A DNA stretch of 64,000 nucleotides from the NCBI GenBank assembly GCA_021234155.1, contig JAJEKV010000054.1, positions 1,488,001 to 1,552,000 of the forward strand, in the 5' to 3' direction. Every line of letters begins with the position of its first letter. The stretch's first letter is position 1. The notes under the pieces are model-generated. The model was not told the DNA's origin. It ran no database searches and saw only the letters and a program-made list of their open reading frames with translations. The stretch comes from Isoetes taiwanensis. Its lineage: Eukaryota; Streptophyta; Lycopodiopsida; Isoetales; Isoetaceae. Positions 1-64,000 of the stretch are shown piece after piece. The position numbers and the translations under genes are program-made.

Positions 1-639
1 TAGCGACATGTATGGATCTGCTTATGACATAGAGGGAGGCCATCTTGATCTAGGGCTCGGTCGGCGCCACCAACCCCTCGTGTCTGTCTCGTCCCGGTTC
101 CCGCCCCAAAGCGTGCAAACATTGCTCACAACCTCGGTCCCCTCATCACTATCCGGGAGCCTTATCGGGCTCAACCTTCTCAACCGTACTTTCATACCCC
201 GAACATGCCTACATCCATCATTCTTCAGGGCCATACGCCTCTTCCTTCACAACCATCATCTCCCCGGGGTGGGCAAGGATATCCACACGTCTCTTTTTTC
301 CTACCGGGAATATCCTTTCCCTCGTTTCCCCACGCCCTTCCTGCTTACAACCTTACGGATCTCAAAACCAATGCTCCGGCCCACTTCCGGTTTCTCAACC
401 GCGGTCACCCCTTCATCGGGGTCCTTCGGGCACCATGCCCCATCCAACTCAATCTCAATATCCTCACTATCTTTGTTCTGTCCACCAAGCACTTTCATAT
501 CTACCTTTCGGACTCACGAACCGACTTATCCCACCTTTGGCAACACGAAAGGCAAACCCTTAGACCAAAGTGCTCAGGGCCCACATGGAAGAATTTGAGG
601 CTCTAGCTGTCCTAAATGGTCATGCGCAACCTCAACTGA

Positions 640-1700
640 AATTCCACATCTTTTCCACCACCTGCGTGGCTCTCCTCATCAATGGCTCATGTCCAACAAA
701 AGCCATTGGAAACAAGACTGGGTCGAAATGAGAACGCTTTTACGTCTCATTATGGGACCACGGATGATGATCAACTTCATCTCAAGCAACTCAATGAACT
801 TCAACAAGAGCCCACAGTGCCTCGGATTTTGCGGATCGACTTCACATTACGCTAAGTAAGCTCAAGGAGTACCCCACCACGAGCCGATTTTGGGTCCGGT
901 TTCTCCAAGAACTTCCTCCGGCTATTTCGACTCATGATGAATACCTGCGTCCCAAGACTTTGGAGCAGGCTATCGACCTTGTCAATCACTTTCAATCAAT
1001 GTTTCCTCCCGGCGTGGCTCTTCAAGAGCTCCCGCTCATTCCACCTGTCATGGTTCCCCAGACGCAGTATGTTCAGCCTCAACACGCTAATCCACAGGCA
1101 GCCGGATCACGGTGCCATATTTGCAAATACCAAGGCCATTTGGCAAATGAGTGCAACTCCACCAATGGCCCGCCTCATTGCAAGCGATGCAACATGTGCA
1201 ATCATGCCACGGAAGAGTGCACTCGCACTCATCCCACACCGCTCCGCAACAAAATGGTTTATCAAGTGCAAACCACACCTCGGCAACAATCGCACTATCG
1301 CCTCGCTGCGGCCACCACTTCAGGTGCAACCCACTCAACTCTATCGACAAGCGGGGGCAACAACGGGGATCCAACCCACGTACTCCTTTTGATCCTTCTA
1401 AAGCTTCGGTGTTATCACCGTCAAGAATGGGGTCATACCACCCGCGGCGTCCTCAACTTCCACAAGTTCAGTGCGGCTTCACGGCACAAATCGGGACCAC
1501 ATCGGTCCGCCTCACGGCTTACCAACTCGGATTGCTAATGGCAAACAAGGCCCGAGACCAGTTCTTAAGAAGCCACCAAGAGCGCCTCGGCAATCACGCT
1601 ATCAACCAGCTCCAAAAATCAACCTCACCGGATCAACAAGCACGGAGGAAATTTTTCAGGCACTTAATCCTCCAGTCAAATAGTCAAATTGGGTTGGTTT
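640..1700 (+). pseudogene. Gypsy fossil: gag capsid/nucleocapsid region
   Basis: Gag region of the first gypsy fossil. A Gag-like stretch (TLEQAIDLVNHFQSMFPPG, about 958-1015) is followed by two CCHC-like zinc knuckles at about 1111-1230 (CHICKYQGHLANEC, then CKRCNMCNHATEEC), which in this family bind genomic RNA. The region is decayed. The sequence before it (1-640) is probably 5' untranslated or N-terminal gag, but I cannot place an LTR or PBS there. Confidence 0.65.
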
Positions 1701-1731
1701 AGTTTCACGCCAGACCAAGGCATCACGTCCC

Positions 1732-2490
1732 TTGACCATTATTCCGAATGGCATGCAACCTGCCTTTGCAGTTGACACCATTCCTCATGAGGACGAAAAA
1801 AAGGTTCACTTTGCACCTGACTTGGAGAAGCTCATGCCACATGTCATGCCAAAAGTTCGCCAAAGCATTTTGAACCTCATGCAAGCTGCTGAAGGCCGCA
1901 CATTGGCAAATGTTCATGCCACCACCCGAGCTCAACAAAGCCAAGGTACACCTTCCACATCTCAATCTCCACGCTCTCAGACGTATCCCAATATTGCTGC
2001 AGAGGTTGACTTACTCAAAGAAGTTGCTGCTTCACTACCACGCACTCCAGCACCAGTGGAACCAGCAGATCCTTTTTCTCATGTGCCTTTAGAACTCCAA
2101 GAGGAGCTAGCCAAGATCAAAATTCCTTTAAGCTTGGCAACCATTTTGAAACTATGTCCTGCTCTCAAGGACCAGTTACCACTCCCAACTGTTTTAGTTG
2201 GGGCTGTGGTTACCTCTACACCCACGGTCCATGCCACGGTGGGTAATCAGCAAGTCAACCATGTTCAAATAGATGGAGGTAGCGCAGTCAATCTCATCAC
2301 GGATAAACTCCGCAAACAAATGGGCATCACACAACTCTTTCGTGCCCCATATGACATCAAGTTGGCTAATGGCCATATCACGCGACCTCAAGGCGTCACA
2401 CCTCTTCTTCACATCAACATCGGTGATCTCCGCTTCCCCATGGAATTTGGAGTTTGGAAAGTCAGGCGAAGATCCGGTGACTACTGAAAT
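1732..2490 (+). pseudogene. Gypsy fossil: aspartic protease region
   Basis: Retropepsin-like region. The active-site segment reads VQIDGGSAVNLITDKLR at about 2264-2314, matching the D[ST]G-type motif seen in plant gypsy elements (here DGGSA). In this family the protease frees the Gag and Pol proteins. The corresponding part of the reverse-strand copy (about 62600-62780) continues the same family. Broken fossil. Confidence 0.6.
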
Positions 2491-2779
2491 GTTGGTCGGC
2501 AGACCTTTTCTCCGCCGGGCCAAGAGTATCCATTCTTGGGCCCACGGACCGATTAGTCATCACCGATGGTCATCTCAATGCCACCATGGACTTGCAAAAC
2601 AGGCGGGATCATTTCGCGAACATGCGGAACCCTCTCTCTCGCACCGCAGTTCGAAGAAGCTCGAATATTTATCACGTTCGGCTCCACCTCGCGAATCACG
2701 CCTCTGTCATCCTACCCCAATATGCTGATCCTTGGGGAGAAATGACTCTTGATCAGGACCAGTAGTGGCTGCTTTGCTT

Positions 2780-3960
2780 GACCCTTACCTGGCTCCTTGC
2801 AATCGAATCCAACGTGTTGATCACTTTTCGGATCTTTGAACCTCCGCAAACTCCTGTTGATGTACACGCTGTCATGAAGCAACCTCTGCTGGATGAAACT
2901 CAGCAACCCCTCTTTTTTACCACGCAAAGTGCCACGCATCCGGTTATGCTCCAACCTCCTGCACACATTGTCCAGGATACTGAAGTAATACCCCATATTC
3001 AGACTCCAGAAGTCGAGATCGTGGACGTGGGCAACAATCAACCTGTCCGCATTGCTGCAAATCTTCCGGCCCCTTATCGTAACAGGGCCGTCAAGCTGTT
3101 CAAAAAATTCAAACACATTTTCGCCTGGAGTTACAGAGATCTTCGGGGAATCAACAAAAGCTTGGGGGAACTCACCATTCCTACCAAATCTGATGCACGA
3201 CCAGTTTAGCAACGACAGTACCGGCTCAACCCTAATTACCGTGATCGCGTCAAGGCGGAAATTGACAAACTCCTTGCTGCAGGTTTGATCTATGAGGTCA
3301 AACATTCTGAATGGGTGAGCCCCATCGTCATTGCCCTCAAACACAATGGTAAGATCCGCGTCTGTGTGGACTACCGGAAACTCAATCAGGCCACGGAGCG
3401 TGATCATTTTCCACTTCCCTTCACAGACCAGGTTCTGGAAGAGGTGGCTGGACATGAGATGTACTCCTTCATGGATGGTTTTTCTGGCTACAATCAGATC
3501 TCAATCAAAGAATCTGATCAACTCAAGACTACTTTCACCACCCCGTGGGGTACTTTTGCCTACAAGGTGGTTCCTTTTGGATTATCCAACTCTCCATCAA
3601 CGTTTCAACGCATCATGCTCTCCGTTTTTCATGATTTCATGAAGGAAAATCCCTTCTTGAAAATTTTTCAAGATGACTTCTCTGCCTACAGTTCCATGGC
3701 TGACCATTTGGATAAATTGGAACTTCGTCTTCCGAAATGTGATGAGTCCGCATTAGTCTCAATCCCGAGAAATGCACCTTTTTAGTCACCTCGGTGTTAC
3801 GTTAGGCCATGTTGTCGAGAAAGCGGTATCACCACGAGATCCCGCCAAAATCGGGCTTGTGTGCTCAAGGCTCAAGCACCGGCCAATATCAAGGAGACAC
3901 GCTCTTTCCGGGTAAGGTCAATTATTACTCCACCTTCATACCGGACTAGCGGTCATTGCG
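2780..3960 (+). pseudogene. Gypsy fossil: reverse transcriptase region
   Basis: Ty3/gypsy RT core. Visible motifs are FKHIFAWSYRDLRGI (linker, about 3107), VCVDYRKLNQATERDHFPLP (about 3361), FMDGFSGYNQISI (about 3469), PFGLSNSPSTFQRIM (about 3574) and FQDDFSAYS (catalytic DD block, about 3666). The order and spacing are those of gypsy RTs. The family is the same as the minus-strand copy at 61539-62629, which shows the same motifs. Broken. Confidence 0.8.
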
Positions 3961-4460
3961 CATCCCATTCATAAACTCACGGGTGATCGAATCCACCGGC
4001 TTGGAATTCCCGTGCGGATCTTTTTTTCCAACAGCTGAAGCTTTTGCTTACTCAGGCACCGGTTCTTGTTCCTCCTCAATGGGACAAGCCCTTTCATGTT
4101 CATGTAGATGTCTCGGCGTTTGCTATTGGAGCTGTTCTTTCTCAAGAATATGATGCGCACACTGACAAACCAAATCGCTTCGCGCCGCCAACTCAATTCT
4201 GCTGAGCGCAACTATTCTGCCACAGAGCGTGAAGCTTTGGGTCTCATTTTCTGTGTCCAACGCTTCCGTCACTACCTTTTGGGCAGTCAAATCAAGTTCT
4301 TTGTGGACCACCAAGCACTCCTTTATTTGATCAACAAGTCCACGCCCGGGGCGCATTGCTCGTTGGGTCCTTCTTCTCAAGAATTTGCCCCTTTTGAAAT
4401 TGTTCATAAGGCCGCAAATCTCATGTCGTCCCCGGATTATCTTTCACGCATCCACACGGA
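3960..4460 (+). pseudogene. Gypsy fossil: RNase H region
   Basis: RNase H part of the gypsy pol. The segment NYSATEREALGLIFCVQRFR (about 4210) and FFVDHQALLYLINK (about 4295) are the typical gypsy RNase H C-terminal motifs. It lies directly after RT and before integrase, as in Ty3/gypsy. Broken. Confidence 0.75.
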
Positions 4461-4739
4461 TGATCCCTCAACCGGAGTCTCGACGCGCCTTTCCCGATGC
4501 TTTCGGCTCTTTTTAGTCACGACAACACCACATTGGTTCCATGATTTTCAGCAGTACCTCCTCACGGTGCTCTTCCACCGAAAGACGAGACGCCTCTCTC
4601 ACCTTGGCGACAATCCCGCCATCAATTTCTCCGAGAGGTCCGTGACTACACCATGGTTGCGGGACATCTCTACAAAAAGGTAAGGACACCATCCTTCGAC
4701 GTGTGTTCTACCTCATGAAGTTCCGATATTGTTCGAGAA

Positions 4740-5850
4740 GCTCATCAAGGGCTAGGTGGTGGTCATTTTCATGGTGACACCACCACGACGCGCAAAAATC
4801 CTTCTAGCTGGGTATTATTGGCCCACGCTCTTCAAAGATGCTCACGCCCGCGCCCGACGTGTGGCGCTTACCCGGTGGGGGGGCGCCCCCCGCCCGTGGC
4901 GCTCTTCCCTTGACGCCGCCGCCACGCCACTTCCCTTCAAAATGGGGAATGGACTTTGTGGGACCTATAGATCCTCTGCGCGGCACACCCGTGCGTTGCT
5001 ATTTCTGGTTCTCACCGACTACGCTACCAAATGGGCGGAAGCTTGTGCACTTCCGCACAACACCGCAGGTCCTCTAAGCACATCTAGGGTCCTCTATCAA
5101 CAAATTATCAAGAGCATGCGATTCTACATGTTTTGGAAACTACACGGGGTAGTCAAAGATGATGGAGTTCTTAATATCTTCTTGACCGTGGTGTCCATTT
5201 CATCAATCATACTATCAAGGAGCCGACGGATTATCTCCCTTTCACCCTCCTGATACATCATCACAAGAGCACACCTTACTATCCTCAAGGTAATGGTTTG
5301 GCGTAAAGCACGAACAAAACTCGGTCACCATTCTCAAGAAAATTTGTGACGCTTCCCGCATTGCATCGCGGCGGACAAAACTTCCCTCTTCGTTCTTTGG
5401 GCCTACAATACTTGTTTCAAGATTGCTACCGTCACACTCCTTTTAAATTGGTTTATGGTCGAAAGCTCTCATGCCGCTTGAATACATCCTTCCAACCCTC
5501 CGTTTTCAAGCAAGCCTCATAATCCACCTGGCCGACTCAAAGAAAGGGTCTATCAATTAGAACAGTTGGATGAACTTCAAGGGATGCTTATATTCGTGTT
5601 CTTCATGGACAACAATTGCAAAAATCTTTACATGACAAACGCCCTCAAGACAAAAACATTCAAAGAAGGCGATTTGGTTTTTCTTTATGATTCCGTACAA
5701 AAATTTTCCTGGGTAAACTCAAGTTTCGTTGGCTTGGCCCTTATCAAATTGTTCAAGTGGTTAGACCCAGCGTTTCCAACCGGCGAGTTAGATGGCACTC
5801 CATTACCTACATTGGTTAATGGTTTTCGCCTCAAAACATTTCATCACACG
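4740..5850 (+). pseudogene. Gypsy fossil: integrase region
   Basis: Integrase zinc-binding and core remnants: ILLAGYYWPTLFKDAHARAR (about 4799) is the H2C2-type segment, and WGMDFVGPIDPLRGTP with VLTDYATKWAEACALP (about 4940-5060) are core-domain motifs. The C-terminal part reaches about 5850. The best counterpart is the minus-strand copy at 53971-54890. Heavily decayed. Confidence 0.7.
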
Positions 5851-6540
5851 TAAAGACAATCAACAAACAGATCTGATTCAAGAAGCAAACACCACGAAAA
5901 GTGACTAGAAAGGCATATTATATTATAGTGGAGATTTTTACAAAATGTGGCGCAGACCGGCTATTTCCGCTATGGGCACGCCCTATATACAAAAAACGGG
6001 CTCGAGCCCTATCTACTACGCCCTAAGAGGAAAAACCCTCTACTCCGGGTTGGGAGCAGAGGTGATGCGAGGAGATGGTAGAGGTTCTCTTTCGGATCCC
6101 AAAGGTGCGAGAACCACCTCCATCCCGTTGGTCTTGGTCGGGATGTTCAGCCATCCCGCACACCAGCCGCCCATTCAATGCCACGGTTGTGGCGGCGCCC
6201 GAGGTCCGACAATTCATCTTGCGGGTAATCCATTCCGGCGGTTCGTGGGCATAGTGCGCCCCCTCGTTCAAACCAAAGCCCGCCATCTTTGGCGCCATCG
6301 GATGCCTTCGTTTACTCCCGGTTCGTCTTATATAGCCAACTGAGGAACTCCTTGTCGACGTGGACCAATCAGAAATTCGCCAACGTGTTTGCAATGCAAG
6401 GCTCTTTCTAAACTGAGAATCTTTTCTCCCGCCGCAAATCTAGCCAGGGTACTCTCTGACACATTCGTTTTCATGATATCCCACTTCGAGTTGCCTGCAT
6501 TAAATGCCCTTGCTTCTTTTCATACCCGTCAACAATTAAT
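5851..6540 (+). other. Spacer after gypsy pol, no gene recognised
   Basis: About 690 bases between the end of the integrase region and the downstream coding region. Open frames on both strands here have no recognisable domain. It does not resemble the LTR at 15500-16035, so it is not an obvious second LTR. I see nothing further in it. Confidence 0.4.
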
Positions 6541-6542
6541 AT

Positions 6543-7769
6543 GTGTCCTTTGGCCACCTGTCACATCCAATCCTTCTCTCACGTCTCATCCTCACCGTTC
6601 ATTGCTTCTCCCTTACGATTTTCGGGGACTTAGCCAAATTTTTGCCTCTCAATACCCTTCTTGGCATCTTTCGACACCTGGCACCATCAAACGGCTCCAG
6701 TTTCACTCTCTTCATACCTCTTCGCCTCCAGTTGTGCGCCCTAAAACCTTTTCGTTCCTCTGCGCCTTTGTCCTCCGTGCTTGGCTTTCGTCCTCCGCCT
6801 TTGAATCACTCTTCGTTTCTGCAAATCGTTACCATGGCTGCCCCAAGATTTTCTACACTTCAAAACTCTTTGCTCCCAAGGATCCGGCTCTTTTTGCGTC
6901 AGTATCCTTCTTGGCCTTCACTTTCCGTGAAGCCCTTGTTGGCCCAAATAAAGAAGTCGCCGAATCGACAAAAGCTTTACAATTCTCTCAAATGGAACTT
7001 CCGCTCCAAATCCTCGACCAACCGGCGGTTCATCGCCAATATCGTTAACAGCCCGCATGGCTACACCACTGTGGTCGATGGCACCACCATTTCGCTGACT
7101 CAACATTTGATTTCTGAGGTATTTCATATTCCCTTGCACACCCCTTGTTTATCATGGTCTGCCATACAGGATCTAGATGTCACAGAGTTTGGTGCACCTC
7201 CTTATCATGCCAATGTCCATCGTCTGACCAATATCGACAAGCCTCATGAAACCTTTGTTAAATTTACGTGGGGCGCCAAGTTCCTTGGGTATTCTATCAA
7301 GAACACCCATATCAATAAGCCTTTCTATAACCTGGTCATCACTGCTACACACTCCAACCACCACATAGATTGGCCCCAAATGATGTTCTATCGTCTTCTC
7401 CAAGAAGTGGACCGCCTTCGGGGTGCCACTTCCATTTCTGAAGTTTCTGTGGGAGGCCACCTTCAAGCCCTCATCCGTCATTACTTCCCTCCCACACCAC
7501 AAAATTCTCATAATTCCACTCAGCGGTCCCTTCCACTGACTAACCGAGCTGGCACTTCACGCCCTTCTTCCACTGGTCATGTCCAAAGTCCGCACACCCA
7601 TGTCACTGTCTCCTCCTCCGCTACACCATCCAGTTCACACCATCTTTCCCAAACATCACAAACCAGGCAACAGCCGGCTCCACCACCACAACACCCTCGT
7701 CAGTTGTTGTATCAGTATCAGCAGGATGCTCAAGCTGCTGCTCTCAAGTTACAAGAATCCCAAGACGCT
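6543..7769 (+). pseudogene. Coding region downstream of pol, plant-transposon-protein-like
   Basis: An open reading region whose best part begins near 6835 (MAAPRFSTLQNSL). The middle (about 7040-7480) reads like the 'putative plant transposon protein' domains found in plant retroelements: NIVNSPHGYTTVVDGTTISL, then SWSAIQDLDVTEFGAPPYH, and an R/Y-rich end. A Ser/Thr/Pro/Gln-rich tail follows. I infer it is the extra ORF of the gypsy fossil that surrounds it. Function is unknown. The hAT transposon is inserted in its tail, and similar-style coding sequence resumes beyond the hAT. Domain assignment is by eye only. Confidence 0.45.
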
Positions 7770-7777
7770 CTTATGAG
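7770..7777. repeat. hAT target-site duplication, left copy
   Basis: CTTATGAG, repeated exactly at 13469-13476. Eight bases is the duplication length made by hAT transposases. Confidence 0.95.
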
Positions 7778-7792
7778 TAGTGTTGTCTCTAA
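7778..7792 (+). repeat. hAT left terminal inverted repeat
   Basis: TAGTGTTGTCTCTAA, perfect inverse of 13454-13468. Followed by palindromic GGGCGAATATTCGCC (7793-7807) and a second GGCGAATATTCC copy. Confidence 0.93.
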
Positions 7793-8423
7793 GGGCGAAT
7801 ATTCGCCAAAAGGCGAATATTCCAAAGTTTAAAAAAAAGTTGCACGAATGTTAGGTAGGCTTAAAAAAAAAAAAAAAAAAAAAAAAATTATTAGCCAAGA
7901 TCTCGGTGGATCCTCCCGCCACCATCATCGAATTCGCCTATCCTCAGGAAACGTATTGGAGGGAGTTTAGCCAACTTTTCGACAGCTTTGAGGTTCTAAG
8001 GGTCTGGATTCGCCATTACCGCTCTTATGGTCGTTAGTTTTGGAGCTTTAGTTCCGGAAAATTTTTGTGGAAGCAATATCGTATGCCTTTTTGAGGTTTT
8101 AAGCCACAAATTCAAAGCATTTTTATGTGCTTTAAGCTTGTATATGATTTTAAAAAATGCCGGTACTAAGTATGGACGAATGCAGATCTAGTTCTTCTTG
8201 GAAGGTCATCGATTCAACATCTTAAGGTTTGAGAAATCAGAGATTCGGTGTTTGCCAAGCTTGATTGCAGCCAAGTTAAGAAGGTACTTATAAGCAAATT
8301 TCTATTTGCAAGAAACTGTATTATTAGCATAAACTTTAGTGCCTTACACTACAATCATTTACACGAAAGTCATGATAGCCACTCTATTGATTAAGAAATA
8401 GTCTTGCTTTGCAGATTGTGCTC
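7793..8423 (+). promoter_or_regulatory. hAT 5' leader and probable promoter region
   Basis: Non-coding 630 bases between the left TIR and the transposase start. It holds the subterminal ATATTCGCC repeats, a poly-A run (7864-7887) and, just before the start codon, a pyrimidine-rich stretch ending TTTGCAG at 8414. This looks like a 3' splice site, so the leader probably contains an intron (inference). Confidence 0.5.
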
Positions 8424-11400
8424 ATGAACAAGAGGCCTAAAGTAGGAGGCATCCTTGCCTATTTCAATGGCTCCACAAACCATGCCTCTACTTCAAATAT
8501 GGCTGATTCACATTCGATATTGGAGCAGGACTTTGAACCTCAAATGGACAAGATGGATGGAGAACATGAAGATCCCATTCAAATTGAGAATGAAAATCTT
8601 GATGAATGCATGGCAATGCTGCAATCTCAGTCCGAACTACAAGACATTGAGATGGAAGAAGAACGTAAGAGGAAGCGAGGGAGGAAAGGATGGGCTGCTG
8701 GTGAAAGGGAATTTCAGCCGACTTGGGCAGAAATATACCCTTGCATAGAGAGATATGAGGAAGAGGTAGGCAGCAGACTAATAGTTTTAGCACGGTGTTC
8801 TATTTGTTCATGGAAGAATCGCAGGCCTCATACGATGCAGCCAAAGTTGGACACAATTGAGAAGCATTTGGGAAAGATATACGAGAAGAAGATTGTAGAT
8901 GGAAAAGAGGAAAGTGTGGTAAGATGGAAGACAGCAGCAGATTGTATGCATGTTAGGAATGAAGCATTATATAAGAAGTGGATTTGGGAAGAGGATATAA
9001 AACAGAAACATTCAATTCCTAACTTGCATAAAAAAGCATTAGAGAAGCAAATGAGGAGCAAAATCATACAAATACAAACAGTCTTTCATATTTTGAGGAG
9101 GGGACGACCCATGCTAGATTATGAATATGCTAAGCCGTATTTGGTTGCAATTGGCACTCAAAACCTGCCTTCATCGCATTGGTCAAGAAATGGTGGTTGG
9201 GAGTTTGGTAAAGCAATAGATCGAGTCATCAAAGATGACTTGATAGAAAGATTAAAGAAATGTGACTATTTTGCAATATCTTTAGATGAGGCCAGCGCAA
9301 AGGACCTCACTTCTTGGGTTTCCATGACCATTTATTGTGTACATAAACATGTGCGGCAATCACACTTTGTTGCTGTTACGAAGATGACAAAGGATGCCAC
9401 AGCCCTAAGTTTATTTGAGATCGTGAAGGAGAATCTTGTTACTGGATTAGAATTGCCCTTTGAAGACATTGCCAAGAAACTTATGTGCATTGGGGTTGAT
9501 GGATGCTCTGTCATGCAAGGACATCGAACTGGATTATGTGTGAGAATTCAGACCACATTGGCCCCTTATGCATTGGCCATTCATTGCATGGCCCATCGGA
9601 TGGATTTGGCGTATAAAATTGTGGATACTTTTAAATGCATTGAGAATGTTGAAGGACTTGTAAGTTGTGCAGCCACGTTCTTTTGCCGCAGTCCAAAAAG
9701 GTAATGTTATTGAATGCATGTTCTCATTCTCTTATTTAGGTTTCTATTTTCTTTTGATAATGTTATGATGTTCGCAGGTACTTGCAATTCCGAGATATGT
9801 CTAAAGGATTAACTAAAGGCAGAAAGCTTATGAAGACAGTGAATACAAGATGGATATCTTTATATTTTCCAGCAAAGCGTCTTCTTGAAGAATATCCTGC
9901 ACTTGTTGGTTTGATGGACAAATTAGTAGATGAAGGTGGTGACACAGATAAGGCAAGTGAATTATTAGCTCGCCTCACGGATTTGGAGACATTGTTCACA
10001 CTTGCTGGTAATGCCGCCTTCTTACAACAATTTTGTGCGTGTTATTTTCTTCTAGTTTTTAGCATGAATTTCTATATGCCTTTGTTGGTGGATGAATTCC
10101 ACATAAAATTCAGTGAAGTACTTGCGTGTGCTTGGCTTTTTTGATGTAGTGTACACTCTTGATGAGTTGTGATCTCTTGGAGCTTGTATTTATTAGTATA
10201 ATAGAATGTTGATATGTTTTTCTCAATCAATGTCCTAGAATGGAATAGGTCTCCTCCATCTACCTAATCTGCTGTAATTTCACCTTCACGTTTATCTTGA
10301 CTTCATTGTACTGCAACTAAAACAGGCCATTATAGTTGGAGCAGCAACTTGGTTGCTAAAATCAATGAGAGACGTCAGTTTTGTTCTCTAAATCTTTGAT
10401 GGGATGTCGTTAGGACATGACTTTAAGGACTTCAAAAACTGTCTGCAGGTTTGCTGCCCATGTTAAATGAGATGAACATGCTCGTGAAAATGGCATCCAA
10501 GGAAACAATGTATATTTCTGAGTACACAACAGCAAGGAAACTGTGTTGCACGACTCTTGGGTGCTTATACTCTTCTGCACTGGATGTACCATACAATAAA
10601 GACAAGTTCTTAGCGTGGTACAAACTACTTGATATTGAAAGTGACAGTCCCAAGAGTTCTCTAAGATACAATAACAAAGGAGATATTTGTATGAAAGTGC
10701 ATTCAAGATTGATTCAGGTAGATCTTTCTGTTTTTAATTAGTAAAAATCAATATTATCTGACTTGATTATGCACCGCATGCAGATGTATTCTCCAAAACG
10801 TCGAATTCGTGGACGGCTTGTAAGGAGGGCACCCGTTCCTAAAACTGATCTAGAAAGCATCACTACAAAAGTAAGAAAAAACCTTAAGGAGGTAGCTGCA
10901 GCGGTTTCAAATGAAATTAGAGAGCGCTTCCCACGAGATGAGCTCTTGGAAGCTACTGCCATAGTTCATCCACGATTTTGGCGAAGGAATAAAGAGCTAG
11001 AAACAGTAGAGGAGAAGGATAGAGAGCTAAAAAGAATACAGGAGGATTTTAAGGGAAGGTTGAAGATTATTTCTGCTCACTTTTGTAAAACATCATCTCA
11101 AAATGGCATGGCAGAGATTAATGGCATTTTGGATGAAAGGAAATTGAAGGAACAGTCTATTTGTTTTGGTGCAACTATGTGGGCACAATGTGAGAAGTTC
11201 TCTGACGATGAATTCAAGAAGGATCCAACAATTATTACAAAGTTGTGGACAATACTTGGCAATAGTCAAGTGCTTTGTGAGCGTATGTCAGAGTATTTTA
11301 GGCTTGCAGATCTTTGTCAATCATTTATTCTTGGGTCTGTGGAAGACGAACGAACATTTAGTGCGTTAGGCATTCTCAAGAATAAGGTACGTAACAAGTT

Positions 11401-11605
11401 GACAGAGAATCTAGATAGTAGTCTTCGCATCTATGCATGTAAGTATGATGACACAAATTTTCCTTACGAGAATGCATTGGCCATTTGGAATTCATCTCTT
11501 AATAGAAGAAATTATCAGGAGAGGAACAAATCTAAGACTTCACAAGATCTCCATGCTGCTGCGGTTATGTCTCATGAAGAAGACTTGGATGGTTGGCAAG
11601 TTTAG
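8424..11605 (+). CDS. hAT transposase, four coding exons, about 865 aa
   Basis: Cut-and-paste transposase of the hAT superfamily, acting on its own 7778-13468 element in the nucleus. I chose the first ATG (MNKRPKVGG) after a splice-acceptor-like TTTGCAG. Proposed exons: 8424-9700, 9778-10007, 10449-10717, 10784-11605. All introns are GT..AG and the phases keep one frame for 866 codons including the stop. Seen features: a Cys-rich BED-like segment near residue 130 (CSICSWKN); first catalytic Asp in FAISLDEAS (residue about 288); second Asp in CIGVDGCSV (about 359); CMAH motif shortly after; NTRW segment; and the C-terminal hAT dimerisation block with the catalytic Glu in VEDERTFSALGILKNKVRN (about 781). 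No stop or frameshift is seen in the model. The second intron boundary is the least certain. Confidence 0.85.
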
Positions 11606-13453
11606 ATACTTAATTTGCTCCTTCTCAGTGACTTAGTACACGTGACTTAGTTCGTCGGCTACGACTATTTGCTGAAACAGACATAAATAATTTGTTTTTG
11701 CACGCATGGTGGACAGGGTGGTCCTAAGATTAAGCATTTTGTACTAGCAGAAGAGTAAGCTTTATTGTTCTTCCAGTAATTATTCAATGCTGCAAATGTG
11801 GAAGACTGTCGTTACTAACAGTATTTCTCTTTTGGATCTATTAACTAAAAGATACAATTTTCAGTATTTGCAGATAAATTTTGAGGCACAATTTACAAGG
11901 TAGCATGGCATGTTGAAAACATGTTTAAATTGTTAAAGATATAGGTATTTGTCATACCATCTTGAATGGTTCAGTAGCAATTTCGTGAGTCTTACCTCTG
12001 TCTTATCTACAAAAAGGTTAAGGTAACAGGTGTAAATCGGTGGTCTACAACTAGTTAAAATCCCTGTAAATACAGACATATCATCACATAACTACAGTAA
12101 ATATCTGCTACAGGGTTTTGCTACAGTGTTCTCAGCAATGCCAATACTGCATTAGTTTAGTCGTTTCAATGTTATTGGGTTGAAAACCAAGTGAAAACAG
12201 AGTTTTGATCATTCCTGTCTCTTAGAAAAACATAGCCTTACAATATTTTCTACCTTGAATGAGCTCCCACGAATTTATCACATGCCGGATCGTATAGAGA
12301 AAGGATGCATTAAGTTCATCCGGCATGACCCTAATGTTAAAGATTGGTATTTTTTCTATATTTCTAACTTAAGGGGAAGAGTTCGAATTGCAAAATCAAT
12401 GCAAATAAAGTTCAAAAAAGAGTGCGAATGCTCGTTGCAAATGAAGTTAAAAAAATCCATACCTTGCCGTCGTTTATTAGAGGAAGAAATGGAAATAGCT
12501 CGTTCGTGGTCCCGCCTATTGATTTTCTATTTTAGTTTGTTTTATAACATTCAATAGGACTAAGTGTCCATGGCAATAAATACATGAGCATCACTAAATC
12601 CTCCATTATCATATATGAGCTTAAAATGTTTTTCGTTTTCAATTATGAGGTAACTATCCTTAGGTGGTTCCTTCATAACCAAATTATTTGGGTAATTATT
12701 GAGCTAGGCTAGACCATTATGCATTTGTTATGCAAGTATGCTTGCTTTTATAGGTATTCAACTTGAGATCTTAGAATACATTCTATTGACAATGGCATTC
12801 CATCTTAATATTTTATAGAAGGCTCCAATTAATTTATTAAGACTCAGAGATGTTTGTTAAGTTGTGAGCATCGTCCCTCACTACCTTGTAAAAATCTACC
12901 TGGATTGTTGGATTGTTAGCATTGGTGCACGTTGGACATAATTTGTTTGTAGAAAAAAATAATGCATCTAGACACACCGATGAAATACCCATGTCGAAAT
13001 ATTGTCTTGCCACAACATTCATAAACTATCTAGTATACAAATAGCTAACACAATTTCCCATTGGCTATTTTTTCTCCAAGCATGTCTTATTCCGTGGGAA
13101 TACTTCTTCCATGTTTGCACGATAGACAAAGTGAAGTTCATGTTCCAATTCATGACGCCCATGCATGTGCTCGTCCTACCAGGTTCTAGGCATGCCCATG
13201 ACCCATGATGCCTAGATGCATGCACAGTTTGTTAAAGAGATTCTTAATAAATACTCATTAGAGCTAAGCATTGCAAATGCACTATGTGCTCATGTATATT
13301 GTGGCTAACTTTCAAGCATTTGATGTGAATGCTAGAAGATTCGCCTCATGGATTATAGAATTTATTAAGATTTTTTGGACTTTCGCCAAGTTGGCTATTC
13401 TCATTTGACAAATATTCGCCAAAAAAAATTCATATTCTAAGGTTAGGAAAAAA
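11606..13453. other. Non-coding 3' part of the hAT element
   Basis: About 1.85 kb with no recognisable gene. It includes a short inverted repeat (CATGCCGGAT at 12282, ATCCGGCATG at 12318) that could form a stem-loop, and TTCGCC subterminal repeats near 13385 and 13422. A 100-codon open frame starting at 12255 has no family signature. Confidence 0.5.
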
Positions 13454-13468
13454 TTAGAGACAACACTA
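13454..13468 (-). repeat. hAT right terminal inverted repeat
   Basis: TTAGAGACAACACTA, exact inverse of 7778-7792, followed by the TSD copy CTTATGAG at 13469-13476. Confidence 0.93.
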
Positions 13469-15488
13469 CTTATGAGCGGGGTTCAACGGGCACTAGAGGA
13501 CTCTGATGCGGTACACCGGGACCTTCAAGCTGCCACTGCCCAAGTTGCAACTTTGGAGGCCAAACTTCAAGACAAGCACGGAGCTCTCTTACAGGCTCAT
13601 ACAGATCTCAAAAGTGCACAAGATCAAGTCAGCCAACTTGCAGATCAACAGGCTCAGCTCCAATCAGAAATTCAAAATTTATTGGAGCACAACAAGTCCA
13701 AAGCAGCTCTCCTGGGTACTAAGGATGCAGATATTGCTAAGCTCAACGCCTTGTACTCCGAACTTTGTGAAAATTTCAGCACTCAAGTTCAAAACCTTAC
13801 GAGCGGGGCGGCTCAAATTGCCTCCTTGGCGGCTCAGCTTTCTACACGACCTCTCGGCTCACCTCTCTTCAAGATCGCCTACGAGGTGCGTAAACGAAAG
13901 ATACCGGATGACGCGGATTGCCGTGCTTCGTCTCAATACTCCGGGAAATCCTCCTCCCGTGTCAACACTTCTCAAACGGTCCGTGACCAATCACGCCTTT
14001 GCTAGAAAAGGACAACCGGATCCGTGATCTTGAACAACAACCGCAGCAAGCTATTATTCATCTGGCGGTGAGGCTCAAGCAAAACTTGACGCCCATACCG
14101 CCATTATTAACGTAATGCCCGCTGACTTCCCGCCTCTTCCTCGCTATCACGATTATGTGGTTGCTCGCCGCCACCTCTTCCTTTCTCGGTGGCATGCGGC
14201 GGATGGACTGTGGATATTCCCCCGAAAACCGCAGATTTTCTTGATTTGGCCGTAACTCTCCATTGAAGACAAAGGGTTGTGCCGTGCCCTTGTGGTCTTT
14301 GATCTCATCCATTGTGCCGATCCGACTTTATCACCTTGAGTTGTTCAGCCCATGGCTTACATATTTCATGATTTCTATCCGGGTGATACACGGAACACTT
14401 CGAAAATGGGCCACGCCCGACTCTTTCGGGGTGACCCCAATGCAATGGTTGCTTCGGGATAACAATCCATATCTTGCGGATCATGCTCGGACCCAAACTC
14501 TTCATCGAGTACATGCCTCGAAGCTTGCCAATCATTTATCTCTCGGCAAAGCCCGAAGCCACCGCAACAATATAAGGAAGTATCTAGGACATCCCGGATC
14601 TTCCCTATGCACAAATTTATATGCGACACCTCGCGGTTATAATCAATTACGAGCTCGTTGGATAGCAAGACGGTCCCCACGGGATGGGATAGCCCTCCTG
14701 TCAACTCTCAACTCTCTCGCTTCTCTTTGGGATCGTTGGTGTCAAGCTCTTGATCCGGATCTTGTCGATCAATTCGGGGAGACCGCCAAGAACCCACGCC
14801 CACGGGCATGGTTCCTTCTCCCTATGCTTCCTCAGGCGCACCTCCACGCCCGGGTTCTGACTTCGATTGGCGCCTCCCTTTTTGGACCAAGGTCATGGAT
14901 GGTCATGCCGGATGGACTCCACCTCGGATCTCGACGGATCTCGGTGGGATCCACGCTTTGTTCGCCCGCTCACATTGGGAAGAAGGTGCCACTCTGGATA
15001 CCACCACGAATTGGATCTATATTGCTAATGGCGTGGTTGGCAAACGCGGCGGATGCGCTTCATGGTCTTGACACCTTCTTGCGAGAATGCCACCACCTCA
15101 CCTCGATCCTTCATCCATCTTCAAGCGTGTTTTTGTGCTGCTCTCAAATGCATTTTGCTAAGCTCCTTAAATCGGCGTCCATTTTTCACTTTGCAATCCG
15201 AATGCCGGTGTTAATGGTGCCTTTGGCCTCCGGACCGCCTCCTCATGGAATGTCGGTACATTTCTTGAGGGCGCCCATCTTTGCCCTTGAAGACATGGTG
15301 CGATCTCGCTTTCTTATTGATGCAGATCCCGCCCTTGGCCAAAACACTCCTCCCGCTCTTCAAACACGCCAGATCTCATTGGCCGATTACCATAATGGTG
15401 CCCGTCCTCACTCCCGTGAGGATCACTTTCGCATTGATGGCTTCCCGCCTCGAAACCCTTCCTCCTTTTTCTTCACTCGAGTGTCATT
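13469..15488 (+). pseudogene. Remainder of the gypsy downstream coding region, coiled-coil part and beyond
   Basis: Beyond the hAT insertion the fossil's coding-like sequence resumes. About 13472-13880 would form a long coiled coil (heptad-like Leu/Ala/Gln spacing, for example DLQAATAQVATLEAKLQ). It is followed by segments such as MPADFPPLPRYHDYVVARR (about 14117) and a Trp/Gly-rich part near 14860-15050. No catalytic domain is recognised. The region is broken and its role in the element is unknown. I assign it to the gypsy fossil because it leads straight to the purine tract and LTR. Confidence 0.45.
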
Positions 15489-15499
15489 TGGTGGGGGAG
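15489..15499 (+). other. Polypurine tract of the gypsy fossil
   Basis: TGGTGGGGGAG lies directly before an LTR that starts TGTTAGTCCCG. Such tracts prime plus-strand DNA synthesis in LTR elements. Confidence 0.6.
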
Positions 15500-16035
15500 T
15501 GTTAGTCCCGTGCTTCCCGGTACAGGGACTATTCATGCATATCGACAGACGGAGGTCAAGCTCAAGGATCCTCGGGCGACCACGGGTCAGCCATCAAAGG
15601 CTCGGCACGGGTCAGCCATCAAAGGCTCAGTGAGAAGACCAAGCGGCGGAGACCACGCAGATCAAAGCCGCATCCCGCAACAAGAGGCGCCGCTCCGGAC
15701 AAGTGATGACCCGTCCTCGCGCCCGTGTCGGGTCGGCGTGATTCTAGGCATTTCAAGAGGCACCGCCAACATTCCTGCAAATCAGGCCTCCTTCCAGGAG
15801 TCGGCACCGAGATCAGTCAGAGTGTCTATATTGGGCCCAAGGCCATTGTACTATATATATGAGTAGAGCTAGCATATGATGGCTAGATGAGTTTTGAGTC
15901 TTGTCTCCTTTCAGTTTTTCTCTCTATTGCGAGAGCTCATGTATGTTCATCATTGATATCAAGGAAGCTTATCATTTTCCTCTCATTTGTTCTGTTTTCT
16001 TCTTCTTCTTCTCTTCTTGCAAATCCCGCGTGACA
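15500..16035 (+). repeat. 3' LTR of the gypsy fossil
   Basis: Starts TGTTAGTCCC right after the purine tract and probably ends near GCGTGACA at 16035, giving about 536 bp with TG..CA ends. A TATA box (CTATATATATGAG, about 15850) and a downstream T/C-rich part fit U3-R-U5 order. The right boundary is a best guess because the next element starts in decayed sequence. Confidence 0.55.
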
Positions 16036-16099
16036 TAGTCCCCCGGACTCTCCTGTTAGATCCACGGGTCCTCACAGAGGGCTGTCTTCCAGGAGTTCC

Positions 16100-17360
16100 C
16101 GAACCCAGACCCCAAACAATGAGTCCTCCCGAGTTGGCTGAGCTTAAGAAGCAACTCCAAGAGCTATTGAACCTAGGCTTCATTCGGCCTAGTGTTTCAC
16201 CCTTTGGCGTGCCTATTCTCTTTGTTAAAAAGAAGGATGGCTCCATGAGGATGTGCATCGACTATAGGCAACTCAACAAGCATACGATCAAGAACCGCTA
16301 TGCTTTGCCGAGAGCGGATGATCTCATGGACCAATTGCAAGGGGCCAAATATTTCTCGAAGATTGATTTACGCTCAGGGTATCATCAGATAAGGATAAAA
16401 GAGGATGACATCCATAAATCCGCCGTTCGTACTAGATACGAGCATTATGAATTCACAGTTATGCCTTTCAGTTTAACTAACGCTCCCGCGACTTTTATGC
16501 GGTTGATGAATGATGTCTTCCGAGAATACTTGGATAATTTTGTCGTTATTTTCTTTGACGACATTCTCATCTATAGTAAAACCCTTGAGGAGCGAGAATC
16601 ACCTTAGATTGGCCTTGCAGAAATTGAGGCGTCACCAGCTTTTTGCAAAGTTCTCTAAGTGTAAGTTCGCCACACCGAAGGTGGATTACTTGGGGCATAT
16701 TATTTCAGCCGAGGGTATTGCTATCGACCCAGCAAAGATAGAGGCAGTCAAGGACTGGCCTATTCCCAGTAATGTTTCAGAGGTAAGGAGTTTTTTGGGC
16801 TTGGTAGGATATTATAGGAAATTTGTTAAGGATTTTGCCAAGATTGCAGGGCCTTTAACAGAAGTTACAAAGCATGAGAAAGTGAAGGATTGGGTAGAAC
16901 ACTAGAAGGCAAAGGTCCAGACAAGCTTTTAGAAATTTAAGGATGCTTTGACTTCAGCGCCAGTTCTCACATTACCAGACCCGGAGAAAGATAAGCTAGT
17001 AGCAACAGATGCCAGTAAAATTGCTACTGGAGGAGTTCTAATACAAGAGGGGAGGGTTATTGCATATGATTCTAAGAAAATGAATGAGACCGAACAGCGA
17101 TACCCCACCCACGATCAAGAACTCTTGGCAGTTGTGCGGGCTCTGCGCATATAGAGACACTACCTTCTTGGTAGGAGATTCCAGCTAGATACGGATCACC
17201 AGAGCCTCCGTTATCTTTCTACCCAGCCAAATCTCAATCTCTGTCAAAGAAGATGGATGGAGTTTCTTGAGGAATATGATTTTGAGATCATGTATAAGCG
17301 GGTAAGCACAATGTGGTTGCGGATGCGTTGTCACGCCATCCCTTAGTAACCCGCACCCAT
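16100..17360 (+). pseudogene. Chromovirus fossil: reverse transcriptase and RNase H
   Basis: RT with [17 protein letters not shown] (about 16120), [20 protein letters not shown] (about 16212), [17 protein letters not shown] (about 16360), and the catalytic FFDDILIYS block (about 16553). The thumb region has [17 protein letters not shown] (about 16681) and [20 protein letters not shown]. RNase H starts with LVATDASKIATGGVL (about 16996) and continues through ETEQRYPTHDQELLAVVRAL. These are classic chromovirus sequences. Broken. Confidence 0.85.
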
Positions 17361-17509
17361 TGTAATGCAATTTCCACCCTCACTAGTGAGTTCGGGAAGC
17401 AAATAGAGCAAACTTTGGCCACCGACCCAGAATTCGCTGAAGTGTGACAGAGTTTAAACAAGGAGACATGAACAGATAAAGAGTGTGAGGCTTTCCGCTC
17501 TTATAAGAA

Positions 17510-18470
17510 GGAGGGCAATTTGCTTTTTTGCAAAGACAAGTTGTGTGTACCCGAGACTTCAGGAGTCCGTAAGCTTATTCTTCATGATACACACAACAGC
17601 CCTATAGCTGGACATGCAGGCTTCATAAAGACCTATTTTAAGATTTGTTCCAGCTATTTTTGGCCGAGCATGAAGAAAGACATTGCCAGATACATTAAGC
17701 AATGTCAAGTGTGTCAGCAGACTAAGGCCAAGCAGTTGAGGATTCCAGGAGAGTTACAACCGTTGGATGTGCCCAACGCCAAATGGGAGATGATAGCTAT
17801 GGATTTCATTGTGGGCCTTCCGCGTACCCTCCATGGATATGACGCTTTAATGGTAGTGGTCGACAAGTTGTCGAAGATGGCTCATTTCTTGCCATGTCGT
17901 ACCACAGATACGGCCTTGGATACAGCCTTGTTATTCGCGAAGGAAATCTTCAGATTACACGGGATGCCACGAGTAATAGTATCTGACAGGGATCCCAAGT
18001 TTGTAAGTGCATTCTGGAAGGATTTCTTTGCCACCATTCAGACAAAGCTTGCTATGAGCACAGCATATCATCCTCAGACGGATGGACAAACCGAGCGGAC
18101 CAACCGCATTATAGAAGATTATGTGTGGAGTAAGCAATCTCAGTGGGCCGACTATATCTATTTAGTGGAGTTTGCTTATAATAGCATGAAGCAGGAGTCT
18201 TCTAGAATGTCTCCTTTCATGATAAATTATGGCTATCAATGCCTAACTCCAGACACATGGCATAATCCTGTTTCTATTGTGGAGGTTTCCCAACAACTCC
18301 TTTTGGAAATGCAAGCTTTGGTCGAGGAGGTTCGTGGTTATTTGTTGGCTGCGCGTAGTCGTCAGAAAAGTGTGGCTGATAAGCACAGAACCCCACGAAT
18401 GTTCCAAGTGGGCGATTCAGTTTGGCTTAAGATTAAAGTTAAGCAAGCCAAACTCAAAAATTGGTAACTG
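17510..18470 (+). pseudogene. Chromovirus fossil: integrase
   Basis: Integrase with the H2C2 zinc-binding segment (CQVCQQTKAKQLRIPG, about 17707) and the DDE core: MDFIVGLPRTLHGYDALMVV (about 17800), VSDRDPKFVSAFW (about 17979), STAYHPQTDGQTERTNR (about 18058). In the family it joins element DNA to the host chromosome. This is the best preserved part of the fossil. Confidence 0.85.
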
Positions 18471-18477
18471 CTAGAAA

Positions 18478-18882
18478 TTGGCACCCAGATGGGCTGGGCC
18501 GTTCATGATTACTGAACGTATTGGAGAGCATGCATATCATTTGGATTTGCCACCCCGCTTGAAGATCCATAAGGTCTTTCACGTGAGTCTTCTGAAGAGA
18601 CACACTCCTGATCCACAGGAGATGTTAGATATACCCACCCTCCTTGAAGTGACAGATGAGCAACTGGAGATAGTGCCCGAAGCTCTTCTTGATAGGGCCT
18701 ATAAGCAGACAAGAAGGACTCAAATGCTCCAATATTTGGTTACGTGGAAACACTTGCCGGTGGAGGATGCCACATGGGTAATGAAGATAGACCTTGAAAA
18801 GCACTATCCGGAATTCATGCGGGAATCTCAAGGCCGCACCATCAACGATGTCATCAACCCCGATTCCGGTGGTAAGCAATGA
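18478..18882 (+). pseudogene. Chromovirus fossil: integrase C-terminus and chromodomain
   Basis: The GPF segment (WAGPFMITERIGEHAYHLDL) and the LKIHKVFHVSLLKRH motif are followed by a chromodomain-like stretch: Q.LQYLVTWKHLPVEDATWV near 18730-18780. Chromodomains of this branch bind modified histones and guide integration into heterochromatin (family knowledge). Confidence 0.8.
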
Positions 18883-19552
18883 AGGCTTGATTCGGCAGGG
18901 ATCATGCAGTAGTCTGCAGGGGTAGATGCATCTTAGATCAACGTAGTTACCGATGATGAGACCACCTTGGTGTTCTCTAGGACGTGGTGTATTGTCAATG
19001 TGGGCATGACCACGGATTGCTTGAAAAGCATGTAGTTGATAGGCCGCATTCATCTCGGCGATAATAGGAACATCACCATTCCTTATGCCGCTATGGATTG
19101 CGAATCCTAGGCATGATAGGTTTCCCTGTTAGTTTAATCTTTTATTTTAATTCAAGGGGGTGGTCCCTTCAACCACAACTTAATTATTATGTGTAAATAC
19201 TGACGTATTGACATGTGCAGGCCAGTGAGTAGTAGGGGACCTGCGCATGTATAGAGGGTTGCTGATGGCCCAAGCGTCTGTATTTTCATGTCTTCTTGTA
19301 TCAACTTGATAATGATTTTATAATGTCTGTTATTGGACTCCGGTCCTTGAACTTTTTCCATGTGATAATGATCTGAAATGCACATTGGTGCCTAAACAAT
19401 TTTGTGATCTTTAAACCTTAATCATGTTTTATCTTCAGGAATAAGAAATTATTCTCATCTATTCAGGTGTAACTTCCTGTATTTCATACTGCTGTATTCT
19501 TTGAACGCATGTTAGCTCTTACCAAACCCCAATGCTGAGGACAACATTATTC
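18883..19552 (+). other. Chromovirus 3' untranslated spacer
   Basis: About 670 bases between the chromodomain region and the purine tract with no recognisable gene. It ends ACCCCAATGCTGAGGACAAC, a leader to the purine tract commonly seen in chromoviruses. Confidence 0.5.
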
Positions 19553-19566
19553 CGAGGGGGGGAGAA

Positions 19567-21080
19567 TGTGACGTTCTACATATTTATACGGTATATGTAT
19601 AAATACACTGACACGTCACGCTATATATATACGACGTCATGGGGTATAGTTAACCTAGTTGGTTAACCTAAATGGATTAATTTAGCTATGCTAAATTAAC
19701 ATTACCCTAATTAATGGAATAATAAGCCTAATTAAGCTAATTAGCTGATTATTAATGCCAGGTGGCATGAGTCGATTGGCCAAGGCAGGGTTTTGCTAGT
19801 TTAGTCTATCCTAGGTTAATCCCTGAACCAGAATCGACCAGGAGCTCTTCAGCCAGGCGCTTTCCCCAAAACCCTACAGCAGTTGAGATGGATCATCCTC
19901 AAGACAACGGATCAAGTCGCTTTAACGGTTAGTCCGTAGGAGTAGGCGTGATTAGTAGAATAGCGCCTCTGAGGCAACTCTGTGTGTGATGGTTCCTATT
20001 TTTCTCTATGATTTAGCAATAGAGGCTAACCCTTGTTTGAAAGGTGAGATGCTCTTCTTTCTGATTCTATACTTGCTCAGAAATGATGGATTGATGGTTC
20101 TTTGCATAGTATTACTCTGGAAATGGGGGGAACTACGGGCGGTAGAGACCTCTGAGCTCATATATCATAGTATGGTTCTAGTTAGCGCCCTATAAATCCC
20201 ATTAGATGCGGCCTGTGTACAAGAGCCCATCGAGCTGTGGAATCTATGGCATCATTGAAGCACCAGATAAGGGGCGTAGTGATGAAATGTGGGGTGGGGT
20301 CTCGCCTGAGCATAAAAGGCTACGGGGACTCCTTCAGTGAGCTAGGCCTAATAGTCGGTCACGTAGAGGGCCGGGTATGGTATGGGGCATCTTGTACTTT
20401 GAAGATAAAGTTAGGGGAGTAGGTCGGGTACAGAAGGAGCTGCTGATGTATCTCTTCCTCTAGTTCACCCACGGATTCAATGCGACTCTGGAAAGGGACA
20501 CTTCTCTGACCTGCCTCATCGGACCGGGGAGATGTAACCCGGAGTAGTCCCGAAGGGTGATTCCTTGGGATTGCATTTCCGGAAAGCTACAATGGCACCA
20601 TAGCTTGACTCAGCTCATCTGCAAAGTGTGCACAGGTACCCTAGCCACTGTTCTATGCCAGCCAACGCCAGGTTATACCTTTGTCTGTTGATTCCCTTGA
20701 GACCGAGCCATCAGTCTTTCCTCACAGGAGTCTGAGCCGGGGTAGATCCTGGGGTTTGGGGTGTTTTACTTAGGACTAGATGCATCTTCTTTGTCAGTAA
20801 TACTGGGATGGATGTGCCACCCTTCGTGGTGGTTTATTATGTATGATTTATGCTGTATGCTAACATGTATTCACGCTTCCGCGATATAGGAGATCCATTG
20901 AAGGTATGGACCCGAATGACACCTCCATGTCCTTCCCCCAGTTATCTGCTATAAGACGGAGGGCCCTGCTCATGGCGAGCTGATTGCCATGGGAGGGGGA
21001 AGTCCCTGTATATATATGTGTGGAGTGACGTATATGTTCAGGGAGCATCACAGTAAGGATGCCCTACACAGAACAAACAT
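19567..21080 (+). repeat. 3' LTR of the chromovirus, right end uncertain
   Basis: A purine run GAGGGGGGGAGAA (19554-19566) is followed by TGTGACGTTC, the typical chromovirus LTR start. The next 200 bp are AT-rich with short inverted and direct repeats (ACGTCA/TGACGT, TTAACCTA, GCTAATTA). No clear CA end or duplicated target site is visible. I place the end near 21048-21080 only because LINE sequence begins by 21170. Confidence 0.45.
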
Positions 21081-21169
21081 CGTATCAAGGATTTGAAGCA
21101 AATTTGATTCATTTATACCTACCTTTACACTGCATTAATTAAAAGCCCAGAATACAACATCACTGTACC

Positions 21170-22790
21170 ATGGGTGATATAACTAGTTTCTCTAGATCTT
21201 GCATTCCAAACCCTGAAGCTGCCAAATGTGGTATATAGGCTATATGTGACATGCCTAGGCCATCTGGAATCAACAGACCCACTATTTGACAGCAATATTG
21301 GGGTCACCAGGGATGCTCTCTCTCTCCTACATTGTTTGGATTGTACATTGATCAATTGGAGAAAGGGCCTGCTGAAAATGGGGGCGATGGAGCTCAACTT
21401 TTGCACCAGATCACCAGGCAGCTCATATATGTTGATGATGTCGACCTCCTAGCTTACACTCCGCAAGACATGAAAGGCCATCTGGATGTTCTAGGCACAT
21501 TCTATAGGCCACAAACATGCATGTCAATCTGACCGAGACTAAGATGGTGCTCATCTCATCCTTCCGTCAGTCAAGGCCTCCCTCCTTCACTTACTGAGAG
21601 CACAATGTACGCACACCTACAAGTACTTGGGAATAGATTTTCCTTCTACCACGTATTGGGATACTTCCATCAGACTGCAGGTGACATCGGGTTGGATCTG
21701 TATGCAATGCAGAATAATAGTCGTAAAGTAGAGTTAATGACTAGGAATTGCATTTCTTTAGAGTCTTGGTGGAGCCTATTCTTCTATACAGGGTTCTAGA
21801 AACCGATGGTGTCCCTTGCTACCTAGAATGAGTTGGAATAGATGCAGAAAGCCTTCTTAGCATGGGCACTAGGAGTGAAATCCATGGCCCCATACAAGAG
21901 ACAGGTTTCTTGCCTCTATAAAGAGCCCTTCATCGCCACATCATCTACTTTCAAAAGGTCGTCAGTATGGACGATGCTTGCCTTTCTAACCTGGCATATG
22001 CCGTGATGAAGGGGCGCCAGCACCTCAAGGCCTACTGGAAGCAAAAGGGGACTCAATGGCTAGCCAGATGGAATGTGAAGGACCACAGGTGCAGATAGAA
22101 GAGGATTATCATAATTTGAGGCAGTATCTTGATGTTTTCTTCCTCAGCAAGGTTTGGGATGCAAACTTATTTGAGCAAGTCAAAACCACGCGCTATGCGC
22201 ACCACATAAATACCACACTAGAACCGGGCCTATAACGCTACTTATGTACACACATGCCCATGAAAAATCATAGATTCATCATCTCCATTTGCACAGGTGC
22301 GCATCGCATCCAAATTGAGACAGGCAAATGGATTGGAGAGCCATGCCAAAACAAGCTTTGTGACTACTGCCAAGTGGAGCCATTGAGGACGAATGTCACA
22401 CTCTTCAGAGCTATCTCGCATATGATCACATCTGGACACGATATGCCAAGTTGGTCAGGCCTAGCCGTTGCATGTGAATTTGGGTACGATATCAATACAG
22501 TTGCAGGGATCATATCTTCAAGAAGTCATGGATAGGCAGGCTCAACTATGTCCTCGCCCACTATCTTAACAGGTTGCACAATATTTCACCATGTGTATTT
22601 GTATAGTTTATCAGCATTCCTATTACTGCCACGGTTTTTCCCTCGAAAATCCTTTCCGCTGGAGGGGGGGGGGGAGTGGGTTTAATCCTAACAGTAATAC
22701 ATCTACTGCGCTTCTTTTTTTGGGTCCCATAGACCATTTGATCGTGAGAATCAGGGTCACCTTAGTTTTTTTAGCAAGGAGAACTGGGTC
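21170..22790 (+). mobile_element. Decayed non-LTR retrotransposon (LINE), family A, + strand
   Basis: A degenerate LINE 3' half. The RT has YRLYVTCLGHLEST, then FGLYIDQLEKGP and the catalytic box LIYVDDVDLLAYTP at about 21423 (usual form YADD). Downstream are NLTETKMVLISS and, near 22290, a zinc-knuckle part HRIQIETGKWIGEPCQNKLC. Several stops and frameshifts interrupt it (for example near 21531, 21799 and 22110), so it is dead. The 3' untranslated part (about 22630-22760) matches the reverse complement of 24540-24660 in a second copy, so both belong to one family. 5' truncated, as usual for LINEs. Confidence 0.75.
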
Positions 22791-23579
22791 CAGGTCTTGG
22801 ACAAATTTGGGGATGTTCTCCAAATTAAGGTCAAATGATATTTTCTACAGAGCAGTGCATCAGTTGAAAAGGTTGGTGCTTTTTTAGTGGATATGGCAGT
22901 TGCTAATATTGCGAGTTAGACCTTTATCTAAAGGGGCTTTTACTCCAAGAATTTGGGTATGAGAAGCTCGGTCCTGATTGTTGGTAATATACCTAAAGCA
23001 AGGATCGAAATGCAAGCTGTGTATCAAGGACCACCTACTCGAATTTAGCAGGTTTTTCTCTTCATTGATTCAAAATTCAAGAGCTACTTCCATAAAAGGC
23101 TTAGTCCTGTCAAGCTACATGGAAGGTTCTCTATCAGAAGCAGTTTAAAAGGAATTCAAAAAAGGATAAGTGAGAAAACAAAAGTACCTGTTGCTTCAAC
23201 AATGCAACGATTGTGTAAGCCGATTGCAGAAGTGATTGATATTTATACCTATTTGGCATGTCAAATTGCTTCCCTTCTTCTTTAGTTATTTCCTGTGACA
23301 CATAGCCATAGCTAATAATTCGTGTTGATTTGAGCAAGGTATCGATTGGATGGATAGCGCAACAATCTAAATGGTTGGATTGATTATTCTTAGTTAGTCT
23401 TTCTATTTGTTAAGTATTTGTCTAGACTATAACAATTTCCATGTGGATAATATTATAAATGATATCTATCACTATGGTGGGATGGGAGTGGAGCCCTGTA
23501 ATATCCAATGCAAACATGTAAGCAATTACAGAGGGAAAGATAGCATCTTACCAAAGTGGGCAAAAATGACGTGATGAAA
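22791..23579. other. Unassigned sequence left of the CACTA element
   Basis: About 790 bases without a recognisable gene or repeat. AT-rich. The CACTA target AAA lies at its right edge (23577-23579). Confidence 0.4.
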
Positions 23580-23890
23580 CACTACAAGAGAATGACAGTT
23601 AGGCGTCAGATAAATCGTCAGGCATTTTCAAAATATTATGCTTGACGATTTCTCTGACGATAAAACTGACGATAAACCACCTGACGTTTTGTCTGACGAA
23701 CCTTCGTCAGAAATTACGTCAGTTTGTTCGTCAGAAACAAACATCAGATGGTACGTCAGGTATTTCGACAGACTAAGCGTCAGAAAATGTTCGTCAGGGA
23801 TATCGTCAGGAATAGCGTCAGGGATTTCGTCAGGTATTATTCAGGCTTTACGTCACACAAAACGTCAGAAAAATCGTCAGGAAAGTCATT
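23580..23890 (+). repeat. CACTA left TIR and subterminal repeat array
   Basis: The TIR (about 44 bp from 23580) is followed by roughly 20 copies of CGTCAG or its inverse CTGACG up to about 23883, spaced 8-25 bp apart in both orientations. In En/Spm such short motifs in both ends bind TNPA (established); here the motif differs and binding is inferred. Confidence 0.9.
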
Positions 23891-24500
23891 CTAAAGACAC
23901 TAACACAATTTTATTCATAACTTTTGATTCAAAAGTCTGTTTGAGATGAAATTTGGTGTTTTAGAAAGCTGTCTCCTTGATCTATCTAATGATGCATTAC
24001 TTGACCAAGCTTGATTAAGTTTCTAAGGTGAAAACCTATAAATTTCCATCCCTAGCTAGAGTATTCTGATAAATCATCTTCCGTGTAGGTAGGGATGCTA
24101 TCTTCAAGTTTTTCCTATTAGATGTGATTAGCATTGGTCCATTGTCTCAGTGCCTCAATCATCAAGGCTCCAATGCACCATAGCTTGCAAAAATATTGCA
24201 AAAATCTCTGTGCTATGGCGATCAACTTCAGCATGTTGCGAAAATCTCTGTGCTATGGCGATCAACTTCGGTGGTTCATCTTCATTTGCATGCCCATGCA
24301 TTATGCATGTCTAGAGCCCTTGCATGTCATTCTATTATAGAGCATTAGATGTCTATTTTCAAAGAATAAATATATCTTGAGCTAAGCCATGGCGCTGGTC
24401 ATGAATAGATAGTCCGTTACCACAAAATTTGATGTAGCTATGAATCGTGAACTATCTCCATTTTGCGAATCCTGTAAATGCGGCAAGGGTTTATAGTAAA
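23891..24500. other. CACTA internal spacer with a 29-bp direct repeat
   Basis: No gene seen. AAAATCTCTGTGCTATGGCG plus nine more bases occurs twice, at 24201-24229 and 24241-24269 (40-bp period). Confidence 0.5.
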
Positions 24501-27060
24501 TATGGCACTCAGAGGAAGGAAGGAAGGAAGTTACTTTTATCGTCCACGGAGACCAATCGGTCTATGGGACCCAATACAAAAACGCAGCAAGCGGATTACT
24601 GCCCGGATTAAAAAACCCCCGCCCCGAAGGGTTTTCGAGGGAAAACCGTGGCGACAATCGGCCTGTACGACAAAAGCGTGCTAATCATATAAAATGCGAA
24701 ACATCCCAATATATACTGAGTCATGCACCACCCCGTAGTGCCTAGTCACGGACGGACCCGGGGGGGCAAAGGTGACCTCGCAGTCCAAGTACCTCCTGGA
24801 TGTATGACCCGGGGGCACGCGTCGACGGTGTGTTCATCGGCAAATGCAAGGGCACGCCCGGCCCGTACTAAGGGAGCGTGTCGGGCCCGACCGATCAACG
24901 GTGGGCAACTCGAAAGTGTGAGACTCATCCTCAATCGGCACCCGTTTGACAAAGACTGACAGAGCCTCTGTCCCGCGGGGCTCCCCAATCCACCCGCCTC
25001 GCCTCGATCGCGAAGATGGTGGGCACCCCGCGAATGGAGGCAATGAGCCCGCTTTTCGGGCATTTGGGAACGCAGGTAGAGCTGTGGGCCCCGGGCTAAC
25101 ACGGGGTTGATGTGCTCCTTGTAATGGGCCATTTTGACCTGCTCTAGAGCAATGGGATCCCGAGCTTGCCAAGGAAAACAAGCATCTAGGTACTCCCCGG
25201 TAGTCACGATCGGTCACAAGCGCCCGGACGCGATCTGTGCTCTCGCGACGCTCCATCCGGGCGAACCATCGATCTCTCTTACCCTCCAATTTGGGCCCTA
25301 AGCGGCTACGGACTCATGGCCACGATTAGTAAGCGAGGCGGGAGCCGAGCATCACCCATAGTAACCACTTTACGAAAATAGGCGATGTGTCTATCAGGGC
25401 TGCCCAGCGGCGGCAAGAATCCAGTTTCTGCAGCGAGAATCGATAGGGGATCAGGTTTCACCCCAAGTGCCCGTGCCAAAATGCCTTCGCACTGCTCCAA
25501 GTCATTCCGGTCGTCAAAGGCGGCCGGGCCCCAAACCGACCCCCGTCTGAAGGGCGGGCTCGACCGGTGCCCGCGGATGTGGCCCGATGGCCCCAATCAT
25601 ATAGCTCTTTTGGTGGCTGTTGTTACGCATTGCATAAAGCTTTCCGGCTGCTGTCACCCATAGCCGGATAGGCGCCTCCAGCGGAAGGAGGGGAACTCCA
25701 CCCCTAGGTACTTGTAGGTGGGCTGGCGCCTACGGCTGTCCCCATATGTGAGTCGCGGGAGGCATGGGGTGACGGAAGAGGATATGAGAACCACCCGGTC
25801 TTGGCGGATTGACGCAAGCATGTCTCAGTAGCGACAAAATGTGTCTAGGGCATCCGGTGAGACCGCATATCTTCTCGGGGTGTGGGCCAGCAGGCCAACA
25901 TCGTCCGCATAGATGAGCTGGCGGATGACCTGGTGCAAAAGATGTATGCCATCCCCCCCATGCTCAGTAAGCCAGGGCTCTAACTGATCAATGTAGAGGC
26001 CAAAAAGTGTCGGCGAGAGGGGGCAACCCTGCCGGACCCCGATACTACTGGTAAATGCTTGGCCCGTCGACTGCATCCTGCCAAAACAACTCTCATACAA
26101 CCTGTATATGGCATTACGCGACAGCAGCGGAGCCCCAGCTGACGCAGATCTAGCCCACAACTTTTCCCCGGGACCAGATCAAAAGCCTTTGCGAAGTCCA
26201 CAAAGCGACAATACAAGTCCAAATAGGTGATTCCGGGCCGTCTTCAATCGGTGCAAGCAGCGTAAAAGATATGGTCAATCGTTGAGTGGCGGGGGTCGAA
26301 AGCCCGCCTCTGTGTGAGGGGCTCGCACATCCGCGACATCCACGCCTCTGCTGGTCAATCGCCGCTTTCGAGAATGCCGATATGAACAGTTTGGCAAATA
26401 ATCGAATCCGACCATGATCGTCCGGTGAATTGGCGGACGGTGGGGTCGCCAGCTTTGTGAATGGGAACAACCCGGCTTGGTCCATTGTCGGGGGAAACCC
26501 TCCCGCAATGCTCGCTGAATCAGGTAGTGAGGACCTGGCACAAGCGGGCCCTGCCCACTTGAGTAACTTCGGCACGCATACCATCGAGGTCACCGCCTTC
26601 CCATTAGCTAGCCGTTGCAGGGCCCTCCTCAACATCCTCATCCACGAGAACCAATGGGGCCATCCCTGTGGGGGTATGGGCGTCGCTGCCCCCCGGGCGG
26701 GTCATAGAGCCGCCGCAAGTACCGCTTCCACGCCCCGTGTGATGTCCCCTCAGAGGGTCGGGCCGGCCTTCGAGCACTCTGGCCCAAAGGTTCGAGGATG
26801 AGTGTCCAGCGAGCGAACATCTCCCCCTGATGCTTGGCAAGGTACCGCGCCTTTGTGTCCTTCAGATGGGCGCGGTACTGTGTGGTGGCCTGCAAGCGGG
26901 TACCTGGATCCAGGATGTGACGGAGCTGCCGCTTGCGTTCTTTACAGTCCGCATCAAACCATCGGTTACGCGGGAATGTTGCTGACCCTGAGCGGCGACG
27001 CGGGGGGGGTCTGCCAAAGCACCTGTCCGCTGCATCCCGTGAGGATACACTGCCACATCA
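24501..27060 (-). mobile_element. LINE family A copy nested in the CACTA element, - strand
   Basis: A GC-richer non-LTR retrotransposon fragment. Reading right to left: RT start (LANGKAV..., about 26600), VDFAKAFDLVPG (about 26200), YRLYESCFGRMQSTG (about 26100), IGVRQGCPLSPTLFGLYIDQ (about 26040), catalytic LIYADDVGLLAHTP (about 25910), TYKYLGVEFPS (about 25710) and a C-terminal part up to about 25300. The 3' untranslated part (24520-24660) is shared with the + strand copy at 22630-22760 and ends in a (GGAA)n run at about 24513-24529. Several frameshifts and stops break the ORF, so it is dead. Its base composition differs sharply from the AT-rich CACTA around it. Confidence 0.8.
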
Positions 27061-27109
27061 ATGGCTCAGGAGTCCGTCACTTAAGCTATAATGTTCATGC
27101 TCGGGAATA

Positions 27110-28545
27110 ATCTTCGCACATGTGGTTAGATTTCCAGAATGGTCTTCACTTTTATCTTAAGCCATTTTCCTTTGGATATTAAACCATCCTTGCCCTAATG
27201 GTCATAAAGGAAATTATAAGTGCCAAGGGCCTTGGGAGCTAGGGATCAATCCCTAGTAATATATTTGTAAATTGAGAGATTATAACATTTATTTTGTATT
27301 AGTCCCATGGTGGCGGTCCCCCCAAGGTGATTTTTCCTAGCTTGCTTAGGTTTCCATCCAAGGGTAATTCTACATGTAATGTGTGTAAGGTGGAGGTATG
27401 AATCCCCTTGCACTTTGTTAATTGTAAGATAAGAAATTTTTCCTTGGTTGTTTTTTTTTTAAAAGACCCCCTTGCATATATGGTTAAGGGTACTAAAGTT
27501 AATGTTATTGAAGGCCTAGAGATCTAGGGGTCGAATCCTTGTATCGTATGTATCTTATTCCTCATGATGGATGTAAGAGTTTCCCCATGGGCGAATGGTC
27601 TACCTTGGGTTGTTTATTAGCAGGTAGGGGGGGCGCTCAATAAATGTATCTTATTCCTCAAGAGTTTCCCCATGGGCGAATTGTCTACCTTGGGTTGTTT
27701 ATTAGCAGGTAGGGGGAGCGCTTAATTATTGTATCTTTTTGTATTTAGTATCTTCATTCCCATGGTGGAGGTATGAATCCCCCCAAGGGTTTATTGCTAT
27801 GTTATGTACATAGCCTTCTTGGTTACGTTATGGTGTCGAGGAGAGTGCCCAAAGATTATTTGGTCACGTTTGTGTGCCGAGGGGAGTGCCCAAAGGTTAT
27901 TTGGTCAAGGGTTTGATCCCTTACATTGTGCATGGTGGCGGTACGAGTCCTCCGTGTGTGTGGTATTACTTAGCTATGTTTGCTTATATTTTTATAGCAT
28001 GGTGCCCAACCTTCTTGTTGTAGTACATGGCTAAGGGGTATACCCCAAGGCTAGATGGTCAAGGGTTTAAACCCTGGGCATGTATTGCATACTTGGTAGA
28101 GGTACGAGTCCTCCCATACTTGCTTGTGGGTTCTTTTATGATTCTTTTTTCCACTTTGAATGTCCTAGAGACATGGAGTTTGCCATGTGTGTACAATGTG
28201 ATGGGGCAAGCATTAGTTAATTGGTTTAATATTTGAAGGATTATCAAAGTCTTTACATCTACCAAATTAAGCAACCAACTATAATTAGTAAATGCTTTTG
28301 ATATACACAAGAACCATCATAATCGAATGCTAAGGTAGTAATTTTGAAACTCTTGATTATCTTACATATCCAATTTAGCAAAGTTCAAGCTCTTAAGATA
28401 AAAAGGCACAAAACTTTAATGGAAAGATAGGAAATCACACACTATTTTAATTAAAGGAAAACCATTATATATGGGGAATAGATTAGTATTTCAGATCATC
28501 AAAATGATGAGGTCATAGTTGAACTTAATATAAGATAAAAGTTTG
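27110..28545. repeat. Degenerate repeat block with tRNA-B-box-like motifs
   Basis: No gene. Repeated motifs of two kinds alternate: a B-box-like GGGTTTRAWCCC (AGGGATCAATCCCT near 27240, AGGGGTCGAATCC near 27526, AAGGGTTTGATCCC near 27907, AAGGGTTTAAACCC near 28063) and GGTGGAGGTATGAATCCCC variants (near 27394, 27763, 27933, 28096). There is also a direct duplication of about 90 bp (27548-27643 and 27644-27733) and a GTGCCCAAAGRTTATTTGGTCA repeat at about 27846-27907. It looks like decayed tandem units of a tRNA-derived (SINE-like) repeat; that origin is inference. The rest up to 28545 shows nothing. Confidence 0.45.
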
Positions 28546-28549
28546 TTTC

Positions 28550-31500
28550 TTATTCACCAGACATTAAACCCTCGTCCACAAAATCATGATCAATGTCCTC
28601 CCATTCATCATCATCTAGTTGTAAGAGTAGTCTTCGTCGTCTATTTGGAGTTTGGAGCTCAATATCTTCCTCCTCCTCAATATAATCTTCAACAAAATTC
28701 ATCGACGATCTTACTTCTTGATTGTTTGTTCCCTCTTCAACTTCCTCCTCGATGTCATCTTCATCGATATGCATCGAGACTCTCAATCCTTGATTGCTCG
28801 TTCCCTCTTGAGCTTCGTATTCTTCTATGTTTATTGGCTCCACAAACTCCATCATTTGCTCATGTTCTACCTCTTCTTCTTGCTCCTCTTGCCCTTCTTC
28901 CTCGACATTTGTGTTGCAAATATATCTACGTGACATTGGTTCCGTGGGAATTACAATCCACCACGCATTATTTTGAGGGTTGACATGAAAGAAAACTTGT
29001 TGAACCTGATGTGGATACACATATGGCTCACTTCTGTCGACTAAGACATGCGTGGAGTCAACTTCAAAAAATCCAGAAGGATGTGGTCGCATTGTTTGGT
29101 TTCGTCCACGATATAAAGGTTTGAACCACTTGGCCTTTAATACGGTTTGTCGAAATGATCGAAAATCCACATCAATGATATCGGTAATGATCCCGACATA
29201 TTCAAGTTCTCCATCAATAGGATTATCATCTCTAGTACTTGCTTGACTCTTTTGATTAAATGAGGCTATGATTCCAGAATCAAAAGTAATGCGAGCCTTG
29301 TCAATGTCATCAATTCGAAAGTGTGCACCATATGCCCACATTGAATTATGAAACCTAGCCTGCACATTGGTTACATATATAAGTGATGTGAGATGGTTAG
29401 CAAACGCAAAATACATATTGACAACAATAAATAGAAACTTGCCGATTTTTCAGAACCAAATGCAATGTTGAGGTCATCCTCTTGAATTTTTTCTCCATTT
29501 TCTTCAGCTTCTCTAAGCTTTTGTGACAACCACCAATGGGGTGGAGAATCAGGTAGAGGCATTAGTTCGCGAGGGTATTGTATGGCTCTTCTATGATGTC
29601 CTCGACGGTTTCTTGCAGCATATGCTTTCCTATTGCTATCTCTTTGTGCCTTCTCAATTTTATACAACTCCACCCACCTCTTAAGGCTATCTGTATTGTT
29701 CACAACAAACTTGTTGATACCTTCAAACATTTCATCACTTAACCTCCTTTGTTTACCTAGACCCTGCAAGACTTCACCTTCTAACCAATCATGAGCCTCT
29801 TTCTTCCAAATCTTTGGTGCATTTGGATCTATTGACGTGGTGGCGTCTGTCAAGAAGAATAATGTCTCCTCAATAAGATGTCCTTCTGCCATACATCCCT
29901 CAGGCCTTGCCATCTGGCGCACAAAGCCTTTTAATACTTTCATATATCTCTCTAAAAAGAACATCCATCTTGAAGGGTTTGGACCCACGAGCAATATTTC
30001 TTGCGGCAAATGCACCAACAAATGTACCTAAGAATAACATTTGTTACGTATGATTGGTACATGAAATTTATTTAAATAGTTACATCATACCTGAAGATCA
30101 AATATACTGGTGGGAAACAGATCTTCTAATTGGCATAATATCTCCGCAATCTCTATTTCCATAGCTGGGATATCAGCAGCTACAATTTGCTTAGAAGAGA
30201 CCCACCTAGAGAAGCTTGCGAGTCTATAGATGACCTTCCGAATGCGTGGTGTGAGGCAATTCTCCAAGGCACATGGGAGAATATGCTGTTATAATAAGGA
30301 AAAGAATTAGGTGTCATTGTCATATAGATTTACAAGTTTCAAGATATTGTAAGCAATTTATTGGTGGACTTCATCTATTTAGTCCATTGGTCATGCTTCT
30401 TTAGTTATTACACTTATATGTACCTGTAGAAACTTGTGCCAATCATGCGACTTTAAGCCTGTGAGATCCCCATCTTTTGTGAATGCCCTCCTAAGGGAGG
30501 ATCCATAGCCAGTCGGAGTGCGCAAACTTTTAATGGCTTCTTTTACTTGTTTGAGTTCATCCCTCTTTAATACCCAAGGACCTCGAAGAAAGCGAGGAGC
30601 TCTACCCTCTTCTTCAATTGGCCACAACTCCTTTTTGATGCCTTTATCTTTTAGATCATTCCTAGCTTTTAGAGTTTCCCAATCTCTCGTAAGATGTCGC
30701 CAAAGTGAGTGGCTCACATTTTTGAAAATATGCATAGGATCTAAGAGATGTGCAATCTTTAGCTCAGACCAATATTCCAATGTGTAAAATATAGATAGCA
30801 TCTTCATGCCAGGCGGATGTTTACCCTTTTCTGGGTCATGATCATTCCATGTATTCAACCAATCACGTGGAGTTCTTCTAATTGGAACATCTGATAAATC
30901 ACCACAACGAAGCTCATGACCTAGGGGTAGATACTTTTGATGCCCAATGTATATCATCTTTGACAAGTGTGATGATTTATAAGATGTTAAGTTTTGGCCG
31001 CAAGATGGACACCCACATGATCCGCTAGTTTGCAATCCTGCAAAAAAAAGTAAATGCCCAATTGAACCTTGTAGTGGATAACTTGCACAAACAAATATGG
31101 TGAGCATAAGCATCGTACCCGATGCAACTTTAAATCCAGGATAGTCATGAATTGTGAAGCATAGTATTCCATGGAATGTAAAATTGTGTGGTTGCCTTGA
31201 AATGTCGTACATGTGTATGCCTTTCCATAAAATATCCAATTCCTCCACAAGTGGTTCTAAGTATACATTCATATCCTTGACTTGGTATTTGCCTAAGAAG
31301 CAAAATTGCATTAAATTAGAAAGCAACAAACCTACATAAAAATACATTTGAAGGCTATGTAAAGGTATGTACCTGGAACTATAAGTGTGAGCATTAAATG
31401 GCCTACCTTAGTTGCCATCCAAGGTGGTATGTTATAGTTTATAACAACAATGGGCCAGACACTATGAGTAGATGACATCGTTCCAAATGGACATATTCCA

Positions 31501-32303
31501 TCCATGCCCAAAGCAAGACGAGCATTCCTTGGTTCATCCTTAAAATGTGGCCATTTGTCTTCTATATGTTTCAAAGCCTCACCATCGGTTGGGTACCTCA
31601 AAATTCCATCATTGCTTCGGTGTTTTGCATGGAAGTCCATGAATGATGCTAGGGAGGGACATTTGAACATGACTTGTAATCGGGGAATGATTGGCATGTG
31701 CCGCAAAACTTTCTTTGGCACTTTGGACTTTGTTTTTTCATCATATCGTGATTCATTGCACTTAGGACATCTAGTCATGTCACTATATTCATTGCGGAAT
31801 AATATGCAATCATTTAAACACGCATGAATACAATTGTATTCTAAACCTAGTTCTTGCAAAAGTTGCTTGACATCCCTTCGTGATTTTGGAAGACAATGAT
31901 CACTTGGAAGTAAATACTCACCTAGCAAACTATCAAACAAGATAAAAGTGTGAGTAAGCAAGGAAGGAAAATAAAGAATAGAATTCAATAGAAACTTGTA
32001 TAATTTTAAATCTTAAATCACCCACCCAAGAAGTTCATCAACACTATTGTTACTCCAACCGGATTTGTGTTGTAAGTTGAGGACGAGAATGCATGCAGCG
32101 AGACGTGATATTCTTGCATTTGGATATAGTGGTTTTCTACTCTCTCTCTCAAGAAGTGTGACCGGCCTCTCTTCTTCATTATTGACGTTTACATCACTAG
32201 TGGATGGGAAGTAATTTTGAATGGCTTCCATCAAACCACTCTCCGCGTGGAAATCACCTTGAGTAGATAAAACATCATCATCACTTGACTGCAAAGAACA
32301 CAT
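28550..32303 (-). CDS. CACTA transposase, TNP2-DUF4218-DUF4216 (multi-exon)
   Basis: The main CACTA transposase, which cuts and joins element ends in the nucleus. Exons lie on the - strand. 32303-32020: MCSLQSSDDD start, then LYPNARISRLAACILVLNLQ and WSNNSVDELL. 31988-31380: TNP2 core with HACLNDCILFRNEYSDMTRC, CPKCNESRY, MPIIPRLQVMFKCPSLASF, LALGMDGICPFGTMSSTHSV. 31290-30430: VYLEPLVEELDILWKGIHMY, CFTIHDYPGF, GCPSCGQ, YIGHQKYLP, HLLDPMHIFKNV. 30240-29870: DUF4218 with ILCQLEDLFPTSIFDLQ and ERYMKVLKGFVRQMARPEG. 29350-28900: DUF4216 with VLKAKWFKPLYRGR. The tail is very acidic. Exons look open without stops, with GT..AG-type borders; I did not fix every splice site. The start could instead be an upstream exon, since CAG precedes SSDDD. 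Confidence 0.85.
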
Positions 32304-32523
32304 TTGTTGGTAAATGAATTAAAATAAAATGGAAAGACAAGTTGAAGAATGGACTGGAAAGAAAGAAGATACATCCAACAATAAATGTTTATAGATTCTA
32401 ATTATTATTAGACGTAAATGTCAAACTTTAAAACCTTTAAAAGTTCAGAATTCCCAATATTATAGAAAAGGACATAAGTCTTGTAGTGATTCAACAATGA
32501 TCTTGGATCCCATTATTACATGG

Positions 32524-33879
32524 TTATCCATTTGTATGGCGTTTTCTACCATAGGGTACAACAATAGGTTCACCATTTTTTTGGCGTTGCACCCGTCTAG
32601 GGATATCTCTTTTGAAGGGATAATTCACAAATAACTCATCTCCAGGACGGAGGCTTCGTATTGCACAAACCCTCACATATGATCCAACATATCCACTCAT
32701 GTACCGTGGATCATATTCCGTAGTCTCTTCGAACTCATCATTTGTTAATTCAGGGCGGCCGTGAGAGCTGTTTATAAGTGCAGCAATATTGCCGTGAACC
32801 CTTGGTCGACCATCAATATATACCAGTGCGCCCCGTGAAGTATGTTCTCCGCGATCTCTTTGCTCACTCCAAGATGCTGCATTCAATGTCATGGCATACC
32901 TAGACATACTAGGCATAAAAGAAGTAAGTTTATGCCACATTCCCCAAGGGTACGTGGGACCGCCATATACCATCAATACAGTGGAGTGTCCAGATGGTAC
33001 ATTCACATGCTCCATTATGTACAACCCCCTTCCAGCCTGTGGAATTTTTAGAGAAGGAGCTATCATGTACTTATGGCCCCAATATATAAACTCTTTTAAC
33101 ATTGGAGGTAGTTCTCCTTCCCAGCAACCTAAGGATGCCCGAACAAATGGGGCAATAGAGGCTTTGAGATGATGAGGGAGTTGATCAACCATGTCATTTT
33201 CACTTTCACACACATGGGTAAGGTTATGCGCGTTTTTCTTAAAATGGCTCTTAACTATCATAGCCACTGTACTTCCCCTTGTGCGACCTCTCTTAACTTC
33301 TTGGGTCTCTCCTGATCTTGAACTAGAACTAGAACTTGAAGACATAGGACTACCTATTGAATTGGCATGTCCAAGATTTTTGTCAAGCATGTCCAAATAC
33401 TACAACAAGTCAAAGTCATGTAGATGTAGATTAGATATATTGCTATGAAACAATAATAAAATTGCAAAATTTGCATTCTTACCTCGTTTGCTTCTTGACG
33501 TGCTTTCAATTCAGACTCACATGGAGGTGGGGCATTTTTCATCAAACCATACTTCCTTTTGTGTTCTTGTCTCGTGGTGTACATTCTTCTATTATTGCCT
33601 TTGCATTGGTTACACCAACAATTGCCATATTGCCTTGCAAGCTGCTCCAACGGATCATTTCGAAGCCAAGATTTAGCCCTTGCTTCTGCTTGACTGAGAC
33701 GATGAAGAATCTCTATTGCTGAGAGCAAGTGAATCTCATTATATGCAATACTAAATGCAAGACAAATAAGAGAGATAGAAAGAGGTTTGAAACCTTATTG
33801 GTGGGAAGTCATCAATCGACGGCATCGAAGACTCAGCGGATGATGAATCAGAGTCACCATCAGAGTCAGTGTCACCCAT
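32524..33879 (-). CDS. SET-domain protein encoded by the CACTA element
   Basis: A - strand gene immediately upstream of the TNP2 gene. The exon 33728-33483 has a Cys motif (NCWCNQCKGN) and EHKRKYGLM, resembling the small Cys domain at the N-terminus of many CACTA transposases. A GT..AG intron (33482-33400) joins in phase to 33399-32524. That exon has a Ser-rich linker, a basic stretch (KRGRTRGST) and then SET motifs in the right order: QAGRGLYIMEHVNVPSGHST (SET-I), VHGNIAALINSSHGRPEL (the N..INHS box), and VRVCAIRSLRPGDELFVNYP (the A.R.I..GEEL..DY box with the Tyr). It ends in a normal stop (HTNG). SET domains usually methylate lysines on histones or other proteins; the substrate here is unknown. 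An acidic first exon (MGDTDSDGDSDSSS, 33879-33793) is possible, but its junction phase does not fit simply. NHSC reads NSSH, so activity is uncertain. Confidence 0.7.
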
Positions 33880-33979
33880 CACGGTTTATTTTTACAGTAG
33901 TAGCATGGACGACAGGTAAAAAGAAAAAGTAGCAAAAACCCTAAGTCATAAATCCCGTAACCAAAAAAACTATAAAAAA

Positions 33980-34065
33980 ACAGATCGTCAGAAGTAATTA
34001 TCTGACGATTGTTCGTCAGATAAAACGTCAGGCATATCTTCTATTTCTACAAGAATTTGTCGCGG
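33980..34065. promoter_or_regulatory. Internal CGTCAG cluster upstream of the SET gene
   Basis: About 100 bp upstream of the SET gene lies GATCGTCAGAAG, TTATCTGACGATTGTTCG, GTCAGATAAAACGTCAGGC, i.e. five CGTCAG/CTGACG units as in the outer subterminal arrays. It is followed by TTTCTACAAGAA, which looks like a CACTA terminus. It may be the transposase-responsive promoter or the relic of an older right end. Both readings are inference. Confidence 0.55.
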
Positions 34066-35690
34066 CGGTCTTCACCGCCGCAGCTTTGTGCTTTTTAGTT
34101 TGTTTTTTGAAAAGCTATATGGAATATGAGGTTGCAAATAAGAAAGAAAGAGTGCTTTACATTTTTTAGAAAAGATTTGCATTCTGTTGATAGCAGCTTC
34201 ATCACCAAACAACAAAATATCGTTATCAGTTAGTTGTATTGGCTTGTTTTAGTTCAATAGCTTTATGTCCTTAACGAAAACAAAGACCATTGAGAATTAA
34301 TGTGATAGAGTTCTACATTTGTCAAACGATCTTTTGAAGTTGTTAACTTTTTTAGAAGTATTCAAAACATGTAGATGGATCTAGGGATAAGTTGTTTCAT
34401 CTTGTTTTTGTTTTTTTTTTTGGAAATGACGTATAACTTATATGAAAGAAAGATTCAAAAAAGCCATAACGTTTGAAAGAGCAATTAGATGATCCTCAAA
34501 GATCGTGTTTGAAAGAGCAATTAGATGATCCTCAAAGATCGTGTTTCTGCTTCAACATAAGCTACTCGGGGGCTTCTAATGTTCCATGCTTCAACATAAG
34601 CTATGCAATTACTGGTCGCTGAAATCACAATTCCAATGGTCCTAGTATTAATGGTAGGGATATTTTATGTTGCCTGCAGTTAGACTTCCAAATCGATGGT
34701 GCTGTGAGAAAGTAAAATTGTCCCTTTTTTCCATGAATTTCATTTTAGAGGATAACAGATTGGCATTGAAAGAATCACTACTACTCCGCCTCTACTAAGA
34801 ATTGGAAGATTGACTGTTGGAAACATCCTGAAGTACCCTTAACAGGGTATATTCTTTATATTGAATTTGGCATGAGTCTGATTTTTTTCACCCTCCAGCA
34901 ATTCTTTCAAACATTCAATATTTTCAACATTTTCAACATTTAGTATTCGCTGGGGACTTGAGCATCTATTCGATGGCCTATAATGTTGAGATATATAAAT
35001 GCCGAAAACTCATATTACTTCCTTAAAGAGGGCGAATCCCAGAATCCTGTATCCATCACTTAAGCTTGAGTAGATCTCATGAACATCCATCACTCAAGCT
35101 TGATCAAAGCTTAAGAAGCAAAATCTATTGAGGATTTTCAAATTTCAAATTACAACTTATGAACATCCATCACGTACTTGGGAAAAACTTATGAAGCAAA
35201 GTTTATGAAGATCACAAACAAATTACCACCGAAGACTCTAAATCAATTACATAGAAGCATTCTGGAAAACCACATCTTAATATCATACAGAACCATGCAA
35301 TAATTTCTTAGCAAAATCTGAACAACAATATGTTGCAACTACAAACCAGCCAACCTCCAAAAAGTAAGCCAAACGCTTCAAGAAGTAGACTGAGCAAGGC
35401 AGTGAGGAAATTCTTGGGAAGTCAAATCAGAGATTTTTGTGGAGAGGGTGCCAACTTCAAAATGAGAAGAACCAGAATCAGGATCATCTGCATGGATGCC
35501 ACTAACAGGCAGCCACACGAACACACCTGTTTAATTCTGATGCTAGCGATGTCATCAACAAATTTGCCTTTCACAATCTCACAATCTTGTCACTGTTTAA
35601 TTCTGATGCTAGCGATGTCATCAACAAATTTGCCTTTCACAATCTCACAATCTTGTCATACCAAACCTCCCCATCAAGTTTAGCATAGCA
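34066..35690. other. CACTA internal spacer with short tandem repeats
   Basis: About 1.6 kb with no gene recognised. It contains a GC-rich palindrome (GCGGCGGTCTTCACCGCCGC, about 34062), a 36-bp tandem duplication at 34471-34542, and a 66-bp tandem duplication at 35527-35658. The latter overlaps the start of the exon-like block described next. Confidence 0.5.
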
Positions 35691-36130
35691 AGGCTCTGTT
35701 AGAGCTATTCCAAACATGCGACTTTCTTCTTCAGTTTTGTAGGCAATGATGGTCTCTGGAAAAAGGCCCCTTGCCAGCCCATTCTCATTTCGGATTCTTC
35801 AGATTCTCCCTTGCTTTCAGATTCTTCTGATTTCCCTCTTTCAGACTCGGGTTCAAAATGCTCCAAAAAACCTGTATAATGCTTTAATCTGTATTACATA
35901 GCCTCTAACAAAAGATTGACTTACTCTTCATCTCTATTTTGCTTCTTAAAAGCGGGATGACTCCACTAGCAGTGCTCTGCCTGACTGCTTCCTTCTTATT
36001 CAATGACTTGAACCTGAGCCCGCAAAATAAAACAATTTTATGATCTCAGATAAACATCCATCCAACTCTCAAGCTTTACTTCCATTCCTTATCGTCTATG
36101 GGATCCTTCCATCATTTGTCCTAGGGCAAA
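35690..36130 (-). pseudogene. Exon-like fragments of an unrecognised gene
   Basis: On the - strand several short open pieces with splice-like borders can be read: SLNKKEAVRQSTASGVIPLL (about 36010-35950), a Ser/Glu-rich piece (ERGKSEESESKGESEESE, about 35850-35795) and YKTEEESRMFGIALTEPCYA followed by KLDGEVWYDKIV (about 35750-35655). I do not recognise the family. They have the look of captured genomic exons, like APX next to them. Frame breaks are present. Confidence 0.35.
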
Positions 36131-36169
36131 AAGTGGATAAAAATAGGATTTACGTTTTACATCTCTGTT

Positions 36170-36700
36170 AAGGGTGGATTATACACAACCTTTGTTGGAT
36201 CAGGAAGACGCCCCTCCTCTGGGCTCTCTGTTTTGTCCTGCCACAAACAGCACACTTGTTAAAAATGGCAGCAAAATAAACGGGTAAATTAATAGCTGCT
36301 GATAATGATATACCTCTCTTCCAGGATGGAATGGAATATCAGGGCCTCCAGTAACTCCAACTGCTACAACTCCTGCAAGCTATTTTAAGAAAAAAAGTCA
36401 GGATTTAAGATCGAACATGGGGTCTATTCAAACTATAAATCAAAACAGAGCTCCATACATATAGGATGAATTTAGCATATTACCTGATAGAAATCAGTAA
36501 GCCGAGAATTGGAAACTGCTCCTTGATCGGCTCAAGCAGTCTAACAGCAATATCCAAACCAGCATTACACCATGTGCCAAATACTGTAACTATATATAGA
36601 AGAAAACTGTTGCATCACATGATTTCGCCATGGCTATGGTAGGACATAGAGGGAAGGTTTGAAGCCTTACGGTGCTTGCCAGACATCGAGACAAAATTCA
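36170..36700 (-). pseudogene. APX: Captured ascorbate peroxidase gene fragment
   Basis: Pieces of a plant ascorbate peroxidase on the - strand, read right to left. A degraded GPFMLNFVSMSGKH (about 36690; normal APLMLRLAWHSAGT) comes first, then FGTWCNAGLDIAVRLLEPIK (about 36580-36525) with EQFPIL after it. A one-base slip follows before LTDFYQ, then comes an intron, [20 protein letters not shown] (about 36380-36320) ending RE at a GT donor, another intron, and [16 protein letters not shown] (about 36240-36190). The intron positions after DFYQ, after PGRE and after PTK are those I recall for plant APX genes, so the fragment was taken as genomic DNA. APX reduces hydrogen peroxide with ascorbate. 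The catalytic half is degraded and the gene is dead. Confidence 0.8.
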
Positions 36701-36799
36701 GCATGAATGGGCCTATTCCATCAAACGAGTTTGATGCTTCTGATTTCGTCTTCTGCTTTTTAAAGCCTCGATTTCGTCGCCAAGCTTGAAAATCCACAC

Positions 36800-38460
36800 A
36801 TAGGTCTTCTTAGTTTTTTAACCTTCCGCAGCTTCAAATCTATTATACGGCACTGGAGGCCAGCCGAGACTGAAAACCCAGCTTCAATTGAAACCTAAAA
36901 CACCAACATAGCTGTCACAATACCGTCACTCTGCACAAACTTCGTCTCTTAGACCTCCGACGGCTGGCATACAGGAAATACAGAGCTATGCGCTTGATTC
37001 TGGAGGTTCAGGAATTACAAAGCAGGATTCCGGATCAGAATCCTCGACAAAACCCTTTCTTCACAGTGAGATATCCCAATTCCAATCTATCTCCATCGAT
37101 GTAGGTTTGGACTTTTCGCCTCTCCCTCCTTCTTTTATATGATGCAACATAATCCGTAAGCTTCTGGAACAGCGGGCGTATCATCTTCTCGAACCTACAT
37201 TTCTCGAACCTGCAAGAAGCTTCAAATCATCTTTCTAGGAACTTCTGGATTACGTGTAGGTGTCGACTTCTGAAAGGTTTAATGTTCTCCCCAATATTTT
37301 AGACGCCTACACGTATACAACTCTAAGCAAAAATATAACTTTTTGTAACAATAGCAAGTACGTCCAAGCTGCCCCCTTATCCTCCATATTACAATTATAT
37401 ATTAGAGATAAAATAATATTAAGGCGTTGTGGACTTAAACAAAAATTGGAAAAAAAAAGCCCGATACCTAGGGGAAAAAAAATGGCAAAAAAAATGGCGG
37501 ACGTATCCTTTCTTCTTGTTTTGCCGCCAACTCTGAGGAGCAAAGCGGAGTGCGCCTAATCTTCAGATCATTTTCGTGATAAGAGCAGCCGTGGAATCCT
37601 GTGTCAACAGGTTTGTAATTTATGAAGAATTTGCTAACATTTTACGGCAATGCATGATGTGCTTCTAATGCATGATGTGCTTCGGATTCCATGATCATGT
37701 CGTGGATCAACTAATCAACTAATTGATGCAGGGAAGAGGACGAGAGAGAGCTACACCATTTAGAGTAACAGAAGACGGAGACGGTTGAGGCTTTCTTGTT
37801 TGGTTGGATAAGCCAGAGGTCATACAACTTGCTGGTTTCCAAGAACAGCTAAGATGTTTCATTCAGCTTATGACCTTAATAGATCTTAGAACTTACCTAT
37901 TCTGCACACTAATATGAATCTTAGCCTAGACGATAGCAGAGCTTATCTAGTTTCCAGTTTGTTATCTAAATGCCGTCTACAAAATGCCGTCTTGGTAAGG
38001 AAATTCGAGCAGGCTGTATATTAGGGTTGGTAAATCCAAAACCATTTGTAAATACTTAGAGAGTATCTTTTATAAGACTACTGATGTGACTCAGGCGTTA
38101 GATAATCTTGCATTATTTGTCTACAGTTCATTTAGAATTTAGTGTGAAATGCTTTAGTAAGGTGCATATTATAAGCATCTAGATAGTGAATCTTGCCTCT
38201 CTACAAATCTATTGTTTCATGATTGATTCTCAAGCTTAGTCAAAATATGGAAATTGATTAATTAAAGCCATAATGATAGTAGGAATCAGATTTGAATGTA
38301 AATTTGCAGGTGCGCATTGCTACATAAAAAAGAGGATTTCGATCACTATTCTGCCTAAAAGTAAGTCATTTTCACTTGCTCCATTTGGTTTGTATGGCTT
38401 CCTCCTGAATGCTCTTTGTATGACTTGCTTGGTTATCTTCTTTAGGTGGCCCCAAATAAT
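36800..38460. other. CACTA internal spacer, possible leader of the + strand gene
   Basis: About 1.6 kb. A short open piece near 36960-37090 (LRRLAYRKYRAMRLILEVQ on the + strand) is not recognised. GTGTCAACAGGTTTG at about 37600 and CTTTAGGTGG at 38444 look like splice borders of a leader for the gene that starts at 38461. Nothing else stands out. Confidence 0.4.
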
Positions 38461-40709
38461 ATGTCTAAGAAAGGAGCAAGCTCACGAGAGAAAGGTGGCA
38501 GCAATGAAGGTGGCACATCGACGGACCTGCAAAATATGGTGGCCGAGATGTCGCAAGAGGAGTTGTTAAAATTCAAGTCTTTGCTAGACAAGCATCTTAA
38601 GCAGACTCCATCAAATGCTCCGTCAAAGGCCGCTCATCATCAAAAAGGTTCAAGCTCTTCTAAAAGCGCTGGAAAATCAAGGTATAGTATTAGTTGTAAC
38701 GTAATGTCAATTGATTGTTTAGCACAAAGGCAATAAAGTAGAAATGTGTAAACTAAAAAACTATGAAATCTAAAAATTCAGAAATATAAATTCTTGTAGA
38801 TGGATTAACTTGGTTATTTTATAGTCAAAAATCCGTAAATGCCCCCGATGCTAATGGGAACGATGAAGACCACGACATTATAAATGAGGAGATGGACGAG
38901 AGCGAGGATTCAAGCGATATGGAAGAGGAAGACGTCACATTTAGAAGACTTAGCAAGAAGAAAAGTGTATGTTTGACTTCTATTATGATTGTGATTCTAT
39001 TCTGTTTTTGATGTCATATTGATCCACTTCTTCATAACAACTAACTTGGTACCCTAAGAGAATGTACCTTGCTACATTCCTGGAAAGTCTGAGCATTTCC
39101 ATACTATAATCTATGGATAACCTTGAGGGAATGCCTCAATTTGACAGCCTTCTTTAGAATAATTGCTGCAGCTAACTTGGTACCCAAGGATGATGTACCT
39201 TGCTGACTAAACGCCATGGCCCAACCAACCAAAAAGATACTCTGGGTAAACCACTTAAAAAGATTGAATTTAGTCTTGCTATGTGTGCTAGAACTGGCTG
39301 GAGAATCTGCCATGTCTGTCATACTACATTTCTGGGAAGTCCGTTCTAGGCAAGTTGGAACCTATCAGAATACAGCAATGCCATAAGCACCAGGACATCA
39401 TGTTTGCCCTGTATCAGCAGAACACAAAATTACCTTATGACGGAGTGAAACAGCATTAAGCGCATCCTCTTCACACTTTCTAGATTTATATCTTTGCAGA
39501 TTTGCTTCCTCATGTACACTCATGTACTCTGTAGGTCCAAGATCCTGTATTTAGACAAAAAAGGTAATACAATCAGGGTATTGAACGAAAAGAAAAATAT
39601 CTTCTTCTTCCAAATGTCATATGATAAACAGGCAACAGATGAGAACCTCTGGATCATGGCGTTTTGCAGCATATGAAACAACATCATTCTTCTTCTTCAC
39701 AACATCTTCCCACTGTCCTGGATTACTTCTGTGTCTCCCATCCAAGTCTTCCATTAGCTGTTTAAGATCATCCTCTGTTATTTCTGTAGATGGTTGATCT
39801 TTATAGAGTCCGTTGCTGCCACCTCTATCAAATAAAAAAATCAATGATATTAGCACCTTTACTATGGCTGAAGAAATATAGTTGTTCTTCACTTTATTGG
39901 GATAGGTCACAATGGTTCGTGGAGGTCATATTCACATGGATGAGCATGGCGAGACATGGAAGAAAGCCCTTGGCCATGCTGTAAAATTTCTTTGTCGGGA
40001 TATTGACTTGGGTTGGAAAGAGATATCAGCAGACGTCAAGAAGAAGTTAGTGGATCATATGGAGACTAAATTTGGTAAAGGTGTAATGGGAAGGAACATA
40101 CTATATGATGCCAGCCGTCAATATAACCACTGGAAGTAAGTAATCTATTTCAGTCAATTATTTAGCTTGTTTTTTAATTATTTATCTAGCTTATGTTGGT
40201 GGACAGGAACTATTTGACAAGAAGTAAAACTCAAACAGCTCCGCTATATATTACGCCCGAAGTTTGGACACGCTTTCAAGAAAAAGCTAAGGCAGATCAT
40301 ACGCAGCAAAAAAGAGCAGCTGCTGCACGAAAAGAAGAGCCACAAAGGTGGGGGAGACGTGGCATTAATGGCATGCTTGCAGATTATGTAAGAAACCTTC
40401 TATTCATTCATAATTTTTTATTTAACCAATTAATTTTAATTTTGTGTCTTTTATAGTATCGGGATTGGGGCAGCTATCCGTCTGCAATCACTATTGAGAA
40501 GATTAAAACTAAAGGGACATACAAATTATATAGAGAATCCCTGATTGCCGAAGGAAGAGTTCCTGGAAATGTAAGTTGAACTTTAAGGAGTCCCTTGTAG
40601 ATTAAATTTTAAATGTGTTCAATCTAACAAATGCTGCCGTGGTTTGTAGTTTAAAAGCGTGGATCACATAGGAAGATGGGTAACTATTTTAACAAGCCGT
40701 GATTCGTGG
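38461..40709 (+). CDS. Second CACTA gene, possible TNPA/Transposase_24-like protein
   Basis: A + strand gene model with exons 38461-38681, 38825-38966, 39906-40135, 40207-40387, 40457-40570 and 40650-40709. All borders are GT..AG and the phases agree. The protein starts MSKKGASSREKGG, has an acidic stretch (NEEMDESEDSSDMEEED), then MVRGGHIHMDEHGETWKKAL, WTRFQEKAKADHTQQKRAAA, RKEEPQRWGRRGINGMLADY and YRDWGSYPSAITIEKIKTKG. The K/R-rich part followed by a GRRGINGMLADY-like block recalls the plant Ptta/En/Spm transposase family (PF03004), whose members are the TNPA-like partners of TNP2. Assignment is tentative. The 3' end is not found: captured DXR sequence starts at 40882. A START-protein exon lies antisense in its third intron. 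Confidence 0.5.
39647..39824 (-). pseudogene. Captured START-domain protein exon
   Basis: One exon on the - strand with an AG acceptor before it and GT after it. It encodes GGSNGLYKDQPSTEITEDDL, then KQLMEDLDGRHRSNPGQWED and VVSYAAKRHDPE. This matches the start of the START lipid-binding domain in plant proteins of the type 'TDDL..L...EEK..G..W..MMDRST..MSYQAWR.DPE'. The central Arg/Ser positions are altered. It lies inside an intron of the + strand gene. A decayed segment at about 39104-39322 (same strand) might be another exon of it, without proof. No function expected. Confidence 0.6.
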
Positions 40710-40881
40710 GTAAGGTTCATTCTTTAAATTACTGAAAAGAGCTTATGGGTGTGTTTCTGCCGCAGCATTTGTAGTTCCAATCAGGAGCCTTGAAGACCAT
40801 GAGCCTCTCCCTGGCATCACTGTTATAGGGCTACTTTTGATTATTTGTTTCTAATCTTGGGTACACTAACTCGTGCAAAAG

Positions 40882-41039
40882 GTTGCTAAACATCCTGAAG
40901 CAGTGGAGGTTGTGACAGGCATTGTTGGTTGTGCTGGCCTGAAGGTATTGCGTAAGTCTTGTTGTTTAAAGTATCTAATGAGGAGTTTTGATTCCAACTG
41001 TCATCTTTTGATCAGCCAACCATTGCAGCAATAGAAGCC
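40882..41039 (+). pseudogene. DXR: Captured DXR (1-deoxyxylulose 5-phosphate reductoisomerase) fragment
   Basis: Two short exons with an intron between them. Exon 40882-40944 encodes VAKHPEAV then [13 protein letters not shown]. After a GT..AG intron, 41016-41039 encodes PTIAAIEA. Plant DXR has V.[28 protein letters not shown] at this place, so the match is very close. DXR makes methylerythritol phosphate in the plastid isoprenoid pathway. Only about 29 residues remain, with no catalytic site, so this is a transduplicated gene scrap in the CACTA element. Retention of the intron shows DNA-level capture. Confidence 0.85.
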
Positions 41040-41059
41040 ATGGTCAACCGCTAATTATA

Positions 41060-41610
41060 ACAGGTACATACTATAAATTGGATATGTTAGAGTCTTTTTA
41101 CTTTAGAAAGAAAGACTTCTGACTAAGATCTTTAAATGTTTCAGAATGATCATTTTGCAGCCAGATAAAAAGCTTGGATTTTCAGGATGTACATAGGCGA
41201 ATATATGTGTTTCCTTGGGAAAAGACCATGTCTTATATATTTGCTAAAAGTAATGACTGTCATGTCAGCCTGGAACTATAAGGCTTAGCAGATTGTGTGG
41301 AATGCAGTTGCTCTATCATTTACTCTGATATGAGTATGGTTTCAATAAAATATAGCATGGCATTATTAACATTATAGCTTGATGATCCCTAAGGTGCTTT
41401 AGCTAATAAAACTTGTTGACATCACATCTCGGATTATAAGGCTGAATGTACCATTATAGAATTAATGCTGATAGTGGAAGTGTTCCACAAATGAGATCAT
41501 AACATGTCAAGACTTCAAATCAGTCTTAGTAGACATTCATAATATTGTCTCCAGCACCCGTTTTAATAGCAAGATAAAAAAAATTCTGAAATGAGCAATT
41601 TATTAAACAA
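41060..41610. other. CACTA internal spacer before the right array
   Basis: About 550 AT-rich bases. No gene or repeat recognised. Confidence 0.4.
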
Positions 41611-42052
41611 GTGACGATGTAAATGACGAAGACTGTGACGTTTTTGTTGACGAAAGACCTGACGAAAAAGCCAACAAAAACCCTGACGATTTTTTTGACA
41701 CAGAAAGTGACGAAATTATTGACGAAAATCCTGACGATTTTTCTGACACAAAAAGATGACGAAATTGCTGACGAAACTCCTGACGATTTTTCTGACGCAA
41801 GAGTTGACGCAAGCTCTGACGCTATTTCGTCAGACCTGACGATTTACCTGACGCTATTTCGTCAGACCTGACGATTTACCTGACGCTATATCGTCAGACA
41901 ACCTGACGATTTACCTGACGTTTCATCTGACGCACAATCGTCAGATAAAAATCGTCAGCCAAATCGTCACCCAGAGGTGTCTGTGCAGTCCTCTGTTTAA
42001 TAAAGACTGCCTGACGATTATTCTGACGCCTAACATTCATTCTCTTGTAGTG
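41611..42052 (-). repeat. CACTA right subterminal array and TIR
   Basis: About 35 copies of TGACG-type units, first in the TGACGAAA..CTGACG style, then a duplicated block CGATTTACCTGACGCTATTT with CGTCAGACCTGA (about 41830-41890). The array ends in the TIR, which reads inward CACTACAAGAGAATGAATGT from 42052. The array is denser than the left one. Confidence 0.9.
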
Positions 42053-43059
42053 AAAAGCCTAAATGTTAGAGAGCACACTAACTACTAGGAGTTGGTATAT
42101 TGAAGCTCGGGGCCTTTCCTAAGAAGAGAGTGTATTAACAAAGGTTACTAATTGGATGCGAATAGGCTAGAGTTCCACTTTTATCCCCAAGAAGAGGACC
42201 AAACACATAACTTTGGCAGGACCTTGGATTTTAAGACCACAATGCTACCAGAGTCCATATTACTGCCCCAAGGATCCAGGGACTTGCAAGCATCCACTTT
42301 GACAATCCAACTGGGCACAAACCTAGATGTTCCAAAAAGAACAGAGGACAATATATCTAGGACTTTGACTAGTACACAATTCACTAGGGTGAGGAGGCAA
42401 TACTACTATCGAATCCTACTTTGAATGAAACATTCCATAACGTAACAGAGTGAGCTCTCTGTATTACGTCAACATATGCAATAGAAATCCTTCCCTATTG
42501 ATAGTGGGACAAGCTAGATCCTCCAAGAAAAATGTGAAGCTCAATAGCTTGAAGTTCTATTCCTTGCATGCATGCATGCATGATGAACAATCCATAATTA
42601 AAGAACATTTATATCAAGAAGACATTGACCACAGAATCATCAAGACTAAGACAAATCAGATCCTTTTGGCCATTTAGAGAAGCTAGTACTCACCAGTAGG
42701 AAGGCACCATACCTTGGAGATGTGTTTGGTAGATGCTCAAGGGTCGAGCTTGGGAGCTGGAGTGTCTAAGGAACATTTAGCAATATCCAAATGAGGAAAC
42801 CCTCAAAATGTTAGGGCTTATATAGTTCATGTGTATAAAAATGTTGTAAAAGTTAATATAGTATAAAATGGGTGCATGTTTGCATCCCTTGCTATTGTTG
42901 TTCGGAGTTCAACATCTATCGTGAACATCTAGTGAGGTCTTCGGCAAACTATGATCTCATGGTCGTGGGATATGAAAAGAAGGAAGGAAACACATGAGAA
43001 AGCTGTTCAAAACATGACTCTGATGTAACATTTGAGGGCAGAAAAGGAGAGTTGATCGA

Positions 43060-43110
43060 ATTATCGTCCACCAAAACCAAAAGGTCTATGGGACCCAATA
43101 CAAGAAAGAG
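43060..43110 (-). mobile_element. LINE family A 3'-end scrap
   Basis: ATCGTCCACC followed by AAAAGGTCTATGGGACCCAA and TACAAGAAAG matches the 3' untranslated part of the LINE copies at 24537-24580 (same strand) and 22700-22750 (opposite). Confidence 0.6.
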
Positions 43111-44167
43111 AGCAAAACAAAAAAGAGAGCCAATAGTATTTGAATTGTAAGCTTGACAATATCGCTCTGATACTTATTGAGGATGTTCAAATCGAACGTG
43201 TGTCAAAATGTTCTAATCAAACATGTGTCAATTTCAAGAGTAAAGAGGCTTTGGGGAAGACTCGGGGTATGTGCATATGCATTCCCTATGAAGCTCCAAG
43301 CATGATGCACATGTATAGGTATGGTACATAGAACTATGCTGCTTATATTGATGGTTGATGGGGTTTTATTAATGAACCTGAGGGTCTCGAAGAATGGCGT
43401 GACCTTTCTATTAATCAATCAATATTATAGAGATTTGGTACGTAAATTCATCATGGTGATAGTATTTTTCACAAGGCAACCACTGAACACACAAGAAAAA
43501 TATAAGTTTATAACCATTGAATTGTCAAATATAGATATATGTACAAACACAACCACGATGGCTATGCCCACTATAGTACATTCATCAGTGGGAGTTGAAC
43601 CCTGAGCAACTACCCAAATCCAAAATCTGGCCTCTCCAAAGTGATCAACATCCAAAGAAATAAGCATTTAAATGACAAAATGGACCAAAATTCAGGCAAC
43701 AATTCACAAAATAATCAGACCCTTAAAATTGGCGATTCAACTTGCAGTCTGCTGGATCTTGGGTTGTTTGGCCGAAAATCCATGTTTAGCTAAAAATGGA
43801 AGCCCATTGATATCCATGCAGTTGCTAAATATACACCTTTGCACTCAAACTAATAAAACCTAAAATATGAACACCTTCAAAAAGACCTTTTGCAAACCTT
43901 AATCATTAGCATGGGTATCATCAAATGAGACTCTTTTTCCACAGTAGTCGCGAAATATGGATGTGATATACAATATATGACACCATTTGTGACTCCAGGG
44001 CTAAAAATAAGACGCACAAATTTAAACTTGTTTTCCAATGCATGGTAGTCATAAAATATGACACCACTAAAATACTAGTGGAAAACCATGAAAAAATAAG
44101 ACACGTCTTAGTAGTTATATTTCCAAATAAGACTAGATGTCTTATTTTATGGCAGGGGAAATCCCCC

Positions 44168-44308
44168 GAAATAAAATAAGACTCCATTTACAATTCAAAC
44201 CTATTCCAAACCTAATAGAAAAGTGATTTTCTTTGATAACGGAATAAAATAAGACTCCATTTACAGTCTAAACCTATTCCAAACCTAATGGAAAGGTGAT
44301 TTTCTTTT
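44168..44308. repeat. 73-bp tandem duplication
   Basis: AATAAAATAAGACTCCATTT and the following bases up to GTGATTTTCTTT occur twice, starting at 44170 and 44243, with a few differences. Confidence 0.8.
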
Positions 44309-44648
44309 TAGAACAAGAGGTGACCAAACATCATTTGATAAAATATGTGACTTTTGAAAATATGACAACCGTGGAAAAAGGGCATGAGATTAATGGTCCA
44401 TATATCTCCTCCACAAACGAAATGATCCTCTAAAGACGCAATGTGGATCGTAGATTAAAAAATTCAACCTCAAAATTGATATAATAGGCTAATACCCTGG
44501 ACAAGTCGAACTTCCGATGTGCAGATAATGGTTCAACTCCATGCGTTTACCTCAACGACTAGGTAGGCCTGCATATGCATTGCTTCTTTCATTTTTTTTT
44601 CTTCAGATTTGAGCATAATTATAAAGGTGCCGCTCTGTCAGATTGCAG

Positions 44649-46428
44649 CTGCCACACAAGAGTAAGTTACCTATAACGAGTAGGAATAAAGAAGCTCAAG
44701 CCAGTACGCCTACTACGGCTGCAAACTGTGCAAATACAGTAATAGGACCACATGTAAGATCAGATTCAGGAAATTTGAAGATAGCAAGCCCTAGGAAGTC
44801 TAATGTAGATGTTATTTCACTAATCAAGCAAGGAAGATTACAGGAAGCAGTCTGTGGATTGGACATATGGACAAACTCATCTACATATGGTGTTGTCCTT
44901 GGGGAGTGTGGTGATAGGAATGCATTATCAGAGGGAAGAATGGTTCATGCCCACCTTGCAAACACAGGCTTAGGGCATAGTTTGTACTTAGTCAATCTTC
45001 TTCTTATTATGTATGCCAAGTGTGGCAGTGTAATAGATGCACAAAGGCTGTTTGAGAACTTTGCAAAACGCGATGCTGTTTCATGGTCTGCCATGATTGC
45101 AGCATATGCTCAACAGGGTAACCTGCAAAGTGCTGTTCAGCTCATAGCACAAATGCACTTAGAAGGCATCAAGGTAAATAATAATGTTTACACTATGACA
45201 TATTCAACAAAATTTGGACTTATTCAGATTTAATAGATACACACTTCAAGAACGCCATTATAAGAATATATGTATTGTGTGATTCTTCTTGATTGTTATA
45301 ATTTTTATAAGTTTATCTTTAAATTTAAACTATAATGGTTATCGAAGAATAAACTTGATTTTCAAACTAATTTTTATTTGAATATTAAGGAAGGTCTTAG
45401 GTTGAAATTAATTAAATGATATAAAGTTATTGGTTTAATAATAACTATTAAATAATTTATTATTGATGAAATAAAAATATTTTAATCAAACATAAACGTA
45501 ATCATTTAATTAATTTCAATGTAAAACTTGCTTTAAATATTTAAAAAAAAATAGCATTTTAATTATACAGGGTTATCTTAGATGAAAATTTAATTCTAAA
45601 TAGATGGAACCAAGAATTAGTTTAAAAAGCAACTTTAAACTTTAGTAAGTATCATATTTTTTATCCAAAGATAAACAGAACAAATTATTAAAATCAATAA
45701 AAGCTAAAAATACATTTATTAGATTTGAATAAGTCCAAATTTTGTTAAATATGTCATACACTGCAATCCTATTGTCCTGTAGCTTTTTTGATCTAGTGGA
45801 AGAGGCTTTACACTTCATAATTTCATTAAGTGCAGATTATGAACATAATTTAGAAGCAGAACATTATAGTCGTTTGATTCCCCTTCTCAGTCAATGGGGC
45901 TGGTTCGATGAAGCAGAAGACCTCTCAAATAGGATGCCATCAGAAGCTGATGTCATTGTTTGGACTAAATTTTTTAGTGCATGGAAAGTGCATGGAGAGC
46001 CATTAGAGACAAATTATGGAGATCTACAGGTAAAAGTGCTTGACTTAAGCTTAAGTGATGATCTGGCCAATGAAGTCATGTTGTCAGACAATAGTGTGAA
46101 GTGCATGAATGATATTTATTCTGAGCTAGAGACATTGAATAAGAAGGTGAATCTGGCACAAAGGAGGCCACCAATGCATGAAAATGCTCAAAATTCCAGG
46201 AAGCATTCAGTCCTTTATCACAGTGAAAGGTTAGCTATTGCGTATGGTCTTATGAGCACTCCTGATGGGACTTCACTTAGAGTAATCAAGAATCTTCGTG
46301 TATGTGATGATTGCCATACATTTACCAAGTATGTTTCGAAAATCCATGGACGGGAAATTCACATGAGGGATGCAAATCGTTTCCATCATTTCAAGAATGG
46401 GGAGTGCTCATGTGGTGATTATTGGTGA
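44649..46428 (+). pseudogene. PPR-DYW protein gene (short), split by a MITE
   Basis: A plant pentatricopeptide repeat protein of the PLS-DYW class, which edits C to U in organelle RNAs. Left part 44649-45193: basic N-terminus, then PPR motifs (MVHAHLANTGLGHSLYLVNL, MYAKCGSVIDAQRLFENF, DAVSWSAMIAAYAQQGNLQS). Right part 45759-46428: [19 protein letters not shown]-type motifs ([20 protein letters not shown]), then a full DYW domain: [10 protein letters not shown] (the HxE zinc/catalytic site), [20 protein letters not shown] and the end [10 protein letters not shown] 565-bp MITE at 45194-45758 separates them and the host frame matches across the insertion. There is no ATG at the left; the first codon follows a TTGCAG acceptor, so a first exon may be lost. 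It has far fewer PPRs than typical, so probably a retained fragment. Confidence 0.8.
45194..45758. mobile_element. MITE inserted in the PPR-DYW gene
   Basis: A 565-bp AT-rich element with an inverted repeat of about 42 bp: TATGACATATTCAACAAAAT at the left and the inverse of TATGACATATTTAACAAAAT at the right. It is flanked by CAC on both sides (45191-45193, 45759-45761); a TA duplication is the other reading. No coding capacity. The superfamily is not clear: TA would suggest mariner-like, a 3-bp duplication PIF- or CACTA-like. Confidence 0.85.
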
Positions 46429-49018
46429 ACAGAAGCTGTTTCACTGTTCAACATTAAGGATTGTTGGATGGAAGAGAGTAGTTCTATCATCTCACAAATC
46501 AGGAAACTGGGTTTTATTCACTGCACATGGACTTCTAGCATGGCCTTTGCAAAGATGAGGGAATCTCTGCTCATTTGGAAGCAACTTAAAGCATTGTCAT
46601 AAGGGTAGTTCTTAATAACAACGTCTAGAGTTTAGTAAGCAATGCTGCTCTCTTTCGGTTTGTAACTTTATCCCCTCTCTCTCTCCCCTATCTCTCTGGT
46701 GGAAGGCAAGGTGTTTTGTATTTAGAAACGTGCCACCAAGAGGTGGTTTCTAGCTGGAAATCGGCTCGCGGCGCCGCCACTCATGGTCCCACGTCAGCAC
46801 CCTTGTTTAGAGTTTTGCGAATTCTAGCAGCGATCTTCCTTCTGCAGCGATGGCCTTGGCGGCTTCTTGGCCGTAGGTAGGACTTCAGCGAGGCTTATGG
46901 CGATCAGGACTTCAGCGAAGCTTCAGAAATGGCGATCAGGATTCCGGCGAGCTTATGGCAGACATGAGGATTCCAGCGAGCTTATGGCAGATAGGAGGAT
47001 TATGGCAGATAGGAGGATTCTGACGACATGAGGGTTCTGACGACGCCATACCAGGGAGGGAAAAATCTTCATGCTTCGGGAAGCTTATTCTAATGCATAG
47101 CTGTTAGAAATCTTGATGCTTCAAGAACTTTGGGGCGGTGCCACTTACAATAGGTAAATAAAAAATTACCAAGAAATAAAAATACAAGAAACTAGCAGAA
47201 CTGCAGGGTTGGGAAGAAGGCTAGGCAGATGGGTTTGCGTTGGAATTTTAATCGTGGTAATTTGAATTTCGGCTGCAACTTTGAATTTAAGAATTGCGCG
47301 TTGACTTCCCATTATTGGTTTGAAGAATTATATACATGTTGAAAAGGAATGCCAATGAAAATACGGATCTCAGCGAATGGCTAATAGGAAAAAGAATGAT
47401 CATTAGTGGTAAGTAATACACATAGAAGTTTTGAAGATGTAAATCAAAGAAAGTGTTTGCACTAGAGAGGCTTTACCCTATACAGAATGGAGAAGAATAT
47501 CAAGTATATTCCAAGTGTTGTCCAATAAGCTGGTGCTCTTCGGAAGTATGCAAGAATGGCATTTAAGGGCGAAAGCCTTATGGTTACATCGTTCACCCCT
47601 TTTTGGGTCCCTGCTAGGAAGAATCTGCGTCGCGGTGGTACAGTATGTTGATATAGTGTTTTAGATGGATATGGTCAGTTATAATTTGTTCTTTATAGGG
47701 CCAAGAGATCTTCATCACGAATAAACATAAGCTCCACTAAACCTTTGCCAATTAATGGGAAGCATAGAATATGTTCTTCCTACAAGTATTGTAGAAAAAA
47801 ATTTCTCTAAATTCCCATTACGAGTGTAAATTTATATAGGGTCTTTTTTCATGGGCACTTTGGTCTTTTTTCCAACAGTTGAAAGTCGTGGAGATACATG
47901 GTACTAATCAAGAGTTGTAGCCAGTTGTATATCCAACTACTGTATCTAGATTCAGAAAGATTCGTATCAGGAATATGTATTGCAAGAACTATGTTTCTCC
48001 TGGCTTTCATAAAATGCCTTCATTTGCCAATCCTTTAATTTGCTAATCCTTTTAATGCCACCATACTAACCATGAAGTTAATGCGATGGTATCAGAACTT
48101 GATGCCGCCACTCAAGAATGAAATGAAATTGGTTTTCTGCATTCTCAAGGCTAGAACATAGCCTCCAGGTTCTGTAGTGATCCAAGAACTGTTGTTTCTT
48201 CTCATGTCTAGCCGTCTAAGTTTAAAAAACAAATCTAGCACTTACTGAAAGTTTTGATTAGAAATGTCTATAATTTCATGATGGCAATGCACAAGTTACG
48301 ATGTTAAAGATGAGGTTTCTAGCATTCTATCTTGCTCGAGGGGTTGCTGAGCAGGAGCATGCTTATGCATTGTAACAACCTTATCAAAGTTCCTGCTTAC
48401 TTGACAAAAACCACTGAAAAATTCTGTGGATAGAATCCTCAACTTTAAGCCTATATCACCGAAATTGGGCGAGTTTTTTTTATCTTATTCAGAATGTCCT
48501 GGTCATGCTTTCCTGGAAACAAATGGCGTGCTTTGTACCAAAACTTAAAAAAGTCAATTGTGCAGTTACGAGAATGGACAATGGACGTGAACATAGCCTC
48601 CATTAGGCCGATTGTACAAAGCAGTAAGGATCACATAATACTGATCACATGCAATTTCAAAATCCGCATCATCTGACAAGTATGGAAATGGATCACGAAA
48701 CCCTAAGATGTCTGCATCCTGGTACAAATATCACCAAATTCTCATTATCAGTTAGGTTTTCAACAAATCTAGCATTTTAGAACATGCAACAGGAAACCTC
48801 TAAAGACAAAGGTCATGTAATAGGCATGAACCATCCTAAAAATAACAATAAAGAATATTTATTACAAGCTTAAAGCATTGGATGCCATAGCACAAAACAC
48901 ACAGCATCGATTGTCATACATTTCAAGTTCAACCAGAGAAGAGTAAGAAAGCAGTAGCCACTTGCCAAATGCCAAAGCAGCAGCCACTTGCCAAATGCTA
49001 TACTTATAGAGAATGAAA
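46429..49018. other. Unassigned region with local repeats and a possible LTR end
   Basis: About 2.6 kb after the PPR gene with no recognised gene. Around 46880-47050 a loose tandem array of about 30-bp units runs (GGATTCCGGCGAGCTTATGG, GCAGATAGGAGGATTATGG and so on). TGGTATCAGAAC at 48089-48100 matches the copia primer-binding site, so the 700 bp to its left may be a worn copia LTR. No coding part of such an element follows. The rest shows nothing. Confidence 0.4.
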
Positions 49019-49325
49019 GGCCTAAACAAAGCAAATATTCACAGAAAAAATGAAGTCGAAGCCCATTTCAAGGACAACTCTTAGGAACTCAATCCTTCTC
49101 CACATCATTCTAAGATAGTCTTCAGACATAAAGAATTTTTCTCCTGAAATGTCTACTCCATAAGTCCATAAGGTGAAACAATACACATGAGGAATAGTTT
49201 CACAACGTTCTGCAGAGATTTGACTAAACAAACAATCAGCATATGGTGCAAAAAACTGCTTATGCCCTCGCCTCGTAAGAACTGATCAATCATAGAACCT
49301 GGGGCTGCCCATGCTTGAATTAAGG
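49019..49325 (-). pseudogene. GT77-type nucleotide-diphospho-sugar transferase exon fragment
   Basis: On the - strand, AWAAPGSMIDQFLRGEGISS and FLHHMLIV are followed, after a frame slip, by ERCETIPHVYCFTLWTYGVD and ISGEKFFMSEDYLRMMWRRI plus EFLRVVLEMGFDFIFS. Plant proteins of the PF03407 (GT77-like, At4g15970 type) family read AWAAP.S.IDLFL, HPHC..L.T.GVDFS.EK.FM..DYL.MMWRRI.FL..VLE.GYNFVF.D.D, so the match is strong. The catalytic DxD that should follow is gone (SVNICFV). It is a dead gene piece lying against the LINE at 49326. Confidence 0.75.
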
Positions 49326-50335
49326 TGGTGATAATGACCATCCAGGAGAAATGGGGAACAGATAGAGATAGATGTAGGAGGAATTTGAAGTTTATGTGGT
49401 CTAGCCCGATATACCCTAAAATAAAGTCATTTATGTGGCAACTATGGCACAAAGCTTTAGCCACAAATCACAAGAGATATAGAATGCAGATGGCAGATTC
49501 TGATGTATGTCCAAGATGCTTGGGGCAAAGAGAAGACGAGAACCACCTTTTCAGGGAATGTATTTGGTCTGAATGGGTCTTGGAGTTAGCTTCAGATTTC
49601 TTGGGCTATAACCTCTGTTCTATGAGCTCCATAGACTTCTTCATGCCTCATAACCCGAATGACTGGAGAATCTACATTCTTCTATGGAGGATGTGGAAAG
49701 GAAGGAATACGCTTATCTTTAATAATGAAATCATTCACCCTGAGGCAGTTATCAGGCAGATTTCATATGATATTAAATGGATTAATGATGCCATCTAATC
49801 TTACACTCTTATCATTGGCTTTTGCAGGGATTATTTTTATATTGGTGCGGAAAATCAAATGGAAGAAGACGGATCCCACAACCAACATGGAATGGCTCAA
49901 GATTTTTGGGCCGCCAAACCTGCAAGGGCATGAAGAACCGTGTTTATGTAATTGCTGCTGGACCAGCCTCCAGATGTTCGAAGAGACCTTTTATGTCAAG
50001 CCAAGGACAACAGGGGAAGATTCAACATGACCAAAGCTGCATCTTGCTTATGCACCTGTTGCATCCTATCCATTATGGTCAGGGGGAGAGGAAGAAAAAT
50101 CACGAACTATAATCTCAGGGCTCCCTTCTGATTTCAGGGAAATCTAGAATCCGACAACACTATATTTTGGACCGAAAGTAGCTCATGATCTGATGGCTTT
50201 ATCTTTATCCTTAAACTCTTTATAAAAATAACTCTTAAGTTATTATAGTTCTGGGTTATACTTCCCTGTAAAAAGTAAATTTTGTAACTTTATCTATATA
50301 TCAATATACAGGCCTTCAATTAAAAAAAAAAGATA
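49326..50335 (+). mobile_element. LINE family B, 3' end only
   Basis: The 3' end of an L1-type LINE. The zinc-binding reverse-transcriptase-associated part (zf-RVT) reads PKIKSFMWQLWHKALATNHK, CPRCLGQREDENHLFRECIW and WRIYILLWRMWKGRNTLIFN. The 3' end has a poly-A run at 50323-50333. It is the same family as the copy at 50795-53970, which shares all three segments. Heavily 5' truncated. Confidence 0.8.
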
Positions 50336-50700
50336 ATAACAGTTCTGTTTCGAAATGCTGCTTTGTTCAAAATTGAGTAGAGATCCGTGAGCTCCTCTAT
50401 GCTCTACATCAGGCAGCAGGGAGTCAATTTGTTGTTCCCAAAAGGAGGTTGCACCAAACGAAGAAAAATATAAACATAAACAGAACATGAGCAAGATCAT
50501 GGTATCCCATGGGACTTGTAGAGAATAATGAACCAGCTTTGCCAGATGTTTATAGGACTTTCAAGATCACATGCTTTTCCAAAGTGATCATAATAAGAAA
50601 ACATACATTGTTCTCCTTATAGATAAAGCAGAATGAGAAAAGATTCTAAGGGTCACCATGGGCAACATAACCAGCATATTTGTAATTGGAAGCACATATT
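50336..50700. other. Short unassigned gap between LINE copies
   Basis: About 360 bases with no clear gene. It leads into a PPR scrap. Confidence 0.4.
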
Positions 50701-50792
50701 GGGAATTTTATGCCGCCACATGTTTGTAAAATATGGTAGCATCTTTGATGCTCAGCAGGCCTTTAACAGGTTGTATCATTGTATGAGCAATC
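50701..50792 (+). pseudogene. PPR motif scrap
   Basis: HMFVKYGSIFDAQQAFNRL matches the PPR consensus (.MY.KCGS..DA...F). It is a single motif stranded beside the LINE; no gene is left. Confidence 0.55.
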
Positions 50793-51337
50793 CTAGATAT
50801 TTTTCAGCATACTTAAAAGACAGATTCATCTTGGACAATGTAGTGACTGCTATTCTAGGTTTGCAATGGGCTTAAGACTCCAATCAAGACATAGCCCTTC
50901 TTAAGCTTGACATCACTAAAGCCTTTGACACAGTCAGCTGGAAGTTTCTTTACAAATGTTGCAGAGCTCTTGGCTTCAATGAGGAAAGTATTGGTATGTT
51001 TAATGCCATTCTCAGCAACTCCAGATCTGCAGTTCTCATTAATGGTGAGACTAACCCCTTTTTCTCTATCCAAAGAGGGGTAAAACAAGGTTGTCCTCTA
51101 GCACCCTTCCTTTTTTTAATTGTTATGGAAGCTTTGCACAGCAGATTGGAAGATGCCAAGATTAATAACTCAATTAAAAGCCTCAAGCTCCCTGAGAATC
51201 CACAAGTAGATCAGATCCTAAATGGGCATTTTGCAGATGACACTTTTATTCTAACCTCCATGGATCAGGGTTCCATCATCAATACCCAAAGTATCCTCCA
51301 GGATTTTGGCAATGTTTCAGGTTGCAAAATCAATCCT

Positions 51338-51345
51338 CTCAAATC
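51338..51345. repeat. Target-site duplication of the fold-back element, left copy
   Basis: CTCAAATC, repeated exactly at 52006-52013; 8 bp, hAT type. Confidence 0.9.
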
Positions 51346-52005
51346 CAGGGATAGGTTCTATACGTACAAAATTAAAATTTCTGACGTATAAAGTTAAAAA
51401 ATACGTATTTTTTAATAAAATACGTATTTAACGTATAAATACCTCGCCGGCCGGAAAAAAAAATCTTCGCGTACGCGAAACCTTCGTGGAAAGCTGCAGA
51501 CGAAAATTTTTTCGTCAGACGAAAATAGAAAGAATCGCTGCGAAAGGGGCGAGCGACATTCACAGACGCTGAAAGCTTCGTGATAGCGTCTGCCGAAAAT
51601 TTTTTCACGACGCTATCCAGTCATTTCACGTCTGCCAAAAGCAAATACGGTTGTTCGAAAAAAAATACGGCAAAAAAATACGGCAAAAAACAATTCCGGC
51701 GTCGGAAGATTTTCGCGTACGCGAAAACAACTAAATCGCGTACGCGAAAAAAAGTCCGCGTACGCTGTGGCGTTGTTTTCGCGTACGCGAAAAAATTTTG
51801 GTTTCGCGTACGCGGTTCTGAAGGTTTCGCGTACGCGAAAAATTTTTCGCGTACGCGATATAGTTGTTTTCGCGTACGCGAAAATCTTCCGACGCCGGAA
51901 TTGTTTTTTGCCGTATTTTTTGCGTTTTATACGGCAAATTTGTGCCGTATCATACAATTCATACGTATTCCGTATAAAACGTACAGCGTGTTGAACCTAT
52001 CCCTG
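51346..52005. mobile_element. Fold-back hAT-type non-autonomous element with CGCGTACGCG palindromes
   Basis: 660 bp bounded by CAGGGATAGGTTC and its exact inverse, with an 8-bp duplication CTCAAATC, which together indicate the hAT superfamily. The inner part is a long inverted repeat: the 51660-51745 arm (TACGGCAAAAAACAATTCCG, then GCGTCGGAAGATTTTCGCG) recurs inverted at 51850-51925. Between and beside the arms stand nine copies of TTCGCGTACGCGAA-like palindromes, eight with a perfect CGCGTACGCG core (near 51475, 51713, 51736, 51780, 51806, 51827, 51848, 51871 and a degenerate one near 51757). No protein is encoded, although open frames run through both strands because of the symmetry. Confidence 0.9.
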
Positions 52006-53970
52006 CTCAAATCTGCCATCCATTCTAGGGAGATCGACAAAGGTACTCAGGCAGATCAACTCTTTGGATGTAAGTATTATTCCCCCTGCACCAAATCCAA
52101 GATTCTTGGGATCCCATTTGCCATCAGGAGCAATGCCTCAGATTTATGGCTTGATATAGTCGAGAAATTCTATAAAAAGGTTGATTCTCTTAACTCTAAA
52201 TATCTCTCTAAAAACGGGAGAGCTATTATTGCAAACTTTGTGATTTCCTCTTCTCAGGTTTATCAATCTTTGGTCATTCTGGCCCCCAAGAAGATCACTA
52301 ACAGGCTTCAAAGTATTATTGGCAGGTTCATAGCTTGTGGTCAGAATAAAAGATGCTGGCATCCGATTTCAATGGAGGAATGCTGCAAACTAAAAAAGAA
52401 TGGAGGTCTCGGTACCATTAACATCAGAAAACAGGGTTTAGCTTTAGCTGCTAAATATTTCTACAGGGCTTGTTATGACAAGATAAAACATCCTATATCC
52501 ATCCTGATCAGACACTATATCAGCAAATGTCATCCGTATGGATGGAGAATTCTCAAGATGGATTTGCCTCACTCTATCTATTTCCCTTTCTCCATCCCTG
52601 CTTCAACTCCGGGTTTTATCAAAAAATGGATCTATGCTTGGGATGAAGTCAGACATATGTATAATTGGGAAAAGGGTCTCTCGATGGATCAATCAATATT
52701 TTGGAACCCAGCCCTGATCCTTGATAATCCCAATTTATGCCTGGCTTGTCACTTCCCTGAGCAAGCTAAGCTTTGGAAACAAAAGGGTATCACTCTCATC
52801 AGCCACCTATTTGATGATAATGGTATTATCCCCTTTCAGGCTTCCGTTCTTGCAGATGAGGATAATCAAACCAAGTTGCTCTATGAAGCCATCACTAATA
52901 TCATATTGCAGGGCAGATGGTCTCACTCTCCAGACTCGTGGAAACACAATGGTAAAAGTGGTTACATAGTCAAATTGGCTTACAGATTCTTAATGAGTTA
53001 TCAGGAGATCACAGTCCATTCAAAATGGGATGTCTCCCAGGAAACAGCAAGGAAAAACCTGGTTTTTATGTGGAACAGCCCCATCAACCCAAAGATCAAA
53101 GCTTTCATGTGGCAACTTTGGCATAAAGGCCTTGCTACCAACTGTAAGAGATTTCGTTTAGCTATGACTAACTCGGATTTATGTGACAGATGCTTGGCTA
53201 ATAAAGAAGATGAAGAACACCTATTTAGAACCTGCCTATGGTCGGAATGGGTTTTGGAACTTGCAACCAATATCTTTGGCCAAAACATGGTTGGCCTGAG
53301 TCACAAAGACTTCTTTATGCCTATCAATCCATCCGATTGGAGAATTTATATCCTCCTATGGAGAATCTAGAAAGGAAGAAATAGCTTTATTTTTAATTGT
53401 GAAATTATCCCTCCGGAGGGGATCATAAAACAGGTATTGTATGATATCAGCTGGATTATGAATATTAATGGATGATATGTTTGCTGTTGCAGATACCTTA
53501 TTCATCTTGACCAGGAGGCTTGAATGGAAGAATATCAAAGCAGAAATCAACCATGAGTGGATTAAGTTTTTTGGACCGGCTGACACATCGACACACCTGG
53601 ATGCAATTTGTACCTGTGGCTGCTGTTGTGACCAGAACTATGACATCAGAAGAGAACTCATCTGCACAGCCAAGGATGCCAAAGGCAGATATAATATGGC
53701 CATGGCAGGCTCATGCATGTGTATTTACTGTGTCTTTCACTCCATAAGGCCAGAAAATGCACAAATCAGAATCTCCTATCTATCCATTGAGTCAGGACTC
53801 AAAACATTATGAACTTTACTTCTCGCTTTTATTGCTACTCTATCTATCTTAATCTGTCATCCCGTATAAGCTGATGCTTTTTAAGGGTTAAACTTCCCTT
53901 GAAAAAAGTTTTTTGTACACTTTTATATACTTCAAATAATGTATATAGCCTTCAATAAAAAAAAAAAGAA

Positions 53971-54932
53971 AACACGAAGATATGCGTCTCTGCGAAGCTC
54001 ATCCAACTGTTCTAGTTGATAGACTCGTTCTTGGAGTGTAGCAGGGGGATCATGCGCCAGTTGAAAACGGAGAGCTGGAAGAACATAATCAAAAGGCATG
54101 AGAGCCTCCTGACCATAAACCAGCTTGAAAGGAGTGTGTCCAGTAGCAATTTTAAAAATGGTGTTGTAAGCCCAGAGAATAGTAGGTAGTTTATCCTGTC
54201 AGTTAGTGCGAGAAGCATCACAAATTTTCTTCAAGATGGTGATGAGAGTCTTATTGGTACTTTCGGCCAAGCCATTCCCTTGTGGATAGCTTTTTCTGTG
54301 ATGAATATATAGATAATCCATCAGTTCCTTGATAGTATGATTGACAAAATGCACACCGCGATCACTGACGAGTTCCCTGGGACAACCGAAATGCGTGATG
54401 ACATGCGTGTAAAGAACTTTAGCCATACTGGCAGCAGTGTTGTTAGGGAATGCACAGGCCTCCACCCACTTGGTGCCATAATCTGTGAGAACCAAGATAT
54501 AGCGCGCAGGGTGTGCTGCACGGGGGATTCCATTGGCCCAACAAAGTCCATGCCCCACTTGCTGAAGGGTAGCGGGGTAGCAACCAGGGTTAAAGGAAGA
54601 GCATCACGGGCCGTGGGTCGACCCACACGCTAGCAGACATCACAGTTGCATGCTTGAGCGTGGGCATCCTTGAAGAGCATGGGCCAAAAATAGCCTGCGA
54701 GAAGAATCTTGCAGGCCGTGATGTCATCACTGAATTGTCCACCACCCAGACCCTCATGAGCTTGACGAACAATCTCAGGTACTTCATGAGGCAGAACACA
54801 CCAACGCAAGACCATGTCCTTGCCACGTTTATAGAGATGGCCCGCAACCATGGTATAGTCATGGACCTCACGGAGGAACTGTTGACGGTGTGACCGGAGC
54901 TTCTCAGGAGAGAGCGTGGGATTTTTCGATGG
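53971..54932 (-). pseudogene. Gypsy fossil (second copy): integrase
   Basis: Integrase with the H2C2 segment (GHLYKRGKDMVLRWCVLPHE, HEGLGGGQFSDDITACKILL, near 54840-54720) and core motifs (ILVLTDYGTKWVEACAFPNN near 54490, LVSDRGVHFVNHTIKELMDY near 54360, SYPQGNGLAESTNKTL near 54280). The region ends VYQLEQLDELRRDAYLRV next to the LINE tail. Confidence 0.85.
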
Positions 54933-55739
54933 GTTGCTCAACACCTGATTCCACTTCTGGCTCGACAACATTACTTGGAATCATTTCTGACTCATTATCA
55001 GAGTCACTCAAATCTACCTGCTCCAATCCTTGAGTTTTTTCTTCTTCACTTATTGACTGATTTGTTTCCTCAATACTATCTTTCCTTTCACTTTCACATG
55101 GATCTTCAGTATTTATCTTAGGAATTTTCCTATAAAATTCGTTTTCATTGAAGACCACATCTCTACTTACTATAATTTTTCTTCTAGCAGGGTCATATAA
55201 TCTGAATGCTTTTGAATTAGAATCATACCCTACTAGATAAGATATGTATGCTCTATCATCCAACTTTTTCCTCAGTTCTTCAGGAACATGTACAAAGCAT
55301 AAACACCCATATGCTTTTAATCTATCATAAGAAGGGGACTTACCAGACCAAAGCATTTACGGAATTGCACCTTTAATACTTGATGAAGGTAACAAGTTTT
55401 GAATGTAGACAAATTTGTCTTCACGGCTTCATCCCATAAATAATTTGGTAAACCGAATACTTCAACATGGATCTCACAAAGATCAAGCAAGGTTCTATTT
55501 TTCCTTTACGCAACTCCATTTTGTTGTGGTGAGTATCTGCATGTCAATTGCCTCTTGATTCCCCTGTTTACACAAAAACTTTAAATTCATCGGAGAGATA
55601 TATTCACCTCCCAATCCGACCTTATGCACTTTATCTTTCTTCCGGTTTCTAGCTCGGTTTCAGCAAAGAAATAACTTCAAAGCATCACTAGCTTGGTCTT
55701 TTGTTTTCAAAATATAACACTTGGTTTTTCTGCTTTGAA

Positions 55740-56900
55740 ATCATCAATAAAAGCTCATGAAATATTTATGCCCACTCAAACTAGTAACATTTATAGGACC
55801 ACATAAATCTGTATGTACCAAATCCAAAATGCCCTTTGCTCTTTTGTGTGACCTTTTAAATGGCAATCTTGATTGCTTTCCAAGTTGGCAGCCTCCACAT
55901 AAGAACTTTTCATTTTGTACCTTGGCGGATATTAATCCCTTTTCCCCAAGCCTTTTGATTATTGCAGCATTTACATGACATAATCTGTTATGCCATACTT
56001 TCACATCTGAATATTCCACAAGATTAATTTCATGAAGATGCTCCATATTCAATCCAAAAAGATTACCAACTCTTTTGCCAATAAACTTTAATTCACCATT
56101 AAGGAACACTTTACAATGGATCTGTTCAAACAACACTTTATATCCCAAATCCACCAGCTGACATACGGATATAAGATTTCTAACAAGACTGGGCACACAC
56201 AAAACATCTCTCAATTTTACAATTTTGCCATTTAAGTCAAACAACTCTAAAACTCCAGTATCTTCTATTTTCTTCAAACCCCCATCACCAAGTTGCACAT
56301 GTCCTTCCTTCTTTTCCCACTCCTTAAGCATATGCAAGTCACACATCACACTTTTTTCTGCTCCTGAATCTATAACGACAAATTGGTTATTGCTTTTCCT
56401 TGGAAACTCTGAAACATTACAAGTTAAATTCTTCCTTACCTCCAAGGTGTCATCCTCAAGTTCACCTTCACTACTATCTTGTTTTTCTACCACATTAATA
56501 CTTGAGCCTTCTTTGAATTTTCCCCTGCCCCTGCCACCTCTATAAGTTCCAGAAAATCTTCCTCGACCTCTTCCCTTTTTAGGACTTGGGCAATCAGAAG
56601 CAAAATGACCTTTGCCTTCACAATTGAAACATCTAAATTCCTTCTCACTATTGTTTGGACACTCACTCTTTAGGTGACCAAATTGATTACATGCATAACA
56701 AGGTCCTACTTTTCCTCTTGAAAAACCACCTCTTTTAGTCTTACCTGTATACAAGATCTCTGAGGATTGATCAGCTTCCTCCTGTGTAATAGTAGACTGT
56801 TCAAATTACGTCGCGTATCATTACGATAGCATGCTCCTTGGAAGTGGCTACATTTAAAGTAAAGTTGCCAAGTGACTATTATGAGATCTTTGCTCTTGCC
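55740..56900 (-). pseudogene. Copia fossil A: gag nucleocapsid, protease and pre-integrase region
   Basis: The nucleocapsid part has two zinc knuckles and an RG-rich linker (GRGRGRFSGTYRGGRGRG). The protease motif is DSGAEKS. The pre-integrase H..C box is followed by CGGCQLGKQSRLPFKRS and the integrase start LVHTDLCGPINVTSLSGHKY. Order and motifs are those of Ty1/copia. Confidence 0.85.
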
Positions 56901-57477
56901 AAAGCTAGTATTTGATCTTGTTCATTCAAGATATTTCCAGCTCCCTCAAGATCTGCAATAATGGAATCAAATCTCTCCAAAAAGTCAGGTCAAGTTATCT
57001 TTCTCAAACAATTTCATCTTCCTTAACTGTTTTTCTAGCACATCTATTTGCGAAGAACTTTTTGTTCATAGTGCTTTATCAAATAATCCCACATTTCCTT
57101 AGGCTTCATGCCTCGAAGCTTCAGTTTTAAGGCAGCGGTGCCTACCTTACACATGATTATGGCACGGGCCTCCATAATCTTAGCTTCATCTTACGCTCCA
57201 GAACTTCGGAGAAGTTGCCCTTGCAATAGACACACCTTCACCAAGTTCCCCACACAGATTGAGCATTACTACTACTAGCGGCAGGACTTGAATCACACAG
57301 AGCTAGTTGCACCCCTTGGACTACCATCAAACAAATACCACAATTTTTCAAACTCGAAAGACAGCTCTAATACTCTCCTTCCAGTTTGAAATCCTCCATC
57401 TCCTTTAAAAACTTCAATAGAGTTCAATAGATTTGCCCCGAATCTGGTTGTCATTATCACAGGGCAGGATTTAGTTA

Positions 57478-57490
57478 GCTCTGATACCAA
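57478..57490 (-). other. Copia primer-binding site
   Basis: TTGGTATCAGAGC on the - strand, complementary to the 3' end of initiator tRNA-Met, directly after the LTR end AACA. Confidence 0.85.
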
Positions 57491-57767
57491 TGTTAAAATC
57501 AGAGCTTGGGATTCGAACCCAAGTATGCCAAGACTCTGTCTCCTTCAAACCCCTCCCGCACCTATTTCTTCATACACACACCTGTATCTGCACTCAGCTC
57601 AACTTTTTCTATATCAATCATTCATATATATATATTTTCTTATCAATCTGGATATATCCACTTGTCAAATCGTGCATGCCCCTCATATAGAAAGTTTTTC
57701 AACTTGCCTAAATAATAGGATGCCCTGCTGTCCTTATCTTCCAGCTGTCGTTGACTTTGACCGTTGG
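57491..57767 (-). repeat. Copia LTR (fossil A), inverted relative to the LTR of fossil B
   Basis: Matches 60360-60630 in inverted orientation over about 270 bp with few differences. It contains the (TA)n/ATATATATA stretch near 57627. Confidence 0.85.
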
Positions 57768-58469
57768 CTGTGAGATCCATGTTGAAGTATTCTGGTTTAC
57801 CAAATTATTTATGGGATGAAGCTGTGAAGACAGCTGTCTACATTCAGAACTTGTTACCTTCATCAAGTATTAAAGGTGCAATTCCAGAAATGCTTTGGTC
57901 TGGTAAGTCCCCTTCTTATGATAGATTAAAAGCATATGGGTGTTTATGCTTTGTACATGTTCCTGAAGAACTGAGGAAAAAGTTGGATGATAGAGCATAC
58001 ATATCTTATCTAGTAGGGTATGATTCTAATTCAAAAGCATTCAGATTATATGACCCTGCTAGAAGAAAAATTATAGTAAGTAGAGATGTGGTCTTCAATG
58101 AAAACGAATTTTATAGGAAAATTCCTAAGATAAATACTGAAGATCCATGTGAAAGTGAAAGGAAAGATAGTATTGAGGAAACAAATCAGTCAATAAGTGA
58201 AGAAGAAAAAACTCAAGGATTGGAGCAGGTAGATTTGAGTGACTCTGATAATGAGTCAGAAATGATTCCAAGTAATGTTGTTGAGCGGAAGTGGAATCGG
58301 TGTTGAGCAAGAGATTGAACACCAAGAGGCGTAAGTGGATAAAATTGATAGACCAAAAAGAAAACCCGCACGAACGAAGCTCAAATGTTGGCAGAAGAAG
58401 CCAAACATGATTTAGAGTCTCATGGTAGAACTGAACTTGGAAAAAGTAAAAGACTTAGATCTCAGGTAG

Positions 58470-59940
58470 GAGAAATTAATACTGTATTTGACATTTTGAT
58501 ACTTGAAACAGACAAGATTCCACAAAATTATATGGAGGCAGTTCAAGATATGAATGGAAAGAACTGGAAATGTGCTATGGAAGAAGAAATGAGAGCATTC
58601 AAAAGAACAAACACTTATACAATAGTGGATATTCCTTCTGATAAGAATATAGTTGGAAGTAAGTGGATCTATAGAATAAAACCAGGAGTAGACAAAAATA
58701 CAAAGAAATTTAAAGCCAGACTTGTTGCACAGGGGTTTACACAGAAAAAAGGAGAAGATTTTGATGAAACATTCTCACCATTGGTAAAGATAAACAGTTT
58801 GAGAATGTTATTAGCTATTGCTAATGCTTGTGACCTTGAAATCCATCATATGGATGTAAGTACAGCATTCTTGAATGCTAAGTTAGAGGAGGAAATTTAT
58901 TTAAGACCTGCACCAGGATTTGAAGAGGAAAAAGGAAAAATTTGGAAGTTGAATAGAGCAGTTTATGGTCTTAAACAATCTCCTAGGGAATGATATAAAT
59001 GTATGGATGGATATCTTGTAGAACAAGGTTTTGAGAAGCTCAATTATGATGGTAATATCTATAGGTTCAAAATGGGAGATGCCTGGTGCATTATTGCTTT
59101 ATATGTTGATGACAATATTATGATATCAAAGGGAACTCAAGTACTAAATTATTGCAAAGATATCTTAAGGAAACGATTCCAAATGAGTGATCTTGGAGAG
59201 TTAAAGAGGTTTCTGGGCATAGATGTTTACAGGGACAGAAATCACAAGATATTAGCTTTGAGTCAACAAGGGCATATTCAAAACATGTTGAAGAAATTTC
59301 ATATGGAAGATTGCAATATGGCATATACTCCTATGGTTCCTGGTCACAGAATCTCTGCAGATATGAGTCCAAAAACAGAAGCTGAAAGCAAACAAATGGA
59401 GAAAATACCTTACAGAAGTTTGATTGGTTGTTTGTCCTATGTAGCCAACTGTACTAGGCCAGACATTGCATTTGCAGTTAATATTCTCAGTAGGTACAAT
59501 GACAGGGCTGGTAAAGGACACTGGATTGCAGCAAAAAGGATCCTCAAATACTTGAAAGGTACAATGTATTTTGGTATAGTATTTAATGAAACCAACTTAC
59601 AATTGCAGGCTTATTGTGATGCTGATTGGGGAGGAGATTTAGACAAACGAAAATCAACTTCAGGATATGCTATTTTATTAGGTGGAGCCCCAGTTGCTTG
59701 GAAGTGCAAAAAGCAAAGCAGCATTGCTTTATCGAGTCTTTCGAAAGTACAACTTCGGCAGCCACGCTGACTCTAAGGAACTTATTTGGGAAAGAAGGCT
59801 TATGGCAGAATTTGGATTTGCTCAAAGAGGACCAACAATCATTTATTGTGATAATACTAGTTGTATTGCCATGACAAAAAATCCAGTTTTGCACGAAAGG
59901 TCAAAACACATTGAAATGGAAGTTCATTTATTGCTTTATA
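58470..59940 (+). pseudogene. Copia fossil B: reverse transcriptase and RNase H
   Basis: Copia RT motifs: NWKCAMEEEMRAFKRTNTYT, SKWIYRIKPG, ARLVAQGFTQKKGEDFDETF, HHMDVSTAFLNAKLEEEIYL, VYGLKQSP, then the catalytic IIALYVDDNIMIS (about 59090). RNase H shows YCDADWGGDLDKRKSTSGYA (about 59611) and the closing CDNTSCIAMTKNPVLHERSK. Confidence 0.85.
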
Positions 59941-60079
59941 TGTTGATGACAATATTATGATATCAAAGGGAACTCAAGTACTAAATTATTGCAAAGATAT
60001 CTTAAGGAAACGATTCCAAATGAGTGATCTTGGAGAGTTAAAGAGGTTTCTGGGCATAGATGTTTACAGGGACAGAAAT

Positions 60080-60630
60080 TGTTGGAAATGACAAAATTAT
60101 GTGTCATGTGATATTCTAATCTATGAGAAGCAGTGGCAGTAGATTAGAGTTGTTAAATGGTGTCATGTTATTCAAAGCTTGCAGTTGAATGGGGGAGACC
60201 TATGAGAAGCACTGGCAGTAGGTCAAAGTCATAGTCAAAGTCAAAGTCAAAGTCAAAGTCAAAGGTGGCGGGCACACCCTACCCGGATGTTGCTGGGCTC
60301 GCTAGAAACACACAGACACCCCCTGCCCGCCACTTAGGGTTTTGGGTTGACTGGTCAACGGTCAAAGTCAACGATACCGGAAGATAAGGACAAAGGGGCA
60401 TCCTATTATTTAGGCAAGTTGAAAAACTTTCTATATGAGGGGCATGCACGATTTGACAAGTGGATATATCCAGATTGATAAGAAAATATATATATATGAA
60501 TGATTGATATAGAAAAAGTTGAGCTGAGTGCAGATACAGGTGTGTGTATGAAGAAATAGGTGCGGGAGGGGTTTGAAGGAGACAGAGTCTTGGCATACTT
60601 GGGTTCGAATCCCAAGCTCTGATTTTAACA
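60080..60630 (+). repeat. Copia 3' LTR (fossil B)
   Basis: 551 bp, TGTTGGAAAT to TTTTAACA. It carries a (GTCAAA)n run at about 60222-60262 and an AT-rich ATATATATA part at about 60486. Confidence 0.85.
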
Positions 60631-62788
60631 AGGGCACCTAAGAGAAGGCACCGCTGATAATCATGAAATCAGTGAAGCGTGGCCGTGATCAAGAATAGTT
60701 GTGCATCAGGAAAAACATCAGAAACACTCGTGGTCGAGTCGTCCGTGTGGATGCATGAGAGATAATCGGGCACAACGTACCCGCCGTATGAATGATTTCA
60801 AAGGGAGCAAATTCCTGCAAGAGGAGGACCCAGCGGGCAATGCGAGCCGTGGGCGTGGCTTTGTTAATCAAATACAAAAGAGCTTGATGATCTACAAAGA
60901 ATTTGATTTTGCTACCCAACAAGTAATGATGGAAGCGCTGAACACAGAAGACAAGGCCCAAGGCTTCTCTTTCCGTGGCGGAATAATTCGCTCAGCAGGA
61001 TTAAGTTTCCAGCTAGCATAGCGAATGGGTTTATCTGTATGCTCGTCATATGCTTGAGAGAGAACTGCACCAATAGCGAAAGCCGAGACATCAACATGGA
61101 CATGAAAGGGCTTGTTCCACTGAGGGGGAACAAGGACCGGAGCTTGAGTGAGTAAGATCTTTAGCTTCTGAAATGCTGCCTCTGCCTGGGAATTCAAAGC
61201 CCAAGACGATTCATCACCCGTGAGTTTATGAATGGGATCAGCAATAGCAGAAGTCCAGGAATGAAGGTTGCATAGTAATTAACTTTACCCAGGAAGGAGC
61301 GTGTCTCTTTAATGTTTGAAGGTGCATGTGCCTTCAGCACACAACTGATTTTGGTCGGATCTGTGGTGATGCCTTCTTTACTGACAACATAACCGAGAAG
61401 AACACCAGAGGTAACACAGAAAGTGCATTTTTCAGGATTGAGACTGATACTAGACTCATCACATTTTTTAAAAACAAGCTCTAACTTGGCAAGATGTTCT
61501 TCCATAGAGCTATATGCCGAGAAATTGTCTTGAAAGATTTAGAGAAAGGCATTGTCTTTCATATAATCTTGAAATACTGAAAGCATGATACGTTGAAAGG
61601 TGGATGGAGAATTGGATAATCCGAAAGGGGCCACTTTGTAGGCAAAAGTGCCCCACGGCGTGGTGAAAGTGATTTTCAATTGATCTTCCGCTCTGATAGA
61701 TATTTGATTGTACCCCGAAAAACCATCCATGAAGGAGTACATCTCATGTCCAGCGACCTCTTCCAGAACTTGGTCTGTGACGGGTAGTGGAAAGTGATCC
61801 CGTTCCGTGGCCTGATTTAATTTTCTGTAGTTCACCAAACCCGGATTTTGTCATTGTGCTTGAGAGCAATTACAATTGGGCTCCCCCATTCAAAGTCTTT
61901 GACCTCATAAATTAAGCCAGTTGCAAGAAGCTTGTCAATTTCGGCTTTGACACGGTCACGATAGTTGGGGTTGAGCCGGTACTATCATTGCTAGATTGGA
62001 CGTGCATCAGGTTTGGTGGGAATGGTCAATTCCCCCAACTCTTTCTTGATACCCCGGAGGTCTTTGTAGCTCCACGCAAAGATGTGCTTGAACTTTTTGA
62101 ATAGGGTAATGGCACGAGCTTTATAGTTTGGTGGAAGATTTGCAGCCAATCGAACAGGTTCATTGTCACCAAGATCCACGACTTCTACTTCTGGAGTGTG
62201 AATGTGCAGGACGACTTCAGTATCTTTGACAACATGAGCAGGAGATTGGAGCATCACAGGCGGTGCAGCATTCTGTGTCGTGAAGAAGAGAGGCTGCAGA
62301 ATATCATCAAGCAAGAGTTGCTTCATAATAGCATGAACGTCCACAACATCCTGAGGAGCATCAGTGTTGGAAAAATGATCCACTCGCTGGATCCGATCGC
62401 AAGGAGCCAGGTACGGGTCTAGCAAAGCAGCCATGACCAGGTCCTGATCCAGGGTCTTCTCACCCAAAGGATCTGCATAATCAGGGTAAGAAGATAGGGG
62501 CAGATCTGCAGGAGGAGCCTGAACATGATAAATATTTTGAGCTTCTTTGGAATCACTGTCTGAAAGCGAGGGCTCTGCATGCTCGACAGAGATAAGCTTG
62601 CCAGTTTTGAGATCCATAGTTACATTCAAGGTGCCATCTGTGATGACAAGTTGATCAGTTGCCCAATAATGAATGCTCTTAGCCTGGCAGAGGAAAGATC
62701 ATCCCACTAGCATTTCATAGTCACTGGGATCTTCATCAGCTTTATCCCCTTATAATGGCCCAACAGCACGGGGTTTCTAGACGACATA
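60631..62788 (-). pseudogene. Gypsy fossil (second copy): linker, RT and RNase H
   Basis: From right to left: EMLVG-type protease end and TDGTLNVTMDLKTGKLI (about 62650), a linker with DPYLAPCDRIQRVDHF and FKKFKHIFAWSYKDLRGI (about 62090), RT motifs NYRKLNQATERDHFPLPVTD (about 61835), SFMDGFSGYNQISIRAEDQL, PFGLSNSPSTFQRIMLSVFQ (about 61620), FGLIF-type RNase H block (GLVFCVQRFHHYLLGSKIKF, about 60950). Each matches the first gypsy copy. Confidence 0.85.
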
Positions 62789-62796
62789 CTATCTAG
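62789..62796. repeat. Target-site duplication of small hAT-type element, left copy
   Basis: CTATCTAG, repeated exactly at 63583-63590. Confidence 0.85.
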
Positions 62797-63582
62797 CAGT
62801 ATTGTTAAAAAACTCTGTTTTTAAGCATAAAGTACTTCTTTAAAAACCCGTACATTTTCTAAACATTTGCAACCATCGGGGGTTATAAAAAAAATGTGAA
62901 AAAAAAAAAACCATTACTAATGCCTCGAATGACTTTCATTTAGATTTTTTGGTCTAGCAAAAAAGATGACGAATGCATGTAGAACCAGGATTTTAGTTTT
63001 TTGCTCAATGAAAGAAAGGTTTTTACTCCACTGTGCAAACCAGGACACGATTCTTGCGCCAATCCAAGACCAGTCGACCAAGGTAACTTTTCCATTCTTC
63101 TTCTTTTACAACTAATTTTGTTTCAATTCATTTTTTTTCTATATTGCTTCTAAAGATCCAACTGCCATAAGTGATAAGTAGAAGCATGAAGTGATTCTAA
63201 ACCGTTCCAAATAGCTGCTTCAAATAGTTCTTTTTTTACCTCTATTCATTTCTCTTCTACCTACCTCTAGTATGATAATATACTAAGCCTTTATGTTAAC
63301 TATTATATTATTAAGTTAAACCTTTGAAATGAATACACATTTTTGTGATTTGATTGGAACCCAAATATGGTGTTGGTATTAAAAAATGTTATATAATTTG
63401 TTTCAAAGGGGCAATTTGGAGATTTTTAAAGTTTTTTTTATGTTTTTTACGTTTTTAACGTTTGCAACGTTTTTAACGTTTTTAATGTTAAAAAATCGTA
63501 TTCTAAGATTTTAAAAACCAAAAATAAAAAACTTTAGAAAAACTTAAAAAACGTACGGTATGCAACGTATGTGACAACATTG
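62797..63582. mobile_element. Small non-autonomous hAT-type element
   Basis: 786 bp bounded by CAGTATTGTTAAAAAAC on the left and the inverse of CAATGTTGTCACATAC on the right, with an 8-bp duplication CTATCTAG. The CAGTRTTGT-like end is typical of hAT. The right part holds a run of AACGTTTTTAACGTTTGC-type repeats (about 63448-63490). No coding region. Confidence 0.8.
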
Positions 63583-63590
63583 CTATCTAG

Positions 63591-64000
63591 ATATATTGGG
63601 GTGCATCTACTTGGCAGATGCTATGGTGTGTGTGGCGGATTCCATATGGTTGTTCTTTCAGTCAGTCATTGCTTCATGTTGACTCTACTGGATAACTCTT
63701 ATGCATATATTAATACGTGGAAGTATGTGCATGCTATTTGATAGCTAACAAGACTACGTGTGTATATAGTTATCTTGTATTGTCATCTTGTTATCTGTAT
63801 ACGTGGCTTTCATCTATATAGCCTCATTGGACACGCAACCCTTGTTCTGTGTACTATGGAATATGAATTGAAGTTTTTTTTTACTACAAATTTTGGTTCA
63901 TAACACGAGAGATCCCTCCTTCGGGATCACACTGGCGATTTCGACTCTCGGAATCCCCTGGAGTTGGCTGATATCATGCAAGGTTATCGACCATCGGCTA
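63591..64000 (+). other. Right-edge sequence, possible LTR and start of another retroelement
   Basis: No gene. A stretch starting TGTTGACTCTACTGG (63677) and ending near CTACA (about 63887) is followed by TTTTGGTTCATAACACGAGA, which might be an LTR end with a primer site. It continues outside the window, so this is weak. Confidence 0.25.

Follow-up and report, generated by a model that had tools for sequence, protein, structure and literature searches.

A putative SET-domain exon associated with the transposase gene of a CACTA transposon family in Isoetes taiwanensis

Plants silence CACTA elements by DNA and histone methylation, and the locus described here touches on the question of how some of these elements stay active despite that silencing. 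SETMAR, a protein of primates, is a fusion of a SET domain and a mariner transposon. It resembles the CACTA-borne SET sequence reported below in that a SET domain is joined to the DNA-binding module of a transposon, a function that is predicted for the Cys module of the CACTA element. However, SETMAR is a single-copy host gene involving mariner, whereas the CACTA SET sequence is the element's own gene and occurs in more than 100 places. The maize element En/Spm makes two proteins, tnpA and tnpD, by alternative splicing. It shares with the Isoetes element its CACTA ends, a TNP2-type transposase and, if our gene model is right, the production of two proteins per unit, but it is not known to have a SET domain. 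In addition, we know of no SET domain in the anti-silencing proteins of the Arabidopsis Vandal elements, which differ from CACTA elements in belonging to the MuDR superfamily.

The Vandal proteins are mentioned in PMC12730594, and the likeness would lie in an element-encoded factor that regulates the silencing of its own element. According to the same paper, SET genes are present in the HarbingerS and MuDR elements of Phytophthora (Kojima and Jurka 2014, as cited in PMC12730594). Like the CACTA element, HarbingerS and SET-MuDR are, as presented there, DNA transposons equipped with their own gene for a SET methyltransferase, but they belong to other transposase superfamilies and reside in other hosts. 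The paper also describes TET/JBP genes in fungal EnSpm and other transposons, which have been interpreted as a means of escape from silencing (PMC12730594). The similarity is that an element-borne enzyme acts on epigenetic marks; the differences are that this enzyme is a TET/JBP dioxygenase instead of a SET protein and that the EnSpm elements concerned are fungal. A previous inspection of the Isoetes locus, here called the sequence-only reading, had put forward a SET gene in a CACTA element as something not described before. That claim has to be narrowed. Published work already records SET genes in DNA transposons of other kinds. For the CACTA case, a full-text literature search, whose coverage leaves most subscription papers and Repbase entries outside, listed no paper that we recognised as a report of SET in CACTA/EnSpm. 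What we have not seen described is the placement that the sequences point to, namely inside the transposase gene.

The CACTA element and its gene content

The window, by which we mean the whole stretch of 64,000 nucleotides analysed (contig JAJEKV010000054.1 of I. taiwanensis), contains a CACTA element of 18,473 bp (23580..42052) that is bounded by terminal inverted repeats (TIRs). The TIR at the 3' end relative to the genes is located at 23580..23624 (+) and reads CACTACAAGAGAATGA..., and its inverted-repeat partner at the 5' end is located at 42008..42052 (-). These TIRs (inverted repeat I2) are 45 nt long, are 91% complementary and start with CACTACAAGA, that is, with CACTA, as do those of CACTA/EnSpm elements. 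The flanks read GAAA|CACTA and TAGTG|AAAA; the AAA on each side could be a 3-bp target-site duplication, but the surroundings are A-rich. Subterminal repeats of the CTGACG/CGTCAG type, another CACTA/EnSpm characteristic, are present in both ends, at 23640..23884 on the left (direct-repeat families D1-D5) and at 41612..42028 on the right (D1-D3). The transposase, encoded on the minus strand, is also of the CACTA/EnSpm kind and not of the Harbinger or mariner kind found in HarbingerS or SETMAR. It consists of the N-terminal (31332..32012; PF02992, 5.6e-29) and C-terminal (30391..31407; PF02992, 3.7e-21) parts of TNP2 (Transposase_21), a DUF4218 exon (29371..30027; PF13960, 1e-17) and a DUF4216 exon (28550..29449) whose match to PF13952 (2.6e-5) is below the cut-off of that model.

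Several other sequences are found within the element. A fragment of a captured host gene is located at 36190-36380 (-); a 22-residue piece of it, encoded at 36314-36379, is similar to cytosolic ascorbate peroxidase (PDB 1apx, 1.2e-7), and by eye the next exon holds a further piece of 16 letters. PPR sequences, besides those of ascorbate peroxidase, are found in the window, and both indicate plant DNA. A reverse transcriptase piece (RVT_1, 6.6e-8) is nested in the element at 25825-26178 (-), 3' of the DUF4216 exon, and positions 35527-35658 contain a perfect tandem duplication of 66 nt. Finally, a patch of subterminal-type repeats is present at 33998-34041, distant from both ends, and the start codon of the gene described next follows some 120 bp downstream; the patch may be an old end of the element, in which case the region from 34 to 41.6 kb was added later, or it may contain promoter binding sites.

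Upstream of TNP2, on the same strand, three exons can be joined into an open model of 390 aa. Exon 1 (33794..33879), present in the model only, encodes an acidic/Ser-rich N terminus; it starts with the ATG at 33879 and ends at the donor AAG|GTTTCA. It is joined in phase 2, through a GT..AG intron of 100 nt (33793-33694) with the acceptor CGTCTCAG|TCA, to exon 2 (33483..33693), which contains the Cys motif CWCNQC and is Transpos_assoc-like. Exon 2 is followed by a GT..AG intron of 83 nt (33482-33400), flanked in phase 0, and by exon 3 (32524..33399), which encodes 291 aa with the SET motifs and has its own stop codon. The sequence-only reading had proposed just this in-phase GT..AG join between a CWCNQCKG-containing exon and a SET exon. 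Several of the modelled splice sites are weak. Exon 1 has other possible open joins, which makes the N terminus the most uncertain region of the model. The first TNP2 exon, exon 4 (32013..32288; 3' limit approximate), starts at the acceptor TTTGCAG|TCA at 32288, in phase 0. Exons like exon 2 are present in L015, L018, L022, L031 and other copies. The window Cys exon has no Pfam match. A likeness to Transpos_assoc (PF13963) is seen in those of L015, L018, L021 and L022, but all four stay under the cut-off of 27.7 bits (at best 22.9 bits for the L022 exon and 20.8 bits in its spliced model).

Directly past the SET stop codon, ten bases of the TIR start (CACTACAAGA) occur once more, at 32479-32488 (-). 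This repeat is also present in a 98% identical sibling (L064) and may be due to chance.

Assignment of exon 3 to the SET family

Three SET motifs had been recognised in exon 3 by the sequence-only reading, and they do occur in the right order in a single open frame (32524-33399, minus strand), at residues 122-137 (AGRGLYIMEHVNVPSG), 203-214 (GNIAALINSSHG) and 246-261 (AIRSLRPGDELFVNYP). Comparison with the Pfam SET model (PF00856) gave a divided answer: the window exon scores 20.8 bits (E 5.5e-4) and misses the cut-off of 22.4 bits by 1.6 bits, whereas the model of its sister L022 passes it with 32.5 bits (1.3e-7). Furthermore, 12 of the 13 aligned family members match PF00856 at E <= 0.01, the best at 1.1e-7. 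When the SET-exon family was aligned by hhalign with SET domains that the host genome encodes at six loci (L001-L006), a score of 41.9 was obtained, whereas none of 100 column-shuffled controls scored above 23.5 and a reversed control gave 13.2; the alignment pairs INSS with INHS and VNYPF with YDYQF.

Searches against individual proteins gave weaker results. With phmmer, the window SET sequence matched no PDB chain at E <= 10, and none of the NCBIfam SET models was matched; the most notable NCBIfam match was LegAS4/AnkI, at 0.058 in a single member. A PDB profile search built on 8 rows gave weak matches led by LegAS4 entries (E 0.047 and 0.051). When the profile comprised 13 rows, the first match was to a phosducin-like protein (0.06), followed by LegAS4 (0.098 and 0.11) and KMT2B (0.93). 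AlphaFold2, run on a five-row alignment, yielded a mean pLDDT of 41, too poor for use, and therefore a SET fold is not supported by a structure model. Based on the sequence comparisons, we hold that the window exon encodes a divergent SET domain. The sequence-only reading had been prepared to give up this assignment if there was neither a Pfam SET hit above threshold nor a SET fold in a predicted model, or if the exon occurred only here; L022 lies over the cut-off, and the exon is conserved in sister copies, as described below.

Is this divergent domain likely to be catalytic? The GxG motif for AdoMet reads GRG in the window and is present in 22 of 25 aligned rows, the other three having GRS. 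The conserved tyrosine of the C-terminal motif (Y260) is found in all 25 rows, as are N210 and S212, and S211 is found in 24. The box that normally reads NHS(C) is altered, as had been suspected: it is NSS in 24 rows and NNS in one. The altered box raises the alternative that exon 3 encodes a catalytically dead fold, kept in order to bind AdoMet or a protein such as histones, the transposase or a host silencing factor. The extent of the divergence, with PDB profile matches reaching only E 0.05-0.9, argues in the same direction. On the other hand, the conservation of Y260, N210 and GxG argues against a dead fold, and LegAS4 has INFS aligned at the NHS site. LegAS4 is an active methyltransferase, and PRDM9, too, is not known to have the canonical motif. 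We consider a dead fold unlikely, although it is one of the two alternatives that survive best.

Copies, constraint and position relative to the transposase gene

A search of the genome (1.66 Gb in 1110 contigs) with the SET-exon protein gave at least 139 matches that are 46-100% identical, a lower bound obtained by scoring 134 of 1352 candidates. By our own count, 14 of these are extra pieces of copies already counted, which leaves about 125 places. The constraint on the exon was estimated from 25 rows, consisting of 20 copies chosen for stop-free frames plus the window, L015, L021, L022 and L031. Among the 300 pairs, 97 had a dS between 0.1 and 1.5; their median dN/dS is 0.22 (range 0.12-0.55), 96 of the pairs fall below 0.5, and no pair reaches 1. 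These values are biased low because the copies were picked for open frames, and they come from pairs that share ancestry and hence are not independent. In another lineage, L021 compared with L009, L010, L015, L018 and L019 gives 0.22-0.25 at dS 0.19-0.23, and other pairs of that lineage, mostly those with L012 or L020, reach up to 1.1. The window and its 98% sibling give 0.86, at a dS of 0.01. Taken at face value, the exon looks kept by selection across many copies, and we are highly confident that a SET-type protein is maintained by the CACTA element.

The association with TNP2 extends to the sister copies. We fetched 20 regions from the 72 matches on the genome's Pfam SET list, a non-random choice in which 10 were picked for frames of 274-279 aa. 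A homologue of the SET exon is present in 18 of them, and in 15 of these 18 TNP2 is located downstream on the same strand. Comparison of the 72 SET places with 39 TNP2 places revealed three further same-strand pairs, 1.0-1.2 kb apart, and L064 and L065, which lie downstream of two more SET copies, encode TNP2 too. A CACTACTAGAGAATG end is present upstream of the gene in L011, L022, L023 and L026. The order Cys exon, SET exon, TNP2 is found in five diverged SET-bearing lineages (the window, L015, L022, L034/L043 and L031 types), which are about 33-61% identical. Two copies of the L022 type, L029 (3200-3800) and L030 (3500-4200), have a 5' CACTA end in common; their 3' TIR was sought and was not found, and their likeness on that side ends at a long run of T.

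One of these lineages comes from another organism. L031 is contig CAKZGI010000455.1, plant-like in character, of a GTDB metagenome-assembled genome (MAG) binned as the cyanobacterium Trichormus (ERR2144891), and carries on a single strand, in this order, a CACTA end at position 67, the Cys exon, the SET exon, TNP2, DUF4218 and DUF4216. We infer that it is fern host DNA, probably a host contamination of the cyanobacterial MAG, because neither TNP2 nor the modelled introns are bacterial features and because the assigned genus includes Trichormus azollae, the symbiont of Azolla. The window and L031 are 43% identical in SET and 42% in TNP2, as if both parts had travelled together. Elsewhere, relatives were confirmed for one of 46 pattern matches in GTDB genome contigs and for none of 50 in viral contigs; none were found in plasmids, and a set of 5.8 billion proteins contained five.

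The reverse approach, starting from TNP2, was based on a list of at least 167 matches, for which 150 of the 2311 candidates had been scored. Among its first 26 entries 12 loci were sampled, and their 3 kb upstream were examined. SET is present upstream in four of the 12 (L033, L034, L035 and L043), with broken frames in L033 and L035. No SET was found within this distance at the other eight, and the SET exon therefore appears to be dispensable. These loci differ in what precedes TNP2. L032 contains a Cys exon that is 84% identical to that of L022, and in L039-L042 a CPCTKC exon precedes TNP2 by about 0.5 kb, in all cases without SET; L036, L037 and L038 have neither a Cys exon nor SET in the 3 kb upstream. 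Thus, the Cys motif exon directly precedes TNP2 in L032 and L039-L042, whereas the SET exon intervenes in SET-bearing copies. In L032 the nucleotide match with L022 runs to 2085 and resumes at 2108, skipping 4517 to 5512 of L022, which looks like a clean intron-to-intron loss of the SET exon. Its Cys exon has a dN/dS of 0.21 and is in phase 0 with exon 4, and its TNP2 frame is open (480 aa).

Two further observations bear on the gene structure. Firstly, the exon-2 donor and the exon-4 acceptor are both in phase 0 in the window, L015, L022 and L031. Secondly, exon 4 contains conserved coding sequence ahead of its first Met in L022 and L065. Together with the loss in L032, these observations lead us to assign the SET exon to an intron within the transposase gene. 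We consider that the Cys exon is probably common to the transposase and the SET protein. The original description of a gene next to TNP2 is correct as to the adjacency, which is repeated in the copies, but an exon nested in the transposase gene is a better description than a neighbouring gene.

It is conceivable that the Zn-SET and TNP2 sequences are two adjoining genes with separate promoters and starts. As would be expected for separate genes, the SET exon of the window, L015, L021, L022 and L031 types is closed by a stop codon of its own, and in L031 and L015 an ATG is located within 20 nt of the exon-4 acceptor. We nevertheless judge this arrangement improbable, about as much so as a dead fold, given that exon 4 of L022 and L065 has conserved coding sequence before its first Met, that SET-less relatives retain the Cys exon just ahead of TNP2, in phase 0 in L032, and that at the 11 loci scanned the stretch from SET to TNP2 has no other CxCxxC motif on the strand of the gene. 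Much less probable is a single fused Zn-SET-TNP2 protein, in which the SET exon is spliced into exon 4. L015 does have a phase-0 GAG|GTCCTT just before the SET stop, followed by an exon 4 in phase 0, but in L031 the sequence from the Tyr motif to the stop lacks a phase-0 GT, and none was seen by eye in L022, so that a fusion is mostly rejected. The element in the window does contain a captured host gene fragment, that of ascorbate peroxidase, but such capture without a role for the element (Pack-CACTA cargo) can be dismissed for the SET exon, which at least five diverged lineages (about 33-61% identical) carry at the same position, with a dN/dS of about 0.22.

How the exon came to be distributed in this way was examined on a TNP2 tree of 25 N-terminal pieces out of 28 found (L026, L034 and L038 were too short). 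On this tree the presence of SET requires three changes, compared with a mean of 6.3 after shuffling, and one of 500 shuffles was as low. The distribution is compatible with an old gain followed by losses; independent gains may also have occurred.

Possible function of the SET protein

The explanation that we consider best overall, and hold with moderate confidence, is that a transposase gene with a nested SET exon gives rise to two proteins, one of which acts on chromatin at the element. The divergent SET exon, with its own stop, would sit in an intron between the Cys (Transpos_assoc-like) exon and the TNP2 exons. From this one transcription unit, alternative splicing or early polyadenylation would produce two proteins with the same N-terminal module. 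One would be a Zn-TNP2-DUF4218-DUF4216 transposase, the other a Zn-SET protein about 390 aa long. The common Cys module, which is predicted to bind metal and DNA, would bring the SET protein to the ends of its own element, and there its target would be a lysine, either of nucleosomes or of the transposase, whose methylation would keep the element expressed or movable. That the SET protein is an active methyltransferase aimed at the element is plausible, if somewhat doubtful.

Regarding its role, we favour anti-silencing, because the element keeps the SET exon under constraint. It is also possible that the element limits its own copy number in this way. A constrained, element-encoded SET protein with the N-terminal module of the transposase would provide the element with a direct way of acting on its own chromatin. 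The features of this CACTA family, with a SET exon apparently in its transposase gene, suggest that it makes its own chromatin-modifying protein. More tentatively, the elements may represent a widespread and long-lived CACTA lineage of land plants that, through a spliced transposase gene, uses an end-binding module to steer a histone methyltransferase and so controls its silencing.

Two sister TNP2 copies, L032 and L037, have open TNP2 frames and no SET exon in the 3 kb upstream. They possibly belong to a natural SET-less lineage, and such copies would constitute a built-in natural comparison for the SET-bearing ones.
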